From assembly GCF_014284235.1 (NCBI RefSeq), contig NZ_JACOGD010000006.1, positions 33,207 through 97,206 of the forward strand: a stretch of DNA of 64,000 bases, given 5' to 3'. Source of the stretch: Cognatundibacterium curvum (GTDB taxonomy: Bacteria > Pseudomonadota > Gammaproteobacteria > Burkholderiales > Burkholderiaceae_D). Position 1 is the first letter of the stretch. Each line of letters starts with the position of its first letter. Shown here piece by piece: positions 1-64,000 of this stretch. The position numbers were made by a program, and so were the translations under genes. The notes under the pieces are model-generated. The model made no database searches and was not told the DNA's origin. It was given only the letters and a program-made list of their open reading frames with translations.

Positions 1-1303
1 TGCGCATTGATGCCAGTTACTGCGGCTTGCGTTGCAGTGATCACCACGCTGCCTGCGGCTACCGGTGTTACTTTGCCTGTTGCATCAACCGTCGCTACAG
101 CCGCATTGCTGCTGCTATAGCTGATCGCACCGTAGCTGCCACCGCTCAGGGTCGATGTCACGGCATTGTTCAGGCTATTGCCTAAAGTGATTTGCAGCGG
201 ACCTGCTTGTGTGAAGCTCAGCACTGGAACTGGCAAGGCATTCACGGTCAGGCTGTAAGTCTGAGTAGCCTGCGCATTGATGCCAGTTACTGCGGCTTGC
301 GTTGCAGTGATCACCACGCTGCCTGCGGCTACCGGTGTTACTTTGCCTGTTGCATCAACCGTCGCTACAGCCGCATTGCTGCTGCTATAGCTGATCGCGC
401 CGTAGCTGCCACCGCTCAAAGTCGATGTCACGGCATTGTTCAGGCTATTGCCTAAAGTGATTTGCAACGGACCTGCTTGTGTGAAGCTCAGCACTGGAAC
501 TGGCAAGGCATTCACGGTCAGGCTGTAAGTCTGAGTAGCCTGCGCATTGATGCCGGTCACTGCAGCTTGCGTCGCGGTGATCACCACGCTGCCTGCGGCA
601 ACTGGTGTCACTTTACCTGTTGCGTCAACCGTCGCTACAGCCGCATTGCTGCTGCTATAGCTGATCGCGCCGTAGCTGCCGCCGCTCAAAGTCGATGTCA
701 CGGCATTGTTCAGGCTATTGCCTAAAGTGATTTGCAACGGACCTGCTTGTGTGAAGCTCAGCACTGGAACTGGCAAGGCATTCACGGTCAGGCTGTAAGT
801 CTGAGTAGCCTGCGCATTGATGCCAGTTACTGCGGCTTGCGTTGCAGTGATCACCACGCTGCCTGCGGCTACCGGTGTCACTTTGCCTGTTGCATCAACC
901 GTCGCTACAGCCGCATTGCTGCTGCTATAGCTGATCGCGCCGTAGCTGCCACCGCTCAAAGTCGATGTCACCGCATTGTTCAGGCTATTGCCTAAAGTGA
1001 TTTGCAACGGACCGGCCTGAGTGAAGCTCAGCACTGGAACTGGCAAGGCATTCACGGTCAGGCTGTAAGTCTGAGTAGCCTGCGCATTAATGCCGGTCAC
1101 TGCCGCTTGGGTTGCAGTGATCACCACGCTGCCTGCGGCTACCGGTGTTACTTTGCCAGTTGCGTCAACCGTCGCTACAGCCGCATTGCTGCTGCTATAG
1201 CTGATCGCGCCGTAGCTGCCGCCGCTCAAAGTCGATGTCACGGCATTGTTCAGGCTATTGCCTAAAGTGATTTGCAACGGACCAGCCTGAGTGAAGCTCA
1301 AGA
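1..1303 (-). repeat. Tandem array of 270-bp (90-residue) repeats inside the giant gene
   Basis: The anchor cctaaagtga recurs at 181, 451, 721, 991 and 1261, an exact 270-bp period. The array ends near 1303, where the similarity to the next unit stops, and continues past the left edge, so at least 4.8 units are present. Units differ by only a few mostly silent changes; the units read at 192 and 732 are nearly identical. Each encodes a BIG2-like module with SYSSSNAAVATVDATGKV and GSVVITATQAA. Confidence 0.95.
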
Positions 1304-4300
1304 CGGGGACTGGTGTTGCACCTACTGAGAACGAACGGCTAACCTGGCTTGCAGCTGTGTAGCTTGTATTACCACTCTGATCTGCAGTAATCGTACATGT
1401 ACCCGCTGCGATCAGATTGACGCTGGAGCCGGTCACGGTACAAACCGGCAAAGTCACAGAGCTAAAGCTGACTGGCAAACCGGAACTGGCCGTTGCCGCC
1501 ATATTCACCACACCGCCCACGACGCCATTGGCTGGCGCAGTGAAGCTGATCGTCTGGCTCGCTTTAGGTGTGATCGCACCGGATGCAGCCGATGCACTGC
1601 TGCTACCTGCGCTATTGCTTGCTTTAACCGTAAAGGTGTATGCGGTACCGTTAGTCAGACCGGTGACGCTAATTGGACTCGCTGTACCGGTGAACGTCGC
1701 GCCAGTCTCTACCACGGTAACGGTGTAGCCTGTGATTGATGCACCACCATTGGCTGCCGGGGCTGTGAAGCTGACGCTGGCAGATCCGTTGCCGGCTGTG
1801 GCACTGACACTGGTCGGTGCACCCGGGACCACGGCAGCAACCGCGAAGGTTTGCTGTACCTGAGTCGCTGCACTGTACGTGCCGTCACCTGCCTGATTTG
1901 CATTGATCGTACAGTTGCCTGTCGTCAGGAATGTTAAGGTACTGCCGGAGATAGTACACACGCCTGTCGTTGCACTAGTGAAGACCACGCTCAGACTGGA
2001 ACTCGCTGTCGCGCTCAGGGTCGCGGTCGTACCAAAGTTCTGGCTGCCCGGATTCGCAAACGTGATGGTTTGTGCCTGTTTCGGCGTCACTGCTGTCGAT
2101 GCACCTGAACTGACACTGGTACCCTTGCTGTTTGTCGCTTTAACAGTGAATGTATAAGCAGTACCGTTAGTTAAGCCCGTAACATTAATCGGGCTAGATG
2201 TACCACTGGCTGTCGCACCACCCGGACTGGCTGTCACGGTATAACCAGTAATGGCTGCACCACCATCCGAAGCCGGCGCAGAAAACGCAACGCTTGCCGA
2301 TCCGCTACCCGGCGTTGCTGTCACGCTGGTCGGTGCATCCGGTGCAGTCTGAACAATAAATGTGATTGGCGCGGAAAACGCTCCGTCACCGTTCGCATTG
2401 TGTGCCCTAACAATGACCGAGTACTGCACACCCTTCGGATAACTGCTACGGAAGGCGGAGGATACCGTGCCTGTTCTGTTAATAACCGTAGGACCAACTG
2501 CAGGTCCGGAATTTTGTACAGTCGGATAAACACCAACAAAGTAATAATCGATTGGCGAACCACCATTAGAAGCCGGATCTGTCACGCTGATTGTCACCCC
2601 CCCGTTGGCATCTGCTGTCGCTACCACATTAGCAGGGATGCCAGGAACGGTTGAGGCTACCGTGAAACTTTGCGTCACCTGCGGCGCCGCACTGGTCGCG
2701 GCGTCACCTGCCTGATTTGCATTGATCGTACAGTTGCCTGTCGTCAGGACAGTTAAGGTATTGCCGGAGATAGTACACACGCCTGTCGTTGCACTGGTGA
2801 AGGCCACGCTCAGACCGGAACTCGCTGTCGCGCTCAGTGTCGCGGTCGTACCAAGGTTCTGGCTGCCCGGGTTATTAAAGGTGATCGTTTGTGTAGCTTT
2901 CGGAGTCACCGCTGTCGATGCGGTCGATGCTGTACCGGTACCTGCGCTGTTCGTCGCTTTGACGGTAAAGGTATACGCCGTACCGTTAGTCAGACCAGTC
3001 ACGCTGATAGGACTTGCTGCGCCACTGAAGGTCGTTCCAGTTTCAACCACCGTCACGGTATAGCCGGTGATCGCCGCACCGCCATTCGATGCCGGTGCGC
3101 TAAAGCTCACGCTGGCTGTAGTATTACCTGCTGTGGCACTGACACTGGTCGGTGCACCCGGGACCACGGCAGTAATCGCAAAAGTTTGCTGTACCTGCGC
3201 CGCAGCGTTGTAACTGCCATTACCCGCCTGATTGGCGTTAATCGTACAGTTGCCGGTGGCAACCAGGCTCAGTGTACTGCCGCTGACTGTACACACGGCA
3301 GGCGTAGCGCTGCTGAAGGCGACACTCAGACCAGAGCTGGCGCTCGCCGTCAAGGTCGGCGTCGTGCCAAAGTTCTGGCTGCCGGGATTATTAAAGCTAA
3401 TGGTCTGTACGGATTGTGGTGTGACCGCAGTCGTTGCACTGGATGCCGTGCCACTACCTGCGCTATTGGTCGCTTTGACGGTAAAGGTATACGCCGTACC
3501 GTTAGTCAGACCGGTCACGCTGATTGGACTTGCTGCGCCGCTGAAGGTCGTGCCGCCCGGACTCACTGTCACGGTATAGCCAGTGATGGCTGCGCCACCA
3601 GTGAAGGCCGGGGCGGTGAAGCTGACCGTCGCGGAGGTATTGCCTGCCGTCGCACTGGCAGCTGTCGGTACGCCTGGTGCGACAGCCGCAACCGCAAAGC
3701 TCTGTTGTACCTGCGCCGCAGCGCCGTAAGTGGCGTCACCTGCCTGATTGGCATTGATGCTACAAACCCCTGTTGTCACGAAAGTAAGCGTGCTGCCACT
3801 GACAGTACACACGCCGGTGGTGGCGCTGGTAAAAGTCACCGGCAAAGTCGAGCTGGCGGTTGCAGTCAGCGTTGGCGAGGTACCAAAGTTCTGGCTGCCT
3901 GGACTATTAAAAGTAATGCTCTGTGTCGCTTTCGGGGTCACCGCTGTCGATGCACTGGATGCTGTACCAGTACCTGCGCTATTAGTCGCTGTCACGGTAA
4001 AGGTATACGCCGTACCGTTAGTCAGACCGGTCACGCTGATTGGACTTGCTGCACCACTGAAGGTCGCGCCGCCCGGACTCACTGTCACGGTATAGCCGGT
4101 AATCGCTGCACCACCATTCGAGGCCGGTGCCGTAAAGCTCACGCTGGCTGTGGTATTACCTGCTGTTGCGCTCACGCCGCTTGGTGCGCCCGGTACCGTT
4201 TTTGGTGTCACCGCTGTTGAGGCGGTCGATGCCGTGCCAGTTCCTGCTGCATTATTCGCGGTTACAGTAAATGTATACGCGGTACCGTTATTCAGACCCG

Positions 4301-6491
4301 TCACATTGATCGGGCTGGACGTGCCGGTTGCTGTTGCGCCGCCAGGGCTGGCTGTGACGGTATAGCCGGTGATCGCTGCACCACCATTGGAGGCCGGTGC
4401 GCTAAAGCTGACTGCTGCCGATGCATCACCCGCTGTTGCGCTCACGCCGCTCGGTGCACCCGGTACGGTGTTGGGTGTGACTGCGGTCGTTGCACTGGAT
4501 GCCGTGCCACTACCTGCGCTATTGGTCGCTTTGACGGTAAAGGTATACGCCGTACCGTTAGTCAGACCGGTCACGCTGATTGGACTTGCTGCGCCGCTGA
4601 AGGTCGTGCCGCCCGGACTCACTGTCACGGTATAGCCAGTGATGGCTGCGCCACCAGTGAAGGCCGGGGCGGTGAAGCTGACCGTCGCGGAGGTATTGCC
4701 TGCCGTCGCACTGGCAGCTGTCGGTACGCCTGGTACGACAGCCGCAACCGCAAAGCTCTGTTGTACCTGCGCCGCAGCGCCGTAAGTGGCGTCACCGGCC
4801 TGATTGGCATTGATGCTACAAACCCCTGTTGTCACGAAAGTCAGCGTGCTGCCACTGACAGTACACACGCCGGTGGTAGCGCTGGAAAAAGTCACCGGCA
4901 AAGTCGAGCTGGCGGTTGCAGTCAGCGTTGGCGTGCTACCAAAGTTCTGGCTGCCTGGACTATTAAAAGTAATGCTCTGTGTCGCTTTCGGAGTCACCGC
5001 TGTCGATGCGGTCGATGCTGTACCTGTACCTGCGCTGTTAGTCGCTTTGACGGTAAAGGTATACGCCGTACCGTTAGTCAGACCAGTCACGCTGATCGGA
5101 CTTGCTGCGCCGCTGAAGGTCGCGCCAGTTTCAACCACCGTCACGGTATAGCCAGTGATCGCCGCACCACCATTCGAGGCCGGGGCCGTAAAGCTCACGC
5201 TGGCTGTGGTATTACCCGCTGTTGCCGTTGGCGCAGCCGGTGCACCCGGTACGACGGCGTTGACAGTAAAGCTTTGCTGTACCTGAGTTGCGGCTGCGAA
5301 GACGCTATTACCTGCCTGATTCGCATTGATCGTACAGGTACCTGCTGTCACGAAAGTCAATGTGCTGCCGCTGACAGTACACACGCCAGTGGTGGCGCTG
5401 CTGAAACTAACCGGTAAAAACGAGCTGGCTGTGGCGCTCAGTGTTGGTGTCGTACCAAAATTCTGGCTGCCTGGATTATTGAAAGTAATAGTCTGTACTG
5501 CCTTCGGTGTGACGGCCGTTGATGCGGCAGACGCCGTCCCGGTACCTGCGCTATTGGTCGCTTTGACGGTAAAGGTATAGGCCGTACCGTTAGTCAGTCC
5601 CGTCACATTGATAGGACTGCTGGCACCATTGAAGGTCGCTCCAGTCTCAACTACGGTTACGGTATAGCCGGTGATCGCTGAACCGCCATTCGAAGCAGGT
5701 GCACTGAAGCTCACGCTGGCAGTACCATTCCCCGCGGTCGCGGTTGGTGCAGCAGGCGCACCCGGTACGACGGCGTTGACAGTAAAGCTTTGCTGTACCT
5801 GCGTCGCGGCATTGTAACTGCCGTCGCCAGCCTGATTCGCATTGATGGTACAGGTACCCGCTGTCACGAAAGTCAAAGTGCTGCCGCTGACGGTACACAC
5901 GCCAGTAGTGGCGCTGCTGAAAGTGACCGGCAAAGTCGAACTGGCGCTCGCGCTCAGCGTCGGCGTTGTACCGAAAGTCTTGGCACCGGGGTTATTAAAG
6001 GTAATGGTCTGGTTAGATTTCGGTGCAGACACGATCACTGTCACCGTAAAAGCACCGGTCCAGTTGCCACCCACATACTTATAGTAAGTAAACGTTTGAT
6101 TGGTGGTCACATTCCCAATGGTGAATTCCAGGATATCGACATTTAGGTCTTCCTGATTCAGATATAAACTCGATCCGTTGCTGATAAGAGTTTGGTAGGG
6201 ATCGTACGTGCCACTCACCGTAGAAATCCCCCGCCTGTTATTAGCATAGGTGCTATCAAGCGGATCGCAATTTGAATACTCGTTATTGTCGAACGGACGT
6301 TTATAGGTTGTCGCAGCACCCGATCCTGACTGAACCACCCCCGGATCGTTAGCGATATTGAATGTAATGCTACAAGCCGCCGCGGCATCGTTCACCGCCA
6401 TCAGATTAAATAAAATCACCATCATGCATAAACACAAACAATGTGAAAATGACTTGAATAAGTGGACGGATCTGCGCAGGAGCTGACTCAT
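1..6491 (-). CDS. Giant secreted Ig-like/Fn3 repeat protein (adhesin-like), N-terminal 2,163 codons, C-terminus outside window
   Basis: One open frame runs from ATG at 6491 to the left edge; frame was checked at about ten points across the repeats and held. The N-terminus has a charged stretch and a hydrophobic core (LCLCMMVILFNLMAV) followed by NDAAAA, a good Sec signal peptide. After a unique segment (about 6370-6060) come, in N-to-C order, eight Ig-like modules with a conserved cysteine pair (TTGVCTVSG...TAGTCTINANQAGD; near 5840, 5330, 4810, 3755, 3240, 2725, 1910 and 1390) mixed with about ten fibronectin-III-like modules (NGTAYTFTVKATNSAG). These are followed by BIG2-like 90-residue repeats. 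Such architecture is known from very large surface or exported adhesins; the anchor or export signal would lie beyond the window. No function beyond cell-surface or adhesin-like can be claimed. Confidence 0.85.
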   Translation of the reverse strand, partial: MSQLLRRSVHLFKSFSHCLCLCMMVILFNLMAVNDAAAACSITFNIANDPGVVQSGSGAATTYKRPFDNNEYSNCDPLDSTYANNRRGISTVSGTYDPYQTLISNGSSLYLNQEDLNVDILEFTIGNVTTNQTFTYYKYVGGNWTGAFTVTVIVSAPKSNQTITFNNPGAKTFGTTPTLSASASSTLPVTFSSATTGVCTVSGSTLTFVTAGTCTINANQAGDGSYNAATQVQQSFTVNAVVPGAPAAPTATAGNGTASVSFSAPASNGGSAITGYTVTVVETGATFNGASSPINVTGLTNGTAYTFTVKATNSAGTGTASAASTAVTPKAVQTITFNNPGSQNFGTTPTLSATASSFLPVSFSSATTGVCTVSGSTLTFVTAGTCTINANQAGNSVFAAATQVQQSFTVNAVVPGAPAAPTATAGNTTASVSFTAPASNGGAAITGYTVTVVETGATFSGAASPISVTGLTNGTAYTFTVKATNSAGTGTASTASTAVTPKATQSITFNSPGSQNFGSTPTLTATASSTLPVTFSSATTGVCTVSGSTLTFVTTGVCSINANQAGDATYGAAAQVQQSFAVAAVVPGVPTAASATAGNTSATVSFTAPAFTGGAAITGYTVTVSPGGTTFSGAASPISVTGLTNGTAYTFTVKATNSAGSGTASSATTAVTPNTVPGAPSGVSATAGDASAAVSFSAPASNGGAAITGYTVTASPGGATATGTSSPINVTGLNNGTAYTFTVTANNAAGTGTASTASTAVTPKTVPGAPSGVSATAGNTTASVSFTAPASNGGAAITGYTVTVSPGGATFSGAASPISVTGLTNGTAYTFTVTATNSAGTGTASSASTAVTPKATQSITFNSPGSQNFGTSPTLTATASSTLPVTFTSATTGVCTVSGSTLTFVTTGVCSINANQAGDATYGAAAQVQQSFAVAAVAPGVPTAASATAGNTSATVSFTAPAFTGGAAITGYTVTVSPGGTTFSGAASPISVTGLTNGTAYTFTVKATNSAGSGTASSATTAVTPQSVQTISFNNPGSQNFGTTPTLTASASSGLSVAFSSATPAVCTVSGSTLSLVATGNCTINANQAGNGSYNAAAQVQQTFAITAVVPGAPTSVSATAGNTTASVSFSAPASNGGAAITGYTVTVVETGTTFSGAASPISVTGLTNGTAYTFTVKATNSAGTGTASTASTAVTPKATQTITFNNPGSQNLGTTATLSATASSGLSVAFTSATTGVCTISGNTLTVLTTGNCTINANQAGDAATSAAPQVTQSFTVASTVPGIPANVVATADANGGVTISVTDPASNGGSPIDYYFVGVYPTVQNSGPAVGPTVINRTGTVSSAFRSSYPKGVQYSVIVRAHNANGDGAFSAPITFIVQTAPDAPTSVTATPGSGSASVAFSAPASDGGAAITGYTVTASPGGATASGTSSPINVTGLTNGTAYTFTVKATNSKGTSVSSGASTAVTPKQAQTITFANPGSQNFGTTATLSATASSSLSVVFTSATTGVCTISGSTLTFLTTGNCTINANQAGDGTYSAATQVQQTFAVAAVVPGAPTSVSATAGNGSASVSFTAPAANGGASITGYTVTVVETGATFTGTASPISVTGLTNGTAYTFTVKASNSAGSSSASAASGAITPKASQTISFTAPANGVVGGVVNMAATASSGLPVSFSSVTLPVCTVTGSSVNLIAAGTCTITADQSGNTSYTAASQVSRSFSVGATPVPVLSFTQAGPLQITLGNSLNNAVTSTLSGGSYGAISYSSSNAAVATVDATGKVTPVAAGSVVITATQAAVTGINAQATQTYSLTVNALPVPVLSFTQAGPLQITLGNSLNNAVTSTLSGGSYGAISYSSSNAAVATVDATGKVTPVAAGSVVITATQAAVTGINAQATQTYSLTVNALPVPVLSFTQAGPLQITLGNSLNNAVTSTLSGGSYGAISYSSSNAAVATVDATGKVTPVAAGSVVITATQAAVTGINAQATQTYSLTVNALPVPVLSFTQAGPLQITLGNSLNNAVTSTLSGGSYGAISYSSSNAAVATVDATGKVTPVAAGSVVITATQAAVTGINAQATQTYSLTVNALPVPVLSFTQAGPLQITLGNSLNNAVTSTLSGGSYGAISYSSSNAAVATVDATGKVTPVAAGSVVITATQAAVTGINA

Positions 6492-6885
6492 AATCGGGTA
6501 TCTCTCTATGACCAAAATAAGGGGAGACCTGGGACAAGAATTGGTACTGGCCAAAAGTTATGCCTTTAAGTAACTTTTAATTGTCCATTGGAAAATGCGA
6601 TTTCACAATTTTTGACAATGCATATTATCCCTTGGTTTGGCAATGCTTCTGCGCTTAGCCAGGCAAAAATATTTCTTATTTACATGTTAAACACTTATCG
6701 TCTATGCAAAATACAGGAAAACACTGTGAATCCCGCACATCACGCTGACATGTCGAATTTTATTTTTTTGGGAAATGTTGTTTATTTGAACGTTTAGCAA
6801 TCTGCGATTGACGCCACCCGTTTTTTTTTGAATGATCTCATTCAGAAATTGCAAATTTAAATATTTTTTACATTTGGGGGTCGAT
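6492..6885. promoter_or_regulatory. Divergent intergenic region with a palindrome (6553-6578)
   Basis: This 394-bp gap separates the giant surface gene (minus) from the tail-collar cassette (plus), so it should hold both promoters. It is AT-rich. An inverted repeat AAAAGTTA-N10-TAACTTTT at 6553-6578 is a candidate operator. A TTGACA hexamer lies at 6612-6617, but no convincing -10 follows at 16-18 bp. Small ORFs here (for example 6588-6797) look spurious. Confidence 0.4.
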
Positions 6886-7422
6886 GTGGAGCCATTTATC
6901 GGAGAAATCAAACTCTGTCCATTCAAATTTGTCCCCAAAGGTTGGGCTTTATGTGATGGCTCACTGTTGCCAATCAACCAAAATTTAGCTTTATATGCAT
7001 TACTGGGAATGACATACGGCGGTGAAGCCAACGTTAATTTTGCCTTGCCTGATCTGCGTGGAAGGACGCCGGTGCACAGGAGTAATACTAACCCTCAGTA
7101 TCTGCTTGGCGCCAAGCTGGGTAGCGAGAGCGTGACATTGACTGCAAAGCAGGTGCCATCGCACAGTCATGTACTGAATGTGAGTAATGCAGCCGGAACC
7201 CAAATGATCCTAGGTTCAGGTACCAACATACTGGCAGCGGAGACAGGCGCTCGAAACAATACGGAGGTGACGCCTATCTATGCCAAAGCCGAGAATCTCA
7301 TTCCGATGGCAGCAACGATGTGCAAACCCCAGGGTGATGGCAAAGCACACGATAATATGCAGCAATCCCTGGTATTAAATTACATCATTGCTATCGAGGG
7401 ATTTTTCCCACCAAGAGAATAA
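6886..7422 (+). CDS. Phage tail collar domain protein (MdpB-like), paralog 1
   Basis: A 178-residue protein beginning EPFIGEIKLCPFKFVPKGWA, with the family hallmarks CDGSLLPI near the N-terminus, GRTPVH in the middle, PSHSH before the variable part and a C-terminal HDNMQQSLVLNYIIA block. The GTG at 6886 was chosen because it aligns with the MADPFLGEI starts of the two following paralogs and has GGGGG upstream; the longer frame from 6832 adds a low-complexity leader. Microcystin-dependent protein B and its relatives are small collar-domain proteins often encoded in two or three tandem copies outside prophages; their function is poorly known. First gene of a likely five-gene transcription unit. 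Confidence 0.8.
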   Translation: MEPFIGEIKLCPFKFVPKGWALCDGSLLPINQNLALYALLGMTYGGEANVNFALPDLRGRTPVHRSNTNPQYLLGAKLGSESVTLTAKQVPSHSHVLNVSNAAGTQMILGSGTNILAAETGARNNTEVTPIYAKAENLIPMAATMCKPQGDGKAHDNMQQSLVLNYIIAIEGFFPPRE

Positions 7423-7432
7423 GGAGCACAAT

Positions 7433-7969
7433 ATGGCTGATTCATTTTTGGGTGAAATTCGTATTTTTGCTGGAAATTATGCGCCTATCGATTGGGCGAT
7501 TTGTGATGGAAGCAAGTTAAGTATTAGTGGCAATCAAGCCTTATTTAGCCTGATCGGCACGACTTTTGGCGGAGACGGTGTGACCGATTTTCAGATACCT
7601 GACCTCCGGTCCAGACTGCCTATAGGCATGGGAACCGGACCCGGACTCACTGCACGTGTGCTGGGACAGACCGTGGGTGCTGACACGGTGACTCTCACCG
7701 AGGCTCAGATGCCGGTACATACGCATACCATTTTCGGATCTGCCAACCCTGCGACTGACATCACACCAGGCAAGGACAGCACCTTGGGCAATACTAAAAC
7801 CAATGCGCTGTTTTACTTTAAGCCCGATACAACATCGGCTGAAAATACCTTTGCCAGCGGCATGATGTCTACCAGCTGGGGTGGTTCGCAGGCTCACAAC
7901 AATACCATGCCTAGCCTTGCACTGACTTACATCATTTCTTTGAATGGTGTTTACCCAACGCCAAATTAA
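7433..7969 (+). CDS. Phage tail collar domain protein (MdpB-like), paralog 2
   Basis: A 178-residue paralog starting MADSFLGEIRIF, preceded by a clear AAGGAG site. It has ICDGSKLSISGNQALF, the glycine-rich GTTFGGDG turn, RSRLPIGMG and PVHTHT, and ends HNNTMPSLALTYIISLNG. It starts 11 bp after paralog 1. The central and C-terminal halves differ strongly from its neighbours while the N-terminal collar fold and the C-terminal block are conserved, as expected for fibre-like proteins with a variable tip. The function is unknown; a surface or extracellular trimer is a guess from phage collar and short-fibre proteins. Confidence 0.85.
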   Translation: MADSFLGEIRIFAGNYAPIDWAICDGSKLSISGNQALFSLIGTTFGGDGVTDFQIPDLRSRLPIGMGTGPGLTARVLGQTVGADTVTLTEAQMPVHTHTIFGSANPATDITPGKDSTLGNTKTNALFYFKPDTTSAENTFASGMMSTSWGGSQAHNNTMPSLALTYIISLNGVYPTPN

Positions 7970-7987
7970 CTCTAAAGGCTTTTTATT

Positions 7988-8497
7988 ATGGCTGATCCAT
8001 TTCTTGGCGAGATCCGGGCATTCGGCTTCTCTTTTGCACCTCAGGACTGGGCGTATTGCTTTGGAAACACTATCTCCATCATGCAAAATCAAGCTTTGTA
8101 CACCGTATTGCGTACGCAATATGGTGGGGATGGTAAAACTACGTTTAATTTGCCGAATTTGAGCGGCCTAGCGATACGCGGCCTGCAGGGTGATTTTGTC
8201 AACAAACCATCGGGCAGTGAAACCGTAGCACTAAGTTCCATGCAGGTTCCACCACACACCCATACCCTGACGGGCGTGAATGGCAGGGCTTCAGAAACCA
8301 AAGCAGCAGGTAATTTACCAGGTCAGTTCACCAAACCGACCAATGTCTACACGGTGGCCAGTGCCGATAAACTGACCCTGCCGACTACACTGGTTTCACC
8401 GTTTGAGGGAGGTACTGATCCCCACGAAAACCGTCAGCCTTTACTGGTACTGAATTTCTGTATCTGCTTGTATGGCGTTTACCCACTGCGACCATGA
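7988..8497 (+). CDS. Phage tail collar domain protein (MdpB-like), paralog 3
   Basis: A 169-residue paralog starting MADPFLGEIRAFGF. It keeps AYCFGNTISIMQNQALYTV (CFG instead of CDG), RTQYGGDGKTTFNLPNL, PPHTHTL and the C-terminal HENRQPLLVLNFCICLYG. It begins 18 bp after paralog 2, so the three genes are almost certainly cotranscribed. The missing aspartate of the usual CDG motif sets it apart from the other two. No tail, baseplate, capsid or integrase gene is near, so this is a stand-alone cassette, not a prophage remnant. Confidence 0.85.
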   Translation: MADPFLGEIRAFGFSFAPQDWAYCFGNTISIMQNQALYTVLRTQYGGDGKTTFNLPNLSGLAIRGLQGDFVNKPSGSETVALSSMQVPPHTHTLTGVNGRASETKAAGNLPGQFTKPTNVYTVASADKLTLPTTLVSPFEGGTDPHENRQPLLVLNFCICLYGVYPLRP

Positions 8498-8547
8498 CAT
8501 GGCAAACTTGCTGATCTGGACAGACCAGCTTTTTTCTTCTTAAAAAA

Positions 8548-8844
8548 ATGACTTTCTCCACTGAACTTTTCCGCCCCCATATAGGCAGCTACTTCGATAT
8601 TTATTTTGATAATCAGCAGCAGCTCCGGCTGCTACTGCAGAGTGTCGATGATCATGGTCGTTCAGGGCAAGGCTATTATTCTTTTTCCCTGATGTTTTTT
8701 TGTGACGGAGAATATCAGTTAGTTCAAGATACCTACCCCCTACAACATCCTGTGCTGGGTGAGTTAAACATTTTTTTAGTTCCGATCGCACGCAAGGATC
8801 AGGGCATCTGTTATCAGGCCAGTTTCACCCTGAAAGTGGGCTAA
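8548..8844 (+). CDS. DUF6916-like small protein
   Basis: A 98-residue protein (FSTELFRPHIGSYFDIYF ... HPVLGELNIFLVPI) that I recognise as the small domain family often found directly after MdpB-like tail-collar genes. It has no signal peptide or membrane segment. It sits 50 bp after paralog 3 and 3 bp before the acetyltransferase gene, so it is probably part of the same unit. A role as chaperone or assembly partner of the collar proteins is conceivable but only inferred from position. Family naming is from memory and moderately sure. Confidence 0.7.
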   Translation: MTFSTELFRPHIGSYFDIYFDNQQQLRLLLQSVDDHGRSGQGYYSFSLMFFCDGEYQLVQDTYPLQHPVLGELNIFLVPIARKDQGICYQASFTLKVG

Positions 8845-8847
8845 CCC

Positions 8848-9345
8848 GTGATACCACTGTTGAATCCCGATTTACAGCTGCGTTCCGTCAGCGATGCTGA
8901 TCAGTCCTTTTTATTGGCACTGTATGGCTCGGTACGCGAACCTGAACTGGCGCAGACTGACTGGAGCACAGACCAGAAAAAAGCTTTTCTACAGAGTCAG
9001 TTCGCTGCACAATCCCAGGCTTACGCGCAATACAACAATAGCGATTTTTATATCGTCTGTTACCAGGGTCAGGACATTGGACGGCTATACCTGCAATACC
9101 GGTCCGATGCGGTGTCCATTGTGGATATCTCACTCATGAGCGACTATCGTTCGCAAGGTCTGGGCGGCAGTCTGCTGGCTTCTGTGATTGCGCTGGCAAA
9201 TACCCGCCATCTGCCAGTGCAGATTCATGTGGAAAAATTCAATCCCGCGCTGAGCTTGTATCAAAGACTAGGCTTCCGTGCCATCAAGGACAAAGAAGTG
9301 TATCTGCAACTGGAACGGGCGGCAGACATCACTGAATATTTGTAA
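8848..9345 (+). CDS. GNAT family N-acetyltransferase
   Basis: A 165-residue protein with the GNAT fold: an N-terminal LQLRSVSDADQSFLLALYG start, the V-D-I-S strand (VSIVDISLMSDYRSQGLGGS) carrying the acetyl-CoA pyrophosphate loop R/Q-x-x-G-x-G/A (RSQGLGGSL), and the C-terminal LYQRLGFRAI motif. The GTG start at 8848 follows the stop of the DUF6916-like gene by 3 bp, indicating translational coupling. Position suggests it modifies the cassette's own proteins, perhaps their N-termini; this is inference. The substrate is unknown. Confidence 0.85.
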   Translation: MIPLLNPDLQLRSVSDADQSFLLALYGSVREPELAQTDWSTDQKKAFLQSQFAAQSQAYAQYNNSDFYIVCYQGQDIGRLYLQYRSDAVSIVDISLMSDYRSQGLGGSLLASVIALANTRHLPVQIHVEKFNPALSLYQRLGFRAIKDKEVYLQLERAADITEYL

Positions 9346-9487
9346 TAAGATACACACAAGCCTCCGCCGCAAAAACCTGATGACATACGCTGTGCCAAAC
9401 GTATGACAAGAAGGCATTCAGCGGCGAGGTACATTTTGCGTCCTTTCCGTATCAGATAACTCACTTAAAAAACTTATTGGAGTCCCT

Positions 9488-10162
9488 ATGCAATTAGCTG
9501 GCAGCGAACATTCTTTCGGCGGCTCGCGTGAGCGCTTTATCGCGAAAGTATTTAATCATCTGGGCGGTGCTATCCTGGCCTTTACGGCGGTGGAAGTTCT
9601 GATTTTCAGCTCAGGCCTGTCGGTAGCGATTAACCAGGCCATGCGTGCACTGCCCTGGATCGCCATCATGGGTGCATTTATTCTGATCAGCTGGCTGGCC
9701 TCACGCGCAGCGCATCAGGTAGAAAGTCTGGCGGCACAATATGCAGCGCTGGGCGTGTTTATTGTGGCGGAAGCGATTATTTTCGTGCCGCTGCTGACCA
9801 TCGCCAATCAGGTTGCACCAGGTGCGATTTCGAATGCAGGTCTGATCACGGTATTGGCCACGCTGGGTCTGGTCGGTATCGCTTATGTGTCCCGTAAAGA
9901 TTTTTCTTTCCTGGGCAGCATATTGAAATGGGGTGGTCTGCTGGCACTGGTGACTATCCTGTGCGGCGCGATTTTCGGTTTTGAACTGGGTATGTTCTTC
10001 AGTATCGCGATGATCGGTCTGGCAGGTGGCGCGATTCTGTATGACGCATCCAACATCATTCATCATTATCCGGAAGACCGCTATGTCGGTGCGGCACTGG
10101 AATTGTTCGCGTCGGTGGCAATGATGTTCTGGTACGTACTGCGCCTGTTCCTGCGCCGTTAA
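9488..10162 (+). CDS. Bax inhibitor-1/YccA family integral membrane protein
   Basis: A 224-residue protein with about seven hydrophobic helices, a cytoplasmic N-terminus (SGGSRERFIAKVFNHLGGAI) and the family's C-terminal block ILYDASNIIHHYPEDRYVGAALELFASV. The family (BI-1/UPF0005, TMBIM-like) comprises inner-membrane proteins linked to pH-dependent calcium leak and, for E. coli YccA, to FtsH modulation; the exact role here is unknown. A TTGGAG site lies just before ATG 9488. It is separated from the upstream GNAT gene by 142 bp and ends at a strong terminator, so it is probably monocistronic. Confidence 0.9.
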   Translation: MQLAGSEHSFGGSRERFIAKVFNHLGGAILAFTAVEVLIFSSGLSVAINQAMRALPWIAIMGAFILISWLASRAAHQVESLAAQYAALGVFIVAEAIIFVPLLTIANQVAPGAISNAGLITVLATLGLVGIAYVSRKDFSFLGSILKWGGLLALVTILCGAIFGFELGMFFSIAMIGLAGGAILYDASNIIHHYPEDRYVGAALELFASVAMMFWYVLRLFLRR

Positions 10163-10185
10163 GACGGTTTTATTCGCACCAAACA

Positions 10186-10217
10186 AGCCGCTGTCAGTCG
10201 CTGACAGTGGCTTTTTT
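10186..10217 (+). terminator. Rho-independent terminator after the BI-1 gene
   Basis: Stem AGCCGCTGTCAG / CTGACAGTGGCT with a TCG loop (one G.U-type wobble) followed by six T. It lies 24 bp past the stop at 10162 and touches the stop of the convergent YkvA-like gene. Confidence 0.85.
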
Positions 10218-10563
10218 ATGTCAGGCTGTCCGGACCGCCAAACCATTTACGTAATTGCTCCCCGGCGCGCTGCTTCACTTCGTCATTGATGTAATAACCA
10301 ACGGTGACCAGCGCTGCAGCCAGTACCCCCAGATCGTCGGTATAACCAACGCCGGGCAAGACATCAGGAATTGCGTCCAGTGGTGAAATAAAATAAGCCA
10401 GCGCACCGAAAATCGCGGTTTTGGCCCACACCGGGGTATCCGGCCTTTGCGCGGCGTAGTACAGGCACAGCGCTTTTTCCACTACCTCACGTCCTGCCTT
10501 GCTGGCAAAAGCGCGTAGCTTGGCCCAGAAACCGGCGTCGCTATAGGATTCAGCAGCTTTCAT
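10216..10563 (-). CDS. YkvA family protein (DUF1232)
   Basis: A 115-residue protein with the DUF1232 signature: TPVWAKTAIFGALAYFISPLDAIPD, then GYTDDLGVLAAALVTV. The hydrophobic stretch (about residues 48-70) plus the SPLDAIPD turn is the diagnostic core. The N-terminus is amphipathic. The function is unknown in the family; a membrane-associated role is usually assumed. It is a single gene, with a MITE-like repeat just upstream (10593-10796) occupying what should be its promoter side. Confidence 0.85.
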   Translation of the reverse strand: MKAAESYSDAGFWAKLRAFASKAGREVVEKALCLYYAAQRPDTPVWAKTAIFGALAYFISPLDAIPDVLPGVGYTDDLGVLAAALVTVGYYINDEVKQRAGEQLRKWFGGPDSLT

Positions 10564-10592
10564 CGTGCACCTCGCTTATTCAAACTATAGTT

Positions 10593-10796
10593 TAGGACTG
10601 ACGCAAAATTGTCCCGGCAAGGCTAAAAACCCTTTGGTGCTGTGGAAAACATCGCTGGTAAGCGATGTCCGTTTCGCCAGCAGGCAACATGTTGCCTGAA
10701 ACCCTGGCTACACCTTGGCGACGCAGGCAGTACGCTTAGTACAAGGTGTGCAACTTGGAGCCATAACACAGCTGGGGCGGTTTTGCGTCAGTCCTA
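10593..10796. mobile_element. MITE-like element, long copy, TIR-bounded and non-coding
   Basis: About 204 bp bounded by perfect 16-bp inverted ends, TAGGACTGACGCAAAA and TTTTGCGTCAGTCCTA. It contains no credible ORF. The interior holds two perfect hairpins: ACATCGCT/AGCGATGT near 10648-10667 and CAGGCAACATGTTGCCTG at 10681-10698. It also holds an 18-mer (10716-10733) found inverted in the shorter copy at 58091-58195. The terminal TA could be a target duplication; no longer duplication is visible. Confidence 0.75.
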
Positions 10797-10812
10797 TCAG
10801 TGGATAAGCCTA

Positions 10813-12864
10813 TCATATATCAACAGGATCAATTTCCAGACTCCATTTGACGCGGCTCTTCCAGCTGCGTAACTCCGTAATCCAGAGCCGGGCAAATGCC
10901 TGTAATGCCGGGCGCGAGGCGGATTCGATCAATAACTGGGCGCGGTCACGATTCGCCACGCGTGTCATGGTCATAGGAATAGGATCATTGATGGTGATCA
11001 TGGGATGCGGCATACAGGCGGCCGCCTGTTGCAGAAAGTCCAGCGCAGTTTGTAATTCACGCGCTTCCGCCCTCAGCAGCGCCTGGTACATATACGGCGG
11101 CAATTGCGCCTGTTCGCGCTCGGCCAGCATATCGGCCGCGAAATGGCGGTAATTGTGCGCCATCAGCGCGTGATACAGCGGATGATCAGGATAACGGGTC
11201 TGGACATAGACTTCAGACGCATTACCACCTTCGGCCTGAGCGCGGCGTCCGGCGCGGCCTGCGACCTGCATCAATTGTGCAAACAAGCGTTCGCTGGCAC
11301 GGTAATCCTGAGAAAACAGGGCCGCATCCGGATTCAGTGCCGCTACCAGCGTCAGGCGCTGGAAATCATGGCCTTTGGCGACCATCTGGGTGCCGATCAG
11401 AATATCGACTTCACCTTCATGTACCCGTTCAAACGCGGCGGCGGCACTGCCTTTGAGGCGGGTAGAGTCGGCATCGATGCGGAATACCCGTGCCTCGGGG
11501 AACATGGCGGCCAGGGTTTCTTCCAGCCTTTGGGTACCGCGTCCCAGTGGTTGCAGATCGATATTGCCGCAAGTCGGACAAGCACGCGGTATGCGCTGCT
11601 CCAGACCGCAATGGTGGCAACGCAAGCGATGATCGCCTTTGTGCATGACCAGATTGGCGGTGCAGCGCGTGCACTGGCTGATCCAGCCACAGGCATCGCA
11701 GGACAACACCGGCGCATAGCCGCGCCGGTTCAGGAACAGCAAGGATTGCTCGCCCTTCTCCAGCCTGAGCCGGATGGCGGCGATCAGACGCTGGCTCAGG
11801 CCCTCGCTGGGTTTTTCTTTTTCCAGATTGATGATTTTAACGATGGGCAAGACAGCATCCTGTACCGCACGCTGACTGAGCTCCGACAACTGATAACGCC
11901 CATGCTGAACCGCATGCCAGCTTTCCAGCGAAGGGGTGGCCGAGCCCAGCAATACCGGTATCTGGCGCTGACGTGCACGCCAGACAGCGAGGTCGCGCGC
12001 CGAGTAGCGTAAGCCTTCCTGCTGTTTATACGAGGGGTCATGCTCTTCATCGACGATCAGCAACTGCAGATCTGGCAGCGAGGCAAAAATCGCCAGCCGG
12101 GTTCCCAGGATAATCCGCGCAGCACCAGTGTGTGCGGATAACCAGTGTAGCAGGCGCTCACCCTCAGCCAGACCGCTATGCAGCGTGGCCAGCATCAGGC
12201 CCGGAAAACGATGGCGGATATGGGTTTCAAACTGGGGGGTCAGATTGATTTCCGGAACCAGAATCAAGACCTGGGCGGTGGCCGACTGCGCCAGGATACG
12301 TGCGGCGGCCTGCAGATAGACTTCGGTTTTGCCACTGCCGGTGACGCCAAACAATAAGCGGGGCACAAAGCCCTGGCCCTCGGTCACAGCCGCCACTGCC
12401 GCAGCCTGTTCTGCATTCAGGCTGGCTTCCTGCTGCGCGACTGGTGCTGAAGCTGGGGCGGCAGTCAGTTTGCTGAGCTTTTTAAGTGCGCGATCCAGGG
12501 CGACGGTTTTGATCGCTTTCAGATTCTTGGGCAGCGAGGGTAACACTACCTCACCCAGCGGGCGTTGGTAATACTCTGCGGCAAAACGGGCTAAGGCCAG
12601 CCACTCCTCACCCAGCGGCGGCAACTGCGGCCGCACGGCCAGCACATCGCGGATTTTTTCGGCTGGCACCGTGGTTTCCTGCAGTATCTGCAGCACGATA
12701 CCGGTGATTTGCTGGCTGCCAAACGGAATCAGCACCAGACTGCCGACGACTGGAACCGGCAACAAGGCGCCCGCCTCATCACGCAAGGAAAAACGATAAT
12801 CAAAGAAACTGTCAAGCGGTGTATCGATCGCAACCCGCAAAAAGACTGGTGCCAACAAGCTCAT
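10813..12864 (-). CDS. priA: Primosomal replication restart helicase PriA
   Basis: A 683-residue superfamily-2 helicase that reloads the replisome at collapsed forks. It shows an N-terminal 3'-DNA-binding domain (VFLRVAIDTPLDSFFDYRF), Walker A GVTGSGKTEVY (about residue 170), DEEHD (motif II), GSATPSLES (motif III), the paired zinc-binding cysteine clusters (CDACG, CTRC, CHHCG, CPTCG) and helicase motifs V/VI (GTQMVAKGHDF, QVAGRAGR). It is slightly shorter than the E. coli protein (about 730). Its upstream region carries DnaA-box-like sites at 12914, 12928 and 12940. Confidence 0.97.
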   Translation of the reverse strand: MSLLAPVFLRVAIDTPLDSFFDYRFSLRDEAGALLPVPVVGSLVLIPFGSQQITGIVLQILQETTVPAEKIRDVLAVRPQLPPLGEEWLALARFAAEYYQRPLGEVVLPSLPKNLKAIKTVALDRALKKLSKLTAAPASAPVAQQEASLNAEQAAAVAAVTEGQGFVPRLLFGVTGSGKTEVYLQAAARILAQSATAQVLILVPEINLTPQFETHIRHRFPGLMLATLHSGLAEGERLLHWLSAHTGAARIILGTRLAIFASLPDLQLLIVDEEHDPSYKQQEGLRYSARDLAVWRARQRQIPVLLGSATPSLESWHAVQHGRYQLSELSQRAVQDAVLPIVKIINLEKEKPSEGLSQRLIAAIRLRLEKGEQSLLFLNRRGYAPVLSCDACGWISQCTRCTANLVMHKGDHRLRCHHCGLEQRIPRACPTCGNIDLQPLGRGTQRLEETLAAMFPEARVFRIDADSTRLKGSAAAAFERVHEGEVDILIGTQMVAKGHDFQRLTLVAALNPDAALFSQDYRASERLFAQLMQVAGRAGRRAQAEGGNASEVYVQTRYPDHPLYHALMAHNYRHFAADMLAEREQAQLPPYMYQALLRAEARELQTALDFLQQAAACMPHPMITINDPIPMTMTRVANRDRAQLLIESASRPALQAFARLWITELRSWKSRVKWSLEIDPVDI

Positions 12865-13328
12865 TCCCGTGGTCCGGCCACGCTAAGTATTGGTTTCATA
12901 AGCAGTTTTTGAGATATCCACAATTTCTGTGGACAACTTTGTGGAGAAAGCCCTATTGACAAAGCCTGAGACCAGTAACGGCGCGGGTTTCCAGCCAGTC
13001 GGCGCTCAGCAAGTCAATATTTTACCTGTTTAAAATCAATGACTTACAAATTTTTGCAAATTAAAACAAAAATATTTCGGGCTTTTTTTACTGTGCCCAG
13101 ATTTTGTGCATAAGTAAGTAAGGTGAAATGAAAAATTGCAAACAGATGAGCGCGTCTGATCTGCATTTCCAGCCCATTCTGACCTGAAAAGCGCATGAAA
13201 TATACGTTTTGCAACGCAACATGACGCATGAAGGCGCTTGTCGGGCACAACGCTGTTGCTGAGCGCTTTAACACTGTATATGCAAGACAGCCAGCGCCCC
13301 GTTACGGTGCGGCGCTGGCATGGGCACA
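12865..13328. other. Intergenic region X between hemE and priA with DnaA-box-like sites
   Basis: 464 bp with no credible gene. Above the priA start are ATATCCACA (12914-12922), TGTGGACAA (12928-12936) and TGTGGAGAA (12940-12948). Further on are the string ttttgcaaatt (about 13051) and TGTGCATAA (13105-13113). The same order of elements recurs upstream of hemE (14544-14711). Near hemE there is a 9-bp inverted repeat GCCAGCGCC/GGCGCTGGC at 13290-13319, possibly a hemE terminator lacking a T-run. Confidence 0.5.
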
Positions 13329-14417
13329 TCAACCCGCCTGACGCTGGCTGCGGCTGTAACTGTGGACCGTCTCGACCAGTACGCTGACCGCTTCCGGTGG
13401 TGTGAACTGGGAAATACCATGGCCCAGATTAAACACATGACCCTGACCTGCGGCTGGCTTGCCGTAAGCGTCCAGCGTGGCGATCACCTGGGCCTTGATT
13501 TGTTCCGGCTCTGCAAACAACACGGCAGGGTCCAGATTGCCTTGCAAGGCGACCTGATGGCCGACCCGCGCACGCGCCTGACCCAGGTTCACGGTCCAGT
13601 CCAGGCCGACCGCATCCGCGCCGATAGCAGCGATCTGTTCCAGCCATAAACCACCACCTTTGGTGAACACGATGGCAGGAATGCGCTGACCGTTTTTCTC
13701 TTTTTGTAATTGCTGAATGATGTCCTGCATGTATTTGAGCGAAAACGCATGGTATTCCGCATCCGCCAGCGCACCACCCCAGCTATCGAAGATCATCACG
13801 GCCTGGGCACCGGCATCAATCTGTGCATTCAGATAGCTGGCGACCGCATCAGCATTGGTTTTCAGGATATGGTGCATCAGGTCAGGACGCTGATACATCA
13901 TTTTCTTCACGGTATGGAATTCACGCGAGCCCTGCCCCTCAACCATATAGCAAGCCAGGGTCCACGGGCTACCGGAAAAACCGATCAGCGGTACCCGGCC
14001 ATTGAGTGCATGGCGAATCTGAGTCACCGCATCAAACACATACTGCAGGCTGCCCGCTTCAGGCACGCGCAAGGCCAGCACATCTTTTTCATCAGCCAGA
14101 CGACGTTCAAACTTCGGTCCTTCGCCTTCTTCAAAATACAGACCCAGGCCCATCGCATCCGGGACGGTCAGGATGTCAGAAAACAGGATGGCGGCATCCA
14201 GTGGATAACGATCTATCGGCTGTAAGGTGACTTCGGTCGCGAAATCCGGATTTTTTGCCAGCCCCATGAACGAACCAGCCCCTTTACGGGTCGCGCGGTA
14301 TTCAGGCAAATAGCGACCCGCCTGACGCATCAGCCACAGCGGCGTGTACTCGGTTTCCTGACGCAACAAGGCTTTGAGGAAAGTGTCATTTTTTAAAGGG
14401 GCAAAGGATGTGGACAT
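13329..14417 (-). CDS. hemE: Uroporphyrinogen decarboxylase
   Basis: A 362-residue cytoplasmic enzyme that converts uroporphyrinogen III to coproporphyrinogen III in haem synthesis. Family motifs are clear: [17 protein letters not shown] at residues 21-37 (active-site arginines), [14 protein letters not shown] with the essential aspartate, [16 protein letters not shown], and the C-terminal [16 protein letters not shown]. Length matches the family (about 355). It lies alone between two DnaA-box-bearing intergenic regions. Confidence 0.98.
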
Positions 14418-14718
14418 GTCAGCTTTCTAAGAGGCAGTTTCTTTTATGATCAGAACAGGCAGCATTATCGCTTAAGCTGCCGTGATCAGCATCTGATCTC
14501 GCGCAAGACTGGCGCGTCAGACAGAAACGGATAAGACAGTAGCTGTGGATAACTTTGTGGACAGCTTTTACTTATTTGAGGTTTACTTCGATTTTATCAC
14601 CACAGTTAACAAATAATTCGCATAACTATATGATTTCATTGACTTTATTTGTGTTAACTAATTTTGCAAATTTAAATTGCTTAAAATTTGTGCTTGACAG
14701 ACTGTGCATAAGTAACAT
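14418..14718. other. Intergenic region Y upstream of hemE with DnaA boxes
   Basis: 301 bp, AT-rich in its right half, no gene. It contains TGTGGATAA (14544-14552), TGTGGACAG (14556-14564), ttttgcaaatt (about 14661) and TGTGCATAA (14703-14711). AGCTGT...ACAGCT brackets the first pair as an inverted repeat. The layout parallels the region downstream of hemE and upstream of priA. Confidence 0.5.
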
Positions 14719-15474
14719 TCATGCAGGCAAATTTTTGTGTTTCCCTACATAAATTGTGAGTAATTGCTCCGCCCACAAAGCCGCCCCCATCGCAGATGGA
14801 TGATAGCCATCTGACGCCATACAGCGCTTATCGCGCATGACAGGCATGGCAACGTGACAAAGTTGTGACGTGCCAGCAACAAGATCAGCCACGGCCCTAT
14901 CCAGGCTTGCCGCCTTATAGCCGAGTACCTGGCGTAAAGGCGTAGGCAGCGCCGGAAATTCTGCCAGCTTAGGCACACCGGAGATCAGGATCTGTGCTGC
15001 TGGCCAGCGCGTCTGTATTTGCTGCAGTAAAGCCGCCATCTGACGCCGATACCTTGCCACCGTTGCAAATGCGGTGCTGTCATTCACCCCGAAGCTTAGC
15101 AAAATGATGTCCACCGTTTCCGTCTGTGACGCTGATAGCTGCTGCAACCAGCCGGAAGCCGCCGCCAGCCTGGCGCCATTTTCAGCCAGCACCTGCCAAT
15201 GCACCTGACAGGCTTGTTGCTGCGCGAGCAATGCCGCAAAACGGGCACACAGGCTGTCTTCGTAATGAGCGACACCTACGCCTGCCATCGGCGATTCACC
15301 GATGCCTAAGACCCGCAAACTGCGGCTGGCATCGCGCTGCCCGGCCAGTCCAAACGGCTGGCCTGCAGCTATCGGCAGACGCGGCGTGATACGGCGGGTA
15401 CGCCTGCCCTGCCACCATAGCAAGGGGAATAGAACGCCGGCCAGCAATTCTGGTGCATAGTCGCGCAATGCCAA
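14719..15474 (-). CDS. SGNH/GDSL-family hydrolase
   Basis: A 251-residue protein with the four SGNH blocks: block I LGIGESPMAG (Ser in GES, replacing the more usual GDS), a block II region with ENGARLA, block III LSFGVNDST, and block V DGYHPSAMG with the Asp-x-x-His pair (DGYHP instead of DGIHP). It has an N-terminal hydrophobic patch (LLAGVLFPLLWW), which may anchor it in the membrane. The substrate cannot be told; esterase or lipase activity is likely. Its start lies 3 bp after the ppk2 stop, so the two are cotranscribed. Confidence 0.85.
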   Translation of the reverse strand: MALRDYAPELLAGVLFPLLWWQGRRTRRITPRLPIAAGQPFGLAGQRDASRSLRVLGIGESPMAGVGVAHYEDSLCARFAALLAQQQACQVHWQVLAENGARLAAASGWLQQLSASQTETVDIILLSFGVNDSTAFATVARYRRQMAALLQQIQTRWPAAQILISGVPKLAEFPALPTPLRQVLGYKAASLDRAVADLVAGTSQLCHVAMPVMRDKRCMASDGYHPSAMGAALWAEQLLTIYVGKHKNLPA

Positions 15475-15477
15475 GAT

Positions 15478-16302
15478 TTACACTACCTTCAGTTTGCTGA
15501 ATTCGGGATTGCCTGGTGGGAAGCTCAATTGCAGACTTTCCAGTCTTTCCTGCACGATGCTGGCGATCACCAGATTACGCTGGGTCTTAGAGTCAGATGG
15601 AATCACATACCAGGGCGCATAAGGCGTATCGGTCGCTTTGAGTGCGCGCTCGTAGGCATCCTGATACGCATCCCAATGCGCACGTTCGGCCAGATCCTGA
15701 GGGTCAAATTTCCAGTGCTTGGCCGGGTCCGCCAGCCTTTCCTGCAGACGCGACTTCTGTTCGTCTTTCGAGATATGCAGAAAGAACTTCAGGATGATGG
15801 TGCCGGTCTCGCTCAGCATGCGTTCAAAATCGCGGATATGGGCGTAACGCTGTTCACATTCTGCCGGAGTAATCCATTCATGCACGCGTGCGATCAGCAC
15901 TTCTTCATAATGGCTGCGGTTAAAGATCACCATTTCGCCCTTGGCCGGGACTTCCTGATGCACGCGCCACAGATAATCATGGTCTTTCTCGGCATTACTC
16001 GGCGCTTTAAACGCGACGGTGCGCGCGCCGAGCGGGTTGACCTGCCCGAATACGGCTTTGACGGTACCGTCTTTGCCAGAGGTATCCATGCCTTGCAGGA
16101 TAATCAGGAGTTTCGGTGCATGCGCTGCGACAAAGATTTCTTGCAGATCAGAGATTTTCTCACCGATACGCAGGGTCTGTAACTTATCCACCGCCTTGGC
16201 ATCGGGCTGGCCAGCGGCGGCGGCACCGATTAACTTGCGGTTGGCGTCACTGTCTTTGAGTTTGAAAGCTTCAGGCAAATGGAATAATTCGGCAATGCTC
16301 AT
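15478..16302 (-). CDS. Polyphosphate kinase 2 (PPK2) family protein
   Basis: A 274-residue P-loop kinase that transfers phosphate between polyphosphate and nucleotides. Seen: Walker A-type LQGMDTSGKDGTVKAVFG, the Walker B-like region VIFNRSHYEEVL, the lid residues with RDFERML and KSRLQERL, and APWYVIPSDSKTQRN near the C-terminus. Length and the single-domain arrangement match the polyphosphate:AMP or ADP phosphotransferase subfamilies; which nucleotide is used cannot be decided here. It is followed by the SGNH hydrolase with a 3-bp gap and preceded by the CoA-binding protein. Confidence 0.93.
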   Translation of the reverse strand: MSIAELFHLPEAFKLKDSDANRKLIGAAAAGQPDAKAVDKLQTLRIGEKISDLQEIFVAAHAPKLLIILQGMDTSGKDGTVKAVFGQVNPLGARTVAFKAPSNAEKDHDYLWRVHQEVPAKGEMVIFNRSHYEEVLIARVHEWITPAECEQRYAHIRDFERMLSETGTIILKFFLHISKDEQKSRLQERLADPAKHWKFDPQDLAERAHWDAYQDAYERALKATDTPYAPWYVIPSDSKTQRNLVIASIVQERLESLQLSFPPGNPEFSKLKVV

Positions 16303-16326
16303 GCACAGATCTCCTGATCAGGTGGG

Positions 16327-16761
16327 TTAAAGCTGGGAAAAACGCTTGCGGTGTTCAATTTTCAGACACAAATCCATCACCACCAGCAAACCTGCTGCGC
16401 GTGCGGTGGCTGCCGCCTGAGGATGAATGATGCCGGATTGCATCCACAGGCAGCGCGCAGCTATCTGTATCGCTTGCTGCGCGAGTTCTGGCATATAGCT
16501 GGCCTGCCGGAAGCAATCGACGATATCTATCGTATGTGCCTGCCCTGCCGTGAGCAAATCGGGATACACCAGTTCACCGAGCAAAGTTTGTCCGGCCAAA
16601 CCGGGATTCACCGGCACGATGCGATAGCCATGTTGCTGCATATACGCAGCCACCTGATGGCTGGGGCGCTCAGGATTGGCGGAAAAGCCAGGCACAGCAA
16701 TCGTACGGCTGTGCGCTAAGCAAGCTGTAATTGCATCACTGCTGGTCGTATCGGTAGGCAT
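16327..16761 (-). CDS. CoA-binding domain protein (YccU-like)
   Basis: A 144-residue Rossmann-fold protein with the CoA-binding signature (AVPGFSANPERPSHQVAAYM, YRIVPVNPG) and the C-terminal LWMQSGIIHPQAAATARAAGL block. These small proteins resemble the N-terminal domain of succinyl-CoA ligase alpha subunits but have no assigned reaction. It lies 24 bp upstream of ppk2 in the same direction, probably one unit CoA-binding-ppk2-SGNH, and starts downstream of the atp operon terminator. Confidence 0.9.
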   Translation of the reverse strand: MPTDTTSSDAITACLAHSRTIAVPGFSANPERPSHQVAAYMQQHGYRIVPVNPGLAGQTLLGELVYPDLLTAGQAHTIDIVDCFRQASYMPELAQQAIQIAARCLWMQSGIIHPQAAATARAAGLLVVMDLCLKIEHRKRFSQL

Positions 16762-16779
16762 CTGTGCTCCCGGAAAAAT

Positions 16780-16805
16780 AAAAAGGCAGCCTGAGCTGCC
16801 TTTTT
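16780..16805 (-). terminator. Terminator of the atp operon
   Basis: Hairpin AAAAAGGCAGC-CTGA-GCTGCCTTTTT, symmetrical so usable on either strand, located 38 bp past the atpC stop. It separates the atp operon from the CoA-binding-ppk2 unit. Confidence 0.9.
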
Positions 16806-16843
16806 ACTGTAGTACTTTCGTCGCCAGGACTGCTGCGGACGAA

Positions 16844-17266
16844 TTAACGTTTCTGACGCAATTTTTGAATCGCTGCCAATTGGGCGATCGCCGATGCCAG
16901 TTCCGCCTGTGCTTGCGCATAGTCGATTTTGGAATCACGATTAACCAAAGCCTGCTCAGCCAGTTTCTTGGCTTCACTTGCTTTCGCTTCGTCCAGATCG
17001 TGCCCGCGAATCGCGGTATCAGCCAGAACAGTCACGCCGTCCGGTTGCACTTCGAGGATACCGCCAGCAACGAAGACGAATTCGTCTTCAGCCTGACCAG
17101 CAACCTTGATGCGCACCGCACCCGGTTTGATACGGGTAATCAGCGGAGTATGTTTTGGATAAATACCCAATTCACCAGCCTCACCTGGCAACGCGACGAA
17201 TTCGGCTTCACCAGAAAAGATAGACTCTTCTGCAGAAACCACGTCAACGTGAATAGTGTGTGCCAT
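16844..17266 (-). CDS. atpC: F1 ATP synthase subunit epsilon
   Basis: A 140-residue subunit of the F1 stalk, beginning [20 protein letters not shown], followed by the beta-sandwich ([19 protein letters not shown]) and the C-terminal helical hairpin. A longer open frame to 17314 exists, but the ATG at 17266 gives the family's usual N-terminus and has an AAAGGGTC site upstream. Last gene of the operon, followed by the terminator at 16780-16805. Confidence 0.97.
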
Positions 17267-17337
17267 GTCGGACCCTTTGTGTACGCTTGAAAAAGCTGTG
17301 CTGCGGTGCTTCACACCGCAGCGCTAGCGCTTAAAAA

Positions 17338-18771
<1,434 letters not shown>

Positions 18772-19641
18772 TTAGACCGCTGCCGCACCGGCGACGATCT
18801 CGGAGAGCTCTTTGGTAATCGCAGCCTGACGGGTTTTGTTATAAACCAGTTTCAGTTCGCCGATTACATTACCTGCGTTATCACTTGCCGACTTCATCGC
18901 CACCATACGTGCCGATTGTTCAGACGCCATGTTTTCAGCCACTGCCTGATAAATCAGTGCTTCTACATAACGGATCAGCAATTCATCAATCACGGTATTC
19001 GCATCTGGTTCGTAGATGTAATCCCAGGAATGGGAAGACTTATCTGCGACCATTTTGTCGGTTGTCAGAGGCAGTAACTGCTCAAACACCGGTTCTTGCT
19101 TCATCGTGTTGATAAACTTGGTATAACTCAGGTAAACCGCGTCGAGTTTGCCTTCCTGATAGGCGTCCAGTAACACTTTTACCGGGCCAATCAACTTATC
19201 GAGGTGCGGAGTGTCGCCCAGCTGGATAGCGTGGGAAACGACCGGAGCACCGATACGATTCAGGAAGCCGAGACCTTTATTACCAATTGCAACTGCTTCT
19301 ACTTTTGAACCCTTACCTTCGAGTTCACGCAATTTGTTGGTGACCAGACGTAAAACGTTGGTATTCAAGCCACCGCACAAACCTTTATCTGTTGTTACAA
19401 CGATCAGACCAACTTTCTTGGCCTGATCCTGTTGAACCATGAAAGGATGCGTGTACTCTGGGTTGGCCTGTGACAAGTTAGCAGCGATATTACGAATCTT
19501 TTCACTGTAAGGGCGGGCTGCACGCATCCGGTCCTGCGCTTTACGCATTTTGGATGCGGCGACCATTTCCATCGCCTTAGTGATTTTCTTCGTATTTTCT
19601 ACGCTTTTAATCTTGCCACGTATCTCTTTGCCTGCAGCCAT
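18772..19641 (-). CDS. atpG: F1 ATP synthase subunit gamma
   Basis: A 289-residue central rotor shaft protein. The N-terminal [20 protein letters not shown] and the C-terminal [20 protein letters not shown] coiled-coil halves are conserved; [11 protein letters not shown] in the middle is also characteristic. The order atpA-atpG-atpD and short spacing place it firmly in the operon. Confidence 0.99.
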
Positions 19642-19670
19642 GAGTATTGACTCCTTCTAGCTACAGTAAA

Positions 19671-21212
19671 TTAATAGGCGCCGGATTTTTTGAAATCAGC
19701 AATTGCGGCAGCCATGGCAGCTTCGCCATCTTTGTCCAGTTGCTTGGTTTCTTCGATCTTCTGCAACAATGCAGCGTGGCTGGTTTTCATGAAGTTGTGT
19801 ACGCCAGCTTCAAATGCCAGAACGCTCTTCACAGGTACGTCATCCAGGTAACCCTTGTTGACTGCGAACAGAGTCACGGCCATCAGGGAAATCGACAGCG
19901 GTGCGTACTGAGCTTGTTTCAGCAATTCAGTTACACGTGCACCACGGTCCAGCTGCTTACGGGTTGCTTCGTCCAGATCGGAAGCAAACTGCGCAAACGC
20001 TGCCAGTTCACGATACTGCGCCAAGTCGGTACGGATACCGCCGGACAGGTTTTTGATAACCTTAGTCTGGGCTGCACCACCAACACGGGAAACCGAGATA
20101 CCAGCGTTAATCGCTGGACGGATACCGGCGTTGAACAGGGAAGTTTCCAGGAAGATCTGACCGTCAGTAATCGAAATCACGTTAGTCGGAACGAAAGCGG
20201 AAACGTCACCAGCCTGAGTTTCGATAATTGGCAATGCAGTCAGGGAACCTGTTTTACCTTTAACTTCACCATTGGTGAATGCTTCAACGTAGTCAGGGTT
20301 CACGCGTGCAGCACGTTCCAACAGACGGGAGTGCAAATAGAACACGTCACCTGGGTAAGCTTCACGGCCTGGTGGGCGGCGCAGCAGCAGGGAAACCTGA
20401 CGGTAAGCAACCGCTTGTTTGGACAGATCGTCATACACGATCAGTGCATCTTCACCGCGGTCACGGAAGTATTCACCCATCGCGCAACCGGAGTAAGCGG
20501 AAACGTATTGCATCGCTGCGGATTCAGACGCAGTCGCTGCAACAACGATGGTGTATTCCATTGCGCCGTGGGCTTCGAGAGCGCGCACTACGTTTTTAAC
20601 GGAAGAAGCTTTTTGACCGATCGCGACATAGATACATGTCACGCCCTGGCCTTTTTGATTGATGATGGAGTCGATCGCAACGGCTGTTTTACCAGTTTGA
20701 CGATCGCCAATGATCAATTCACGCTGACCACGACCAACCGGTACCATGGAGTCGATAGACTTCAGACCAGTTTGCAGTGGCTGGGAAACGGATTGACGTG
20801 CAATAACGCCTGGCGCAATCTTTTCGATAGGCGCAGTCAGTTTTGCATTGATAGGACCTTTACCATCGATAGGCTGACCCAGCGCGTTAACAACGCGGCC
20901 GCGCAGTTCAGGACCGATAGGTACTTCCAGAATACGACCGGTACATTTGACTGTGTCGCCTTCGGAGATGTGTTCGTAGTCACCGAGAATAACGGCACCA
21001 ACGGAATCACGTTCCAGGTTCAACGCCAGACCGAAAGTATTGCCTGGGAATTCCAGCATCTCACCTTGCATCGCGTCAGACAGACCGTGGATGCGGCAGA
21101 TACCGTCGGTAACGGAGATAACCGTACCTTGATTACGAATCTCAGCGGAATCGCCAAGGCCTTGAATCCGGCTCTTGATCAGCTCGCTGATTTCAGATGG
21201 GTTGAGTTGCAT
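19671..21212 (-). CDS. atpA: F1 ATP synthase subunit alpha
   Basis: A 513-residue non-catalytic nucleotide-binding subunit. It has the N-terminal [15 protein letters not shown] helix, Walker [16 protein letters not shown], the signature [17 protein letters not shown] with the arginine finger region, and a normal C-terminal helical domain. It starts 26 bp after atpH. Confidence 0.99.
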
Positions 21213-21238
21213 ACTAACTCCTAATATTTGTTACGTTC

Positions 21239-21772
21239 TTACGCGGTCAGGGCGGCGTGCATTTTCTGCAGCTTCGCGCGAACCGACGTATCCAGCACCT
21301 GGTCACCAACCACGATACGTACACCACCGATCAGAGCCGGATCGACTTTGACGCTAGGGTGCAGTTTGCGGCCAAATTTCTTTTCCAATGTTGCAGCTAA
21401 GTCAGCTAACTGTGCTTCAGACATATCAAAAGCGCTGGTCACTTCAGCATCTGCCGCACCTTCGTGGGCGTTTTTCAATGCTTGAAATTGGAAAGCGATT
21501 TCTGGCAGCAGAGTCAGACGATCATAGTCAGCGAGTGTCGCGATAAAATTTTTCGCTTCAGCTGTCACTGGGGATTTGAGCGCAGACAGAAAAATCTCAG
21601 CTTTTTGCGAAGCCGAGACTTTAGGGTTGTGTGCAAGAGCTTGTACATCGGGATGCGCGCCAGCTTGTGCCATTTCGGAAACCAGGTCCGACCAGGCGGA
21701 CAGGTTACCGGTTTGGGCAACACGGAACAGCGCTTCAGCGTAAGGACGAGCGATCGTTGCGAGTTCGGCCAT
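21239..21772 (-). CDS. atpH: F1 ATP synthase subunit delta
   Basis: A 177-residue peripheral-stalk subunit linking F1 to the b-subunits. It starts [15 protein letters not shown] and ends [20 protein letters not shown], both standard family blocks. It begins 2 bp after the atpF stop, indicating tight coupling. Confidence 0.98.
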
Positions 21773-21774
21773 GA

Positions 21775-22245
21775 TTACAGCTCGGTTTTCAGTTGATTCA
21801 ACAGATCTGCGTGAGCGGATGCATTGACTTCACGTTTCAGGATTTGCTCAGCACCTTTGACTGCCAGAGTGGCAACCTGGTCGCGCAATTCTTCGCGTGC
21901 TTTGGTCACTTGATTTTCTGCGTCAGCTTGTGCAGCAGCAAGAATGCGTGCAGCTTCAGCGGCGGCTGTGTTTTTAGCGTCTTCAACGATCTGCGCAGCA
22001 CGTTTCTCTGCGTTGATGATCTGTTTCTGACCTTCATCACGAGCACTTGCCAATTCAGCTTGTACGCGCTTTTCAGCAGCTTGCATTTCTGCACGGCCAC
22101 GGTCGGCAGCTGCCAGTCCGTCTGCGATTTTCTTCGCACGCTCATCGAGCGCGTTCATCAGTGGCGGCCACACAAACTTCATGGTGAACAAGGCCAAGAT
22201 GAAGAAAACCCCACACTGAACAAACAATGTTGCGTTTAAGTTCAC
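21775..22245 (-). CDS. atpF: F0 ATP synthase subunit b
   Basis: A 156-residue peripheral-stalk protein: one N-terminal membrane helix ([20 protein letters not shown]) then a long charged, alanine-rich helix ([19 protein letters not shown] ...) that forms the right-handed coiled coil. Length matches E. coli b (156). It lies between atpE and atpH. Confidence 0.98.
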
Positions 22246-22311
22246 GGTAATTCCTTATCTAAATGGATCAAGCCGAAAGCAAATGCTTCCGGCAGTAGAA
22301 GGAAAAACTGA

Positions 22312-22664
<353 letters not shown>

Positions 22665-23486
22665 TTAGTGAGCGTCATGTGCCTGGCCGATATACACCAG
22701 AGTCAGCATCATGAAAATAAACGCTTGCAGGAACACGATCAGAATATGGAAGATGGCCCAGATCGAACCAGCGATAGTATGACCAATCACACCAAATGGT
22801 GTTGCCATCGCGCCCAGCAGAGCGATCAACAGGAATAACAATTCGCCGGCAAACATGTTACCAAACAGTCGCATGCCCAGAGATACCGTTTTTGCTGCGA
22901 ATTCGATCACTTGCAGGATCAGGTTAAACGGCGCCATCTTGATACCGAAAGGTGCGGACACCAGTTCGTGCAGGAAACCACCCAAACCTTTGATCTTAAC
23001 GCTGTAATACAGCATCAGCAAGAGCACACCGAAAGAAATACCGATAGTGCCGTTCAGATCGGCAGTCGGCACCACGCGGTGATGCGGGAAAATGTGTTCT
23101 ACGCCGAAGAATGCGAACAAAGCGGAGAACATATCCACAGGCAGGAAATCCAGAGAGTTCATCAGCGCGACCCAGACAAATACGGTCAGTGCCAGCGGAG
23201 CGATGAAGCTGCGGTCACCGTGAACGATGCCTTTGGATTGTTCTTCCACCATTTCAACCAGGATTTCTACTGCTGCCTGGAAGCGGCCCGGTACGCCGGA
23301 AGTCGCTTTTCGTGCTGCCAGCCACAAAACCAGGCTGCCGACCACGCCACAGAATATGGACCAGAATATGGTGTCCATATTGAAAATCGAGAAATCAACA
23401 ATACTTGCTTGATGCTTGGTCGAAAAATGTCCTAAGTGATGGACAATATATTCTGACGCTGTCGGGGCGTGCTCAGTTGCGCTCAT
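22665..23486 (-). CDS. atpB: F0 ATP synthase subunit a
   Basis: A 273-residue membrane protein that forms the proton half-channels. It has several membrane helices, the essential arginine in [17 protein letters not shown], and [26 protein letters not shown] in the last helices (shown only in part by this motif). Its ATG overlaps the atpI stop by 4 bp. Confidence 0.98.
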
Positions 23487-23827
23487 GGTCTTTGTCTAAA
23501 TAGTAAAATGAAATAACTTTTCAGTACCACAATGAAGGCGATCAAAAATGCCGGCCAGTTAACATCGCGGTACCAATATACAAATGCGCCCATCAGCGCA
23601 AGTGTCAAAAAAATCTTTATAAATTCACCGACAAAGAAAGTTGCCGGGTTAGCGCCGCCGGGTTTTTTCGTGCCGATGAACAGGCGTAAAGCAAAAAAAG
23701 CATTCGGCAGTGCACAGCATAATCCGCCAGCCAGCGCGGACAATACCAGAGTAACCTTGCCGGAAATTCCGGCCAGCAAAGCCACGATGAAAGCTGTTGC
23801 GAGTTGCAACAGAACGATACGTGCCAT
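23483..23827 (-). CDS. atpI: ATP synthase subunit I (AtpI)
   Basis: A 114-residue protein with four membrane helices ([70 protein letters not shown]) and the charged [11 protein letters not shown] loop typical of proteobacterial AtpI. It assists assembly of the c-ring or F0. The ATG at 23827 is chosen over the open frame to 24145 because GAGGAAAGC precedes it and the longer N-terminus shows no family similarity. Confidence 0.9.
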
Positions 23828-23923
23828 GCTTTCCTCACATATTGACCATTGATTGTTGATATCGGCCCAGCCGTTACAAAATTTTCTCTGGCAGGCTAAA
23901 TTCTCGTCAATCAAAACCACGGA

Positions 23924-23953
23924 ATTATACGTGTATGTGCTTAGCAGCGTCAA
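23924..23953 (-). promoter_or_regulatory. Sigma70 promoter of the atp operon
   Basis: On the minus strand TTGACG (23953-23948), an 18-bp spacer and a perfect TATAAT (23929-23924), 97 bp upstream of the atpI ATG. It is the strongest consensus promoter noticed in the window, as expected for a highly expressed operon. Confidence 0.8.
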
Positions 23954-24304
23954 ACGTTTGATTCTGCGCCCTAAAAGCGGGCATAGCCAGCTTACAACTC
24001 CCTTCCCCAACACGCGTTTGCTACGTAAAACCCAATAAACATGCGGCTTTCCAGCGATCTGCCAGACGTATTTGCGGATGCTGCATAGCTGTGGATGAGC
24101 GCCTATTTCCCCTAAAAACTGCACGGTTTTGTCGCATGTGATCAACGGTTTTCATTTCTTATAGCCAACAAAATTGCTCCATTTACTAGCAAAAACTCAC
24201 AAATAAGAAGTTGTCTGTAATTTTCATAAGAGTTTTGCTGACATGATGAATGGAGGCATTTTTAATGATTTTTGCCGCAACTGGAGCTCAGCTGAGATAC
24301 GCCA

Positions 24305-24320
24305 TGTTTCACGTTAAACA
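24305..24320. promoter_or_regulatory. parS-like site, 1 mismatch
   Basis: TGTTTCACGTTAAACA differs from the chromosomal parS consensus TGTTTCACGTGAAACA at one base. It lies between parB and the atp operon and is likely bound by ParB with reduced affinity. Confidence 0.75.
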
Positions 24321-24475
24321 TGCAGCCTCTGGACTAAATCAAAAAAAAATACATTCGAAACTTAAACGGGCCAAAAAAATAACAAAATTACATTGTTAAC
24401 ATAAATATAATATTTGCAATATCCTGAGTTTGAATCAGTAAAGTGATGGTGTCACCAGGCATGTCAGATAATTCG

Positions 24476-24491
24476 CGTTTCACGTGGAACG
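24476..24491. promoter_or_regulatory. Degenerate parS-like palindrome
   Basis: CGTTTCACGTGGAACG keeps the central TTCACGTGGAA palindromic core but has three differences from the parS consensus. It may be a weak or decayed ParB site. Confidence 0.4.
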
Positions 24492-24668
24492 CTAAACACA
24501 GCAATGCATCTGGCAACGGCTTCAGGCAGTGAACAAATCCAAAGATATCAACAAGACCTGGAAAAATCACTTTTGATAAATCGGGTGGCAGGAACAGGAA
24601 TAGCCAGCAAATCGGGCGGCTGAAAAAACGCATGCTGTGCAAACAGAGAAAATCGCTGCAGCAAAAAA

Positions 24669-24684
24669 CGTTACACGTGAAACA
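24669..24684. promoter_or_regulatory. parS-like site, 2 mismatches
   Basis: CGTTACACGTGAAACA, with one perfect half-site (CACGTGAAACA). It lies just beyond the parB terminator. Confidence 0.5.
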
Positions 24685-24732
24685 TGGGGTTCGCACAATG
24701 GCCGCGGCGAAGTTGTGCTCAACTTCGCCGGG

Positions 24733-24768
24733 TAAAAAAAAACCGCCAACCTCAGGGTCAGCGGCTTT
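24733..24768 (-). terminator. Terminator of the mnmG-rsmG-parAB unit
   Basis: On the minus strand a 9-bp stem (CCGCTGACC / GGTTGGCGG with G.T pairs) and a CTGA loop are followed by nine T. It lies about 55 bp past the parB stop. Confidence 0.75.
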
Positions 24769-24819
24769 TGATGAACATGCAGTGTTCTGTAGAAAAGAAC
24801 GCCGCAGCAGGAAGCCTGC

Positions 24820-25710
24820 TTAATTACGGATTTTTAAGATCACACCATCAAGCGAATCAAGGTCAGCAAAATCGATGATCATTTGGCCCTTACCTTTACT
24901 CCCCATTTTTAAGGTCACCTGGGTCGCCAGCAAATCGGACAATTCTTCTTCCAGACGTGTGATATCACGCGACTTCTCGGCTTTTTCACGTGGACGTGCG
25001 CCCGCATGTTCAGCCGTGGTTTTCGCGACCAGTTTTTCTGCTTCACGTACGGACATACGTTTCGCGACGATCTGGTTGGCTAACTGTATCTGAGTGGCTG
25101 CGTCGGTCACCAGCAAAGTCCGAGCATGGCCCATGTCGATATCACCCGCCATCAGCATAGTCTGCACCGGTTTAGCCAGGTTCATCAGGCGTAACAGATT
25201 GGTGACTGCACTGCGTGAGCGGCCAACCGCATGGGCAGCCTGCTCGTGAGTGAAAGAAAAATCGGTGATCAGACGGTGTATACCCTGGGCTTCTTCCAGT
25301 GGATTGAGGTCTTCGCGCTGTATGTTTTCGATCAATGCCATGGCTGCAGCAGCCTGATCATCGACGTCTTTCACCAGTACCGGCACCTCGTCCAGACCGG
25401 CCATTTGCGAGGCGCGGAAGCGGCGTTCACCGGCAATAATTTCATAGCGTGTCACGCCATTTTGCTGGCCTACCGGGCGCACCAGGATAGGCTGCATCAG
25501 GCCCTGCGCCTTGATCGACGCGGCTAATTCTGCCAGTGCACCTTCATCCATACGGGTACGTGGCTGGTATTTACCGGCCTGCATCTGGCTCACGGGCAGG
25601 CTGCTGGGCGCATCTGCGACGTTCGGCACGGCTTCTGCGAAATCGCTGGCACCGCCTAATAATGCTTCCAGGCCACGGCCCAGTCCTTTAGGTTTTTTCA
25701 TTGCATTCAT
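24820..25710 (-). CDS. parB: Chromosome partitioning protein ParB
   Basis: A 296-residue CTP-dependent DNA clamp that loads at parS. Seen: the N-terminal KPKGLGRGLEALLGG, the nuclease-like domain with the arginine patch GERRFRASQMAGL, ALIENIQREDLNPLEEAQG, the helix-turn-helix (FTHEQAAHAVGRSRSAVTNL), and a C-terminal dimer domain. Its start is 4 bp from the parA stop. Two perfect and up to three degenerate parS sites flank the parAB-rsmG-mnmG block. Confidence 0.98.
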   Translation of the reverse strand: MNAMKKPKGLGRGLEALLGGASDFAEAVPNVADAPSSLPVSQMQAGKYQPRTRMDEGALAELAASIKAQGLMQPILVRPVGQQNGVTRYEIIAGERRFRASQMAGLDEVPVLVKDVDDQAAAAMALIENIQREDLNPLEEAQGIHRLITDFSFTHEQAAHAVGRSRSAVTNLLRLMNLAKPVQTMLMAGDIDMGHARTLLVTDAATQIQLANQIVAKRMSVREAEKLVAKTTAEHAGARPREKAEKSRDITRLEEELSDLLATQVTLKMGSKGKGQMIIDFADLDSLDGVILKIRN

Positions 25711-25713
25711 GGC

Positions 25714-26490
25714 TTACTTTTCTAATTGCTTAATTCTCTCGACCATCTCCGCGCCAAACGCGATATAGGCTTGCGCCCCTTTGGAGGAAGGGTCAAATAC
25801 CACGCCGGGCATGCCATACGAAGGTGCCTCGGCCAGACGGACATTGCGTGGAATAACGGTCTTGAAGACCTTGTCACCAAAGTGTTGTTCCAGCTGGTCA
25901 GATACTTGCTGCGACAGGGTCATGCGCGGGTCAAACATGACTCTTAACAAGCCCACGATTTTGAGGTCGGGATTGAGATTGGCAGAGACTTTTTTGATGG
26001 TGTTGGCGAGGTCAGACAGGCCTTCCAGTGCATAGTATTCGCACTGCATAGGGATGATCACACCGTGTGCGGCACACAGGCCATTCAGGGTCAACATGGA
26101 CAGCGCAGGCGGGCAATCGATCAGCACGAAGTCGTATTCGGCGCTGACCTGAGCAATCGCATCGCGCAGGCGCTTGTCACGGTTTTCCAGCTCGACCATT
26201 TCCACTTCAGCACCGGCGAGTTCGCGGTTAGCTGGCAAGACGTCGAATTTGCCGGACTCTGAACGCTGGCGCGCGGTCGCGATGTCGGACATTCCTAACA
26301 ATACTTCATACACCGAAGCAGTCAGTTTTGCCTTGTTAATTCCAGCCCCCATGGTCGCATTGCCCTGAGGGTCGAGATCGACCAGCAGCACGCGCTGATC
26401 CAGTTTTGCCAGACCCGCAGCCAGATTGACGGTAGTAGTAGTTTTACCCACGCCACCTTTTTGATTCGCGACACAAAAGATTTTTGCCAT
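25714..26490 (-). CDS. parA: Chromosome partitioning ATPase ParA
   Basis: A 258-residue deviant Walker-A ATPase (CVANQKGGVGKTTTTVNLA) with Walker A' VLLVDLDPQGNATMG and Walker B FVLIDCPPALSML. It is the small, chromosomal Soj-type without an N-terminal HTH. With ParB it segregates the origin region. It follows rsmG by 60 bp in the conserved order rsmG-parA-parB. Confidence 0.98.
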   Translation of the reverse strand: MAKIFCVANQKGGVGKTTTTVNLAAGLAKLDQRVLLVDLDPQGNATMGAGINKAKLTASVYEVLLGMSDIATARQRSESGKFDVLPANRELAGAEVEMVELENRDKRLRDAIAQVSAEYDFVLIDCPPALSMLTLNGLCAAHGVIIPMQCEYYALEGLSDLANTIKKVSANLNPDLKIVGLLRVMFDPRMTLSQQVSDQLEQHFGDKVFKTVIPRNVRLAEAPSYGMPGVVFDPSSKGAQAYIAFGAEMVERIKQLEK

Positions 26491-26550
26491 AGAGGATTTC
26501 CGTGCTTTATTTGTGTGAGTGATTTACGTGAAATTGTTGTCTGCGCCGTT

Positions 26551-27204
26551 TTAAACCGGTTCAGCACGCCGTACAAAAACCAGATGACGCTCTGCATTTA
26601 ATCCCGGTACCTGCAGCGGCTGCACGCCTGTGACGGCCCAGCCAGCTGGCAGACGTTCGATTTCCTGGGCAGGTGCGACACCTTTCATGGCGATAAATTG
26701 CCCGCCTTCAGCCAGTAAATGACCTGACCAGTTGATGAAATTACAGAGCTCAGAAAAGGCGCGGGAAGTGATTACATCAAATTTTTCTGTGACTTCCAGC
26801 TGCTCTACCCGGCCGGTAAAGACGGTGACATTGCTGAGTCCAAGTTCGGCTTTGGCCTGGCTCAGGAAGGCGGTTTTTTTGCTGACCGTGTCTATCATGG
26901 AGATACGTGTCTGAGGATAAGCAATCGCCAGCATCATGCCTGGCAAACCACCACCGGCACCTACGTCCAGCACATTGCGCGCATCCACAAATGCAGGTGC
27001 GGCTGACAGCGAATCCAGCAAATGCTGCTTCACCATTTCCTGCGGATCACGGATTGCAGTCAGGTTGTACACCGCATTCCACTTCGACAGCAGGGCCAGA
27101 TAAGCCAGCATCTGATCGATCTGGGCCTCATTCAGTGCCAGCCCCATTTCCTGCACGCCAGCGCTTAAACTGACCTTGAGTGCCTTGGTATCCAAGATTG
27201 CCAT
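26551..27204 (-). CDS. rsmG: 16S rRNA (guanine527-N7)-methyltransferase RsmG
   Basis: A 217-residue SAM-dependent methyltransferase (also called GidB). The SAM motif is [34 protein letters not shown] and GGQFIAMKG are further family blocks. Its ATG overlaps the mnmG stop by one base (TAATG). Confidence 0.97.
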
Positions 27205-29171
27205 TACGCGTCTCCTGCGGCCGTTTGGACGCTTTCCTGAGCATGTTCCGCTGCGGGGACTGCTGCCATAAACTCTTTAAATCCTTTTTTCTTCAGATGC
27301 ACCAGTAACAGCGAAATCGCGGCGGGTGTCACGCCGGAAATCCGGCCGCACTGGCCCAGCGTTTCAGGCTGATGCTTATTCAGCTTCTGCCGTACTTCTA
27401 TCGACAGCCCGCTGACCTCCATGTAGTCAAACGCCTTAGGCATTTTCAGGTTTTCATAGTGGGCATGACGCTCGACTTCTTTCGCCTGGCGGTCGATATA
27501 ACCCGCATACTTGACCTGGATTTCCACCTGTTCGCGTACCGCCGGATCAGCAATTGCCGGGCCAGCCAGGTCTTGCTGCTCGACGCCGCGCAAGCTCATC
27601 AAACTTTCATAATTGACTTGCGGACGACGCAATAAATCGGCCAGCGAGTATTCACGCTCCAGCGCTTTACCCAGCACGCGCTCTGCTTCTGCAGCAGCCA
27701 GAATACGCGGATTGACCCAGGTGGTACGCAGTCTTTCCATTTCACGTGCAACCTGTTCGCGCTTGTTCTCAAATGCCTGCCACTGTGCGTCGCTGACGCA
27801 ACCTAGCTGACGCCCGATCTCGGTCAGGCGCATATCGGCATTATCTTCACGCAGACTGAGGCGGAATTCAGCACGGCTGGTGAACATGCGATACGGCTCC
27901 TGCACACCCTTGGTGATCAGATCGTCTACCAATACGCCCAGATAGGCTTCGTCACGGCGCGGCACCCAAGCTTCCCTTCCCTGAGTTTGCAAAGCGGCAT
28001 TCAGGCCAGCCAGCATACCTTGCGCTGCAGCCTCTTCATAACCGGTAGTGCCATTGATCTGACCTGCAAAGAACAAGCCCTCAATTTGACGGGTTTCCAG
28101 CGAAGACTTCAAGCCACGTGGATCAAAGTAATCGTATTCAATCGCATAACCCGGACGCAGGATGTAGGCATTTTCCATGCCGCGCATAGAACGCACGAGG
28201 TCCAGCTGCACGTCGAAAGGCAGGCTGGTCGAGATACCGTTAGGGTAGAACTCATTGGTGGTCAGGCCTTCCGGCTCCAGGAAAATCTGATGCGATTCCT
28301 TGCTGGCGAAGCGGTGTATCTTGTCTTCGATAGACGGGCAGTAACGCGGACCGACGCCCTCGATCACGCCGGTGTACATAGGGCTTCGGTCGAGTCCGGC
28401 ACGGATGATGTCGTGGGTTTGTTCATTGGTATGGGTGATCCAGCATGGCACCTGCTTAGGATGCATGGCGGTTGTTCCCATGTAAGAAAATACCGGTACC
28501 GGATCCAGATCACCAGGCTGTTCCTGCATCACTGAGAAGTCGATACTGCGGCCATCGATGCGTGGCGGCGTGCCAGTTTTCAGACGCCCTTGCGGCAAAG
28601 CCAGCTCTTTCAGACGGGCTGACAGCGACACCGCAGGCGGGTCACCGGCACGGCCAGCGGCGTAATTATTCAGCCCCACATGGATCTTGCCATCGAGAAA
28701 AGTCCCTGCGGTCAGCACCACGGCGCGGGCACGGAAGCGTATACCGACCTGGGTCACCGCACCAACCACGCGATTGCCTTCCACCAGCAAGTCATCCACT
28801 GCCTGCTGGAACAACCACAGATTCGGCTGATTCTCAAGACGGCTGCGTATCGCTTGTTTGTATAAAATCCGGTCTGCCTGAGCACGGGTTGCGCGCACCG
28901 CTGGCCCCTTAGAGGAGTTCAGGATGCGGAACTGTATGCCAGCCTCATCGGTTGCAATCGCCATTGCACCACCCATGGCATCAACCTCTTTGACCAGATG
29001 ACCCTTGCCTATCCCACCGATGGAAGGATTGCAGGACATCTGACCCAGGGTCTCGATGTTGTGGGTCAATAACAGCGTGGACTGCCCCATACGCGCGGCG
29101 GCGAGGGCAGCTTCAGTGCCGGCGTGACCACCACCGACAACAATCACATCGAATTCTTTAGGATAAAACAT
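27204..29171 (-). CDS. mnmG: tRNA uridine 5-carboxymethylaminomethyl modification enzyme MnmG
   Basis: A 655-residue FAD enzyme that with MnmE modifies the wobble uridine of several tRNAs. Seen: dinucleotide fold [52 protein letters not shown] and the C-terminal [20 protein letters not shown]. The ATG at 29171 gives the family N-terminus ([14 protein letters not shown]); the frame stays open to 29288 but that extension would run through a parS site and is not conserved in type. Confidence 0.97.
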
Positions 29172-29271
29172 GGCTAGCTTCTGACAAACAAGGACACGGA
29201 GAGTCAGGATTATAGTTTGTTTTCGCGCAGCGCCCTCACCTTCTGCATCCCGGATAAAAAAATAAGCCTGA

Positions 29272-29287
29272 TGTTTCACGTGAAACA
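29272..29287. promoter_or_regulatory. Perfect parS site
   Basis: TGTTTCACGTGAAACA, an exact match to the 16-bp chromosomal parS consensus, upstream of mnmG. It is one of a pair 111 bp apart. Confidence 0.97.
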
Positions 29288-29382
29288 TCAGGCTTACCTC
29301 AAGTACAAACTCAAAAAATGGGCTTTGGAATTTTGTGTTTTACATCACAATCGAATCAAGCAAGTTCGAAACAGCGATGCCA

Positions 29383-29398
29383 TGTTTCACGTGAAACA
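29383..29398. promoter_or_regulatory. Perfect parS site
   Basis: A second exact TGTTTCACGTGAAACA, ending 7 bp before the TSUP gene's stop codon. Together with the site at 29272 it marks a ParB loading zone near the replication origin side of the chromosome. Confidence 0.97.
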
Positions 29399-29404
29399 TA
29401 CCAA

Positions 29405-30166
29405 TCAACGTAAAAATCCGTCATAAGTCGTCTTGCATATCAACGCCACGACCACCACCAAAAACACCTTTCTGACAAATCCGGCACCATGCCGTATCGC
29501 CATCTGGCTACCTAATACCGACCCGACTATCTGGCATACCGCCATCAAACCACCGAGTAACCACAACACATGCCCGCTGAATCCAAACCAGGATAAGGCT
29601 GCCGCATTACACGCAACATTGAGTACCTTGGCCACCACCGATGCGCGCAGAAAATCGTAGCCAAAAAAACGTACAAACAGGAACATAAAAAAGCTGCCTG
29701 TACCGGGGCCAAAAAAGCCATCATAAAAACCAATGCCAGCAGCTACCAGCATCGCCAGCCAGACTTCCTTGCTGCCCGAAAACAAGGGCTTATCCTGAGT
29801 GCCGAATTCTTTCTTCATAAAGGTATAGACCGCGACCGCTGCCAAAATAAAAGGCAGAGCCTTACGCAACTGGGTAGGCGGGATATGGGTGACCAGATAG
29901 GCACCGAAAAAAGAAAAGGCAAAAGCAGTCAGTGCAGCCGGTACCAGCATGCCCCAGCGCACACTGACTTTTTGCATATAGTTGCGTGCAGCAACCGCTG
30001 TGCCCCAAATGCTGGCTAACTTATTGGTTCCCAGCAAAGTCGCCGGTGCTGTGCCCGGCATCATGGAAAATAAAGCCGGTACCTGAACCAAACCACCACC
30101 GCCGACTATCGCATCGACAAACCCGGCAAAAAATGCCGCCGCACTTAAGAGCATCCAATCAAACAT
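29405..30166 (-). CDS. TSUP family permease (TauE/SafE-like)
   Basis: A 253-residue protein with about eight hydrophobic segments and the duplicated TSUP motif: FFAGFVDAIVGGGGLVQVPAL in the N-half and GFYDGFFGPGTGSFFMFLFV in the C-half. The family exports or imports small organosulfur or sulfite-like anions; the substrate here is unknown. It stands alone with a parS site just beyond its 3' end. Confidence 0.92.
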   Translation of the reverse strand: MFDWMLLSAAAFFAGFVDAIVGGGGLVQVPALFSMMPGTAPATLLGTNKLASIWGTAVAARNYMQKVSVRWGMLVPAALTAFAFSFFGAYLVTHIPPTQLRKALPFILAAVAVYTFMKKEFGTQDKPLFSGSKEVWLAMLVAAGIGFYDGFFGPGTGSFFMFLFVRFFGYDFLRASVVAKVLNVACNAAALSWFGFSGHVLWLLGGLMAVCQIVGSVLGSQMAIRHGAGFVRKVFLVVVVALICKTTYDGFLR

Positions 30167-30311
30167 GAAATTTATTAACCTTCATCGAAAAGCCGCCAGT
30201 CTCTGGCAAGCTGGCAAACATACAGGCAAATTGCAAGACTGCCGAGTCTAACAAGCAATCTGCTGTTCATGTGACACAGAGCTGACTAATTTGACCGTAA
30301 CAGGAGTCGCT

Positions 30312-31469
30312 ATGCAGAATTTCCGTTTTCAGACCGTTCCCCTGATCATTAACGAAACCGGTGCGCTGGCCCGGCTAGGTGAGTTCATACAGCAAGAATT
30401 TCCAGCTTGCCGACGCCTGTTCATCGTGAGCGATGCTGGCTTAGTCAGCAGCGGTATCTTACAAGCTGGCTTGGACAACCTAGATCAACTCGGACTGCTG
30501 TATCAGTTGTACGCAGGTGTGGTGCCTGATCCACCGGAAGCGGTGGTATTGCTTGCAGCACAACAAGCACGCGAATTTGGCAGCGATCTGGTCATAGGCA
30601 TGGGTGGCGGCAGTGCAATGGATGTGGCCAAGCTGATTGCCGTTTTATGCGGCAATGATCAGGCACTCAGCACCATGTACGGCATCAATCAAATCCGTGG
30701 CAAGCGCCTGCCCTTGGTACAAATTCCGACCACCGCCGGTACCGGCTCTGAAGTCACTAATATCTCTATCGTGACCACCGGTGAGACCACCAAGATGGGT
30801 GTAGTCGCGCCCCAGTTATTTGCTGACCTTGCGATACTTGATGCTAGTCTGACAACTGGATTACCGGTCGCCACCACCGCCGCCACCGGCATCGATGCCA
30901 TGGTGCATGCAATTGAAGCCTATACCACGCGTCATAAAAAGAACCCAGTATCGGATATGCTGGCGCGCCAGGCACTGAAACTGCTGTTTAATCACATAGA
31001 CCGTGCCTGCAGTCATGGCACTGATCTGGCAGCGCGCCAAGCCATGCTGCTGGGCGCTATGATGGCCGGGCAGGCCTTTGCCAATGCGCCTTGTGCCGCG
31101 GTTCATGCGCTGGCCTACCCGATTGGCGGCCGCTTCCACGTGCCGCATGGTTTATCGAATTCTCTGGTCTTGCCCACGGTCTTGCGCTTCAATCTGCCCG
31201 CCGCCGCGGAACAATATGCCGAGCTGGCTGAGATCCTGGCCCCCGATGCGACAGGCAGTGCCGAAGCGCGCGCCAATGCCATGATCAATGCACTCGCAGA
31301 TCTGGCACTGCGCACCGGCATCCCGACCCGGCTGCGTCAGGTCGGCATCCGTGAAACAGACCTGGAGCAACTGGCCAGCGACGCGATGCAACAGACCCGC
31401 CTGCTCGGCAATAATCCGCGGGAAGTCAGCTGGCAGGATGCATATGAGATTTATGCGGCGGTTTTGTAG
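30312..31469 (+). CDS. Iron-containing (group III) alcohol dehydrogenase
   Basis: A 385-residue NAD(P)-dependent dehydrogenase. Seen: GMGGGSAMDVAKLIAV (nucleotide-binding), TTAGTGSEVTN, the metal ligands in GIDAMVHAIEAYTTRH, and HALAYPIGGRFHVPHG. ATG 30312 is preferred because CAGGAG precedes it by the right distance; a TTG at 30291 in frame would add only seven residues. The substrate is unknown. It lies alone between the TSUP gene (opposite strand) and the DUF4287 gene. Confidence 0.92.
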   Translation: MQNFRFQTVPLIINETGALARLGEFIQQEFPACRRLFIVSDAGLVSSGILQAGLDNLDQLGLLYQLYAGVVPDPPEAVVLLAAQQAREFGSDLVIGMGGGSAMDVAKLIAVLCGNDQALSTMYGINQIRGKRLPLVQIPTTAGTGSEVTNISIVTTGETTKMGVVAPQLFADLAILDASLTTGLPVATTAATGIDAMVHAIEAYTTRHKKNPVSDMLARQALKLLFNHIDRACSHGTDLAARQAMLLGAMMAGQAFANAPCAAVHALAYPIGGRFHVPHGLSNSLVLPTVLRFNLPAAAEQYAELAEILAPDATGSAEARANAMINALADLALRTGIPTRLRQVGIRETDLEQLASDAMQQTRLLGNNPREVSWQDAYEIYAAVL

Positions 31470-31496
31470 TTCGGCCCACGGTCAGAACGCAGCGCC

Positions 31497-31522
31497 TGTG
31501 GATGAGGGCCAGCTTATCCACA
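31497..31522. promoter_or_regulatory. DnaA-box palindrome (TGTGGATGA-N8-TTATCCACA)
   Basis: Two facing 9-mers with start-to-start offset 17 bp, the same geometry as the palindromes in the 50-52 kb region. It lies 28 bp past the alcohol dehydrogenase stop; without a T-run it is not a classic terminator. Confidence 0.5.
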
Positions 31523-31726
31523 GGCAGAACTAAGCAAAAACACTGGCAATGAGGTCTGCTGCGGGCAAAGCAGCAGCACATTCGCCATAGCAATGTTAAA
31601 CAGCCTAAAACAGCCGCAGAGGCACTTTGGCTTAGATTGCCTCACCAAGTGAGGCTTTGCTGAGAAAAACGCTCAAAAGCCCGCATAACAGCCCTGACAT
31701 GGAATACATATGCGGGCCTGACTGTG

Positions 31727-31951
31727 TCAGGATTTCTTCTGGGCCAGCACATGAGCCACAATCGCGTTTGCGTGCCCATGCCCCATCTGGTATTCGGTTT
31801 TCAGCACTTGTACCAGCTCCATATGCCTGAGCGGAATTCTGGCTTCAACCAGCGCGATCCAGTGAGCAATCGGCTGGCCATACTTCTTTTCGATAGAAGG
31901 GAAATAGGATGCAGGTCCCTGCACCTTCTCTGCCTTATCTGCTGCATTCAT
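31727..31951 (-). CDS. DUF4287 domain small protein
   Basis: A 74-residue protein with the DUF4287 pattern YFPSIEKKYGQPIAHWIAL and the C-terminal MGHGHANAIVAHVL. No signal or membrane segment. The function is unknown. It starts 51 bp after livM on the same strand, so it may be carried at the end of the transporter transcript, but no functional tie is evident. Confidence 0.85.
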   Translation of the reverse strand: MNAADKAEKVQGPASYFPSIEKKYGQPIAHWIALVEARIPLRHMELVQVLKTEYQMGHGHANAIVAHVLAQKKS

Positions 31952-32001
31952 AGACCACTCCTCAATGAGTCTGAGACTGAGACTGAAGCTGAAACTGAAG
32001 C

Positions 32002-32976
32002 TCAGGATTTTCTGACCGAAGTGCGTAGCAAAGCGGCCAGCTCACCCACGATACCGCGCCGGAATAAAAGCACACAGATAATGAAGATCAGACCGGTCAC
32101 GATGGTGACTGAATCGCCGAGGCCACGGAACCAGTCGATCTGGGTCAGATCCGCCAGCGCATTGCCGAGATCACCGAGTTTATTTTCCAGCGCGATGATC
32201 AATATCGCACCGACCACAGGGCCAACCAGTGTGCCCATACCACCGACCAGCGTCATCAACACCACCAGACCCGACATGGTCCAGTGCACATCGGTCAGGG
32301 TTTCAAAGCCCAGTACCAGCGTCTTGGTCGCGCCCGCCAGACCAGCCAGCGCAGCCGACAGCACGAAGGCCAGCAGCTTGTACTTATCCACGTCGTAACC
32401 GAGTGACACCGCGCGTGCCTCGTTCTCTTTGACTGCTTTGAGTACAGTGCCAAACGGAGAGTGAATAATGCGCACGATCAGTGCAAAGCCAGCGACACAA
32501 ATCGCCAGTACCAGATAGTACAAATGCAGATCAGAACTCAGATCAATCAGACCCAGCAATTTACCGCGTGGCACACCTTGCAAACCATCTTCACCACCGG
32601 TGAACTTCGCTTGTAAAAACACGAAGTACAACATCTGCGCCAAAGCCAGCGTGATCATCGTGAAATATATCCCCTGGCGCCGTATCGCCAGCAAACCCAT
32701 CAGCCAGCCTGTCAGCACAGCAAAGGCCACACCCAGCAACAAGCCCAGCTCGGTCGGTAAGCCGGCATCGCGCAAGGCCCAGCCGGCCACATAACCGGCA
32801 CCGCCGAAAAATGCTGCGTGCCCGAATGAATTCAGGCCGGTAAAACCGATCAGCAAGTTAAACGCGCAGGCAAACAAGCCGAAGCACAGTAACTTCATCA
32901 GGAACACCGGATACGCGAAAAACGGGATGATTAGCAAAGCCAGAACAGCCAGGCCGTAAGCAATTTTTTTATTCAT
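32002..32976 (-). CDS. livM: Branched-chain amino-acid type ABC transporter permease LivM
   Basis: A 324-residue permease with about nine membrane helices. Family blocks: LLIGFTGLNSFGHAAFFGGAG and SPFGTVLKAVKENEARAVSLG (the cytoplasmic loop that meets the ATPase), followed by LVVLMTLVGGMGTLVGPVVGA. It is the last transporter gene of livG-livF-substrate-binding-livH-livM. Confidence 0.93.
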   Translation of the reverse strand: MNKKIAYGLAVLALLIIPFFAYPVFLMKLLCFGLFACAFNLLIGFTGLNSFGHAAFFGGAGYVAGWALRDAGLPTELGLLLGVAFAVLTGWLMGLLAIRRQGIYFTMITLALAQMLYFVFLQAKFTGGEDGLQGVPRGKLLGLIDLSSDLHLYYLVLAICVAGFALIVRIIHSPFGTVLKAVKENEARAVSLGYDVDKYKLLAFVLSAALAGLAGATKTLVLGFETLTDVHWTMSGLVVLMTLVGGMGTLVGPVVGAILIIALENKLGDLGNALADLTQIDWFRGLGDSVTIVTGLIFIICVLLFRRGIVGELAALLRTSVRKS

Positions 32977-33062
32977 AAAGTCACGCTCATTTTCTTCAGG
33001 CTATTGTTACTGTCGTCACTGTCTTCGCTGTCGTCTATCAATCAGGTATGCAGTCAGCAGCT

Positions 33063-33944
33063 TCATTCTTTTCCGAACAAACCGGCTGGCCGCAGCATGA
33101 GTACGATCGCCATCACAATAAACACCACGGTGGCCGACAATTCCGGATAAAACACCCGCGTCAGTCCCTCTATCACGCCCAATCCCAGACCGGTCAGGAT
33201 AGAGCCCAGTATCGATCCCATGCCACCGATCACAACCACCGCAAACACGGTGATGATCAGATTGGAACCCATCAGCGGCGAAACCTGGATTACCGGTGCC
33301 GCCAGCACACCGGCAAACGCGGCCAGCGCGACGCCAAAGCCATAGGTCAGCGTGACCATCAGCGGCACATTGATACCAAAGGCTTCAACCAGCTTGGGAT
33401 TTTCTGTACCGGCGCGCAAATAAGCGCCAAGCCGGGTTTTTTCAATCACAAACCAGGTCAGGAAACATACCAGCAGCGAGGCGACAACCACCCAGGCACG
33501 ATAGTTAGGCAAAATCATGAAACCCAGATTCGTCGCGCCGGACAAGGCCTCGGGCACCGCATACGGCTGACCGGACACGCCATACACGGAGCGGAATATC
33601 CCTTCCAGCATCAGCGTCACACCGAAAGTCAGCAACAAGCCATACAAGTGATCGAGCCGGTACAGCCAGCGCAACATGCTGCGCTCGATCACAATGCCGA
33701 TCACACCCACCACCAGCGGCGCCAGGATCAGCATCATCCAGTAATTCAATCCCAGATATTCCAGCCCCATCCAGGCCAGAAATGCGCCCATCATATACAT
33801 GGCGCCATGCGCAAAATTAATCACATTCAGCAAACCGAAAATGACAGCCAGTCCCAGCGATAACATCGCATAAAACGAGCCATTCACCAGCCCTAACAAC
33901 AGCTGGCTCATCATCGCTTGCAGCGGTATGCCCAAAATTTCCAT
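33063..33944 (-). CDS. livH: Branched-chain amino-acid type ABC transporter permease LivH
   Basis: A 293-residue permease: LVNGSFYAMLSLGLAVIFGL, NFAHGAMYMMGAFLAW, and GTENPKLVEAFGINV (ATPase contact loop) followed by VVIGGMGSILGSILTGLGLG. The ATG at 33944 (EILGIPLQAMMSQLLLG) fits the family length; the open frame extends to 34037 but adds a polar, unconserved leader. It pairs with LivM to form the membrane channel. Confidence 0.92.
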   Translation of the reverse strand: MEILGIPLQAMMSQLLLGLVNGSFYAMLSLGLAVIFGLLNVINFAHGAMYMMGAFLAWMGLEYLGLNYWMMLILAPLVVGVIGIVIERSMLRWLYRLDHLYGLLLTFGVTLMLEGIFRSVYGVSGQPYAVPEALSGATNLGFMILPNYRAWVVVASLLVCFLTWFVIEKTRLGAYLRAGTENPKLVEAFGINVPLMVTLTYGFGVALAAFAGVLAAPVIQVSPLMGSNLIITVFAVVVIGGMGSILGSILTGLGLGVIEGLTRVFYPELSATVVFIVMAIVLMLRPAGLFGKE

Positions 33945-34058
33945 AGCATGCTCAGAAAAATTCCCGTACGCGGGAAGGTTCAGATCCGACAGATCAGTAC
34001 GGGCCTGCCACCTCAGGATGACAGGCCCACTTACCACAGCACTCAGCTTAAGACTGGT

Positions 34059-35270
34059 TTATTTCCACAGTGCGCACTTGGATTCAGCCTTGGTGGTGAA
34101 AGCCTGTTCACCCGGTATGGTCTGTACCACTTTGTAGTAATCCCAAGGCTCTTTCGATTCGGACTGGGCTTTCACCTGCATCAGGAACATGTCCTTGATC
34201 ACGCTGCCATCGGCACGCAGATAACCATCTTTGATGTAGAAGTCATTGAACTTCATGCTGCGCAGCTTAGCCATGACTTTTTCCGGATCATCCGTGCCGG
34301 CAGCTTTGACCGCATTCAGATACTGCATGGTGGCGGAGTAATCTGCGGCTTGCAGACTGGATGGCATCTTCTTCATTTTTTCGAAATAACGGCGCGCCCA
34401 GGTGCGCGCTTCCGGCGTTTGATTCCAGTACCAGCTATCCGTCAGATACATGCCATTGGTCGCATTCAGACCCAGCGAATGAATATCGTTAATGAACATC
34501 AGCAAACCGGCCAGCTTCATGGTTTTGGTCACGCCGAATTCATTAGCCGCTTTAATCGCATTGATGGTGTCACCACCTGCATTCGCCAGACCCAGTATCT
34601 GTGCTTTAGAGGCCTGGGCCTGCAGCAGGAAGGACGAGAAATCCGAGGCCGATAAAGGATGGCGCACTGCGCCCGCAACCGTGCCACCGCTGGCTTTCAC
34701 AACCTTGGTAGTATCGCCTTCCAGCGCAGCACCAAACGCATAATCAGCGGTCAGGAAATACCAGCTCTTACCACCTTGTTTCACGACTGCAGCGCCAGTC
34801 CCTTTGGCCAGCGAGACGGTATCGTAAGCATAGTGCACGGTGTACGGTGTGCACTCTTCATTGGTCAATGCAGCAGTACCGGCACCGACAGAAATGAAAG
34901 GACGTTTTTTTTCAGCCGCGACTTTGGCCATCGCCAGTGCGGTTCCGGAATTGGTGCCGCCTAACAGCATATCGACGCCGTCACGGTCTAACCATTCGCG
35001 TGCCTTGCTGCCAGCAATATCGGCTTTATTCTGATGATCGGCTGTGACTAACTCGATTTTTTTCCCCAGCACACTGCCGCCAAAATCGGCAATTGCCATC
35101 CGTATCGCTTCTGAGCCACCTTTGCCGTCGATGTCGGAATACACGCCGGACAAGTCAGTGATAAAACCTATCTTGACCACATCGCCCGAAACCTGGGCGC
35201 TGGCAGCGCCGGAAAAGGCGCTGCAGGCAGCTGCTACAGCCAGACTGACGATACTGATTTTTGCTTTCAT
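34059..35270 (-). CDS. ABC transporter substrate-binding protein, Leu/Ile/Val type
   Basis: A 403-residue periplasmic protein with a signal peptide (KISIVSLAVAAACSAFSGAASA-QV). The mature part starts VKIGFITDLSGVYSDIDGKG and has GGTNSGTALAMAKVAAEKK and YFLTADYAFGAALEGDTTKV, typical of Peripla_BP_6. Such proteins bind aliphatic amino acids but also aromatic acids or amides, so the ligand is open; the nearby oxidative genes hint at a carbon source other than leucine. Confidence 0.92.
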   Translation of the reverse strand: MKAKISIVSLAVAAACSAFSGAASAQVSGDVVKIGFITDLSGVYSDIDGKGGSEAIRMAIADFGGSVLGKKIELVTADHQNKADIAGSKAREWLDRDGVDMLLGGTNSGTALAMAKVAAEKKRPFISVGAGTAALTNEECTPYTVHYAYDTVSLAKGTGAAVVKQGGKSWYFLTADYAFGAALEGDTTKVVKASGGTVAGAVRHPLSASDFSSFLLQAQASKAQILGLANAGGDTINAIKAANEFGVTKTMKLAGLLMFINDIHSLGLNATNGMYLTDSWYWNQTPEARTWARRYFEKMKKMPSSLQAADYSATMQYLNAVKAAGTDDPEKVMAKLRSMKFNDFYIKDGYLRADGSVIKDMFLMQVKAQSESKEPWDYYKVVQTIPGEQAFTTKAESKCALWK

Positions 35271-35359
35271 GTCTCACTCCTATCGTTGTTATCAAACCGG
35301 TCTGTGAACGACCGGCCAGGGATACCGCTACGGTTCAGCTACAAGCAATTCATTCAAAC

Positions 35360-36079
35360 TCAGACACCTAATAACTCATTGAGCACAGCCATTTTTTCCT
35401 GCAATTGCGCCGCCGCGAAATGCTCGACTACCTGGCCATGCTCCATCACATAAAACCGGTCTGCCAATGGTGCAGCAAAACGGAAATTCTGCTCCACCAT
35501 GACGATGGTGTAGCCGCGTGCCTTAAGCATCAGTATCATGCGCGCCAGTGCTTGCACGATCACCGGTGCCAGGCCTTCAGAAATCTCATCCAGCAGCAAT
35601 AAGCGTGCGCCAGTGCGCAGAATGCGCGCGACCGCCAGCATCTGCTGTTCGCCACCGGATAAACGCGTGCCCTGACTGTTTTTACGTTCCGCCAGATTCG
35701 GGAACATGGCGTAGATTTCATCCACGGACATGCCCTGACTGTCACTTGCCACCTGTGGCGGCAACAACAGATTTTCTTCTGTGGATAAGGAGGAAAAAAT
35801 ACCGCGCTCTTCGGGGCAATAACCGACCCCGAGATGCGCGATTTTGTAAGTCGGCAAAGCGATCGCTTCCTTGCCATAAATCTGTACCGAACCCTGACGA
35901 CGTCCGGTCAGACCCATGATGGCGCGCATGGTGGTGGTACGTCCGGCGCCATTGCGTCCCAGGATAGTGACGACCTCACCGGCATGTACTTCCAGATTCA
36001 CTTTGTGCAGGATATGAGATTCGCCATACCAGGCTTGCAAGTCCTGGATTTTCAGTGCGCAAACTGGCTGCTGGCTCAT
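35360..36079 (-). CDS. livF: ABC transporter ATP-binding protein LivF, with arginine in Walker A
   Basis: A 239-residue ATPase. The signature is TRLSGGEQQMLAVAR, Walker B RLLLLDEISEGLAP, and the H-loop position is VMVEQN (glutamine in place of histidine, usual for LivF). Walker A reads GRNGAGRTTTMR: the catalytic lysine of GxxGxGK[ST] is arginine (codon CGT on the coding strand). I believe some LivF-type proteins carry this variant, so the protein may still be active with LivG. It overlaps livG by 4 bp. Confidence 0.93.
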   Translation of the reverse strand: MSQQPVCALKIQDLQAWYGESHILHKVNLEVHAGEVVTILGRNGAGRTTTMRAIMGLTGRRQGSVQIYGKEAIALPTYKIAHLGVGYCPEERGIFSSLSTEENLLLPPQVASDSQGMSVDEIYAMFPNLAERKNSQGTRLSGGEQQMLAVARILRTGARLLLLDEISEGLAPVIVQALARMILMLKARGYTIVMVEQNFRFAAPLADRFYVMEHGQVVEHFAAAQLQEKMAVLNELLGV

Positions 36080-36849
36080 GCGTGGGCCCCTTCCAGTTCA
36101 GCACTGCTGCTGCCCATATAGGCTTCCATCACGCGCGCATCGCTGGACACGGTGGCATAATCGCCTTCGGCCAGTATCGCGCCGCGCTGCAAGACAGAAA
36201 TCCGGTCGCAAATGCCGGACACAACGCTCATATTGTGCTCCACCATCAGGATAGTGCGGCCCTGCGCCACGCGGCGTATCAGCTCAGTCACACGGTGCAC
36301 ATCTTCATGCCCCATGCCCTGGGTAGGCTCATCCAGCAGCATCAATTCCGGCTCCATCGCCAGCGTAGTGGCGATCTCCAGTGCTCGCTTGCGACCATAC
36401 GGTAAATCCACCGTCATGGTATCGGCAAACTGCGTCAGATCGACCTGTGCCAGCAACTCCATCGCACGCTCATTGAGGCGCGCCAGCTGGCGGTCGCTCT
36501 GCCAGAAATGAAAGGAATTGCCCAGCGTGCGCTGTAAGCCGATACGCACATTTTCCAGCACACTCATATGTGGAAACACGGCAGAAATCTGGAAGGAACG
36601 GATGATGCCCTGACGCGCAATCTGGGCCGGTTGCGCCGCCGTGATATCGCGGCCGTTAAACAGGATCTGGCCCGAAGTCGGGATCAGGAATTTGGTGAGT
36701 AAATTAAAACAGGTGGTCTTACCGGCACCGTTAGGGCCGATCAGTGCATGGATATGTCCACGCGCTACCTGCAAGTCGACCTGGTTCACGGCAGTGAAGC
36801 CTTTGAACTCTTTGGTCAGGCGCTTTGTCTCCAGGATGACATCGGTCAT
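36076..36849 (-). CDS. livG: ABC transporter ATP-binding protein LivG
   Basis: A 257-residue ATPase with an intact Walker A (LIGPNGAGKTTCFNLLTKF), LPYGRKRALEIA as signature variant, Walker B LMLLDEPTQGMG and the H-loop in LMVEHNMSVV. The ATG at 36849 has a strong AAGGAGACGAG site; the open frame to 37032 is not used. It is the first gene of the transporter set and is separated by 360 bp from the GMC gene upstream. Confidence 0.94.
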   Translation of the reverse strand: MTDVILETKRLTKEFKGFTAVNQVDLQVARGHIHALIGPNGAGKTTCFNLLTKFLIPTSGQILFNGRDITAAQPAQIARQGIIRSFQISAVFPHMSVLENVRIGLQRTLGNSFHFWQSDRQLARLNERAMELLAQVDLTQFADTMTVDLPYGRKRALEIATTLAMEPELMLLDEPTQGMGHEDVHRVTELIRRVAQGRTILMVEHNMSVVSGICDRISVLQRGAILAEGDYATVSSDARVMEAYMGSSSAELEGAHA

Positions 36850-37157
36850 CTCGTCTCCTTGTCTGTCTGTCAGAACGGCAGAGACGGTCGTCGCAACACA
36901 GAACTGCTGTGCAGCCACCCTGTCTCCTGTCCATCCTGCACTGTTCTGATCTGCGCTGTCTGACGACAAGCAAACCTGCTCTGTGCTGACAAAACCGCTG
37001 TACGTGCAGCGGCATTTTTTTATGCATCGCATCCGATGCGGATCACGCTGATAAAGCTAAAAATACTGAGTTTGCGGATGCTGGGCATCTCTGTTTTTTT
37101 AAGCGGCCAGACTAAAAGGCTACCCGATAGTACGCAGCATAAGCGGCATACAACAAT

Positions 37158-37188
37158 ACAGTAAAACTACTGTACGTAGTTTTACTGT
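37158..37188. terminator. Perfect 13-bp inverted repeat between the GMC gene and livG
   Basis: ACAGTAAAACTAC-TGTAC-GTAGTTTTACTGT, 22 bp past the GMC stop. On the minus strand no T-run follows, so it may terminate weakly or be an operator for the liv operon downstream. Confidence 0.45.
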
Positions 37189-37209
37189 TTCATTTTTTTC
37201 GTCTTTTTC

Positions 37210-38844
37210 TTAAGCCGCATTCTGAACCATAAACTGCGCTGCTTTTTCAGCGATCATCAGCGTCGGTGAATTGGTATTTCCTGAAGTAATAGTCGGCATC
37301 ACCGATGCATCGGCAATGCGCAATCCACTCACACCAAATACGCGCAACTGACTGTCGACCACCGCGCTGACATCGCTGGCCTGTCCCATTTTGCAAGTGC
37401 CTGCCGGATGAAAAATAGTAGTGCCTATTTGCCCGGCCGCGTGCATCAGTTCTTCGTCAGAACAAAGGTCCGCACCAGGCTTGACTTCCAGCGGCAAATA
37501 CTTCTGCAAGGCAGGCGCAGCAACGATCTTGCGGGTCAGTCTGAGCGCTGCCGCAGCTACCTGTCGGTCATAGTCCGTGCTCAGGTAATTAGGACGAATA
37601 TCCGGTGCCGCGCTGAAGTCTGGACTCAGTATGCGTACCGAGCCGCGCGATTGTGGGCGCAGGTGGCAAACGCTGGCAGTGAAGGCTGGAAAATCATGCA
37701 GCGGATCGCCAAATTTATCCAGCGATAAAGGCTGCACATGGTATTGCAGATCGGGTGTGAGCAAGCCAGCATCTGAGCGCGCAAAAACGCCCAGCTGCGA
37801 CGGCGCCATCGACATAGGTCCGGTCTGACGCAACAGATATTCCAGACCTATACGCGCCTTGCCCCACCAATTGGCTGCCATGGTATTGAGCGACTTCGCA
37901 CCCTGAATGCGATACACCGAACGTAGCTGTAAATGGTCTTGTAAATTGTGACCGACACCGGGCAACACATGCTGCACAGCGACCCCGGCTTGTTGCAACA
38001 TGCTGGCTTCACCTATCCCCGATAACTGCAGAATCGCCGGGCTGCCGATAGCACCGGCGGCCAGCACAGTTTCACGCTGTGCAGTCGCGCTCCATTCCTG
38101 ACCGCCGCCGACAAATTCTACGCCAGTGCAGCGCCATGCCTGATCCTGCTTTGTTTGTGGCTGCAGCTGCAGCTTGCGCACCTGGCAACCCGTCATGATA
38201 GTCAGGTTAGGGCGACGGGCAGCGGGCTTCAAAAACGCCTTGGCACTGTTCCAGCGTATGCCACGTTTTTGATTCACTTCGAAATAAGCACTACCTTCGT
38301 TATTGCCGCGATTGAAGTCCTCGGTTTTTGGTATTCCGCTTTGCTCGGCCGCATCGCGAAATGCATCCAGAATTTCCCAGGACAAGCGTTGTTGTTCTAC
38401 CCGCCATTCACCGCCGCTGCCATGAAATGTGCTGACCCCGGCATGGTGATCTTCACTCTTCTTAAACAAGGGCAGCACCTGATCCCAACGCCAGCTCGCA
38501 TCGCCGCTGAGTTGTGCCCATTCGTCGTAATCACGGGCCTGACCACGCATGTAAATCATGCCGTTAATCGATGAACAGCCGCCCAGCACTTTACCGCGCG
38601 GATAAATCAGACGGCGGCCATGCAGCCCGGCTTCCGCCGCAGTCTGATACATCCAGTCAGTGCGTGGATTATTGATGCAATACAGATAGCCGACCGGGAT
38701 ATGTATCCACAGATAATCGTCTCGGCCACCGGCCTCAATCAGCAAGACCTGGTGCTCAGGATTTTCAGATAAGCGATTAGCCAGCGCACAACCGGCCGTA
38801 CCGGCGCCTATCACAATGTAATCATAGTGTCCTGCTGTCTGCAT
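37210..38844 (-). CDS. GMC family FAD-dependent oxidoreductase (choline/alcohol dehydrogenase-like)
   Basis: A 544-residue flavoprotein with the FAD fold YIVIGAGTAGCALANRLSE, the GMC signature GKVLGGCSSINGMIYMRGQ, GVGHNLQDHLQLRS, and the catalytic C-terminal histidine region FHPAGTCKMG. The family oxidises alcohols such as choline or long-chain and cyclic alcohols. No betaine-aldehyde dehydrogenase is adjacent, so a choline role is not favoured. It is preceded by the NMO-like gene (13 bp gap), so cotranscribed. Confidence 0.93.
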   Translation of the reverse strand: MQTAGHYDYIVIGAGTAGCALANRLSENPEHQVLLIEAGGRDDYLWIHIPVGYLYCINNPRTDWMYQTAAEAGLHGRRLIYPRGKVLGGCSSINGMIYMRGQARDYDEWAQLSGDASWRWDQVLPLFKKSEDHHAGVSTFHGSGGEWRVEQQRLSWEILDAFRDAAEQSGIPKTEDFNRGNNEGSAYFEVNQKRGIRWNSAKAFLKPAARRPNLTIMTGCQVRKLQLQPQTKQDQAWRCTGVEFVGGGQEWSATAQRETVLAAGAIGSPAILQLSGIGEASMLQQAGVAVQHVLPGVGHNLQDHLQLRSVYRIQGAKSLNTMAANWWGKARIGLEYLLRQTGPMSMAPSQLGVFARSDAGLLTPDLQYHVQPLSLDKFGDPLHDFPAFTASVCHLRPQSRGSVRILSPDFSAAPDIRPNYLSTDYDRQVAAAALRLTRKIVAAPALQKYLPLEVKPGADLCSDEELMHAAGQIGTTIFHPAGTCKMGQASDVSAVVDSQLRVFGVSGLRIADASVMPTITSGNTNSPTLMIAEKAAQFMVQNAA

Positions 38845-38857
38845 CGCTCTTATCCTT

Positions 38858-39901
38858 TCATGATGCTGCCTGCACTTCGTTCATTAACACCTGCATCAGT
38901 TCCGCCACATGCATGGCGCGGCTGCGCGACACGCCCTGCCCACACCAGAGCGACATCATGTCCGGCTGTTGCTGCTGGGCGGCCGCACTGCGGATCGCAC
39001 CGGTCAGGGCATTCTGGATCGGATAGGCTGGCACCTGATCGGCGACATTGGCCATGATCTGCATGAAACGGTTATCCAGTCCGCGTGCCAGCCGTCCTGA
39101 AAAGGCACGGGTCTGACGTGTACTGTCGCCTTTGGCTTTGAGCAGCATCTCTTTGTACAACGCAGACACACCGGATTCATGGCAACACAAAAAAGCCGTG
39201 CCCATCTGTACCCATTGCGCCCCCGCCGCCAGCGCAGCGGCAATGCCGGCACCGTCCATGATGCCGCCCGCCACGATTAAAGGCGTTTGTATCAGCGGAC
39301 GACAGGCAGCCAGCAACTCCATCACGCCCAGCCGCGCATCTTGCTGCGCACCGATAAAGGTACCGCGATGGCCCCCCGCTTCCGTGCCTTGCAAACAAAT
39401 CGCATCCGCGCCCATGGCTTGCCAGACGATGGCTTCCGCCACATTGGTGGCGGTACCGATCACGCGGATACCGGCAGCTTGCAAGCGCTGCAGCTGCGCG
39501 CCATGCAAGACATCAAAGGTAAAACTGGCAACCGCAGGACGCGCCGTAATCAGCGCATCGAGCTGGGCGTCGAAATCCTCACACCAGCGGGTGGGTGTCG
39601 GCAGATTTTCCATCCCCAGTTCAGCACAGACTGGCTGCAACAAGACCTTGGCCGCTTCCAGCGCTGCGAAATCAATTTGCGGACGCGGTTGCACAAACAG
39701 ATTGATGGCAAACGGCTTATCGGTCAGACGACGGATATGCTCAGCTTGCTCAATAATCGCCAGCGGCGCCAGCAAAGGCGCGGCCAGCGAACCCAGGCCA
39801 CCGGCCTGAGATACGGCTGCCACCAGCTCTGGGGTGGTAGCGCCACCCGCCATCGGCGCCTGAATAATCGGTAAAGGAAAAAGCTGCTGCATGGAAGGCA
39901 T
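38858..39901 (-). CDS. Nitronate monooxygenase-like FMN enzyme
   Basis: A 347-residue TIM-barrel flavoprotein: PLPIIQAPMAGGATTPELVA at the start, GADAICLQGTEAGGHRGTF with the family's catalytic histidine, TPLIVAGGIMDGAGIAAALA, and AGAQWVQMGTAFL (phosphate of FMN). It resembles nitronate monooxygenase and FabK relatives. Family members detoxify propionate-3-nitronate, but many have unknown roles. It lies between mmsA and the GMC gene. Confidence 0.88.
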   Translation of the reverse strand: MPSMQQLFPLPIIQAPMAGGATTPELVAAVSQAGGLGSLAAPLLAPLAIIEQAEHIRRLTDKPFAINLFVQPRPQIDFAALEAAKVLLQPVCAELGMENLPTPTRWCEDFDAQLDALITARPAVASFTFDVLHGAQLQRLQAAGIRVIGTATNVAEAIVWQAMGADAICLQGTEAGGHRGTFIGAQQDARLGVMELLAACRPLIQTPLIVAGGIMDGAGIAAALAAGAQWVQMGTAFLCCHESGVSALYKEMLLKAKGDSTRQTRAFSGRLARGLDNRFMQIMANVADQVPAYPIQNALTGAIRSAAAQQQQPDMMSLWCGQGVSRSRAMHVAELMQVLMNEVQAAS

Positions 39902-40043
39902 AAGGTCTCCTGATTATTTTTTTCGGTTTGGACTGGACTGAGAAAAAGATGACACAACGCAATGAATTGTATGCGCAATTTCATCTTTTACCGCATTTAA
40001 AATCCTGACCTGTGAGCAAACCGAAACATCTCCCTTATGTGCC

Positions 40044-41540
40044 TTATTTCGCAACCGGCATCGTGAACTCTGCACCTTTGCCTATGCTTTCCGGCCAGCG
40101 CTGCATGATGGATTTATAGCGTGTATAAAAGCGTATTCCCTCTTCGCCATACGCATGCATGTCACCAAACAGAGAACGCTTCCAGCCACCAAAAGAATGC
40201 CAGGCCATAGGCACAGGAATCGGCACATTAATACCGACCATGCCGACCTGAATGCGGCGAGAAAATTCGCGTGCTGTATTGCCATCAGCGGTAAATAAAG
40301 AAACTCCGTTTCCAAATTCATGGCGATTAATCAAAGCCACTGCACTGGCGAAATCAGGCACCCGCATCACGCACAAAACCGGACCAAAAATTTCTTCACG
40401 GTGTATGCGCATGCCTTCCTGCACATGATCGAATAAGCTGCCACCAAGGAAGTAGCCGCCTTCATGACCCGGCACGTTGTACTGACGGCCATCCACCAGT
40501 AATGCAGCGCCTGCCGCCACGCCCTCATCGATATAGCCTATGATTTTTTCCTTGTGAGCTGCACTGACCACCGGACCCATTTCTGCATCGGCTTCCATGC
40601 CATTTTTGATTTTCAATGCCTGTACCCGTGGTACCAAAGCCTCGACCAGCGCATCGGCAATATCACCGACAGCAACTGCGACTGAAATCGCCATGCAGCG
40701 CTCGCCAGCAGAGCCATAGGCTGCGCCCATCAGCGCATCAACCGCCTGCTCCAGATTCGCATCCGGCATCACCACTAAGTGATTTTTTGCACCGCCGAGC
40801 GCCTGTACGCGCTTACCCAGGCGTGTGCCTTCCGTGAAAATATATTCTGCAATCGGGGTCGAGCCGACGAAGGAAATCGCCGCGACATCAGGATGCTGCA
40901 ACAACGCATCAACCGCCAGCTTATCGCCCTGTACCACGTTAAAAACACCATCCGGCAAACCAGCCTGACGGAATAATTCAGCGATGAACAGTGAACAGGA
41001 AGGATCGCGTTCAGAAGGCTTGAGTATGAAAGGATTTCCAGTCGCAATCGCGAGTGGCGCCATCCACATCGGCACCATGAATGGAAAATTAAATGGCGTA
41101 ATCCCCGCCGTGACACCCAGCGGCTGGCGCAGGTTGTAATTGTCGATGCCGCCACCGATATTGTCGGAAAACCGGGTCTTGAGCAAAGCCGGAATACCGC
41201 AGGCGAATTCCACAATTTCTATACCACGCGTGACTTCCCCCATCGCATCCGACAAGACCTTGCCATGCTCGCGCGTGATCATGGCGGCGATGGTCTGGTG
41301 ATGCTGTTCCAGCAGTTCCTTAAACTTAAACATCACACGTGCGCGCTTCAGCGGCGCGGTCTCTGCCCAGCCCGGTGCGGCAGCACTGGCGGCGGCTACT
41401 GCACGCTGCACTTCATCCACGCTGGCCAAAGCGACCTGCGCCACCACCTGACCGGTAGCGGGATTAGTCACATCCTGACGACGACCACTGGCGGACTCCA
41501 AGATCTGTCCATCCATAAAATGTTGAATGACGCTGCTCAT
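40044..41540 (-). CDS. mmsA: Methylmalonate-semialdehyde dehydrogenase (CoA-acylating)
   Basis: A 498-residue aldehyde dehydrogenase of the MmsA/IolA type. Seen: [20 protein letters not shown], the NAD site [14 protein letters not shown], the conserved [13 protein letters not shown], the catalytic cysteine in GSAGERCMA, and the MmsA-typical C-terminal [20 protein letters not shown]. It oxidises methylmalonate or malonate semialdehyde to propionyl- or acetyl-CoA in valine, beta-alanine or related pathways. It is first in a minus-strand series and divergent from a LysR gene. Confidence 0.95.
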
Positions 41541-41715
41541 CTCTTAGTTATCCTGAGTTAATGATTGTGATTGCATGAATTAGGTGTGAACGCTGGCACT
41601 GGCATCCAATGACGCTGTCGCTTGCCGTACTCTGCGTTACCCCGGTTCTGAAACGATTACCGCGTAGCCTAAACATATCGCGTGTGGAAATCTAATGAGT
41701 TATTATCAAGCACAA

Positions 41716-41732
41716 TATAAGACTTTCTTATA
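41716..41732. promoter_or_regulatory. Palindrome in the mmsA/lysR divergent promoter, candidate LTTR box
   Basis: TATAAGA-CTT-TCTTATA, 7-bp arms, in the 230-bp divergent intergenic region 39 bp before the lysR ATG. LysR regulators bind interrupted palindromes with a T-N11-A core, which this site satisfies. Confidence 0.5.
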
Positions 41733-41770
41733 ATTGCTTTTTCACCACTTACTCCAGCCAGGTAACGATC

Positions 41771-42664
41771 ATGGATTTCACCCAGCTACGCGCTTTTGTG
41801 ATGGTCGCGCGCGAAGGCAATCTGACCCGTGCAGCTGAACGTCTGCACCTGACCCAACCTGCAGTCAGTCTGCAACTGAAAGCACTGCAAGAAAATCTGA
41901 GCCTGCAATTATTCAGCCGCAGTGCGGGCGGGATGGTATTGACCAATGATGGCGCGAAACTGCTGCCTTATGCGGAACGGGTACTGGCTGCGACTGCAGA
42001 ATTCCGGCAGGCGTTTGCCTCCCTGCATTCCACCATCTCGGGCGAGCTGGCGATAGGCACAATTCTTGATCCGGAATTTACCCGACTGGGCTTGTTTCTG
42101 AAGCGCTTGATGGAGACTTATCCACAACTGTCCACCAAACTGCGTCAGGGCATGTCGGGCTCGGTATTGCAACAAGTGCGGCAAGGCGATCTGGATGTGG
42201 GCTTTTATCTGGGCCAGGTGCCGCAGGATGCGAAAAATCCCTTACACAGTATCAGCCTGACCCCGTTCACCTACCGCGTGGTCGCGCCCAGCGGCTGGCA
42301 AAGCCGGGTGCATGGTAAATCCTGGGAACAGTTAGCGCAGTTACCGTGGATCTGGACGCCACCGGAATCGGCGCACCACCGCTTACTGACACCGATATTT
42401 GCGGCCTGTGGACAACAACCGCGTCAGGTCGCGCTGGTCGATCAGGAACCCTCCATGCTGGATCTGGTGAAATCCGGCGTCGGTCTGAGCCTGATCCGCG
42501 ATTCGATCGCGATCCGCGAAGCCCATGCGCATGGCCTGGTGATCGCGGATGCCGTCAGCGTCAACAGCGAACTCAGCTTCGTCTGCAGCGCAAAACGGCA
42601 ACATGAAGCGATGATCGCGGCCAGCTTTACGCTGATCGGACAATGCTGGCAGTTAGAGAGCTAA
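41771..42664 (+). CDS. LysR family transcriptional regulator
   Basis: A 297-residue regulator with the N-terminal winged HTH (DFTQLRAFVMVAREGNLTRA, AAERLHLTQPAVSLQLKAL) and a C-terminal substrate-binding domain (GELAIGTILDPEFTRLG). Being divergent from mmsA it is the likely regulator of the mmsA-NMO-GMC genes and maybe of the transporter. The inducer is unknown. Confidence 0.92.
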   Translation: MDFTQLRAFVMVAREGNLTRAAERLHLTQPAVSLQLKALQENLSLQLFSRSAGGMVLTNDGAKLLPYAERVLAATAEFRQAFASLHSTISGELAIGTILDPEFTRLGLFLKRLMETYPQLSTKLRQGMSGSVLQQVRQGDLDVGFYLGQVPQDAKNPLHSISLTPFTYRVVAPSGWQSRVHGKSWEQLAQLPWIWTPPESAHHRLLTPIFAACGQQPRQVALVDQEPSMLDLVKSGVGLSLIRDSIAIREAHAHGLVIADAVSVNSELSFVCSAKRQHEAMIAASFTLIGQCWQLES

Positions 42665-42867
42665 GCATGCTTAACATCAGGAAAACCGCACATGGCAGCA
42701 AAAAGAGCGATGTTCCTCAAACATAAGCTTGTTCTAAGGATTTTTTTTCCACTACAATAGCAGACTGCCAACTGTCAGGCGCCATTCCCAGGCGCAGACA
42801 GACAACATGCAACAGTCCGGCGTGGCCGCACAGGCGCGAACGTCGCAGTAAAACAAGAAAGTCTAAC

Positions 42868-43608
42868 GTGTTGAAATTTCCGGTACTTGCTGCACTTCCC
42901 TTACTTTGTGCACTGTCTGTCCAGTCTGCTGATGCGCAGACACCCAGCATACGGCTCTACATCCAGGAATTCGCACCTTTCACCCATACAGATGCTAAAA
43001 CCGGCGAAATCCGTGGCTATGTGACGGAAAAAGTACAGGAAATCATGAGGCGCGCGGGTGAAAATCCCAGTCTGACCAGCACCTCGCTGGCACGTGGTCT
43101 GTATGCGGCGCAAAATGAAGAAAATGCCTGTCTGTTTGCATTCCGCCGCACGCCGGAAAGGGAAAAGTATTTCCAATGGGTAGGTCCACTGACCACCGAT
43201 CACTGGGTCTTGTACGGCAGGAAAAATGACAGCCGTGTGCTGAAGCGTTTTGAAGATGCGAAACCGTATGCGATAGGTTCCTACAAAAATGCAGCAACCG
43301 GACTGCAACTGGCCGAGCAGGGGTATAACATATTGTTTGCGGGTCAGGACGAAGACAATCCGCGCTTGCTGCTCAACAACCGTATCGATTATTGGATAGT
43401 CTCGGAATTGCATGGTATGTATATCGCCCAGCAACAAGGCTATGCTGGTGATATCGTCAAGTCTGCACGGTATAAGCATATCGAGCTCAATATGCTGTGC
43501 CATTTGTCTATGGATAAACAACGCATAGAATTGTTTAACAAGCTCAACAAAGAACTCGATAATGACGGCACCACCGATAAAATCCTGCGTAAATATGGAA
43601 TCCGCTAA
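42868..43608 (+). CDS. Orphan periplasmic substrate-binding protein (SBP_bac_3 type)
   Basis: A 246-residue protein with a signal peptide (LKFPVLAALPLLCALSVQSADA) then a family-3 solute-binding fold (IRLYIQEFAPFTHTDAKTGE, GYVTEKVQEIMRRAG, FRRTPEREKYFQWVGPL). The start is GTG 42868 or the next TTG codon. No ABC permease or ATPase is near, so it is either an orphan binding protein or a sensor-like component. It overlaps the next small gene by one base. Confidence 0.85.
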   Translation: MLKFPVLAALPLLCALSVQSADAQTPSIRLYIQEFAPFTHTDAKTGEIRGYVTEKVQEIMRRAGENPSLTSTSLARGLYAAQNEENACLFAFRRTPEREKYFQWVGPLTTDHWVLYGRKNDSRVLKRFEDAKPYAIGSYKNAATGLQLAEQGYNILFAGQDEDNPRLLLNNRIDYWIVSELHGMYIAQQQGYAGDIVKSARYKHIELNMLCHLSMDKQRIELFNKLNKELDNDGTTDKILRKYGIR

Positions 43609-43871
43609 TGGCACGTAGTACTAAAGCAAGTCACGCCGTACAAAGGCTGAAAGAACGCAGTCAGGACGCAACGTACTCCATGGTCAGCATGGCCGACGGC
43701 CGTTTTTTTCTGACCCGCAAAGATGCCGATGGTAAAACCGTCACTGCCAGCGAAGCGCTGGAAATGGATGCCTTCGTCGCCTGCGTCAATGCGATCATGA
43801 AAGCACCCGCCAAAAAAGCCAGTAAGCTGGATCTCGCGTTCGAAGAAAAAATCCGCCAGGCGAAATCCTGA
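43608..43871 (+). CDS. Small basic hypothetical protein
   Basis: An 87-residue, lysine- and alanine-rich protein (RSTKASHAVQRLKERSQD ... FFLTRKDADGKTVTASEAL), not recognised. No signal or membrane segment. Its ATG overlaps the stop of the binding-protein gene (TAATG), so translation is coupled. The unusual pairing of an exported protein with a small basic cytosolic one is noted; function unknown. Confidence 0.7.
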   Translation: MARSTKASHAVQRLKERSQDATYSMVSMADGRFFLTRKDADGKTVTASEALEMDAFVACVNAIMKAPAKKASKLDLAFEEKIRQAKS

Positions 43872-43920
43872 ACCTTTATTATTCCTGTCTCATTGTTATT
43901 GTTCACTATAAGGAAAACCC

Positions 43921-44367
43921 ATGCGATCCAGATTGTTAGCCGCTTTACTTAGTCTGTTGGCCATCAGCGCCTTACCGGCGCAGGCACAAACCAGCACCAG
44001 CGCAGAAGAAAGCAGCATTATCAACAACGGTTTACAAAAACTGGATGTGAAAACCGGCAGCGGTAAAGAACTGCAGTCAGGCAATATCGCGGTGGTGCAC
44101 TACACCGGCTGGATTTATGACTCCTTCGCGCCCAGAGAACGCGGCCCCCAGTTTGACAGCTCGGTAGGACGTGGCGTGTTCAGTTTCCCGGTCGGAACCG
44201 GTAAAGTCATCAAAGGCTGGGATCAGGGCGTGGTTGGCATGAAGGTAGGTGGTAAACGTACCCTGATCGTGCCCTCAGAAATGGCCTATGGCGCACGCGG
44301 TGCTGGCGCTATGATACCGCCTCATTCGACACTGATTTTTGATATTGAATTGCTGGATGTGCGGTAA
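43921..44367 (+). CDS. FKBP-type peptidyl-prolyl cis-trans isomerase, exported
   Basis: A 148-residue protein with a signal peptide (SRLLAALLSLLAISALPAQAQ) and a single FKBP domain: VVHYTGWIYDSF, QFDSSVGRGVFSFPVGTGKV, VIKGWDQGVVGMKVGGKRTL and STLIFDIELLDV. All the core aromatic residues of the active site are present. It assists folding in the periplasm. An AAGGAAAA site precedes the ATG at 43921. A shared bidirectional terminator follows. Confidence 0.95.
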   Translation: MRSRLLAALLSLLAISALPAQAQTSTSAEESSIINNGLQKLDVKTGSGKELQSGNIAVVHYTGWIYDSFAPRERGPQFDSSVGRGVFSFPVGTGKVIKGWDQGVVGMKVGGKRTLIVPSEMAYGARGAGAMIPPHSTLIFDIELLDVR

Positions 44368-44386
44368 ATCCTGGCGAGAAAAAACG

Positions 44387-44417
44387 ACGCCCCGCTCATT
44401 TGAACGGGGCGTTTTTA
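44387..44417. terminator. Bidirectional terminator between the FKBP and NHL genes
   Basis: Stem ACGCCCCG-N10-CGGGGCGT with A-run before and T-run after, serving both convergent genes. Confidence 0.9.
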
Positions 44418-44441
44418 CATCCAAATCAGGTTCGCACCAAT

Positions 44442-45803
44442 TTAGCGTATCTTGCGTATCAGGTGATAGCCACGGTCTGCGACGTACAGGCTGCTGCCAT
44501 CCGTTGCGACACCGAAAGGATAATAGAAACGTGCCGCTGCACCGCTGCCATCCGCACTGCCTAAACTGCCCGCAGTACCCGCCAGGGTGCTCACTGCACC
44601 AGTCGCGATCACGATCTTGCGCAGGGTATGATTGTCTGAGTCGGACACAAACAAATTCGTGCCATCCGTCGCAATTCCTATTGGTGATTTGAAGCTGGCC
44701 GCAGCACCTGTGCCATTGCTATTACCAACCATGCCAGGCTTGCCCGCCAACGTCGTCACCTCAGTTGTCGCCAGCGCGATTTTACGGATAGTCTGATTTG
44801 CAGAGTCTGTCACATACAAGCTGGACTTATCTGTCGTGATGCCCCAGGGTTTATTGAACAATGCAGCCACACCATAGCCATCATTGCTACCTGATAAACC
44901 CGCTCTACCAACCAGTGTCGTCACTTCACCGGTCGCAATCACGATCTTACGTATCGTATGGCTTCCCAAATCTGTCACGTACAGGTTCACACCGTCACCG
45001 GTAATACCCCAGGGATTATTAAATAGCGCCGCGCTACCGTTACCATCGGTATTACCAGGAGTACCCGCCTTACCTGCCAGGGTCGTCACGGCACCCGTTG
45101 CAACCACTATCTTGCGTACTGTTGTGTCACTCGTTACATACAAATTCGTGCCATCGGTATAGAGACCCCTAGGGTAGCTAAACCGGGCTGCTGCACCGAT
45201 ACCATCATTAGTGCCTGAGCCACCGAAGCTGCCTGGTGTACCTGCCAGCGTGCTGACCGCACCAGTGGAAATCACGACTTTACGTATCGTGCCACTGAAC
45301 ATATCGGATACATACACATTGCTGCCATCAGTCGCAATTCCAACCGGATTATCAAAACCCGCTGCCACACCTATGCCATCCAGAGTGCCGCCAACGCCGT
45401 TACCGGCCAGTGTAGTAACGACACCCGCGATATCAGTCACGCAATTGACCGCCACATTACTGATATTCGCCACGATATTGCTACCGGTTCCATTGGAAAC
45501 CGTACAGGTTTGCGCAACAGGTTGGGTTGCGACCGTGACTGCATAACTTGCGTTTTGATTTAACTTACCAGCAAAAGTGAACGCTGCATTCGCGCTCACA
45601 GTCAGGCTGTCTCCTGCATTGTTTTGTAACACCACTTGTTTTCCGGCTGCCAGTCCAGACACCGTACCACCAATAGAAAAACTTGCAGTCGCCGCGCCAC
45701 CACTATTGCCGCTGCTGCCATCAGTGCCTCCGCCACCACCGCCGCAAGCACTGAGTAAAGCCGCAATCGTCAGCATGGTCGCGCCATTGAATTTTTTAAA
45801 CAT
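44442..45803 (-). CDS. NHL-repeat lipoprotein
   Basis: A 453-residue protein with a lipoprotein signal (lipobox LSAC followed by a glycine run GGGGGG). Residues about 40-120 form a carboxypeptidase-regulatory-like domain (FSIGGTVSGLAAGKQVVLQN). The rest is about six NHL-type repeats of the form GIATDGSNVYVSDMFSGTIRK / VVTTLAGNG, predicting a beta-propeller. It is probably outer-membrane or periplasm anchored. Binding partner unknown. Confidence 0.88.
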   Translation of the reverse strand: MFKKFNGATMLTIAALLSACGGGGGGTDGSSGNSGGAATASFSIGGTVSGLAAGKQVVLQNNAGDSLTVSANAAFTFAGKLNQNASYAVTVATQPVAQTCTVSNGTGSNIVANISNVAVNCVTDIAGVVTTLAGNGVGGTLDGIGVAAGFDNPVGIATDGSNVYVSDMFSGTIRKVVISTGAVSTLAGTPGSFGGSGTNDGIGAAARFSYPRGLYTDGTNLYVTSDTTVRKIVVATGAVTTLAGKAGTPGNTDGNGSAALFNNPWGITGDGVNLYVTDLGSHTIRKIVIATGEVTTLVGRAGLSGSNDGYGVAALFNKPWGITTDKSSLYVTDSANQTIRKIALATTEVTTLAGKPGMVGNSNGTGAAASFKSPIGIATDGTNLFVSDSDNHTLRKIVIATGAVSTLAGTAGSLGSADGSGAAARFYYPFGVATDGSSLYVADRGYHLIRKIR

Positions 45804-46098
45804 TTTTTCCCTTTTATTTTTTCCTGAATACAGGCTGATAAGTTACTTGAGTTTGGCGCCATTGCTAAGAATAGCGATCAACAGGCGACCCGGTTCTGCA
45901 AGCTTTGCGTTCAAAACCTGATAATTATATGATTTTCAAGATTAGCGGAATACCCTGTTTCAACGCAAAAACAAGGATTCCGTATACGGATACCCGCCCT
46001 TTAAGCGCAGCAAGAAACAGTGAACCGGGTGGGATCAGATATGGAGGAGCTTGTTGCGACATCTATGTCCGGCATTCAACGCAAAAAAGTGCGGTCAA
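45804..46098. other. Intergenic region, nothing convincing
   Basis: 295 bp without a credible gene. A CCGTATACGG palindrome lies at 45980-45989; no promoter is clear. Confidence 0.4.
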
Positions 46099-46362
46099 CT
46101 ATTCTGCAACTTTATCCAACACAGTATCGTAGGTATAGACCACATAAAAAAAGAATGAGATTGCACTCACCGTCAGCAAGGTGCCGATAAAAAATATGGG
46201 TTGCAGACCTTCGGGAAAAATATAGGTATACCAACCAACCAGACTGGTGGCTACCATCGCCGCGAATGCATAATTCATTAAGCGACGCGAACGCCGCACA
46301 TGGGCCCAGGCGAAAAACAACAGTACCAGCAGCGATAGTCCAAAAAGTATCAGTCCAGACAC
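46099..46362 (-). CDS. Small hypothetical membrane protein
   Basis: An 87-residue protein with three hydrophobic helices (LILFGLSLLVLLFFAWAHV, MNYAFAAMVATSLVGWYTYI, IFFIGTLLTVSAISFFFYVV). GTG 46362 is preferred because a full AGGAGG site precedes it by 5 bp; ATG 46380 in frame lies upstream of that site. Family not recognised. Confidence 0.6.
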   Translation of the reverse strand: MSGLILFGLSLLVLLFFAWAHVRRSRRLMNYAFAAMVATSLVGWYTYIFPEGLQPIFFIGTLLTVSAISFFFYVVYTYDTVLDKVAE

Positions 46363-46799
46363 GAATGCCTCCTGTTTCATTATTTTGTGTACTGATGCCA
46401 AGTTGTTACCAGATTTAGTAACAAATCGCCTGAGTGCCTGTACATCAGTCCAGCATATTTAGTATGTTAATAAAATAACATAAATTTAAACAGTTGCTGT
46501 TTTTGTTACAAAAATTATTTCATAAAATGAAAAAATGGTTGCGCAAAAGCATCGCATCAAATTTGCCTTTACAAAACCATGGGCAGTAAGCTGACTGCGT
46601 AAAGTATGAATGACTGGGAAAAAAACCTGCAAGGCGTAAGATAGTTGTATGCTGGGTTTCTGTCCTGAGCGATCGTGGCTTTGCCCCCTGCGAATCTGGC
46701 GCTGACCAAGCAGGCGTATCATCAGCAGCAGCAAAGTAATGCACAAACTTATCCACATGGGGTAGTGAGACTATTACCCACTCAGACAAGGAGACGGCG
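46363..46799. other. Intergenic region with a palindrome and a DnaA box
   Basis: 437 bp, no credible gene. An inverted repeat TTGTTAC-N8-GTAACAA at 46403-46424 lies at the promoter side of the small membrane protein gene, and a perfect TTATCCACA at 46749-46757 lies just before the SRPBCC gene. The start of the SRPBCC gene has AAGGAGACGGCG upstream. Confidence 0.4.
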
Positions 46800-47330
46800 A
46801 TGCGTATTATCCGTGGTTTGTTCCTCAGTATTTTGGTCCTCATTTTGCTGGCGCTGACGTTTGCCTGGATGCAGCCAGACCGCTATACCGTCACACGCAG
46901 CATACAAATTCAAGCCACACCGGAACAGATTTATCCCTATCTGGCAGCGCCTAAAGCCTGGAAAGACTGGTCAGTCTGGAATCAGCGCGATCCTGCCATG
47001 CAAATCCAGTATTCTGGTCCGGCCAGCGGCACCGGGGCGGTATGGCAGTGGCAAAGCCGGACTCAGGGCAACGGCAGTATGCGCTTTACCGAAGCGCAGC
47101 CCGCACGGCTGCTGCGTTATGAGCTGCAATTCGAGGGCATGGGCCCGCCTTCTACCGGGTCACTGTTACTCGAAGCACAAACAGGAGGAAGCAAGCTGAC
47201 CTGGGAAATGCAAGGCAATAATCAGGGACAGTTACTGATGAAGCTATTTACCCCGTTTATGGATAGAATGCTGGGTCCGGATTTCGCGGCTGGTTTGGCA
47301 AACCTGAAAAAACACGTGGAACAAAAGTGA
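46800..47330 (+). CDS. SRPBCC (START-like) family protein with N-terminal anchor
   Basis: A 176-residue protein: one N-terminal membrane helix (IRGLFLSILVLILLALTFAW) and then a polyketide-cyclase/START-like domain (YTVTRSIQIQATPEQIYPYL, KDWSVWNQRDPAMQIQYSG). The domain has a hydrophobic ligand pocket in known members. No further function can be given. A strong AAGGAG site precedes it. Confidence 0.85.
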   Translation: MRIIRGLFLSILVLILLALTFAWMQPDRYTVTRSIQIQATPEQIYPYLAAPKAWKDWSVWNQRDPAMQIQYSGPASGTGAVWQWQSRTQGNGSMRFTEAQPARLLRYELQFEGMGPPSTGSLLLEAQTGGSKLTWEMQGNNQGQLLMKLFTPFMDRMLGPDFAAGLANLKKHVEQK

Positions 47331-47423
47331 TATAGCGCGCCGCGCGCTTCGCTGTCCTGTTATGAACGGCACAACTTTTCCACACGGATGTCCCATTTGA
47401 TTAACCCTGTTTGCGACCCCCAC

Positions 47424-47795
47424 ATGAAATTGAAGTTCGCCCTGCTATTGGCTTTTCCTCTGCTGTTATCCACAGCCAGCGCAGCACAGCCGGCCTCTGC
47501 TCCGGCAACCCCCGCCACCTCCACCAGCGTGTTTGTGGTAGCACCTGAAGATTTGCCTAAGCCGGGCTCTGCGGTCGCCATCGATACCCCGCAAATGCCT
47601 GAACCGGAACCTGCCAAACCATCGCGTCCTGTGACGGCAAAAGATGTCTGGGGTGGCCCGGTTCCTTTGTCGGGCATCCTGTGGATATTGGTGGCATCGA
47701 TGCCGGTACTGGCTTCCTCCTATTTCGCTTACCAGTTATATCTGTTCATACAACGTCGTCGTCGCCGTCTGAGTACTCGCCACGCAGATACCTGA
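47424..47795 (+). CDS. Hypothetical exported or bitopic protein
   Basis: A 123-residue protein with a signal peptide (KLKFALLLAFPLLLSTASAAQ), a proline-rich middle and a C-terminal membrane helix (PLSGILWILVASMPVLASSY) followed by a very basic tail (QRRRRRLSTRH), so it is probably anchored with the tail in the cytoplasm. ATG 47424 is favoured over 47388 because the signal then starts at the terminus. Family not recognised. Confidence 0.6.
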   Translation: MKLKFALLLAFPLLLSTASAAQPASAPATPATSTSVFVVAPEDLPKPGSAVAIDTPQMPEPEPAKPSRPVTAKDVWGGPVPLSGILWILVASMPVLASSYFAYQLYLFIQRRRRRLSTRHADT

Positions 47796-47820
47796 AGCTG
47801 ATCTTAAAACTTCACCAAAT

Positions 47821-47864
47821 TGTCATTTAGCTGTCACTAAGCTGTCACCTCTGCCTCCTAAAGT
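47821..47864 (+). promoter_or_regulatory. Pho box (three half-sites) and -10 of the btaA-like gene
   Basis: TGTCA recurs at 47821, 47832 and 47843, an exact 11-bp period, in TTGTCATTTAG, CTGTCACTAAG and CTGTCACCTCT. This matches the PhoB direct repeat (CTGTCAT plus AT-rich spacer). A TAAAGT -10 lies at 47859, 16 bp after the start of the last TGTCA, the spacing I recall for E. coli phoA. It indicates phosphate-starvation control of the gene that starts at 47897. Confidence 0.8.
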
Positions 47865-47896
47865 GTTTTTCACCAACAAGACAGAGGGAGACCAGT

Positions 47897-49111
47897 ATGT
47901 CCAGCAAAGCCTTGATCGACAGCGCCGTTTTCAATTCCACCACTGCCGGCAGCAAAGGTCTGGCTGACCGGCTGTTTGCACATTGGTTCAGTCGCCTGGT
48001 CTACGCCCAGATCTGGGAAGACCCACAAGCCGACCTTGCTGCACTGCAACTGGCGCCTGGCGCCAATATCCTCACTATTTCTTCCGGTGGCTGTAATGCA
48101 CTGGCTTATTTGTCAGCGGAACCGGCAGCGGTGCATGCAGTCGATCTGAATGCTGCGCATCTGGCGATGCTGGACATCAAACAAAAAGCCATCAAACATT
48201 TGCCTGACTATGATGCAGTCCTGCAGTTCCTGGGCGCTGCTAACCACAGTGATAACATCAAACGCTATCAACGTCATATCCGCCACCATTTACACGAAGA
48301 CGCCAGCGAATTCTGGGAAAGCCGTTCCCTGAGCGGCAAACCACGCTACCACTACTTTACCCAACAAGCCTATCAACATGGCTTACTTGGTGAATTCATC
48401 GGCTTTGCGCATTTCTTTGTGCGTATGATGGGTGGTGATTTGCGCAAAATGCTGGAAGCGAAAACTCTGCAGGAACAGTCTGTATTATTTGAACGTCATA
48501 TCGCACCGGTATTTGAAACCCGTCTGTTCCAATGGATAGCACGGCAACCGGTCGCCCTGTACAGCCTGGGTATTCCACCTTCGCAGTTTGAAGAATTGAA
48601 GCGCGATGCCAGTCAGGGTCTGCATGCACTGTTCAAGGAAAGAATGCGCCATCTGGCTTGCGACTTTCCGCTGCAGGAAAACTGTTTCGCACAGCAAGCC
48701 TTTGGCCGCCGCTACGATACGACACAGCAAGCCGGATTACCGATGTATCTGCAGCGCAGCCATTTTGATGCACTGCGTCGCAATATCGACCGTTTGCATC
48801 CGCATCACACCACACTGACAGATTTCCTGCGCCAGCAACCACGCGCTTCCATGCATGCCTATGTGTTTCTGGACGCACAGGACTGGATGGACCAACAGCA
48901 ACTGAGTGCTTTGTGGCAGGAAGTCAGCCGCACAGCGGCTCCAGGCGCCAAAGTAATTTTCCGTACCGGTGGTTCGACCTCGCCGCTGGAACGCCAATTA
49001 CCTGCCGACATACTGGCGCAATGGCATACCGATCCTGCACACAACCGCGCACTGTATGCGACTGACCGCTCCGCAATTTACGGCGGCATGCACCTTTATA
49101 CAAAAATCTGA
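47897..49111 (+). CDS. BtaA-like (DUF3419) S-adenosylmethionine:diacylglycerol 3-amino-3-carboxypropyltransferase
   Basis: A 404-residue protein of the DUF3419/BtaA family. Seen: FSRLVYAQIWEDPQADLAAL, the SAM-binding block ILTISSGGCNALAYL followed by AVDLNAAHLAMLDIK, and the C-terminal AAPGAKVIFRTGG. BtaA moves the aminocarboxypropyl group of SAM to diacylglycerol, giving diacylglycerylhomoserine, the first step to phosphorus-free betaine lipid. The Pho box upstream fits lipid remodelling under phosphate limitation. No BtaB methyltransferase gene is adjacent. Confidence 0.85.
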   Translation: MSSKALIDSAVFNSTTAGSKGLADRLFAHWFSRLVYAQIWEDPQADLAALQLAPGANILTISSGGCNALAYLSAEPAAVHAVDLNAAHLAMLDIKQKAIKHLPDYDAVLQFLGAANHSDNIKRYQRHIRHHLHEDASEFWESRSLSGKPRYHYFTQQAYQHGLLGEFIGFAHFFVRMMGGDLRKMLEAKTLQEQSVLFERHIAPVFETRLFQWIARQPVALYSLGIPPSQFEELKRDASQGLHALFKERMRHLACDFPLQENCFAQQAFGRRYDTTQQAGLPMYLQRSHFDALRRNIDRLHPHHTTLTDFLRQQPRASMHAYVFLDAQDWMDQQQLSALWQEVSRTAAPGAKVIFRTGGSTSPLERQLPADILAQWHTDPAHNRALYATDRSAIYGGMHLYTKI

Positions 49112-49151
49112 ATCAGTACAGATCACCTTGACTACCCATTTACCACCACGC

Positions 49152-50261
49152 ATGGTGGCTGACACCCTATGGCTGATGACCGCACGTTCACGCGGCGCCA
49201 GTCATTGGGTGGAAAACAGCCATTGCACCATAGAACAGCTGGATATAGACGGACATCCGGTTCCGGTGAGCCATCTGACTAAAAGTCAGTGGCAGGAAAG
49301 CTATGTCAGCAGCCTGCGCTCCGCCTGGTTACGCTACCCCCATCAGGAAGCTAAGCGCCATTTAACAGCAGGCCAGCTGGCGCTGTATCAGGCCGCCTCT
49401 TGCTTAATTCTAGGCCCGATATCCTTACTGATGCGCGCCGCCAGGCTGGATCAGGCTGCTATCCTGGCAAATCATCTGATCTCCACCAACCTGTATCCGC
49501 CATGGTTGCAAACCTCTATGCCCGAAGTTTTATGGCAGGCGCAACAACATTATCCGGATCGCCCTATCGTATTGCGAAATTTATGCCCGGCAGTACATCC
49601 CGAGCTGTTTGAGCAACTCAGGCAACAAGGCTGGCAAATGATCCCAGCGCGCCAGGTCTATTTATGTGATCCGGCCGATCCGGCGGTATGGCAACACAAT
49701 CACGTGCGTAAAGATGCCCGCTTGCTCGCTGATCAGGAAGTCGAACTGGTCGCCGCCAGCGCCTTACAACGTGAAGATATTCCAGCTTTGAGACGGCTAT
49801 TCCGTCAGTTGTTTATCGAAAAACATTCCTGTCTGAATCCGGATTTCAGTGATGATTTCTTTGAATTTTGCCTGGAAACGCAATTTCTGGATTGCTATGC
49901 ACTACGCTGGCAAGGCAAATGGGTAGGAATTCTGGGGGTGTATGCGCAACCGGAGAGCGGATGGATGACGACTCCACTCATAGGTTATGACACCCAGTTA
50001 CCTAAAGAATTAGGAATTTACCGTCGTTTAATGGCTTTATTACTGAAATTAGCCAAAGATAAGCAAATGAAGCTGCATTACAGTTCAGGTGCAGCCCAGT
50101 TCAAACTAGCCCGTGGCGGACAGCCAGCGCTTGAATATACTGCAGTCTACAGCCAGCATTTGCCGGTACTAAATAAGCTCAGTCTGAACCTGTTCAGCCG
50201 TTTATTACAACGCTGCGCCCCTGGCATTCTGTCTTATGCCGATAAACAAAAACCTGGCTAA
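49152..50261 (+). CDS. GNAT-like acyltransferase, partner of the BtaA-like gene
   Basis: A 369-residue protein starting 40 bp after the BtaA-like stop and so cotranscribed. It has no signal peptide; residues about 220-340 look like a GNAT/FemAB-type acyltransferase fold (REDIPALRRLFRQLFIEKHS, DCYALRWQGKWVGILGVYA, KLHYSSGAAQFKLARGG). The start is uncertain: ATG 49152 or TTG 49128. It shows no methyltransferase motif, so it is not BtaB. A role in acylating or modifying the lipid head group or a lipid precursor is inference from context. Confidence 0.65.
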   Translation: MVADTLWLMTARSRGASHWVENSHCTIEQLDIDGHPVPVSHLTKSQWQESYVSSLRSAWLRYPHQEAKRHLTAGQLALYQAASCLILGPISLLMRAARLDQAAILANHLISTNLYPPWLQTSMPEVLWQAQQHYPDRPIVLRNLCPAVHPELFEQLRQQGWQMIPARQVYLCDPADPAVWQHNHVRKDARLLADQEVELVAASALQREDIPALRRLFRQLFIEKHSCLNPDFSDDFFEFCLETQFLDCYALRWQGKWVGILGVYAQPESGWMTTPLIGYDTQLPKELGIYRRLMALLLKLAKDKQMKLHYSSGAAQFKLARGGQPALEYTAVYSQHLPVLNKLSLNLFSRLLQRCAPGILSYADKQKPG

Positions 50262-50444
50262 TCCCCCTTTTCAAACCGCAGGATCTTTCAAATGTTCAGT
50301 CCTGCGGTTTGTCAGGCTGATACAAAAACCAAAGAAAACCATCACCAAATGCTGGGGCTCATGCCAGGTCCTGGCAGTGCTGCCGGATGTCACCAGAGTA
50401 AAAATTGAAATAGAAACCAGCAAAAATGCACACTTTTTCAGCGC

Positions 50445-50690
50445 AATTCTCTGTGCATAACTGCGCTTATATCCCCAATACAGTTTGGGGAAAACCAAAA
50501 CTCTGCTGAAAAAAAATTTTTTTATCCCAAATCTGTCCTTTTCCTATACAAGCTTTATCAGTCCACATATACAGTCGCTAAGTGCTTGACTATGTGGGTA
50601 AAAACAGACTTATCCACATTTATCAGCTGCGTTAACAACTATTACTATATATATATAAATTAAAGACTCTATTTATACGCCGCAAACCAA
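50445..50690. repeat. DnaA-box intergenic element, copy A
   Basis: Palindrome 1 is TGTGCATAA-N8-ATATCCCCA at 50452-50477. Palindrome 2 lies 141 bp further, TGTGGGTAA-N8-TTATCCACA at 50593-50618. CTATACA at 50544 and GTTAACAACTAT at 50631 are shared with copy B at equal spacing. Confidence 0.75.
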
Positions 50691-51061
50691 AAACGCGGCC
50701 TGAATGAAAAACCCTGAGGGATAAACCGTGTCGCTAATCCAAGCAAATTTGAAAATATCCAAATAAGGTAAAAGCGCGTTTCTGACTAAAGTTGTTCAAG
50801 CAACTCAAGCATGGAAGTTGTTGATGAAGAAAAATTAAAATCCATGTCAGCGTTTTTAATGAATTCTTGAATGATTTTTTTAAATAAAAATTGCACAGCT
50901 TTTATTGCAAACCCGTTTTTCTCAAAGATTGATGATTGCAGGCTAAAAAGGAAGCACTGCGATAGCGGCTAGCAAGTGGAAAAGTCACTTTTTTTCCGCT
51001 ACAGACTGCATAAATGTCCATTTGCTAGCTAGAAATGTGGCTAAAAACGACTTTTTGAAAA

Positions 51062-51305
51062 TATTTTTTGTGGATAAGTCTACTTATATCCACTGCATAG
51101 AATGTGCGAATAGTGGTTTTCATTTGAAGAGCGACTTTTTTTACAGAATTTGTCCGCTTTCTATACAGACTTTCTGCACTTGTTTATCAATGCGCTAAAG
51201 TTTTGATTCTGTGGATGTTTACTTAGTTATCCACAGACAAGACAGGCTGTTAACAACTATCACTATTTTTATTTAAAGTTATTCATATTAAAGCTATCCA
51301 CACGC
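51062..51305. repeat. DnaA-box intergenic element, copy B
   Basis: Palindrome 1 is TGTGGATAA-N8-ATATCCACT at 51069-51094. Palindrome 2 lies 141 bp further, TGTGGATGT-N8-TTATCCACA at 51210-51235. CTATACA is at 51161 and GTTAACAACTAT at 51249. Copy B lies directly upstream of the DUF2059 gene. Confidence 0.75.
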
Positions 51306-51377
51306 CAAATTCCAGCTTTCCCCTTTTTCAAAAAAATCCTTTAGAATCCGACACTTATTCGAATTCAAAGGCGGGTT

Positions 51378-51890
51378 ATGAAAATCTGGACAGCTAGTGC
51401 GTTAAGCTTTTTGCTGGTGAGTGGTTTTGCCTGCGCAGAAAAACCGACTGAGCAATCGGTGAAAGAATTTTTGGAGGTGTCCAAAGGTAAAGAAACTTTT
51501 CAACAGATAGAAAAGCAACTAGACACCGTACTGGATAACTTCAACCGTGAAGCAGATTCAGGAAAATCTGCCGACCTGCAAAAACAAAAAGCAGTAGAAA
51601 AATTTAAAGCAAAAGTATTGAGTATTCGTAACGAAGCGATGAATTGGGACAAACTCGAATCCATGTTTATCGGAATTTACCAGGACAGCCTGAGCCAGGA
51701 AGAAATTGATGGTTTGATACAATTTTACCGTTCTCCGGTTGGACAGGCATCTTTAACAAAAATGCCACAAATTATGCTGAAAACGAATCAACAAATACAG
51801 GTAACGCTCCTTCCGATGATGGATAAAATCAAATTAGCCAGACAAGATTTGAAAGAAGAATTCGAAAAAATTGATAAGAAGAAAAAATAA
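51378..51890 (+). CDS. DUF2059 domain exported protein
   Basis: A 170-residue protein with a signal peptide (KIWTASALSFLLVSGFACA-EK) and the helical DUF2059 core (AMNWDKLESMFIGIYQDS, LSQEEIDGLIQFYRSPVGQA). Lysine-rich C-terminus. The function is unknown in the family. It lies between DnaA-box elements B and C in an AT-rich neighbourhood. Confidence 0.85.
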   Translation: MKIWTASALSFLLVSGFACAEKPTEQSVKEFLEVSKGKETFQQIEKQLDTVLDNFNREADSGKSADLQKQKAVEKFKAKVLSIRNEAMNWDKLESMFIGIYQDSLSQEEIDGLIQFYRSPVGQASLTKMPQIMLKTNQQIQVTLLPMMDKIKLARQDLKEEFEKIDKKKK

Positions 51891-52318
51891 GTGTTCTCGA
51901 TTTTGTGAGAACGAAAGAAATTGGGACAAAGGCTTACACTTCATTAATCGTTTTCAATAAGCGTGTACTGAGTTGTCTGTTGTGGGTAAGCCTAAACTTA
52001 TCTACGGGGATGGCGGTAGGAAGCAAGATTCCTGATTGTTACTTACGTAAAAAATACAAAAAATAAACTTCTTTAGACTCGGAAATTGAAGGCAGTTGCT
52101 CAGGTTTTCGTGTGTATAACTGACTCAATATCCACATTGACCAGTGCGCTACGCTGATACCTGGTAGTGCAAAACCTGCTCAATTTGTAAAAAAAATGCT
52201 GGCTGGCATATCGTCAGCGCAAAATAGATGCACTTCATTCCTGAAAAATGAAATGAAAATCGCAGCAGATAAGGTTTATCTGTCGTGATATCTCTGAAAA
52301 TTCTGCATTGGAGCGTCT
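51891..52318. repeat. Gap holding a third, diverged DnaA-box element (copy C, about 51975-52150)
   Basis: 428 bp without a gene. Palindromes TGTGGGTAA-N8-TTATCTACG (51981-52006) and TGTGTATAA-N8-ATATCCACA (52111-52136) are 130 bp apart, the same 17-bp offset inside each. The rest is AT-rich. It precedes the zinc-ribbon membrane protein gene. Confidence 0.6.
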
Positions 52319-53404
52319 ATGTATCAACAATTACGTGCACCGGAACGTTTATTCCGGCTTGGTCAATGGGTAGTCGCATTCTTATTTGCCTTTTTTCTCA
52401 TCAAAGTCGGTGCCAGTCTGATCGCTGATCTGCCCTTGTTATCCACAGGTCCGCAGCAAAGTGATTTTTTAGATCAGCGCAGCGCGCAGCAAGTACAACA
52501 GCAAATATTGCCCTTGGAACAAAGTATTGCCGAATTGCAAAAATATGCTGAATTAAGTCAGGAGCGCTTACTCCGTAGTCAGGATGAGTACAGTAAGGAT
52601 AAGCAAAGTTTTGATAACTGGCGTGCTGCACGCGGCAGCACTGAGCAGGCGGAAAATAATCCCGAGGTGATCAGCCGGGTCAGAAAACTGGATGAACAAC
52701 TCAAAAAGCAAACTGCTATTTCCTCCGAACTACAACAATGGCAAAAGAAAATCGAAGCACAACGTGATCGTTTGCAACCCTTACAGCAACAGCTCAACGC
52801 GCTCAATAATCAGGCCAATCAGGCTTATGAGCAGGCGCTGTATCACTCCTCCTTAAAAGCATTCGCAATACGCTTATTGTTTGTCGCGCCTTTATTGATT
52901 GCTGCTATCTGGTTATTTCGCCGCCATCGCAATAGTCAGCACTGGCCCTTCGCCTGGGGCTTTATCTTTTTTGCCTTATTCGCCTTCTTTTTTGAGCTGG
53001 TTCCCTATCTGCCCAGCTTTGGCGGCTATATCCGCTATGGGGTTGGCGCTTTACTGACCTTTCTCGGCGGAAAAGCCTTAATGCACGCGCTGCAGCAGTA
53101 CCTGGAAAGAAAGCATCAGGAACAGACTGCGCCACAGGAAGAACGCAAGCAGGAGATCCGCTACGAAAAGGCGCTGGAGTCTATGGCCAAAGGACAATGC
53201 CCGGGTTGTGAACGAGGCATGCCGGGCATAGAAGGAGCAGTCTTGAACTATTGCATGCATTGTGGCCTGAAAACGCATGAAGTCTGTAGTCAATGCGGTT
53301 TGCGACATAATGCGTTTTTCCCCTATTGTCCTGCATGTGGATCGGCTGCTGCTGCCCATCCCAGAGCCGCAACTGTTACGCAGGAAAGTAAAAATCAGGC
53401 ATGA
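52319..53404 (+). CDS. Membrane protein with coiled coil and C-terminal zinc ribbon
   Basis: A 361-residue protein, family not recognised. N-terminal membrane helix (WVVAFLFAFFLIKVGASLIA), a long glutamine-rich coiled coil (about 50-170), three more hydrophobic helices (about 180-260), then a cytosolic tail with six C-x-x-C-type cysteines (CPGCERG, CMHCG, CSQCG, CPACG) forming a double zinc ribbon. Possibly a membrane-bound scaffold; function unknown. Confidence 0.75.
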   Translation: MYQQLRAPERLFRLGQWVVAFLFAFFLIKVGASLIADLPLLSTGPQQSDFLDQRSAQQVQQQILPLEQSIAELQKYAELSQERLLRSQDEYSKDKQSFDNWRAARGSTEQAENNPEVISRVRKLDEQLKKQTAISSELQQWQKKIEAQRDRLQPLQQQLNALNNQANQAYEQALYHSSLKAFAIRLLFVAPLLIAAIWLFRRHRNSQHWPFAWGFIFFALFAFFFELVPYLPSFGGYIRYGVGALLTFLGGKALMHALQQYLERKHQEQTAPQEERKQEIRYEKALESMAKGQCPGCERGMPGIEGAVLNYCMHCGLKTHEVCSQCGLRHNAFFPYCPACGSAAAAHPRAATVTQESKNQA

Positions 53405-53467
53405 TTTCAGGAATTATTGACTATGCTGCAGTAGGTACTGTTGTGCTAAACCCAGAAAGGAAATCGA

Positions 53468-53890
53468 ATGAAACAGCCACTGCTCTTGATATTGGGCTTT
53501 GCAGTGAACATCTTGTACCCTTTGCAGGCCTCTGCCTGTGATTTTGTACCGGGTAAATATCAACAGATTACCGAGTCCGAATTATCCGTTTCTCTGGAGT
53601 TAAACAAAAATGCACAGTTCGTGCTGACTCAGGAACGCTGGTTAGCCGGAGCACACCAGCTACGTGAAACGCATATTTATCGTGGAACCTGGAAATGTGA
53701 TCATGCGCAGCTGGAATTGCATTATTCAGCACAGACAGTGCAGGGAATCTGGGCTGAAGAAGACCTCAGTCATTACGGCAAAGTCAAATCGGCCAGGTCT
53801 TTACATTTTGCAGTACAGAAAACAGAAGACAAAATATTTAATGGAGCGAGCTTTTGGCCGCAATCGGTCATCCTTAGTTTCAAATCCTGA
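53468..53890 (+). CDS. Hypothetical exported protein
   Basis: A 140-residue protein with a signal peptide (QPLLLILGFAVNILYPLQASA) and a mature part rich in beta-type sequence (CDFVPGKYQQITESELSVSL, THIYRGTWKCDHAQLELHYS). Two cysteines may form a disulfide. It follows the zinc-ribbon gene by 63 bp, possibly in one unit. Family not recognised. Confidence 0.7.
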   Translation: MKQPLLLILGFAVNILYPLQASACDFVPGKYQQITESELSVSLELNKNAQFVLTQERWLAGAHQLRETHIYRGTWKCDHAQLELHYSAQTVQGIWAEEDLSHYGKVKSARSLHFAVQKTEDKIFNGASFWPQSVILSFKS

Positions 53891-53892
53891 AA

Positions 53893-53920
53893 AAAACGCC
53901 AGCTTAAATGCTGGCGTTTT
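53893..53920. terminator. Bidirectional terminator
   Basis: AAAACGCCAGC-TTAAAT-GCTGGCGTTTT between convergent genes. Confidence 0.9.
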
Positions 53921-53950
53921 GTTTTGCGATGAGATTTTCAGTGAAATTTT

Positions 53951-56899
53951 TCAAGGATTAGTAGATGAGGTTCGCTCCGGAACGACAAATTCACCGATGA
54001 GAACTTTATCTTTTTGCTTGTCCAGCCTGACGGTGATGTATTGATCTTGCTGACCGGGCAGACCGAACTTTGTCGACAAACGCAGCATCAGGGTAATCGC
54101 ACCAGCGATCAGTTGCTGATTATGTCCAAAGAACTGAGTCTCCACGCGGTAAGTACCGGGTTTGGCGATCTTCAGTGAGAATTCTTCTGGACCATAGCCG
54201 CCGGTGAAATCACGCGACAAACTGCCACCCTGATAACTGAGTGGATGGCCGTAATAGGTTTTTTCCCCGTTCGGGTCGGTCACCCACAAATCGATATCGG
54301 TATTGTCAGCATCCCAGCTCAGGACCGCACGTATATCCAGCGGAAGATTACGCAACAAACGTTTATCCAGGCGCGAGGTATCCAGCGTTTGCTGGCCTGA
54401 CTGAGCCAGAATGGCATTGAGTTCGGCCAATGCAATCAGTTCTATATCTGCAAAGCGTTCATGCCATGGCCGGCTCACGACTTGCCACAACTGATCGATC
54501 GCAGCCTGAGGCTGGCCAGCCGCTGCCAGAGCCAGTCCTAAATCGCGGTAGGATTGCGGCTCGTTTGGGCTTAAGCGTAATACGGTTTGCAAGACAGGAA
54601 CCGCCAGTTCTGGCCGTTTCGCCTGTACGAGCCGGTAAGCCAGCAAACGTAGCACCTGACGGTTTTCCAGCTGCATTTCAGCCAGATTAGACAGCACACG
54701 CAGACTCAGATCAGTTTGACCACGTTCCATGAACAGATCCGCCGCATCCAGAAAAAATGCACTGCTATTTTGATAGCTGGGTTTTTCATCCAGATAGATG
54801 CGATACATATCGGCCACGGGTGCCGCCTGCAAACGACGGTAATAGGCCGCATCAGGTTCCCATTTTTTCAGTTGTATCGCTGCTTCCGTGCCGGACCCGG
54901 CCGTAGTCGGGGCGAGTGATTTCGCCGCGACTACGCTGACTTCCGGTGGCGGGGTAAAACTCATGGCTACCGGTGCCGGTGCTGCCAGTACGCGTGGCAT
55001 CGCAATACCGCGCTCAGCGGCAGCGGGTGCCAGGCCGGTGGCAGCGATGGGAAGCGGTTTAGGCAATACAGGCTTATCCTTAGGAAAATCTTTTTCCCAC
55101 CATGCTATTTTCTTTTCAAATCTGGTTCTGATCAGGTCCAGCTGGTCGGCTTGATCCTTGAGTTGCGCAGAGGTTTTTTGAGCCAGCAATTTGTCGTAAC
55201 TGGCGCGTAATTCATCCGGTGGAGTGATTTCGTAACGCACATAGTCGGCCACGGTATCAAGCACGATGAGTGAGGTTTCTGCGGTAGGGATATTGAATTG
55301 CTGACCCAGCCGGCGTATTGCAGCACGCTGGGTCGCGCTATCCTGCATCAGTTGTGCCAATTGCAGTTCACCCCAACGCCGTGCCGCGATACCGGCGTTG
55401 GCCGCATTGGCTGCCGAGTCCAGCTTGACGACGCTGCTGCGTCGTTTGCCATCAGGCTGCTGCCACTCTAATCGTAAGTCTGCTTGTGGCGAGGACAGGA
55501 TACCGGCAATACGCCAGCGTCCCTGCTCAGGATAGACCGATGCGGTGACGATCTGTGTGGCCGCATTGCTGACTATGTTATGCAAGCGTAAAGCCTGCGT
55601 GTTTAAGGCGAGTGCGGCTTGCGGCGTTGTGACTTGCTGTAAGTCCAGCACTTGCGCTCCGCTGCTTTCTGCAATGCCGCGTAATGCAGGCAAATCGCAG
55701 GTTTGACTGGCCACAATGCTATACACGGGAATGCGGGCTGAGCCCAGTACCTGGCGCAGACTGTCTTTGCCCCAGTTCATGATACCGTCGCTGAATAACA
55801 AAGCGAGCTGACTACCATCCTTTATGGTATATGCGGCGGCATTGCTGGCGCCGTCATACACTACTTGTTGTAGGGCGGAACGCAGACCATCCCACTGACC
55901 ACCGCGCACCTGGAACTGTAGTGCGCTTTCCGCCTGGTCACGCAGTAATTTCAATTCCACATCGACATCACCCAACTGACGCAAATACTGATCCAGCAAT
56001 GCGAATTCTTTTTCATGCTGGCGCTGGGCCCCGGAGCCGGAGGCATCCCACAGGATAAGAATTTTTTTAGGAGCGGGACGCGGGCTATTCAATGGCGCCA
56101 CCGGGACTTCAGCGTAGAAATACTGCTGGTTTTGAAAGCTTGTATAGCTGCTTACAGCTTCGTTCTTTGCCGGGATCAGCAATTCCAGCAATCCGTTTTG
56201 CGGATGCACATCCTTTGCCTGCCAGCTGATCACGCTTTGGCTGTTTTCATCCAGTTTATGTACATCGTTTTGCATGCTGCGTAACTGAATTTGGCGCGCA
56301 CCAATTCCTTCTATCTGTATGTGCGCATCCAGTTTTCCAGCCAGCATACCGAACTGTAAAGGGGCCCGGAATAGATACTGACCGGTTTGATTCGCTATCA
56401 GAGTCTGGTCTATTTGCAGCTGTACGGTACGCTTGCCTTTTGCCGGTAAAGGATAGATACGTAAGCGGTATTGATTTCCGCGAGTGACCTCCAGTAAGGC
56501 AGGATCTACCCGGGTACGGCTGATATCTTCAAATACTTGTTGACCCCGGTCTTTTTCCACCACGACAGCCTGCCGCAATTTGCCATCGAAATCCAATGCA
56601 AAGCCACTGACAGATTGACCATGAGCAAGTGGGAACTCTAACTGTCCTTCCAGCGCTCTTTCATTTGGGTTGTAGAAACTCAGTTCGATGACACTGCGTG
56701 CCTGACTGCCGCTGATTTGCGTTTTCAGACTGACCTGCTCCAGTCTGACAGGAATTTTTGCTTCAGGTATTCGCAAGACCGGAGGAACTGGCAGGATGCG
56801 GTTTGTATCAGGTGGCAGTGTATTGGTCTGGGCGGCTAGCTGTGAGGAAAATAAGCCTGCCAGTAACAGCATGCTCAGGCGGATGGTCGGCTGGGTCAT
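53951..56899 (-). CDS. VIT/VWA domain protein with TPR-like region and DUF2135
   Basis: A 982-residue exported protein (signal TIRLSMLLLAGLFSSQLAAQT). Order of parts: VIT domain (about 45-170; QVSLKTQISGSQARSVIELSF), a VWA domain (about 275-440) with metal-site motif LWDASGSGAQ, a disordered proline/alanine linker (about 610-670), a TPR-like helical region (about 680-830; LSPNEPQSYRDLGLALAAAG), and C-terminal DUF2135 (VLSWDADNTDIDLWVTDPNG). Such proteins are thought to act in envelope assembly or signalling; the role here is unknown. Confidence 0.88.
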   Translation of the reverse strand: MTQPTIRLSMLLLAGLFSSQLAAQTNTLPPDTNRILPVPPVLRIPEAKIPVRLEQVSLKTQISGSQARSVIELSFYNPNERALEGQLEFPLAHGQSVSGFALDFDGKLRQAVVVEKDRGQQVFEDISRTRVDPALLEVTRGNQYRLRIYPLPAKGKRTVQLQIDQTLIANQTGQYLFRAPLQFGMLAGKLDAHIQIEGIGARQIQLRSMQNDVHKLDENSQSVISWQAKDVHPQNGLLELLIPAKNEAVSSYTSFQNQQYFYAEVPVAPLNSPRPAPKKILILWDASGSGAQRQHEKEFALLDQYLRQLGDVDVELKLLRDQAESALQFQVRGGQWDGLRSALQQVVYDGASNAAAYTIKDGSQLALLFSDGIMNWGKDSLRQVLGSARIPVYSIVASQTCDLPALRGIAESSGAQVLDLQQVTTPQAALALNTQALRLHNIVSNAATQIVTASVYPEQGRWRIAGILSSPQADLRLEWQQPDGKRRSSVVKLDSAANAANAGIAARRWGELQLAQLMQDSATQRAAIRRLGQQFNIPTAETSLIVLDTVADYVRYEITPPDELRASYDKLLAQKTSAQLKDQADQLDLIRTRFEKKIAWWEKDFPKDKPVLPKPLPIAATGLAPAAAERGIAMPRVLAAPAPVAMSFTPPPEVSVVAAKSLAPTTAGSGTEAAIQLKKWEPDAAYYRRLQAAPVADMYRIYLDEKPSYQNSSAFFLDAADLFMERGQTDLSLRVLSNLAEMQLENRQVLRLLAYRLVQAKRPELAVPVLQTVLRLSPNEPQSYRDLGLALAAAGQPQAAIDQLWQVVSRPWHERFADIELIALAELNAILAQSGQQTLDTSRLDKRLLRNLPLDIRAVLSWDADNTDIDLWVTDPNGEKTYYGHPLSYQGGSLSRDFTGGYGPEEFSLKIAKPGTYRVETQFFGHNQQLIAGAITLMLRLSTKFGLPGQQDQYITVRLDKQKDKVLIGEFVVPERTSSTNP

Positions 56900-57059
56900 G
56901 ATTATTATCCTTTATGAAAGTACCTTACTGTAACGGTAAATTCAGCTGCCGCGCTGACAAAGCGCGTGAGATATTTTCCAAACAGTGCAGACCCGTCCGC
57001 ATTCAGGCAAAGTCTGTCCGCCCAAGTAAGGAGGAAGAATTATTTTCTATTTGAAGAAA

Positions 57060-58022
57060 TCAAAGCTGATCCTGAGCTGGGATAGCAGAAAGCAGATTTT
57101 CAAATGCTGTCCGGAAATACAATTCATAACTATCCTGTTCCACGTAACCAAGATGCGGCGTGGCAAGCACATTATCTCTGTGCAGCAAAGGATGATGCGG
57201 CGTGATGGGTTCACTTTCAAATACGTCGATCGCAGCGAAGCCAGGGCGGCCACTGTCTAAGGCCAGACTCAGCGCATCGGTCTGTACTAATTCGGCCCGG
57301 CTGGTGTTAACGAACAGCGCGTCGGCCTTCATTTGCTGTAAATCATCCAGAGTGACAATGCCACGTGTTGCTTCATTCAGGCGTAAATGCAAACTGATCA
57401 CATCACAGTCACGAAAAAACTGTTCCCGGCTGTCCGCAGCCTGAAAGCCATCAGCGCGTGCCTTGTCGCGACTTGCTTCTCTGCCCCAGACCATAACCTG
57501 CATACCGAAAGCTTGTGCGTAAGACGCGATACGTTGCCCGATTTTTCCATAGCCCCAGATGCCCAGCGTCCGTTTTTTGAGTACGCGTCCCAGGCCATTG
57601 TGTTCAGCACGTAAAGAAGAGGTTTGCCAGCAGCCTTGTTGTAACAGCGACGCATAAGAATACAGCCGGCGTGATGCCATCATGATCATGGCCCAGGTCA
57701 GCTCGGCCGGTGCGGTCGGATCACCGATGCCCTCCACAACGCGTATCCCCAGTTCTTCTGCGGCCTCCAGGTCGATATTGCCTGAGACTTTGCCCGTCTG
57801 AGAAATGATGCGCAGATTCGGCAACTTTTGCAGCAAGGCACGGCTCAAATGGGTACGCTCCCGTATCAGCACCAGTGCTTCAAATGGCGCCAGTCGTATC
57901 GCTAATTGTCCAATTCCCACTGCGCTATTGTGAAAAACTTTCACTTCATGCCCATTGAGTAAAGAAAAACAAGGCAGTTGACGTACCGCATCCTGATAGT
58001 CATCAAGTATCGCGATTTTCAT
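57060..58022 (-). CDS. D-2-hydroxyacid dehydrogenase family protein
   Basis: A 320-residue NAD-dependent enzyme with the dinucleotide motif LGIWGYGKIGQRIASYAQAF and the catalytic triad in FVNTSRAELV (Arg), DVFESEPIT (Glu) and LATPHLGYVEQ (His). The N-terminus KIAILDDYQDAVRQLPCFSL is typical of a glyoxylate/hydroxypyruvate-type subgroup. The substrate is not known. A MITE-like repeat lies just upstream. Confidence 0.92.
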   Translation of the reverse strand: MKIAILDDYQDAVRQLPCFSLLNGHEVKVFHNSAVGIGQLAIRLAPFEALVLIRERTHLSRALLQKLPNLRIISQTGKVSGNIDLEAAEELGIRVVEGIGDPTAPAELTWAMIMMASRRLYSYASLLQQGCWQTSSLRAEHNGLGRVLKKRTLGIWGYGKIGQRIASYAQAFGMQVMVWGREASRDKARADGFQAADSREQFFRDCDVISLHLRLNEATRGIVTLDDLQQMKADALFVNTSRAELVQTDALSLALDSGRPGFAAIDVFESEPITPHHPLLHRDNVLATPHLGYVEQDSYELYFRTAFENLLSAIPAQDQL

Positions 58023-58090
58023 TTGGGACTCCTGTTTGTATAGAAGGTAAGCACAGAATCAACATAGGATCAGAGACCGATGAAAGAGTT

Positions 58091-58195
58091 TCGGACTGAC
58101 ACAAAACTGCCCCAGCGGCGTTATGGCTCCTTGTCGTACACTGTGTACTGCCTGCGTCGCCATGCCTTGCCGGAACAATTTTGCGTCAGTCCTTA
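58091..58195. mobile_element. MITE-like element, short copy
   Basis: About 105 bp with inverted ends CGGACTGACACAAAA and TTTTGCGTCAGTCCT. The interior shares GTACTGCCTGCGTCGCCA (58145-58162) and TTATGGCTCC with the long copy at 10593-10796 in the opposite orientation, but lacks that copy's two internal hairpins. Confidence 0.75.
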
Positions 58196-58269
58196 CTTTC
58201 ATATTTAGTGTTACTATGATAATAATTTTGACGCAAAATTCGCCCCAAAGCGTAGGCGGGTGTACAATA

Positions 58270-58485
58270 GCCGGCTAAGTAGCTTTTTGATTCTGACGCC
58301 CGCTTAACAGTTGGCGCTAGCTGGGGTCCGGACTATCCGCCGGACCACCTATTATCCGACAGAACCGCCGCTATGGTGTTTGCTTCGCTTGAGCTGGGAC
58401 CTGATCCACTGTGCTCGCGGGCTACAAATGTCAACGACGATCCTGCCGTGCCGCTACACCGGTTTTTTTATTGAAATGGCATTGG
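58270..58485 (+). promoter_or_regulatory. Structured leader of pckG, type unknown
   Basis: Between a TACAAT hexamer (58262) and the pckG ribosome site lies a GC-rich, hairpin-rich segment. A perfect 7-bp stem GGTCCGG-N8-CCGGACC is clear, and a T-run follows near 58465-58472. It may be a riboswitch-like leader or small RNA. It does not match the TPP or FMN riboswitch patterns I know. Confidence 0.35.
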
Positions 58486-58492
58486 AGGTAGT

Positions 58493-60343
58493 ATGAATCA
58501 ACCCATCATGAAGGGCGTTGCTGAAATCAACGCACCTGCACATGTAAAACATCAGAAACTGATTAGCTGGATTGCTGAAATTGCAGCACTGACTAAGCCA
58601 GATAATATTTACTGGTGCGATGGATCCCAGGAAGAATACGATCGTCTGTGTGCACAGATGGTTGCTGCCGGTACCATGAAAAAACTCAGTCAGGAAAAAC
58701 GTCCGAACAGCTATCTGGCTTGTTCCGATCCGACTGACGTTGCGCGTGTAGAAGACCGTACCTACATTTGCTCCGCCAAAAAAGAAGACGCAGGTCCGAC
58801 CAATAACTGGATGGACCCGGCTGAGATGCGCGCCACCCTGAATCCGCTGTTCGATGGCTGCATGAAAGGCCGTACCATGTACGTCGTGCCTTTCTCTATG
58901 GGCCCGCTGGGTTCCCCGATTGCACATATCGGTGTTGAATTGTCTGATTCCCCTTATGTTGCAGTCAATATGCGCATCATGACCCGTATGGGCAAAGCGG
59001 TGTACGACGTACTGGGTAGCGAGGGTGATTTCGTTCCTTGCGTACACACAGTCGGCAAGCCACTGGCAGCGGGCGAGCAGGATGTGGCCTGGCCTTGCAA
59101 CGATACCAAATACATCGTGCATTACCCGGAAACCCGCGAAATCTGGTCCTTTGGTTCCGGTTACGGTGGCAATGCGCTGCTGGGTAAAAAATGCTTTGCG
59201 CTGCGTATCGCTTCCACCATGGGCCGTGATCAGGGCTGGCTGGCAGAACACATGCTGATTCTGGGCGTGGAATCTCCTGAAGGTAAAAAACACTATGTCG
59301 CAGCAGCCTTCCCGTCTGCCTGCGGTAAAACCAATTTTGCAATGCTGATTCCGGCGATCAAAGGCTGGAAAGTTACCACTATCGGTGACGATATTGCATG
59401 GATCAAACCAGGTGCTGATGGCCGCTTGTATGCGATCAACCCGGAAGCCGGGTATTTCGGTGTGGCGCCGGGTACGAATACCGCGACTAACTCGAATTGC
59501 ATGGCATCTCTGACTGCCAACACGATTTTCACGAATGTCGGTTACACCGATGATGGTGATGTATGGTGGGAAGGCATGAGCAAAGAAGCGCCAGCGCATC
59601 TGATCGACTGGCAAGGTAAGGACTGGACGCCTGAAATCGCTAAAGAAACCGGCCGTAAAGCCGCACATCCGAATGCGCGCTTCACTGTTGCAGCAACTCA
59701 GAATCCTGTGATTGACGCAGCCTGGGATGATCCGGCTGGTGTACCGATTTCTGCCTTTATTTTCGGCGGCCGTCGTTCTACCACCGTTCCGCTCGTTACT
59801 GAGGCACGTAACTGGGTAGAAGGTGTCTACATGGCAGCGACCATGGGTTCGGAAACCACTGCTGCGGCCGCTGGTCAGCAAGGCGTGGTGCGTCGTGATC
59901 CGTTTGCGATGTTGCCGTTCATGGGTTACAACATGAGTGACTACTTCCAGCACTGGCTGAATATGGGTCAGAAAATTGAACAACTGGGTGCAAAGCAACC
60001 AGCTATTTTCTGCGTCAACTGGTTCCGTACTGATGCGAATGGCAAGTTTGTCTGGCCTGGTTTTGGCGACAATATGCGCGTACTGAAATGGATGCTGGAG
60101 CGTATTGAAGGTCAGGCCGGCGGTCAGGACAATATCTTCGGTACCAGCCCTAGCTATAGCGATCTGACCTGGGATGGCCTGGACTTCTCGCAAGAGCAGT
60201 TCGATACCATTACATCGATCGATACAGCAGCCTGGGAAGCGGAACTGAATCTGCACACAGAATTGTTTGAAAAACTGGCATATCACTTGCCAGCTGAACT
60301 GGAAGCCACCCGCGCTTCCCTCAAACAACGTCTGTCTGCCTGA
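58493..60343 (+). CDS. pckG: Phosphoenolpyruvate carboxykinase (GTP)
   Basis: A 616-residue enzyme that converts oxaloacetate to PEP at the start of gluconeogenesis. Seen: kinase P-loop [13 protein letters not shown] with the catalytic cysteine, [16 protein letters not shown]-like [11 protein letters not shown], the GTP-type C-terminal region [20 protein letters not shown]. Length fits GTP-dependent PEPCK (about 620). A strong GGAGG site (attggaggtagt) lies before ATG 58493. A terminator follows. Confidence 0.98.
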
Positions 60344-60380
60344 TCAGACTGCAATGTAGTCCGACGCCAGCCGGACTGAT

Positions 60381-60411
60381 AAAAAACGCGATCTGAGTAT
60401 CGCGTTTTTTT
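60381..60411 (+). terminator. pckG terminator
   Basis: AAAAAACGCGAT-CTGAGT-ATCGCGTTTTTT, 38 bp past the stop. Confidence 0.93.
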
Positions 60412-60424
60412 ATTGGGATGCGCA

Positions 60425-60453
60425 ACAAAAAGCCGCCTGCAATCAGGCGGCTT
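60425..60453 (-). terminator. Terminator of the DUF2798 gene
   Basis: On the minus strand AAGCCGCCTG-ATTG-CAGGCGGC followed by TTTTTGTT, about 70 bp past the stop at 60522. Confidence 0.8.
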
Positions 60454-60521
60454 ATGACACAGCGGGGGGATACGTGGTGCGATCAGCGATTTAGTTCGGG
60501 GTCGCTAAGGAATGATGGTGC

Positions 60522-60851
60522 TCAGTAGTCCTGGTGACGTGACATGCTTAGCTTGCGTATAAGCGTGCGTATCAACGGCAGGCTCAGATAAGTCAATGGA
60601 AACGCAATCGGCCAGCTGGTCAGCCAGGCTTCCATCCAATGCCGCATCAGTTCAGGCTGCTGGGTATTCCAACACAGCTGCAGAATGCCAGTCACAAAAA
60701 AAGTGACAAAACCGGTACTGAGCAGGCTGGGTAACATCGAGGCCAGGCTGCGAGACCCGGCAACAGTACGGACTTGCCGGGTTGGCTGAGATCTAATTGT
60801 CTCGGCATATAAGGACGTAGTGACCTTATTGAGCGTGGAAATTTGCTGCAT
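60522..60851 (-). CDS. DUF2798 small membrane protein
   Basis: A 109-residue protein with two hydrophobic helices (LLSTGFVTFFVTGILQLCW, WLTSWPIAFPLTYLSLPLI) in the DUF2798 arrangement, ending with RTLIRKLS. Function unknown. It lies 24 bp after the next gene on the same strand. Confidence 0.85.
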   Translation of the reverse strand: MQQISTLNKVTTSLYAETIRSQPTRQVRTVAGSRSLASMLPSLLSTGFVTFFVTGILQLCWNTQQPELMRHWMEAWLTSWPIAFPLTYLSLPLIRTLIRKLSMSRHQDY

Positions 60852-60875
60852 TGCAAAACTACTACAAAATTGGAT

Positions 60876-61193
60876 TTATGCGCGGCCAGCCATCGCCCGC
60901 AACTCAGCCGCCATGGCTGGTGAACAGGCATCCGCGTCACGCGCAATACGGTTCAGTGTCATCGCTGTACGCAAAGTACGGCGCGCGGTACGTTCTTCAC
61001 GCGATAATTTAGGAAAAATACTGAGCCAGACTGCGCGCAGCAAACCAGACAATATAGGACGAAAAACGAGCAACATCGTGGTCAAAATACCCAAACCCAG
61101 CAAAGGGCGGGCAGCTGCAGCCAGACCGCTGATCGCAAATTGTGCGACTGGCAAGGCACTGCTGGCTGGAAATGCAATATTTAGAAACATCAT
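60876..61193 (-). CDS. Small hypothetical membrane protein
   Basis: A 105-residue protein: hydrophobic N-half (LPVAQFAISGLAAAARPLLG, LGILTTMLLVFRPILSGLL) and a basic C-half (SREERTARRTLRTAMTLNRI). ATG 61193 (MMFLNIAF) is preferred to the longer frame from 61271, whose extra part is cysteine-rich and overlaps the LysR promoter region. Family not recognised. Confidence 0.55.
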   Translation of the reverse strand: MMFLNIAFPASSALPVAQFAISGLAAAARPLLGLGILTTMLLVFRPILSGLLRAVWLSIFPKLSREERTARRTLRTAMTLNRIARDADACSPAMAAELRAMAGRA

Positions 61194-61335
61194 GATAGAA
61201 AACCGGATTAGACGATTACAATGCAGGCATAATATTGCAATGCAACATAAACTTCCAATTCCGATTTCCAATAATTACTATATTGTTTGTGAATAGTTGC
61301 TCTCAACACCATAAAAAAACAGGAGACATTCCAGC

Positions 61336-62307
61336 ATGAACTTTTTGACTCTGGATCTGAATTTATTGCGTGTGTTCGATGCGGTTATGATCGAGCAAAA
61401 TCTCACAAGAGCGGCAGATAAACTTGCCATGACGCAACCTGCGGTCTCGAATGCATTGAAGCGCTTGCGTCATTCCCTCAACGACGAACTCTTGATACGA
61501 ACTGCTTATGGTGTTAAACCAACGCCGCGTGCAGAAGCCTTGTGGCCAACCATACGCCAGGCATTATCGACGCTGGAAGCAGCGATCGCGCCGGGTAGTT
61601 TTGATGTGTCGCAGGCCGCCGTGACCTTTCGTATGGCGATGGCTGATGCGACTGCTGCACTCTGGATGCCGACCTTGGTCGGTGCCATACAGACTGAAGC
61701 GCCGGGAATCAATGTCCGCATGGTGCCGTTGACCACCCGTGAGCCGCGGCCCATGTTGTTACGTGGCGATATAGACATTGCCGTGGGCTTTTTTCCTGGG
61801 GTAGTCGCTCAGCTGACGGGGGGCCAGGCCGCCGGTAACAGCGCCATCCGGCATGAACGCCTGTATAGCGGCCATTATGTGTGTGTGATGCGCAAAGACC
61901 ATCCTCTGGCCGGATCTAAGCTAACTATCGACGATTATTGTTCCGCCAATCATTTGTTGGTCAGTTTTTCTGGCCGCGCACATGGTCTGGTGGATGAAGT
62001 GCTGACCCGTTATGGCAGAGAGCGCCGCATCTTATTGACGATTAATCAGTTTTTTACTGCTGGCCGGGTGGTCGCCCATTCCGACTTGCTGACGGTATTA
62101 CCGCGCCATTTAATTTCAGCAACTGGGATGACCGATGCGCTGATCTGGAAAGAGTTGCCGTTTGAGACGCCGGAAGTCCATGTGGATATGTTGTGGCATG
62201 AACGCGATGGCCGCAATCCGGCGCATAAATGGCTACGGGATAATTTGATTAATATGACCCATTCTAATTTGGTTCCGGAATTAGAGCAGGATGTAAGCCA
62301 TGAATAG
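61336..62307 (+). CDS. LysR family transcriptional regulator (NahR/PnbR-like)
   Basis: A 323-residue regulator with the HTH (LDLNLLRVFDAVMIEQNLTRA, KLAMTQPAVSNALKRLRH) and the C-terminal domain (VTFRMAMADATAALWMPTL) typical of the NahR/DntR subgroup. An AGGAGAC site precedes ATG 61336. It is divergent from the two small membrane protein genes, which are its likely targets; inducer unknown. Confidence 0.92.
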   Translation: MNFLTLDLNLLRVFDAVMIEQNLTRAADKLAMTQPAVSNALKRLRHSLNDELLIRTAYGVKPTPRAEALWPTIRQALSTLEAAIAPGSFDVSQAAVTFRMAMADATAALWMPTLVGAIQTEAPGINVRMVPLTTREPRPMLLRGDIDIAVGFFPGVVAQLTGGQAAGNSAIRHERLYSGHYVCVMRKDHPLAGSKLTIDDYCSANHLLVSFSGRAHGLVDEVLTRYGRERRILLTINQFFTAGRVVAHSDLLTVLPRHLISATGMTDALIWKELPFETPEVHVDMLWHERDGRNPAHKWLRDNLINMTHSNLVPELEQDVSHE

Positions 62308-62608
62308 CGATGGTGAGTACTAACAAATAATTATATTTAGCCTTATTGTCCTGATCTTTTACACAATATATAAACAGCATATCAACAAGATATTCAGTGT
62401 TTATACATGGCTTATACATAAGTTATACCGGGTTTATACAGATGTTTTCCATGGTTTATGCACGCACTTATCCACAGTCTGGCAAGCGCGAAATCGCATA
62501 AAAAATCCTGTTTGTTCACATCCTGAGCTCTAAGCCATAGCAGCGCTAAGTTCTGATTGCTGTTTCGCTTTACAATCTCAGTCTTGCTGATACAGACGGA
62601 CAAAACAT
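62308..62608. promoter_or_regulatory. AT-rich gap upstream of ribE with an 11-bp direct-repeat array
   Basis: 301 bp. The left part (62310-62400) is very AT-rich. From 62401 come six 11-bp units with starts at 62401, 62412, 62423, 62434, 62445 and 62456 (TTATACATGGC, TTATACATAAG, TTATACCGGGT, TTATACAGATG, TTTTCCATGGT, TTATGCACGCA), then a perfect TTATCCACA at 62468. No FMN riboswitch was seen before ribE. Confidence 0.8.
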
Positions 62609-63301
62609 ATGTTTACAGGGATAGTTCAGGGCGTGGCCCAGATTGCCACGATTGAAGATAAACCGGGCTTGCGGACTTTGCGCATCGCCTTTCCCGCAGG
62701 TTTTGACAGCAATCTGCAAATTGGTGCCAGTGTTGCTGTCGATGGTGTATGCCTGACTGTGACGGAACTGCATGCAGATGCGGCCGATTTTGATGTGATG
62801 CAGCAAAGCCTGAATATCACCACCCTTGGATCTTATCCACAGGGCGCGCATGTGAATGTAGAACGTGCAGCCAAAGACGGTGCTGAAATCGGTGGTCATC
62901 CATTATCCGGTCATGTCGATTTCACTGCTCACATCGCGGCCATCCGTGAGTTAGAAAATAACTACGTGATACGGATCGCCGTTCCGCCTCAGTGGCTACG
63001 CTATATTTTTGCCAAAGGCTATATCGCGATCAATGGCGCCAGTCTGACCATTGCTGAAGTGAATCGCGATGAGAGCTGGTTCGAAGTCTGGCTGATCCCT
63101 GAAACCTTACGCATGACGGTATTTGCTGAAAAAGCGCCGGGTGCCGCGTTAAATATAGAAATTGAGCGCACTACTCAGGTCATCGTTGATACGGTGCGTA
63201 ACATGTTGGGCGAGACGCTGGGCCCATTGCTGCCAGCGTTAGAGGCAGTGCTGGCGCAGCAGGGATTGTCTGCGGAAGCACTGCGTTCCACATTACGCTG
63301 A
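62609..63301 (+). CDS. ribE: Riboflavin synthase alpha subunit
   Basis: A 230-residue protein with two lumazine-binding domains: MFTGIVQGVAQIATIEDKPG, SVAVDGVCLTVTELHADAAD, GGHPLSGHVDFTAHI, and the second copy FAKGYIAINGASLTIAEVN. It joins two molecules of dimethylribityllumazine into riboflavin. It is a little longer than the E. coli protein (213), with an extra C-terminal helix. It is single here, without other rib genes. Confidence 0.96.
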   Translation: MFTGIVQGVAQIATIEDKPGLRTLRIAFPAGFDSNLQIGASVAVDGVCLTVTELHADAADFDVMQQSLNITTLGSYPQGAHVNVERAAKDGAEIGGHPLSGHVDFTAHIAAIRELENNYVIRIAVPPQWLRYIFAKGYIAINGASLTIAEVNRDESWFEVWLIPETLRMTVFAEKAPGAALNIEIERTTQVIVDTVRNMLGETLGPLLPALEAVLAQQGLSAEALRSTLR

Positions 63302-63332
63302 TATGGTGTGCCGATGGCGTGTGCCGGTCGTG

Positions 63333-63719
63333 TCAGACCGGCTCCGTCAGTCCGGCCTCTTTTAATATCTCATGTGCGGAGCGGAATGCATCGATCGCGA
63401 GTGGCATGCCGCAATACACACTCGCGTGCAGCAACACTTCCTGAATTTCCTTCAAACTCGCGCCATTGTTCAGTGCGCCCCGTACATGGCCCTTGATTTC
63501 ATGTGAGCGCCCCATCGCAGTCAGCATGCCCAGCGTGATCAGGCTACGTGTTTTTAATTCCAATCCATCGCGACACCAGACTGTGCCCCAGGCGTTTCTG
63601 TTAACAAATTCTTGTAGCGGTGCTGTGAAGTTGTCCAGATCTTTGCTGGCTTTTTCGACAAATTCTTTTCCCATCACTTGCTGGCGTATGCTTAAGCCAT
63701 CTTGAGTTTGCGGATCCAT
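63333..63719 (-). CDS. Carboxymuconolactone decarboxylase family protein
   Basis: A 128-residue protein with the CMD core: NAWGTVWCRDGLELKTRSLI, MLTAMGRSHEIKGHVRGALN and EVLLHASVYCGMPLAIDAF. The VWCR and VYCG cysteines are not in the C-x-x-C of AhpD, so it is closer to the PcaC type than to AhpD. ATG 63719 has GGAGATAAG upstream. No other beta-ketoadipate gene is near. Confidence 0.88.
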   Translation of the reverse strand: MDPQTQDGLSIRQQVMGKEFVEKASKDLDNFTAPLQEFVNRNAWGTVWCRDGLELKTRSLITLGMLTAMGRSHEIKGHVRGALNNGASLKEIQEVLLHASVYCGMPLAIDAFRSAHEILKEAGLTEPV

Positions 63720-64000
63720 CTTATCTCCATGCGGTTTAATCAGAGCATCATGCTGAAAGTGTAAATGATTTCCTGAGACCATAATCTCTAAAAAAGCGTC
63801 GCAGAATTCCCGTGCAGATTGGTGTTACAGCGTTTGGACACCATCATCACCTCAATGCGTTGCTATTGTTAAAAATGTTCTCCGGGAAATAAAAAGCTTT
63901 AGCTTGAAGATACTATACGTACTAGAATGAATTGAAACTCCCATACCTGCGTGCAATTTTTCCTCATTTTCAGCAGGATAACCGCTGGTAGCTACCTAGT
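63720..64000. other. Right edge, no gene seen
   Basis: About 280 bp with no credible open frame; AT-rich towards the end. It probably holds the promoter side of a gene beyond the window. Confidence 0.4.

Follow-up and report, generated by a model that had tools for sequence, protein, structure and literature searches.

Organization of the locus

The window analysed here is the whole stretch of 64,000 nucleotides from Cognatundibacterium curvum, corresponding to C54:33207-97206 on its contig. Between 50.4 and 52.2 kb it carries several pairs of facing DnaA boxes, arranged in two similar modules, A and B, and in a further element, C. The features referred to in the text are the following:

27204-29288, minus strand: mnmG/gidA (Pfam GIDA), the steady neighbour of the modules
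50452-50670, plus strand: putative oriC core module A, delimited by alignment (two box pairs with 115 bp between them, followed by GTTAAC, the trios and an AT-rich run)
50452-50477, plus strand: palindrome 1 of module A, TGTGCATAA-N8-ATATCCCCA
50593-50618, plus strand: palindrome 2 of module A, TGTGGGTAA-N8-TTATCCACA
50610-50665, plus strand: putative unwinding element of A, with TTATCCACA, a linker, GTTAAC (50631), CTATTACTA trios (50639-50647) and an AT-rich run
51069-51290, plus strand: putative oriC core module B, delimited by alignment
51069-51094, plus strand: palindrome 1 of module B, TGTGGATAA-N8-ATATCCACT
51210-51235, plus strand: palindrome 2 of module B, TGTGGATGT-N8-TTATCCACA, with GTTTAC across the left box and the spacer
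51227-51280, plus strand: putative unwinding element of B, with TTATCCACA, a linker, GTTAAC (51249), the interrupted trios CTA-TCA-CTA-TTT-TTA (from 51257) and AT-rich DNA
51378-51890, plus strand: DUF2059 (PF09832) gene, to the right of module B (Pfam E 1.7e-16)
51981-52136, plus strand: element C, two more facing box pairs without a module

Seven facing-box palindromes occur in the window, at 50452, 50593, 51069, 51210, 51981, 52111 and 31497, with 3, 1, 2, 2, 3, 2 and 1 mismatches, respectively, to TGTGGATAA-N8-TTATCCACA. A previous sequence-only reading had placed six of them in 50.4-52.2 kb and the seventh at 31497, with spacings of 141, 141 and 130 bp within the pairs, and all these values are correct. 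The palindrome is also commoner than shuffling predicts: 100 shuffles gave a mean of 0.01 palindromes and never reached the observed 7. When the whole genome (57 contigs, 4.25 Mb) was searched with a palindrome pattern containing one N and allowing up to 3 mismatches, seven of the eight places with at most 2 mismatches fell on contig C54 and one on C44; a control pattern read backward gave 0 and 4 matches, against 16 and 14 for the true pattern (at most 3 mismatches). Lone facing-box palindromes lie at 31497-31522 of the window and, just past its end, at C54:98692-98717. Both are present in the close relative G011, whose palindrome series is that of the U. crateris contig.

Although the palindromes proposed as the building unit are real, the proper unit is longer, namely a module of about 220 bp that holds two of them. 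Modules A and B, taken for duplicates on account of the common words CTATACA and GTTAACAACTAT, indeed align throughout, and the duplication recurs across the genus. In contrast, element C shows no alignment with A or B outside the boxes; the refuting outcome named in the sequence-only reading, a lack of alignment past the DnaA boxes, applies to C and not to A and B. The pair spacing of C varies from species to species, U. crateris having 108 bp, this genome 130 and U. rugosum 140, and no trio repeat was seen by eye after it. With no module in C, and with the 31497 palindrome standing apart as a separate site, the idea of a family of three elements finds no support. The position of elements before genes was, on the other hand, well observed: B ends 88 bp before the DUF2059 gene (51378), and C precedes the ORF at 52319. 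The protein encoded by 52319-53404 shares 93% identity with its counterpart in U. crateris, 90% with that of U. rugosum and 63% with that of U. jejuense (Oxalobacteraceae).

A comparison of positions 46-56 kb with Rfam returned six matches up to E 5, none of which reached the gathering score; the notion that the elements represent a small RNA family was dropped once the relatives turned out to be Undibacterium. At the left end of the window, four ORFs of 87 amino acids follow one another (192-1265) at start-to-start distances of 270 bp, which hints at a long protein made of repeats.

Anatomy of the module

In each module of about 220 bp, TGTGGATAA is followed 158 bp on by TTATCCACA, and then by GTTAAC, CTA/TTA trio-like repeats and AT-rich DNA. 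This layout was measured in 50 modules from 25 Undibacterium genomes, four matches in G008, G019 and G021 being left out. The start-to-start distance between the two boxes is 158 bp in 49 modules and 157 in one, counts that are not independent and that somewhat favour 158 bp, because the modules are related to each other and were picked by a profile. All 50 modules have an exact TTATCCACA, which in 46 of them has a GTWWAC site no more than 22 bases away. Three or more strict trios come next in 39 modules and fewer than three in the other 11, including B of C. curvum, under a motif stricter than the NAN of the original paper; the spacer between box and trios, with a single box scored, measures 17-21 bp in 39 modules (20 in A of C. 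curvum). In an alignment of 25 modules from 13 genomes GTTAAC is invariant, in A and B kinds alike, and the few gaps all fall near GTTAAC or in the AT-rich tail.

The 19 modules measured in other genera of the family follow the same plan with more latitude, as the box distance ranges from 157 to 160 bp (158 in 10), TTATCCACA is exact in 13, at least three strict trios are found in 13, and the spacer between box and trios is 13 bp in seven.

In C. curvum, module A has an unbroken run of three trios and weaker boxes in palindrome 1, while module B has better boxes and a broken run, interrupted by TCA here as well as in U. crateris (G011) and U. rugosum. Compared with U. rugosum, identity amounts to 85% in A, 89% in B, 95% in the DUF2059 gene and 76% in the region around C (51891-52318), against 47% in the DNA between the modules; with respect to the closer U. 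crateris, this contrast between modules and inter-module DNA is absent.

Position on the chromosome

The sequence-only reading proposed mapping the elements against the GC-skew minimum. On C54 (364,912 bases, 96 N), the cumulative GC skew reaches its minimum in C54:83001-84000 (window 49795-50794), the 1-kb bin of module A (C54:83654-83873). At 5-kb steps the skew turns at 85 kb, and in the window cumulative G-C falls to about 51 kb and then turns. The floor is shallow to the right, bins 6-8 kb off lying within 35-41 of the minimum of -1858 and the listed bins remaining no more than 41 above it as far as about 91 kb. The dnaA gene, at C54:301630-303003, is 217 kb from the modules and far up the rising arm of the skew.

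A comparable picture is provided by G015, assembled in one contig. Its modules are found at 2,076,748-2,077,634, and the skew is lowest in bin 2,077,001-2,078,000 (1-kb bins over 60 kb), the bin of the second module, with dnaA at 2,390,016, 312 kb off. In a 400-kb profile with 5-kb bins the lowest value comes after the bin that holds the modules, and across twenty 20-kb samples the skew falls and then rises. In G004, also sampled 20 times, the cumulative skew is lowest after the module-holding sample, at a step of 229 kb that is too coarse by itself to tell the modules from dnaA, 150 kb off.

Base composition and box density point in the same direction. GC content is 36.6% in window 51-52 kb, against roughly 52% over the contig, and AT-rich runs follow the trios. 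DnaA boxes with at most one mismatch peak at 7 in the best 1-kb window of C54, where the mean is 0.36 per kb. The locus brings together the cumulative GC-skew minimum, the DnaA-box cluster and the AT-rich region by which an oriC is recognized.

A different arrangement of boxes lies 11 kb to the right of the modules, at 62401-62476 (plus strand), flanked by a LysR gene and a riboflavin-synthase-like gene. Here seven DnaA-like boxes on the same strand, identified by eye, follow each other with an 11-bp period (12 bp in the last step), the final one being an exact TTATCCACA. Arrays of this kind also occur close to the modules of G011 and G003, and at a greater distance in G002; with any match counted, the pattern occurs in 5 of 27 genomes and its backward control in 7 of 27. 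The array could be a titration or reactivation site.

Distribution and copy number

R1, the profile used for the searches, derives from modules of U. rugosum and of 12 genus genomes out of the 25. Its matches to A (50448-50667, E 4e-41) and B (51065-51288, E 9e-42) in the window are therefore strong by construction, as both were in the model. R1 finds modules in all 25 genus genomes, including 13 outside the model. At least two full-length modules share a contig in 21 of the 25 (three in G013), always in the same orientation within a pair. The two modules of G008 are on separate contigs, and G006, G019 and G021, assemblies of about 320-600 contigs, have one each; two extra genus genomes (G233 and G263) have two modules each. 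In G013, a single contig, the three modules span L100:6461-8282, and two A-like copies are mutually nearest.

At the level of the order, 102 of 399 sampled genomes match R1 at E 1e-4. Among nine genomes from other genera of the same family, eight match and seven of these have two or three modules: three in G080, G293, G322 (one opposite-strand overlap being omitted from the count) and G403, two in G041, G202 and G377, and one in G165. The ninth, G125, gave no module match at E 1e-4, and no module was found in the 21-kb stretch of U. jejuense. Tandem cores are, in other words, a conserved architecture. They may not be confined to the family of Undibacterium, since five genomes outside it (G157, G216, G277, G307 and G390) show two partial same-strand matches no more than 0.6 kb apart.

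Gene neighbourhood and ancestry of the copies

The most constant neighbour of the modules is mnmG. It lies 3-28 kb from them in 26 genomes out of the 27 searched, the exception, G125, being the genome with no module match. In the 13 genus genomes with dnaA on the same contig, this gene is 81-332 kb from the modules. A search for module relics beside dnaA gave no match, even at E 10, in 30 loci, of which 25 belong to the genus and 5 to other genera of the family, nor was any relic seen in a set of 15 loci; about 1.5 kb on either side was covered, some of these flanks being cut by contig ends. Among the 18 genomes of other families that score best, 12 (from four genera) have a weaker homologue downstream of dnaA, at most 0.6 kb from it, and six do not; G062 and G179, chosen because their match lies at a contig start, also have it downstream of dnaA. 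As these homologues sit directly downstream of dnaA, this place may be the old one of the core, which would have moved towards mnmG in the family of Undibacterium.

The distance between A and B is about 0.8-0.9 kb in six genomes (G001, G007, G009, G016, G023 and G024), and an ORF of 247-261 amino acids fills the gap in all four that were probed (G001, G009, G016 and G023). In G001 the ORF that splits the putative origin (L131:670-1452, minus strand, 261 amino acids) matches PF01048, the phosphorylase superfamily, and we take it to be an MTA/SAH nucleosidase.

In a tree of 67 module rows, from which U. crateris was omitted, the labels A and B change 2 and 3 times, respectively, against about 20 after shuffling, and in none of 23 Undibacterium pairs are a genome's own A and own B mutually nearest. 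Nevertheless, a single old duplication is disfavoured by the six genomes with the wider gap, whose A rows and B rows are sisters (86/88, not starred), by the two A-like copies of G013, and by the clustering of the two copies of G041 and of two of the three of G080. The tree is compatible with a single origin of A and B without establishing it.

Comparison with known origins

The modules resemble the basal unwinding system (BUS) of Bacillus subtilis, which is predicted in most bacterial origins and, in the available part of its description, consists of a DnaA box with at most 2 mismatches, a spacer of 0-16 bp, which a second weak box may lengthen, and at least three consecutive trios with the motif NAN (PMC8287927). 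The Undibacterium modules have in common with it the DnaA box, a spacer and repeats with the 3'-GAT-5' trio. They differ in that the spacer is mostly 17-21 rather than 0-16 bp, the box is paired with a facing box, GTTAAC precedes the trios, and one origin has two or three such sets.

The bipartite origins of B. subtilis and Helicobacter pylori, as presented in the accessible part of a review, have two box-cluster subregions, one of which harbours the DUE, and the gene between them is usually dnaA (PMC4285127). The Undibacterium modules recall this organization in having two neighbouring clusters of DnaA boxes, separated in some members of the genus by a gene. In Undibacterium, however, both copies carry an unwinding-like part with GTTAAC and an AT-rich tail, both trio runs are unbroken in several species, the copies are homologous to each other, and they lie 81-332 kb from dnaA.

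Within the Burkholderiales, the skew of Cupriavidus metallidurans CHR1 switches about 90 kb from dnaA (PMC2864759), and the c1 origin of Burkholderia cenocepacia has been described, together with GTWWAC and CACAG methylation at the origins of this species (PMC4948915, PMC7364216). Both are origins at the skew minimum with several DnaA boxes, as in the locus described here; the portions of these papers that were available describe neither tandem copies nor a module of fixed spacing. No report of tandem origin cores in the family of Undibacterium was found among the titles and abstract openings of the open-access papers listed.

A probable tandem-core origin and its alternatives

The GC-skew minimum, the AT-richness, the box cluster, the trio-like repeats and the weaker homologues after dnaA in other Burkholderiales support the view that 50452-51290 is very probably the chromosomal oriC of an Undibacterium, made of two tandem copies of a core of about 220 bp. 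It would most likely be an unusual origin, in which two complete, similar start units follow one another at a great distance from dnaA, in a layout that recurs throughout the genus.

According to the mechanism we infer from the sequence, with DnaA binding, unwinding and both cores at work, DnaA would bind in each core to two facing box pairs 141 bp apart. Because 158 bp correspond to about 15 turns at 10.5 bp per turn, the outer strong boxes TGTGGATAA and TTATCCACA would face the same side of the helix. DnaA would be led from the downstream TTATCCACA across GTTAAC to the CTA/TTA trios (3'-GAT/AAT-5' on the other strand), and would open the AT-rich DNA next to these so that the helicase can be loaded. 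Element C and the nearby single boxes would have an accessory role.

Of the functions suggested by the sequence-only reading, an origin-like site is thus strongly supported, titration is disfavoured and operators of another factor are rejected. Since oriC adjoins dnaA in many bacteria, and the DnaA boxes are dense here, the modules might be titration or reactivation sites of the datA/DARS type, with the true oriC at dnaA. This is very unlikely, as the skew minimum is at the modules and not at dnaA, the 30 dnaA loci are devoid of module matches, homologues in other families are found downstream of dnaA, and the modules are followed by trio-like repeats and AT-rich DNA. Even harder to credit is that a transcription factor using the same 9-mer controls the genes at 51378 (DUF2059) and 52319: B and C do stand just before genes, but relatives of the DUF2059 protein occur in 11 of the 25 genus genomes against 25 of 25 for the modules, A is followed by B and not by a gene, and the skew minimum would be left unexplained. 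On these grounds the operator reading was rejected.

How the two copies of the proposed oriC share the work is less clear-cut. There is a real chance, somewhat short of even, that only one module is the working origin and that the other copy loads DnaA or has a regulatory role, in the manner of bipartite origins, which are described with one unwinding element in the part of the review at hand (PMC4285127). The unequal equipment of A and B in C. curvum would fit such a division, as would the six genomes with a gene-sized distance between A and B and, in the four probed, a gene-sized ORF within it. Against it, both copies have 4-5 unbroken trios in G014, G005 and G010, and the invariance of GTTAAC extends to modules of both kinds. 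We advance only tentatively, as a possibility of lesser than even weight, a multi-core origin in Undibacterium and in most of the sampled genera of the family, with two or three tandem cores, each of which DnaA can open, and with copies that keep their identity across species. In this multi-core origin the A and B copies would divide the work, for example between tight DnaA binding and easy opening, a division suggested in C. curvum by the complementary defects of the two copies, or would load one helicase each.

Methylation and significance

A lead for further work is a methylation link at GTWWAC. In the module stretches of the 16 relatives counted, GTWWAC reaches 2.7-14.1 sites per kb, against 0-1.4 elsewhere in the same loci; the origin of C. 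curvum has three sites, a number that other 1-kb windows of C54 reach too. CACAG is not enriched at this origin, the top windows of C54 lying elsewhere. One or two PF01555 methyltransferases are encoded in each of seven family genomes.

The origins covered by the available part of the bipartite-origin review carry one unwinding element (PMC4285127), and recurring tandem cores offer a natural system in which to study several opening sites per origin and the choice that DnaA makes between them. Clean targets for mutation are available in the 158-bp rule and in the conserved GTTAAC, which is of the GTWWAC type methylated, according to the accessible literature, at Burkholderia cenocepacia origins. 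Finally, R1 is a usable oriC profile for a family with origins away from dnaA, which may escape dnaA-centred searches precisely because they do not lie beside this gene.
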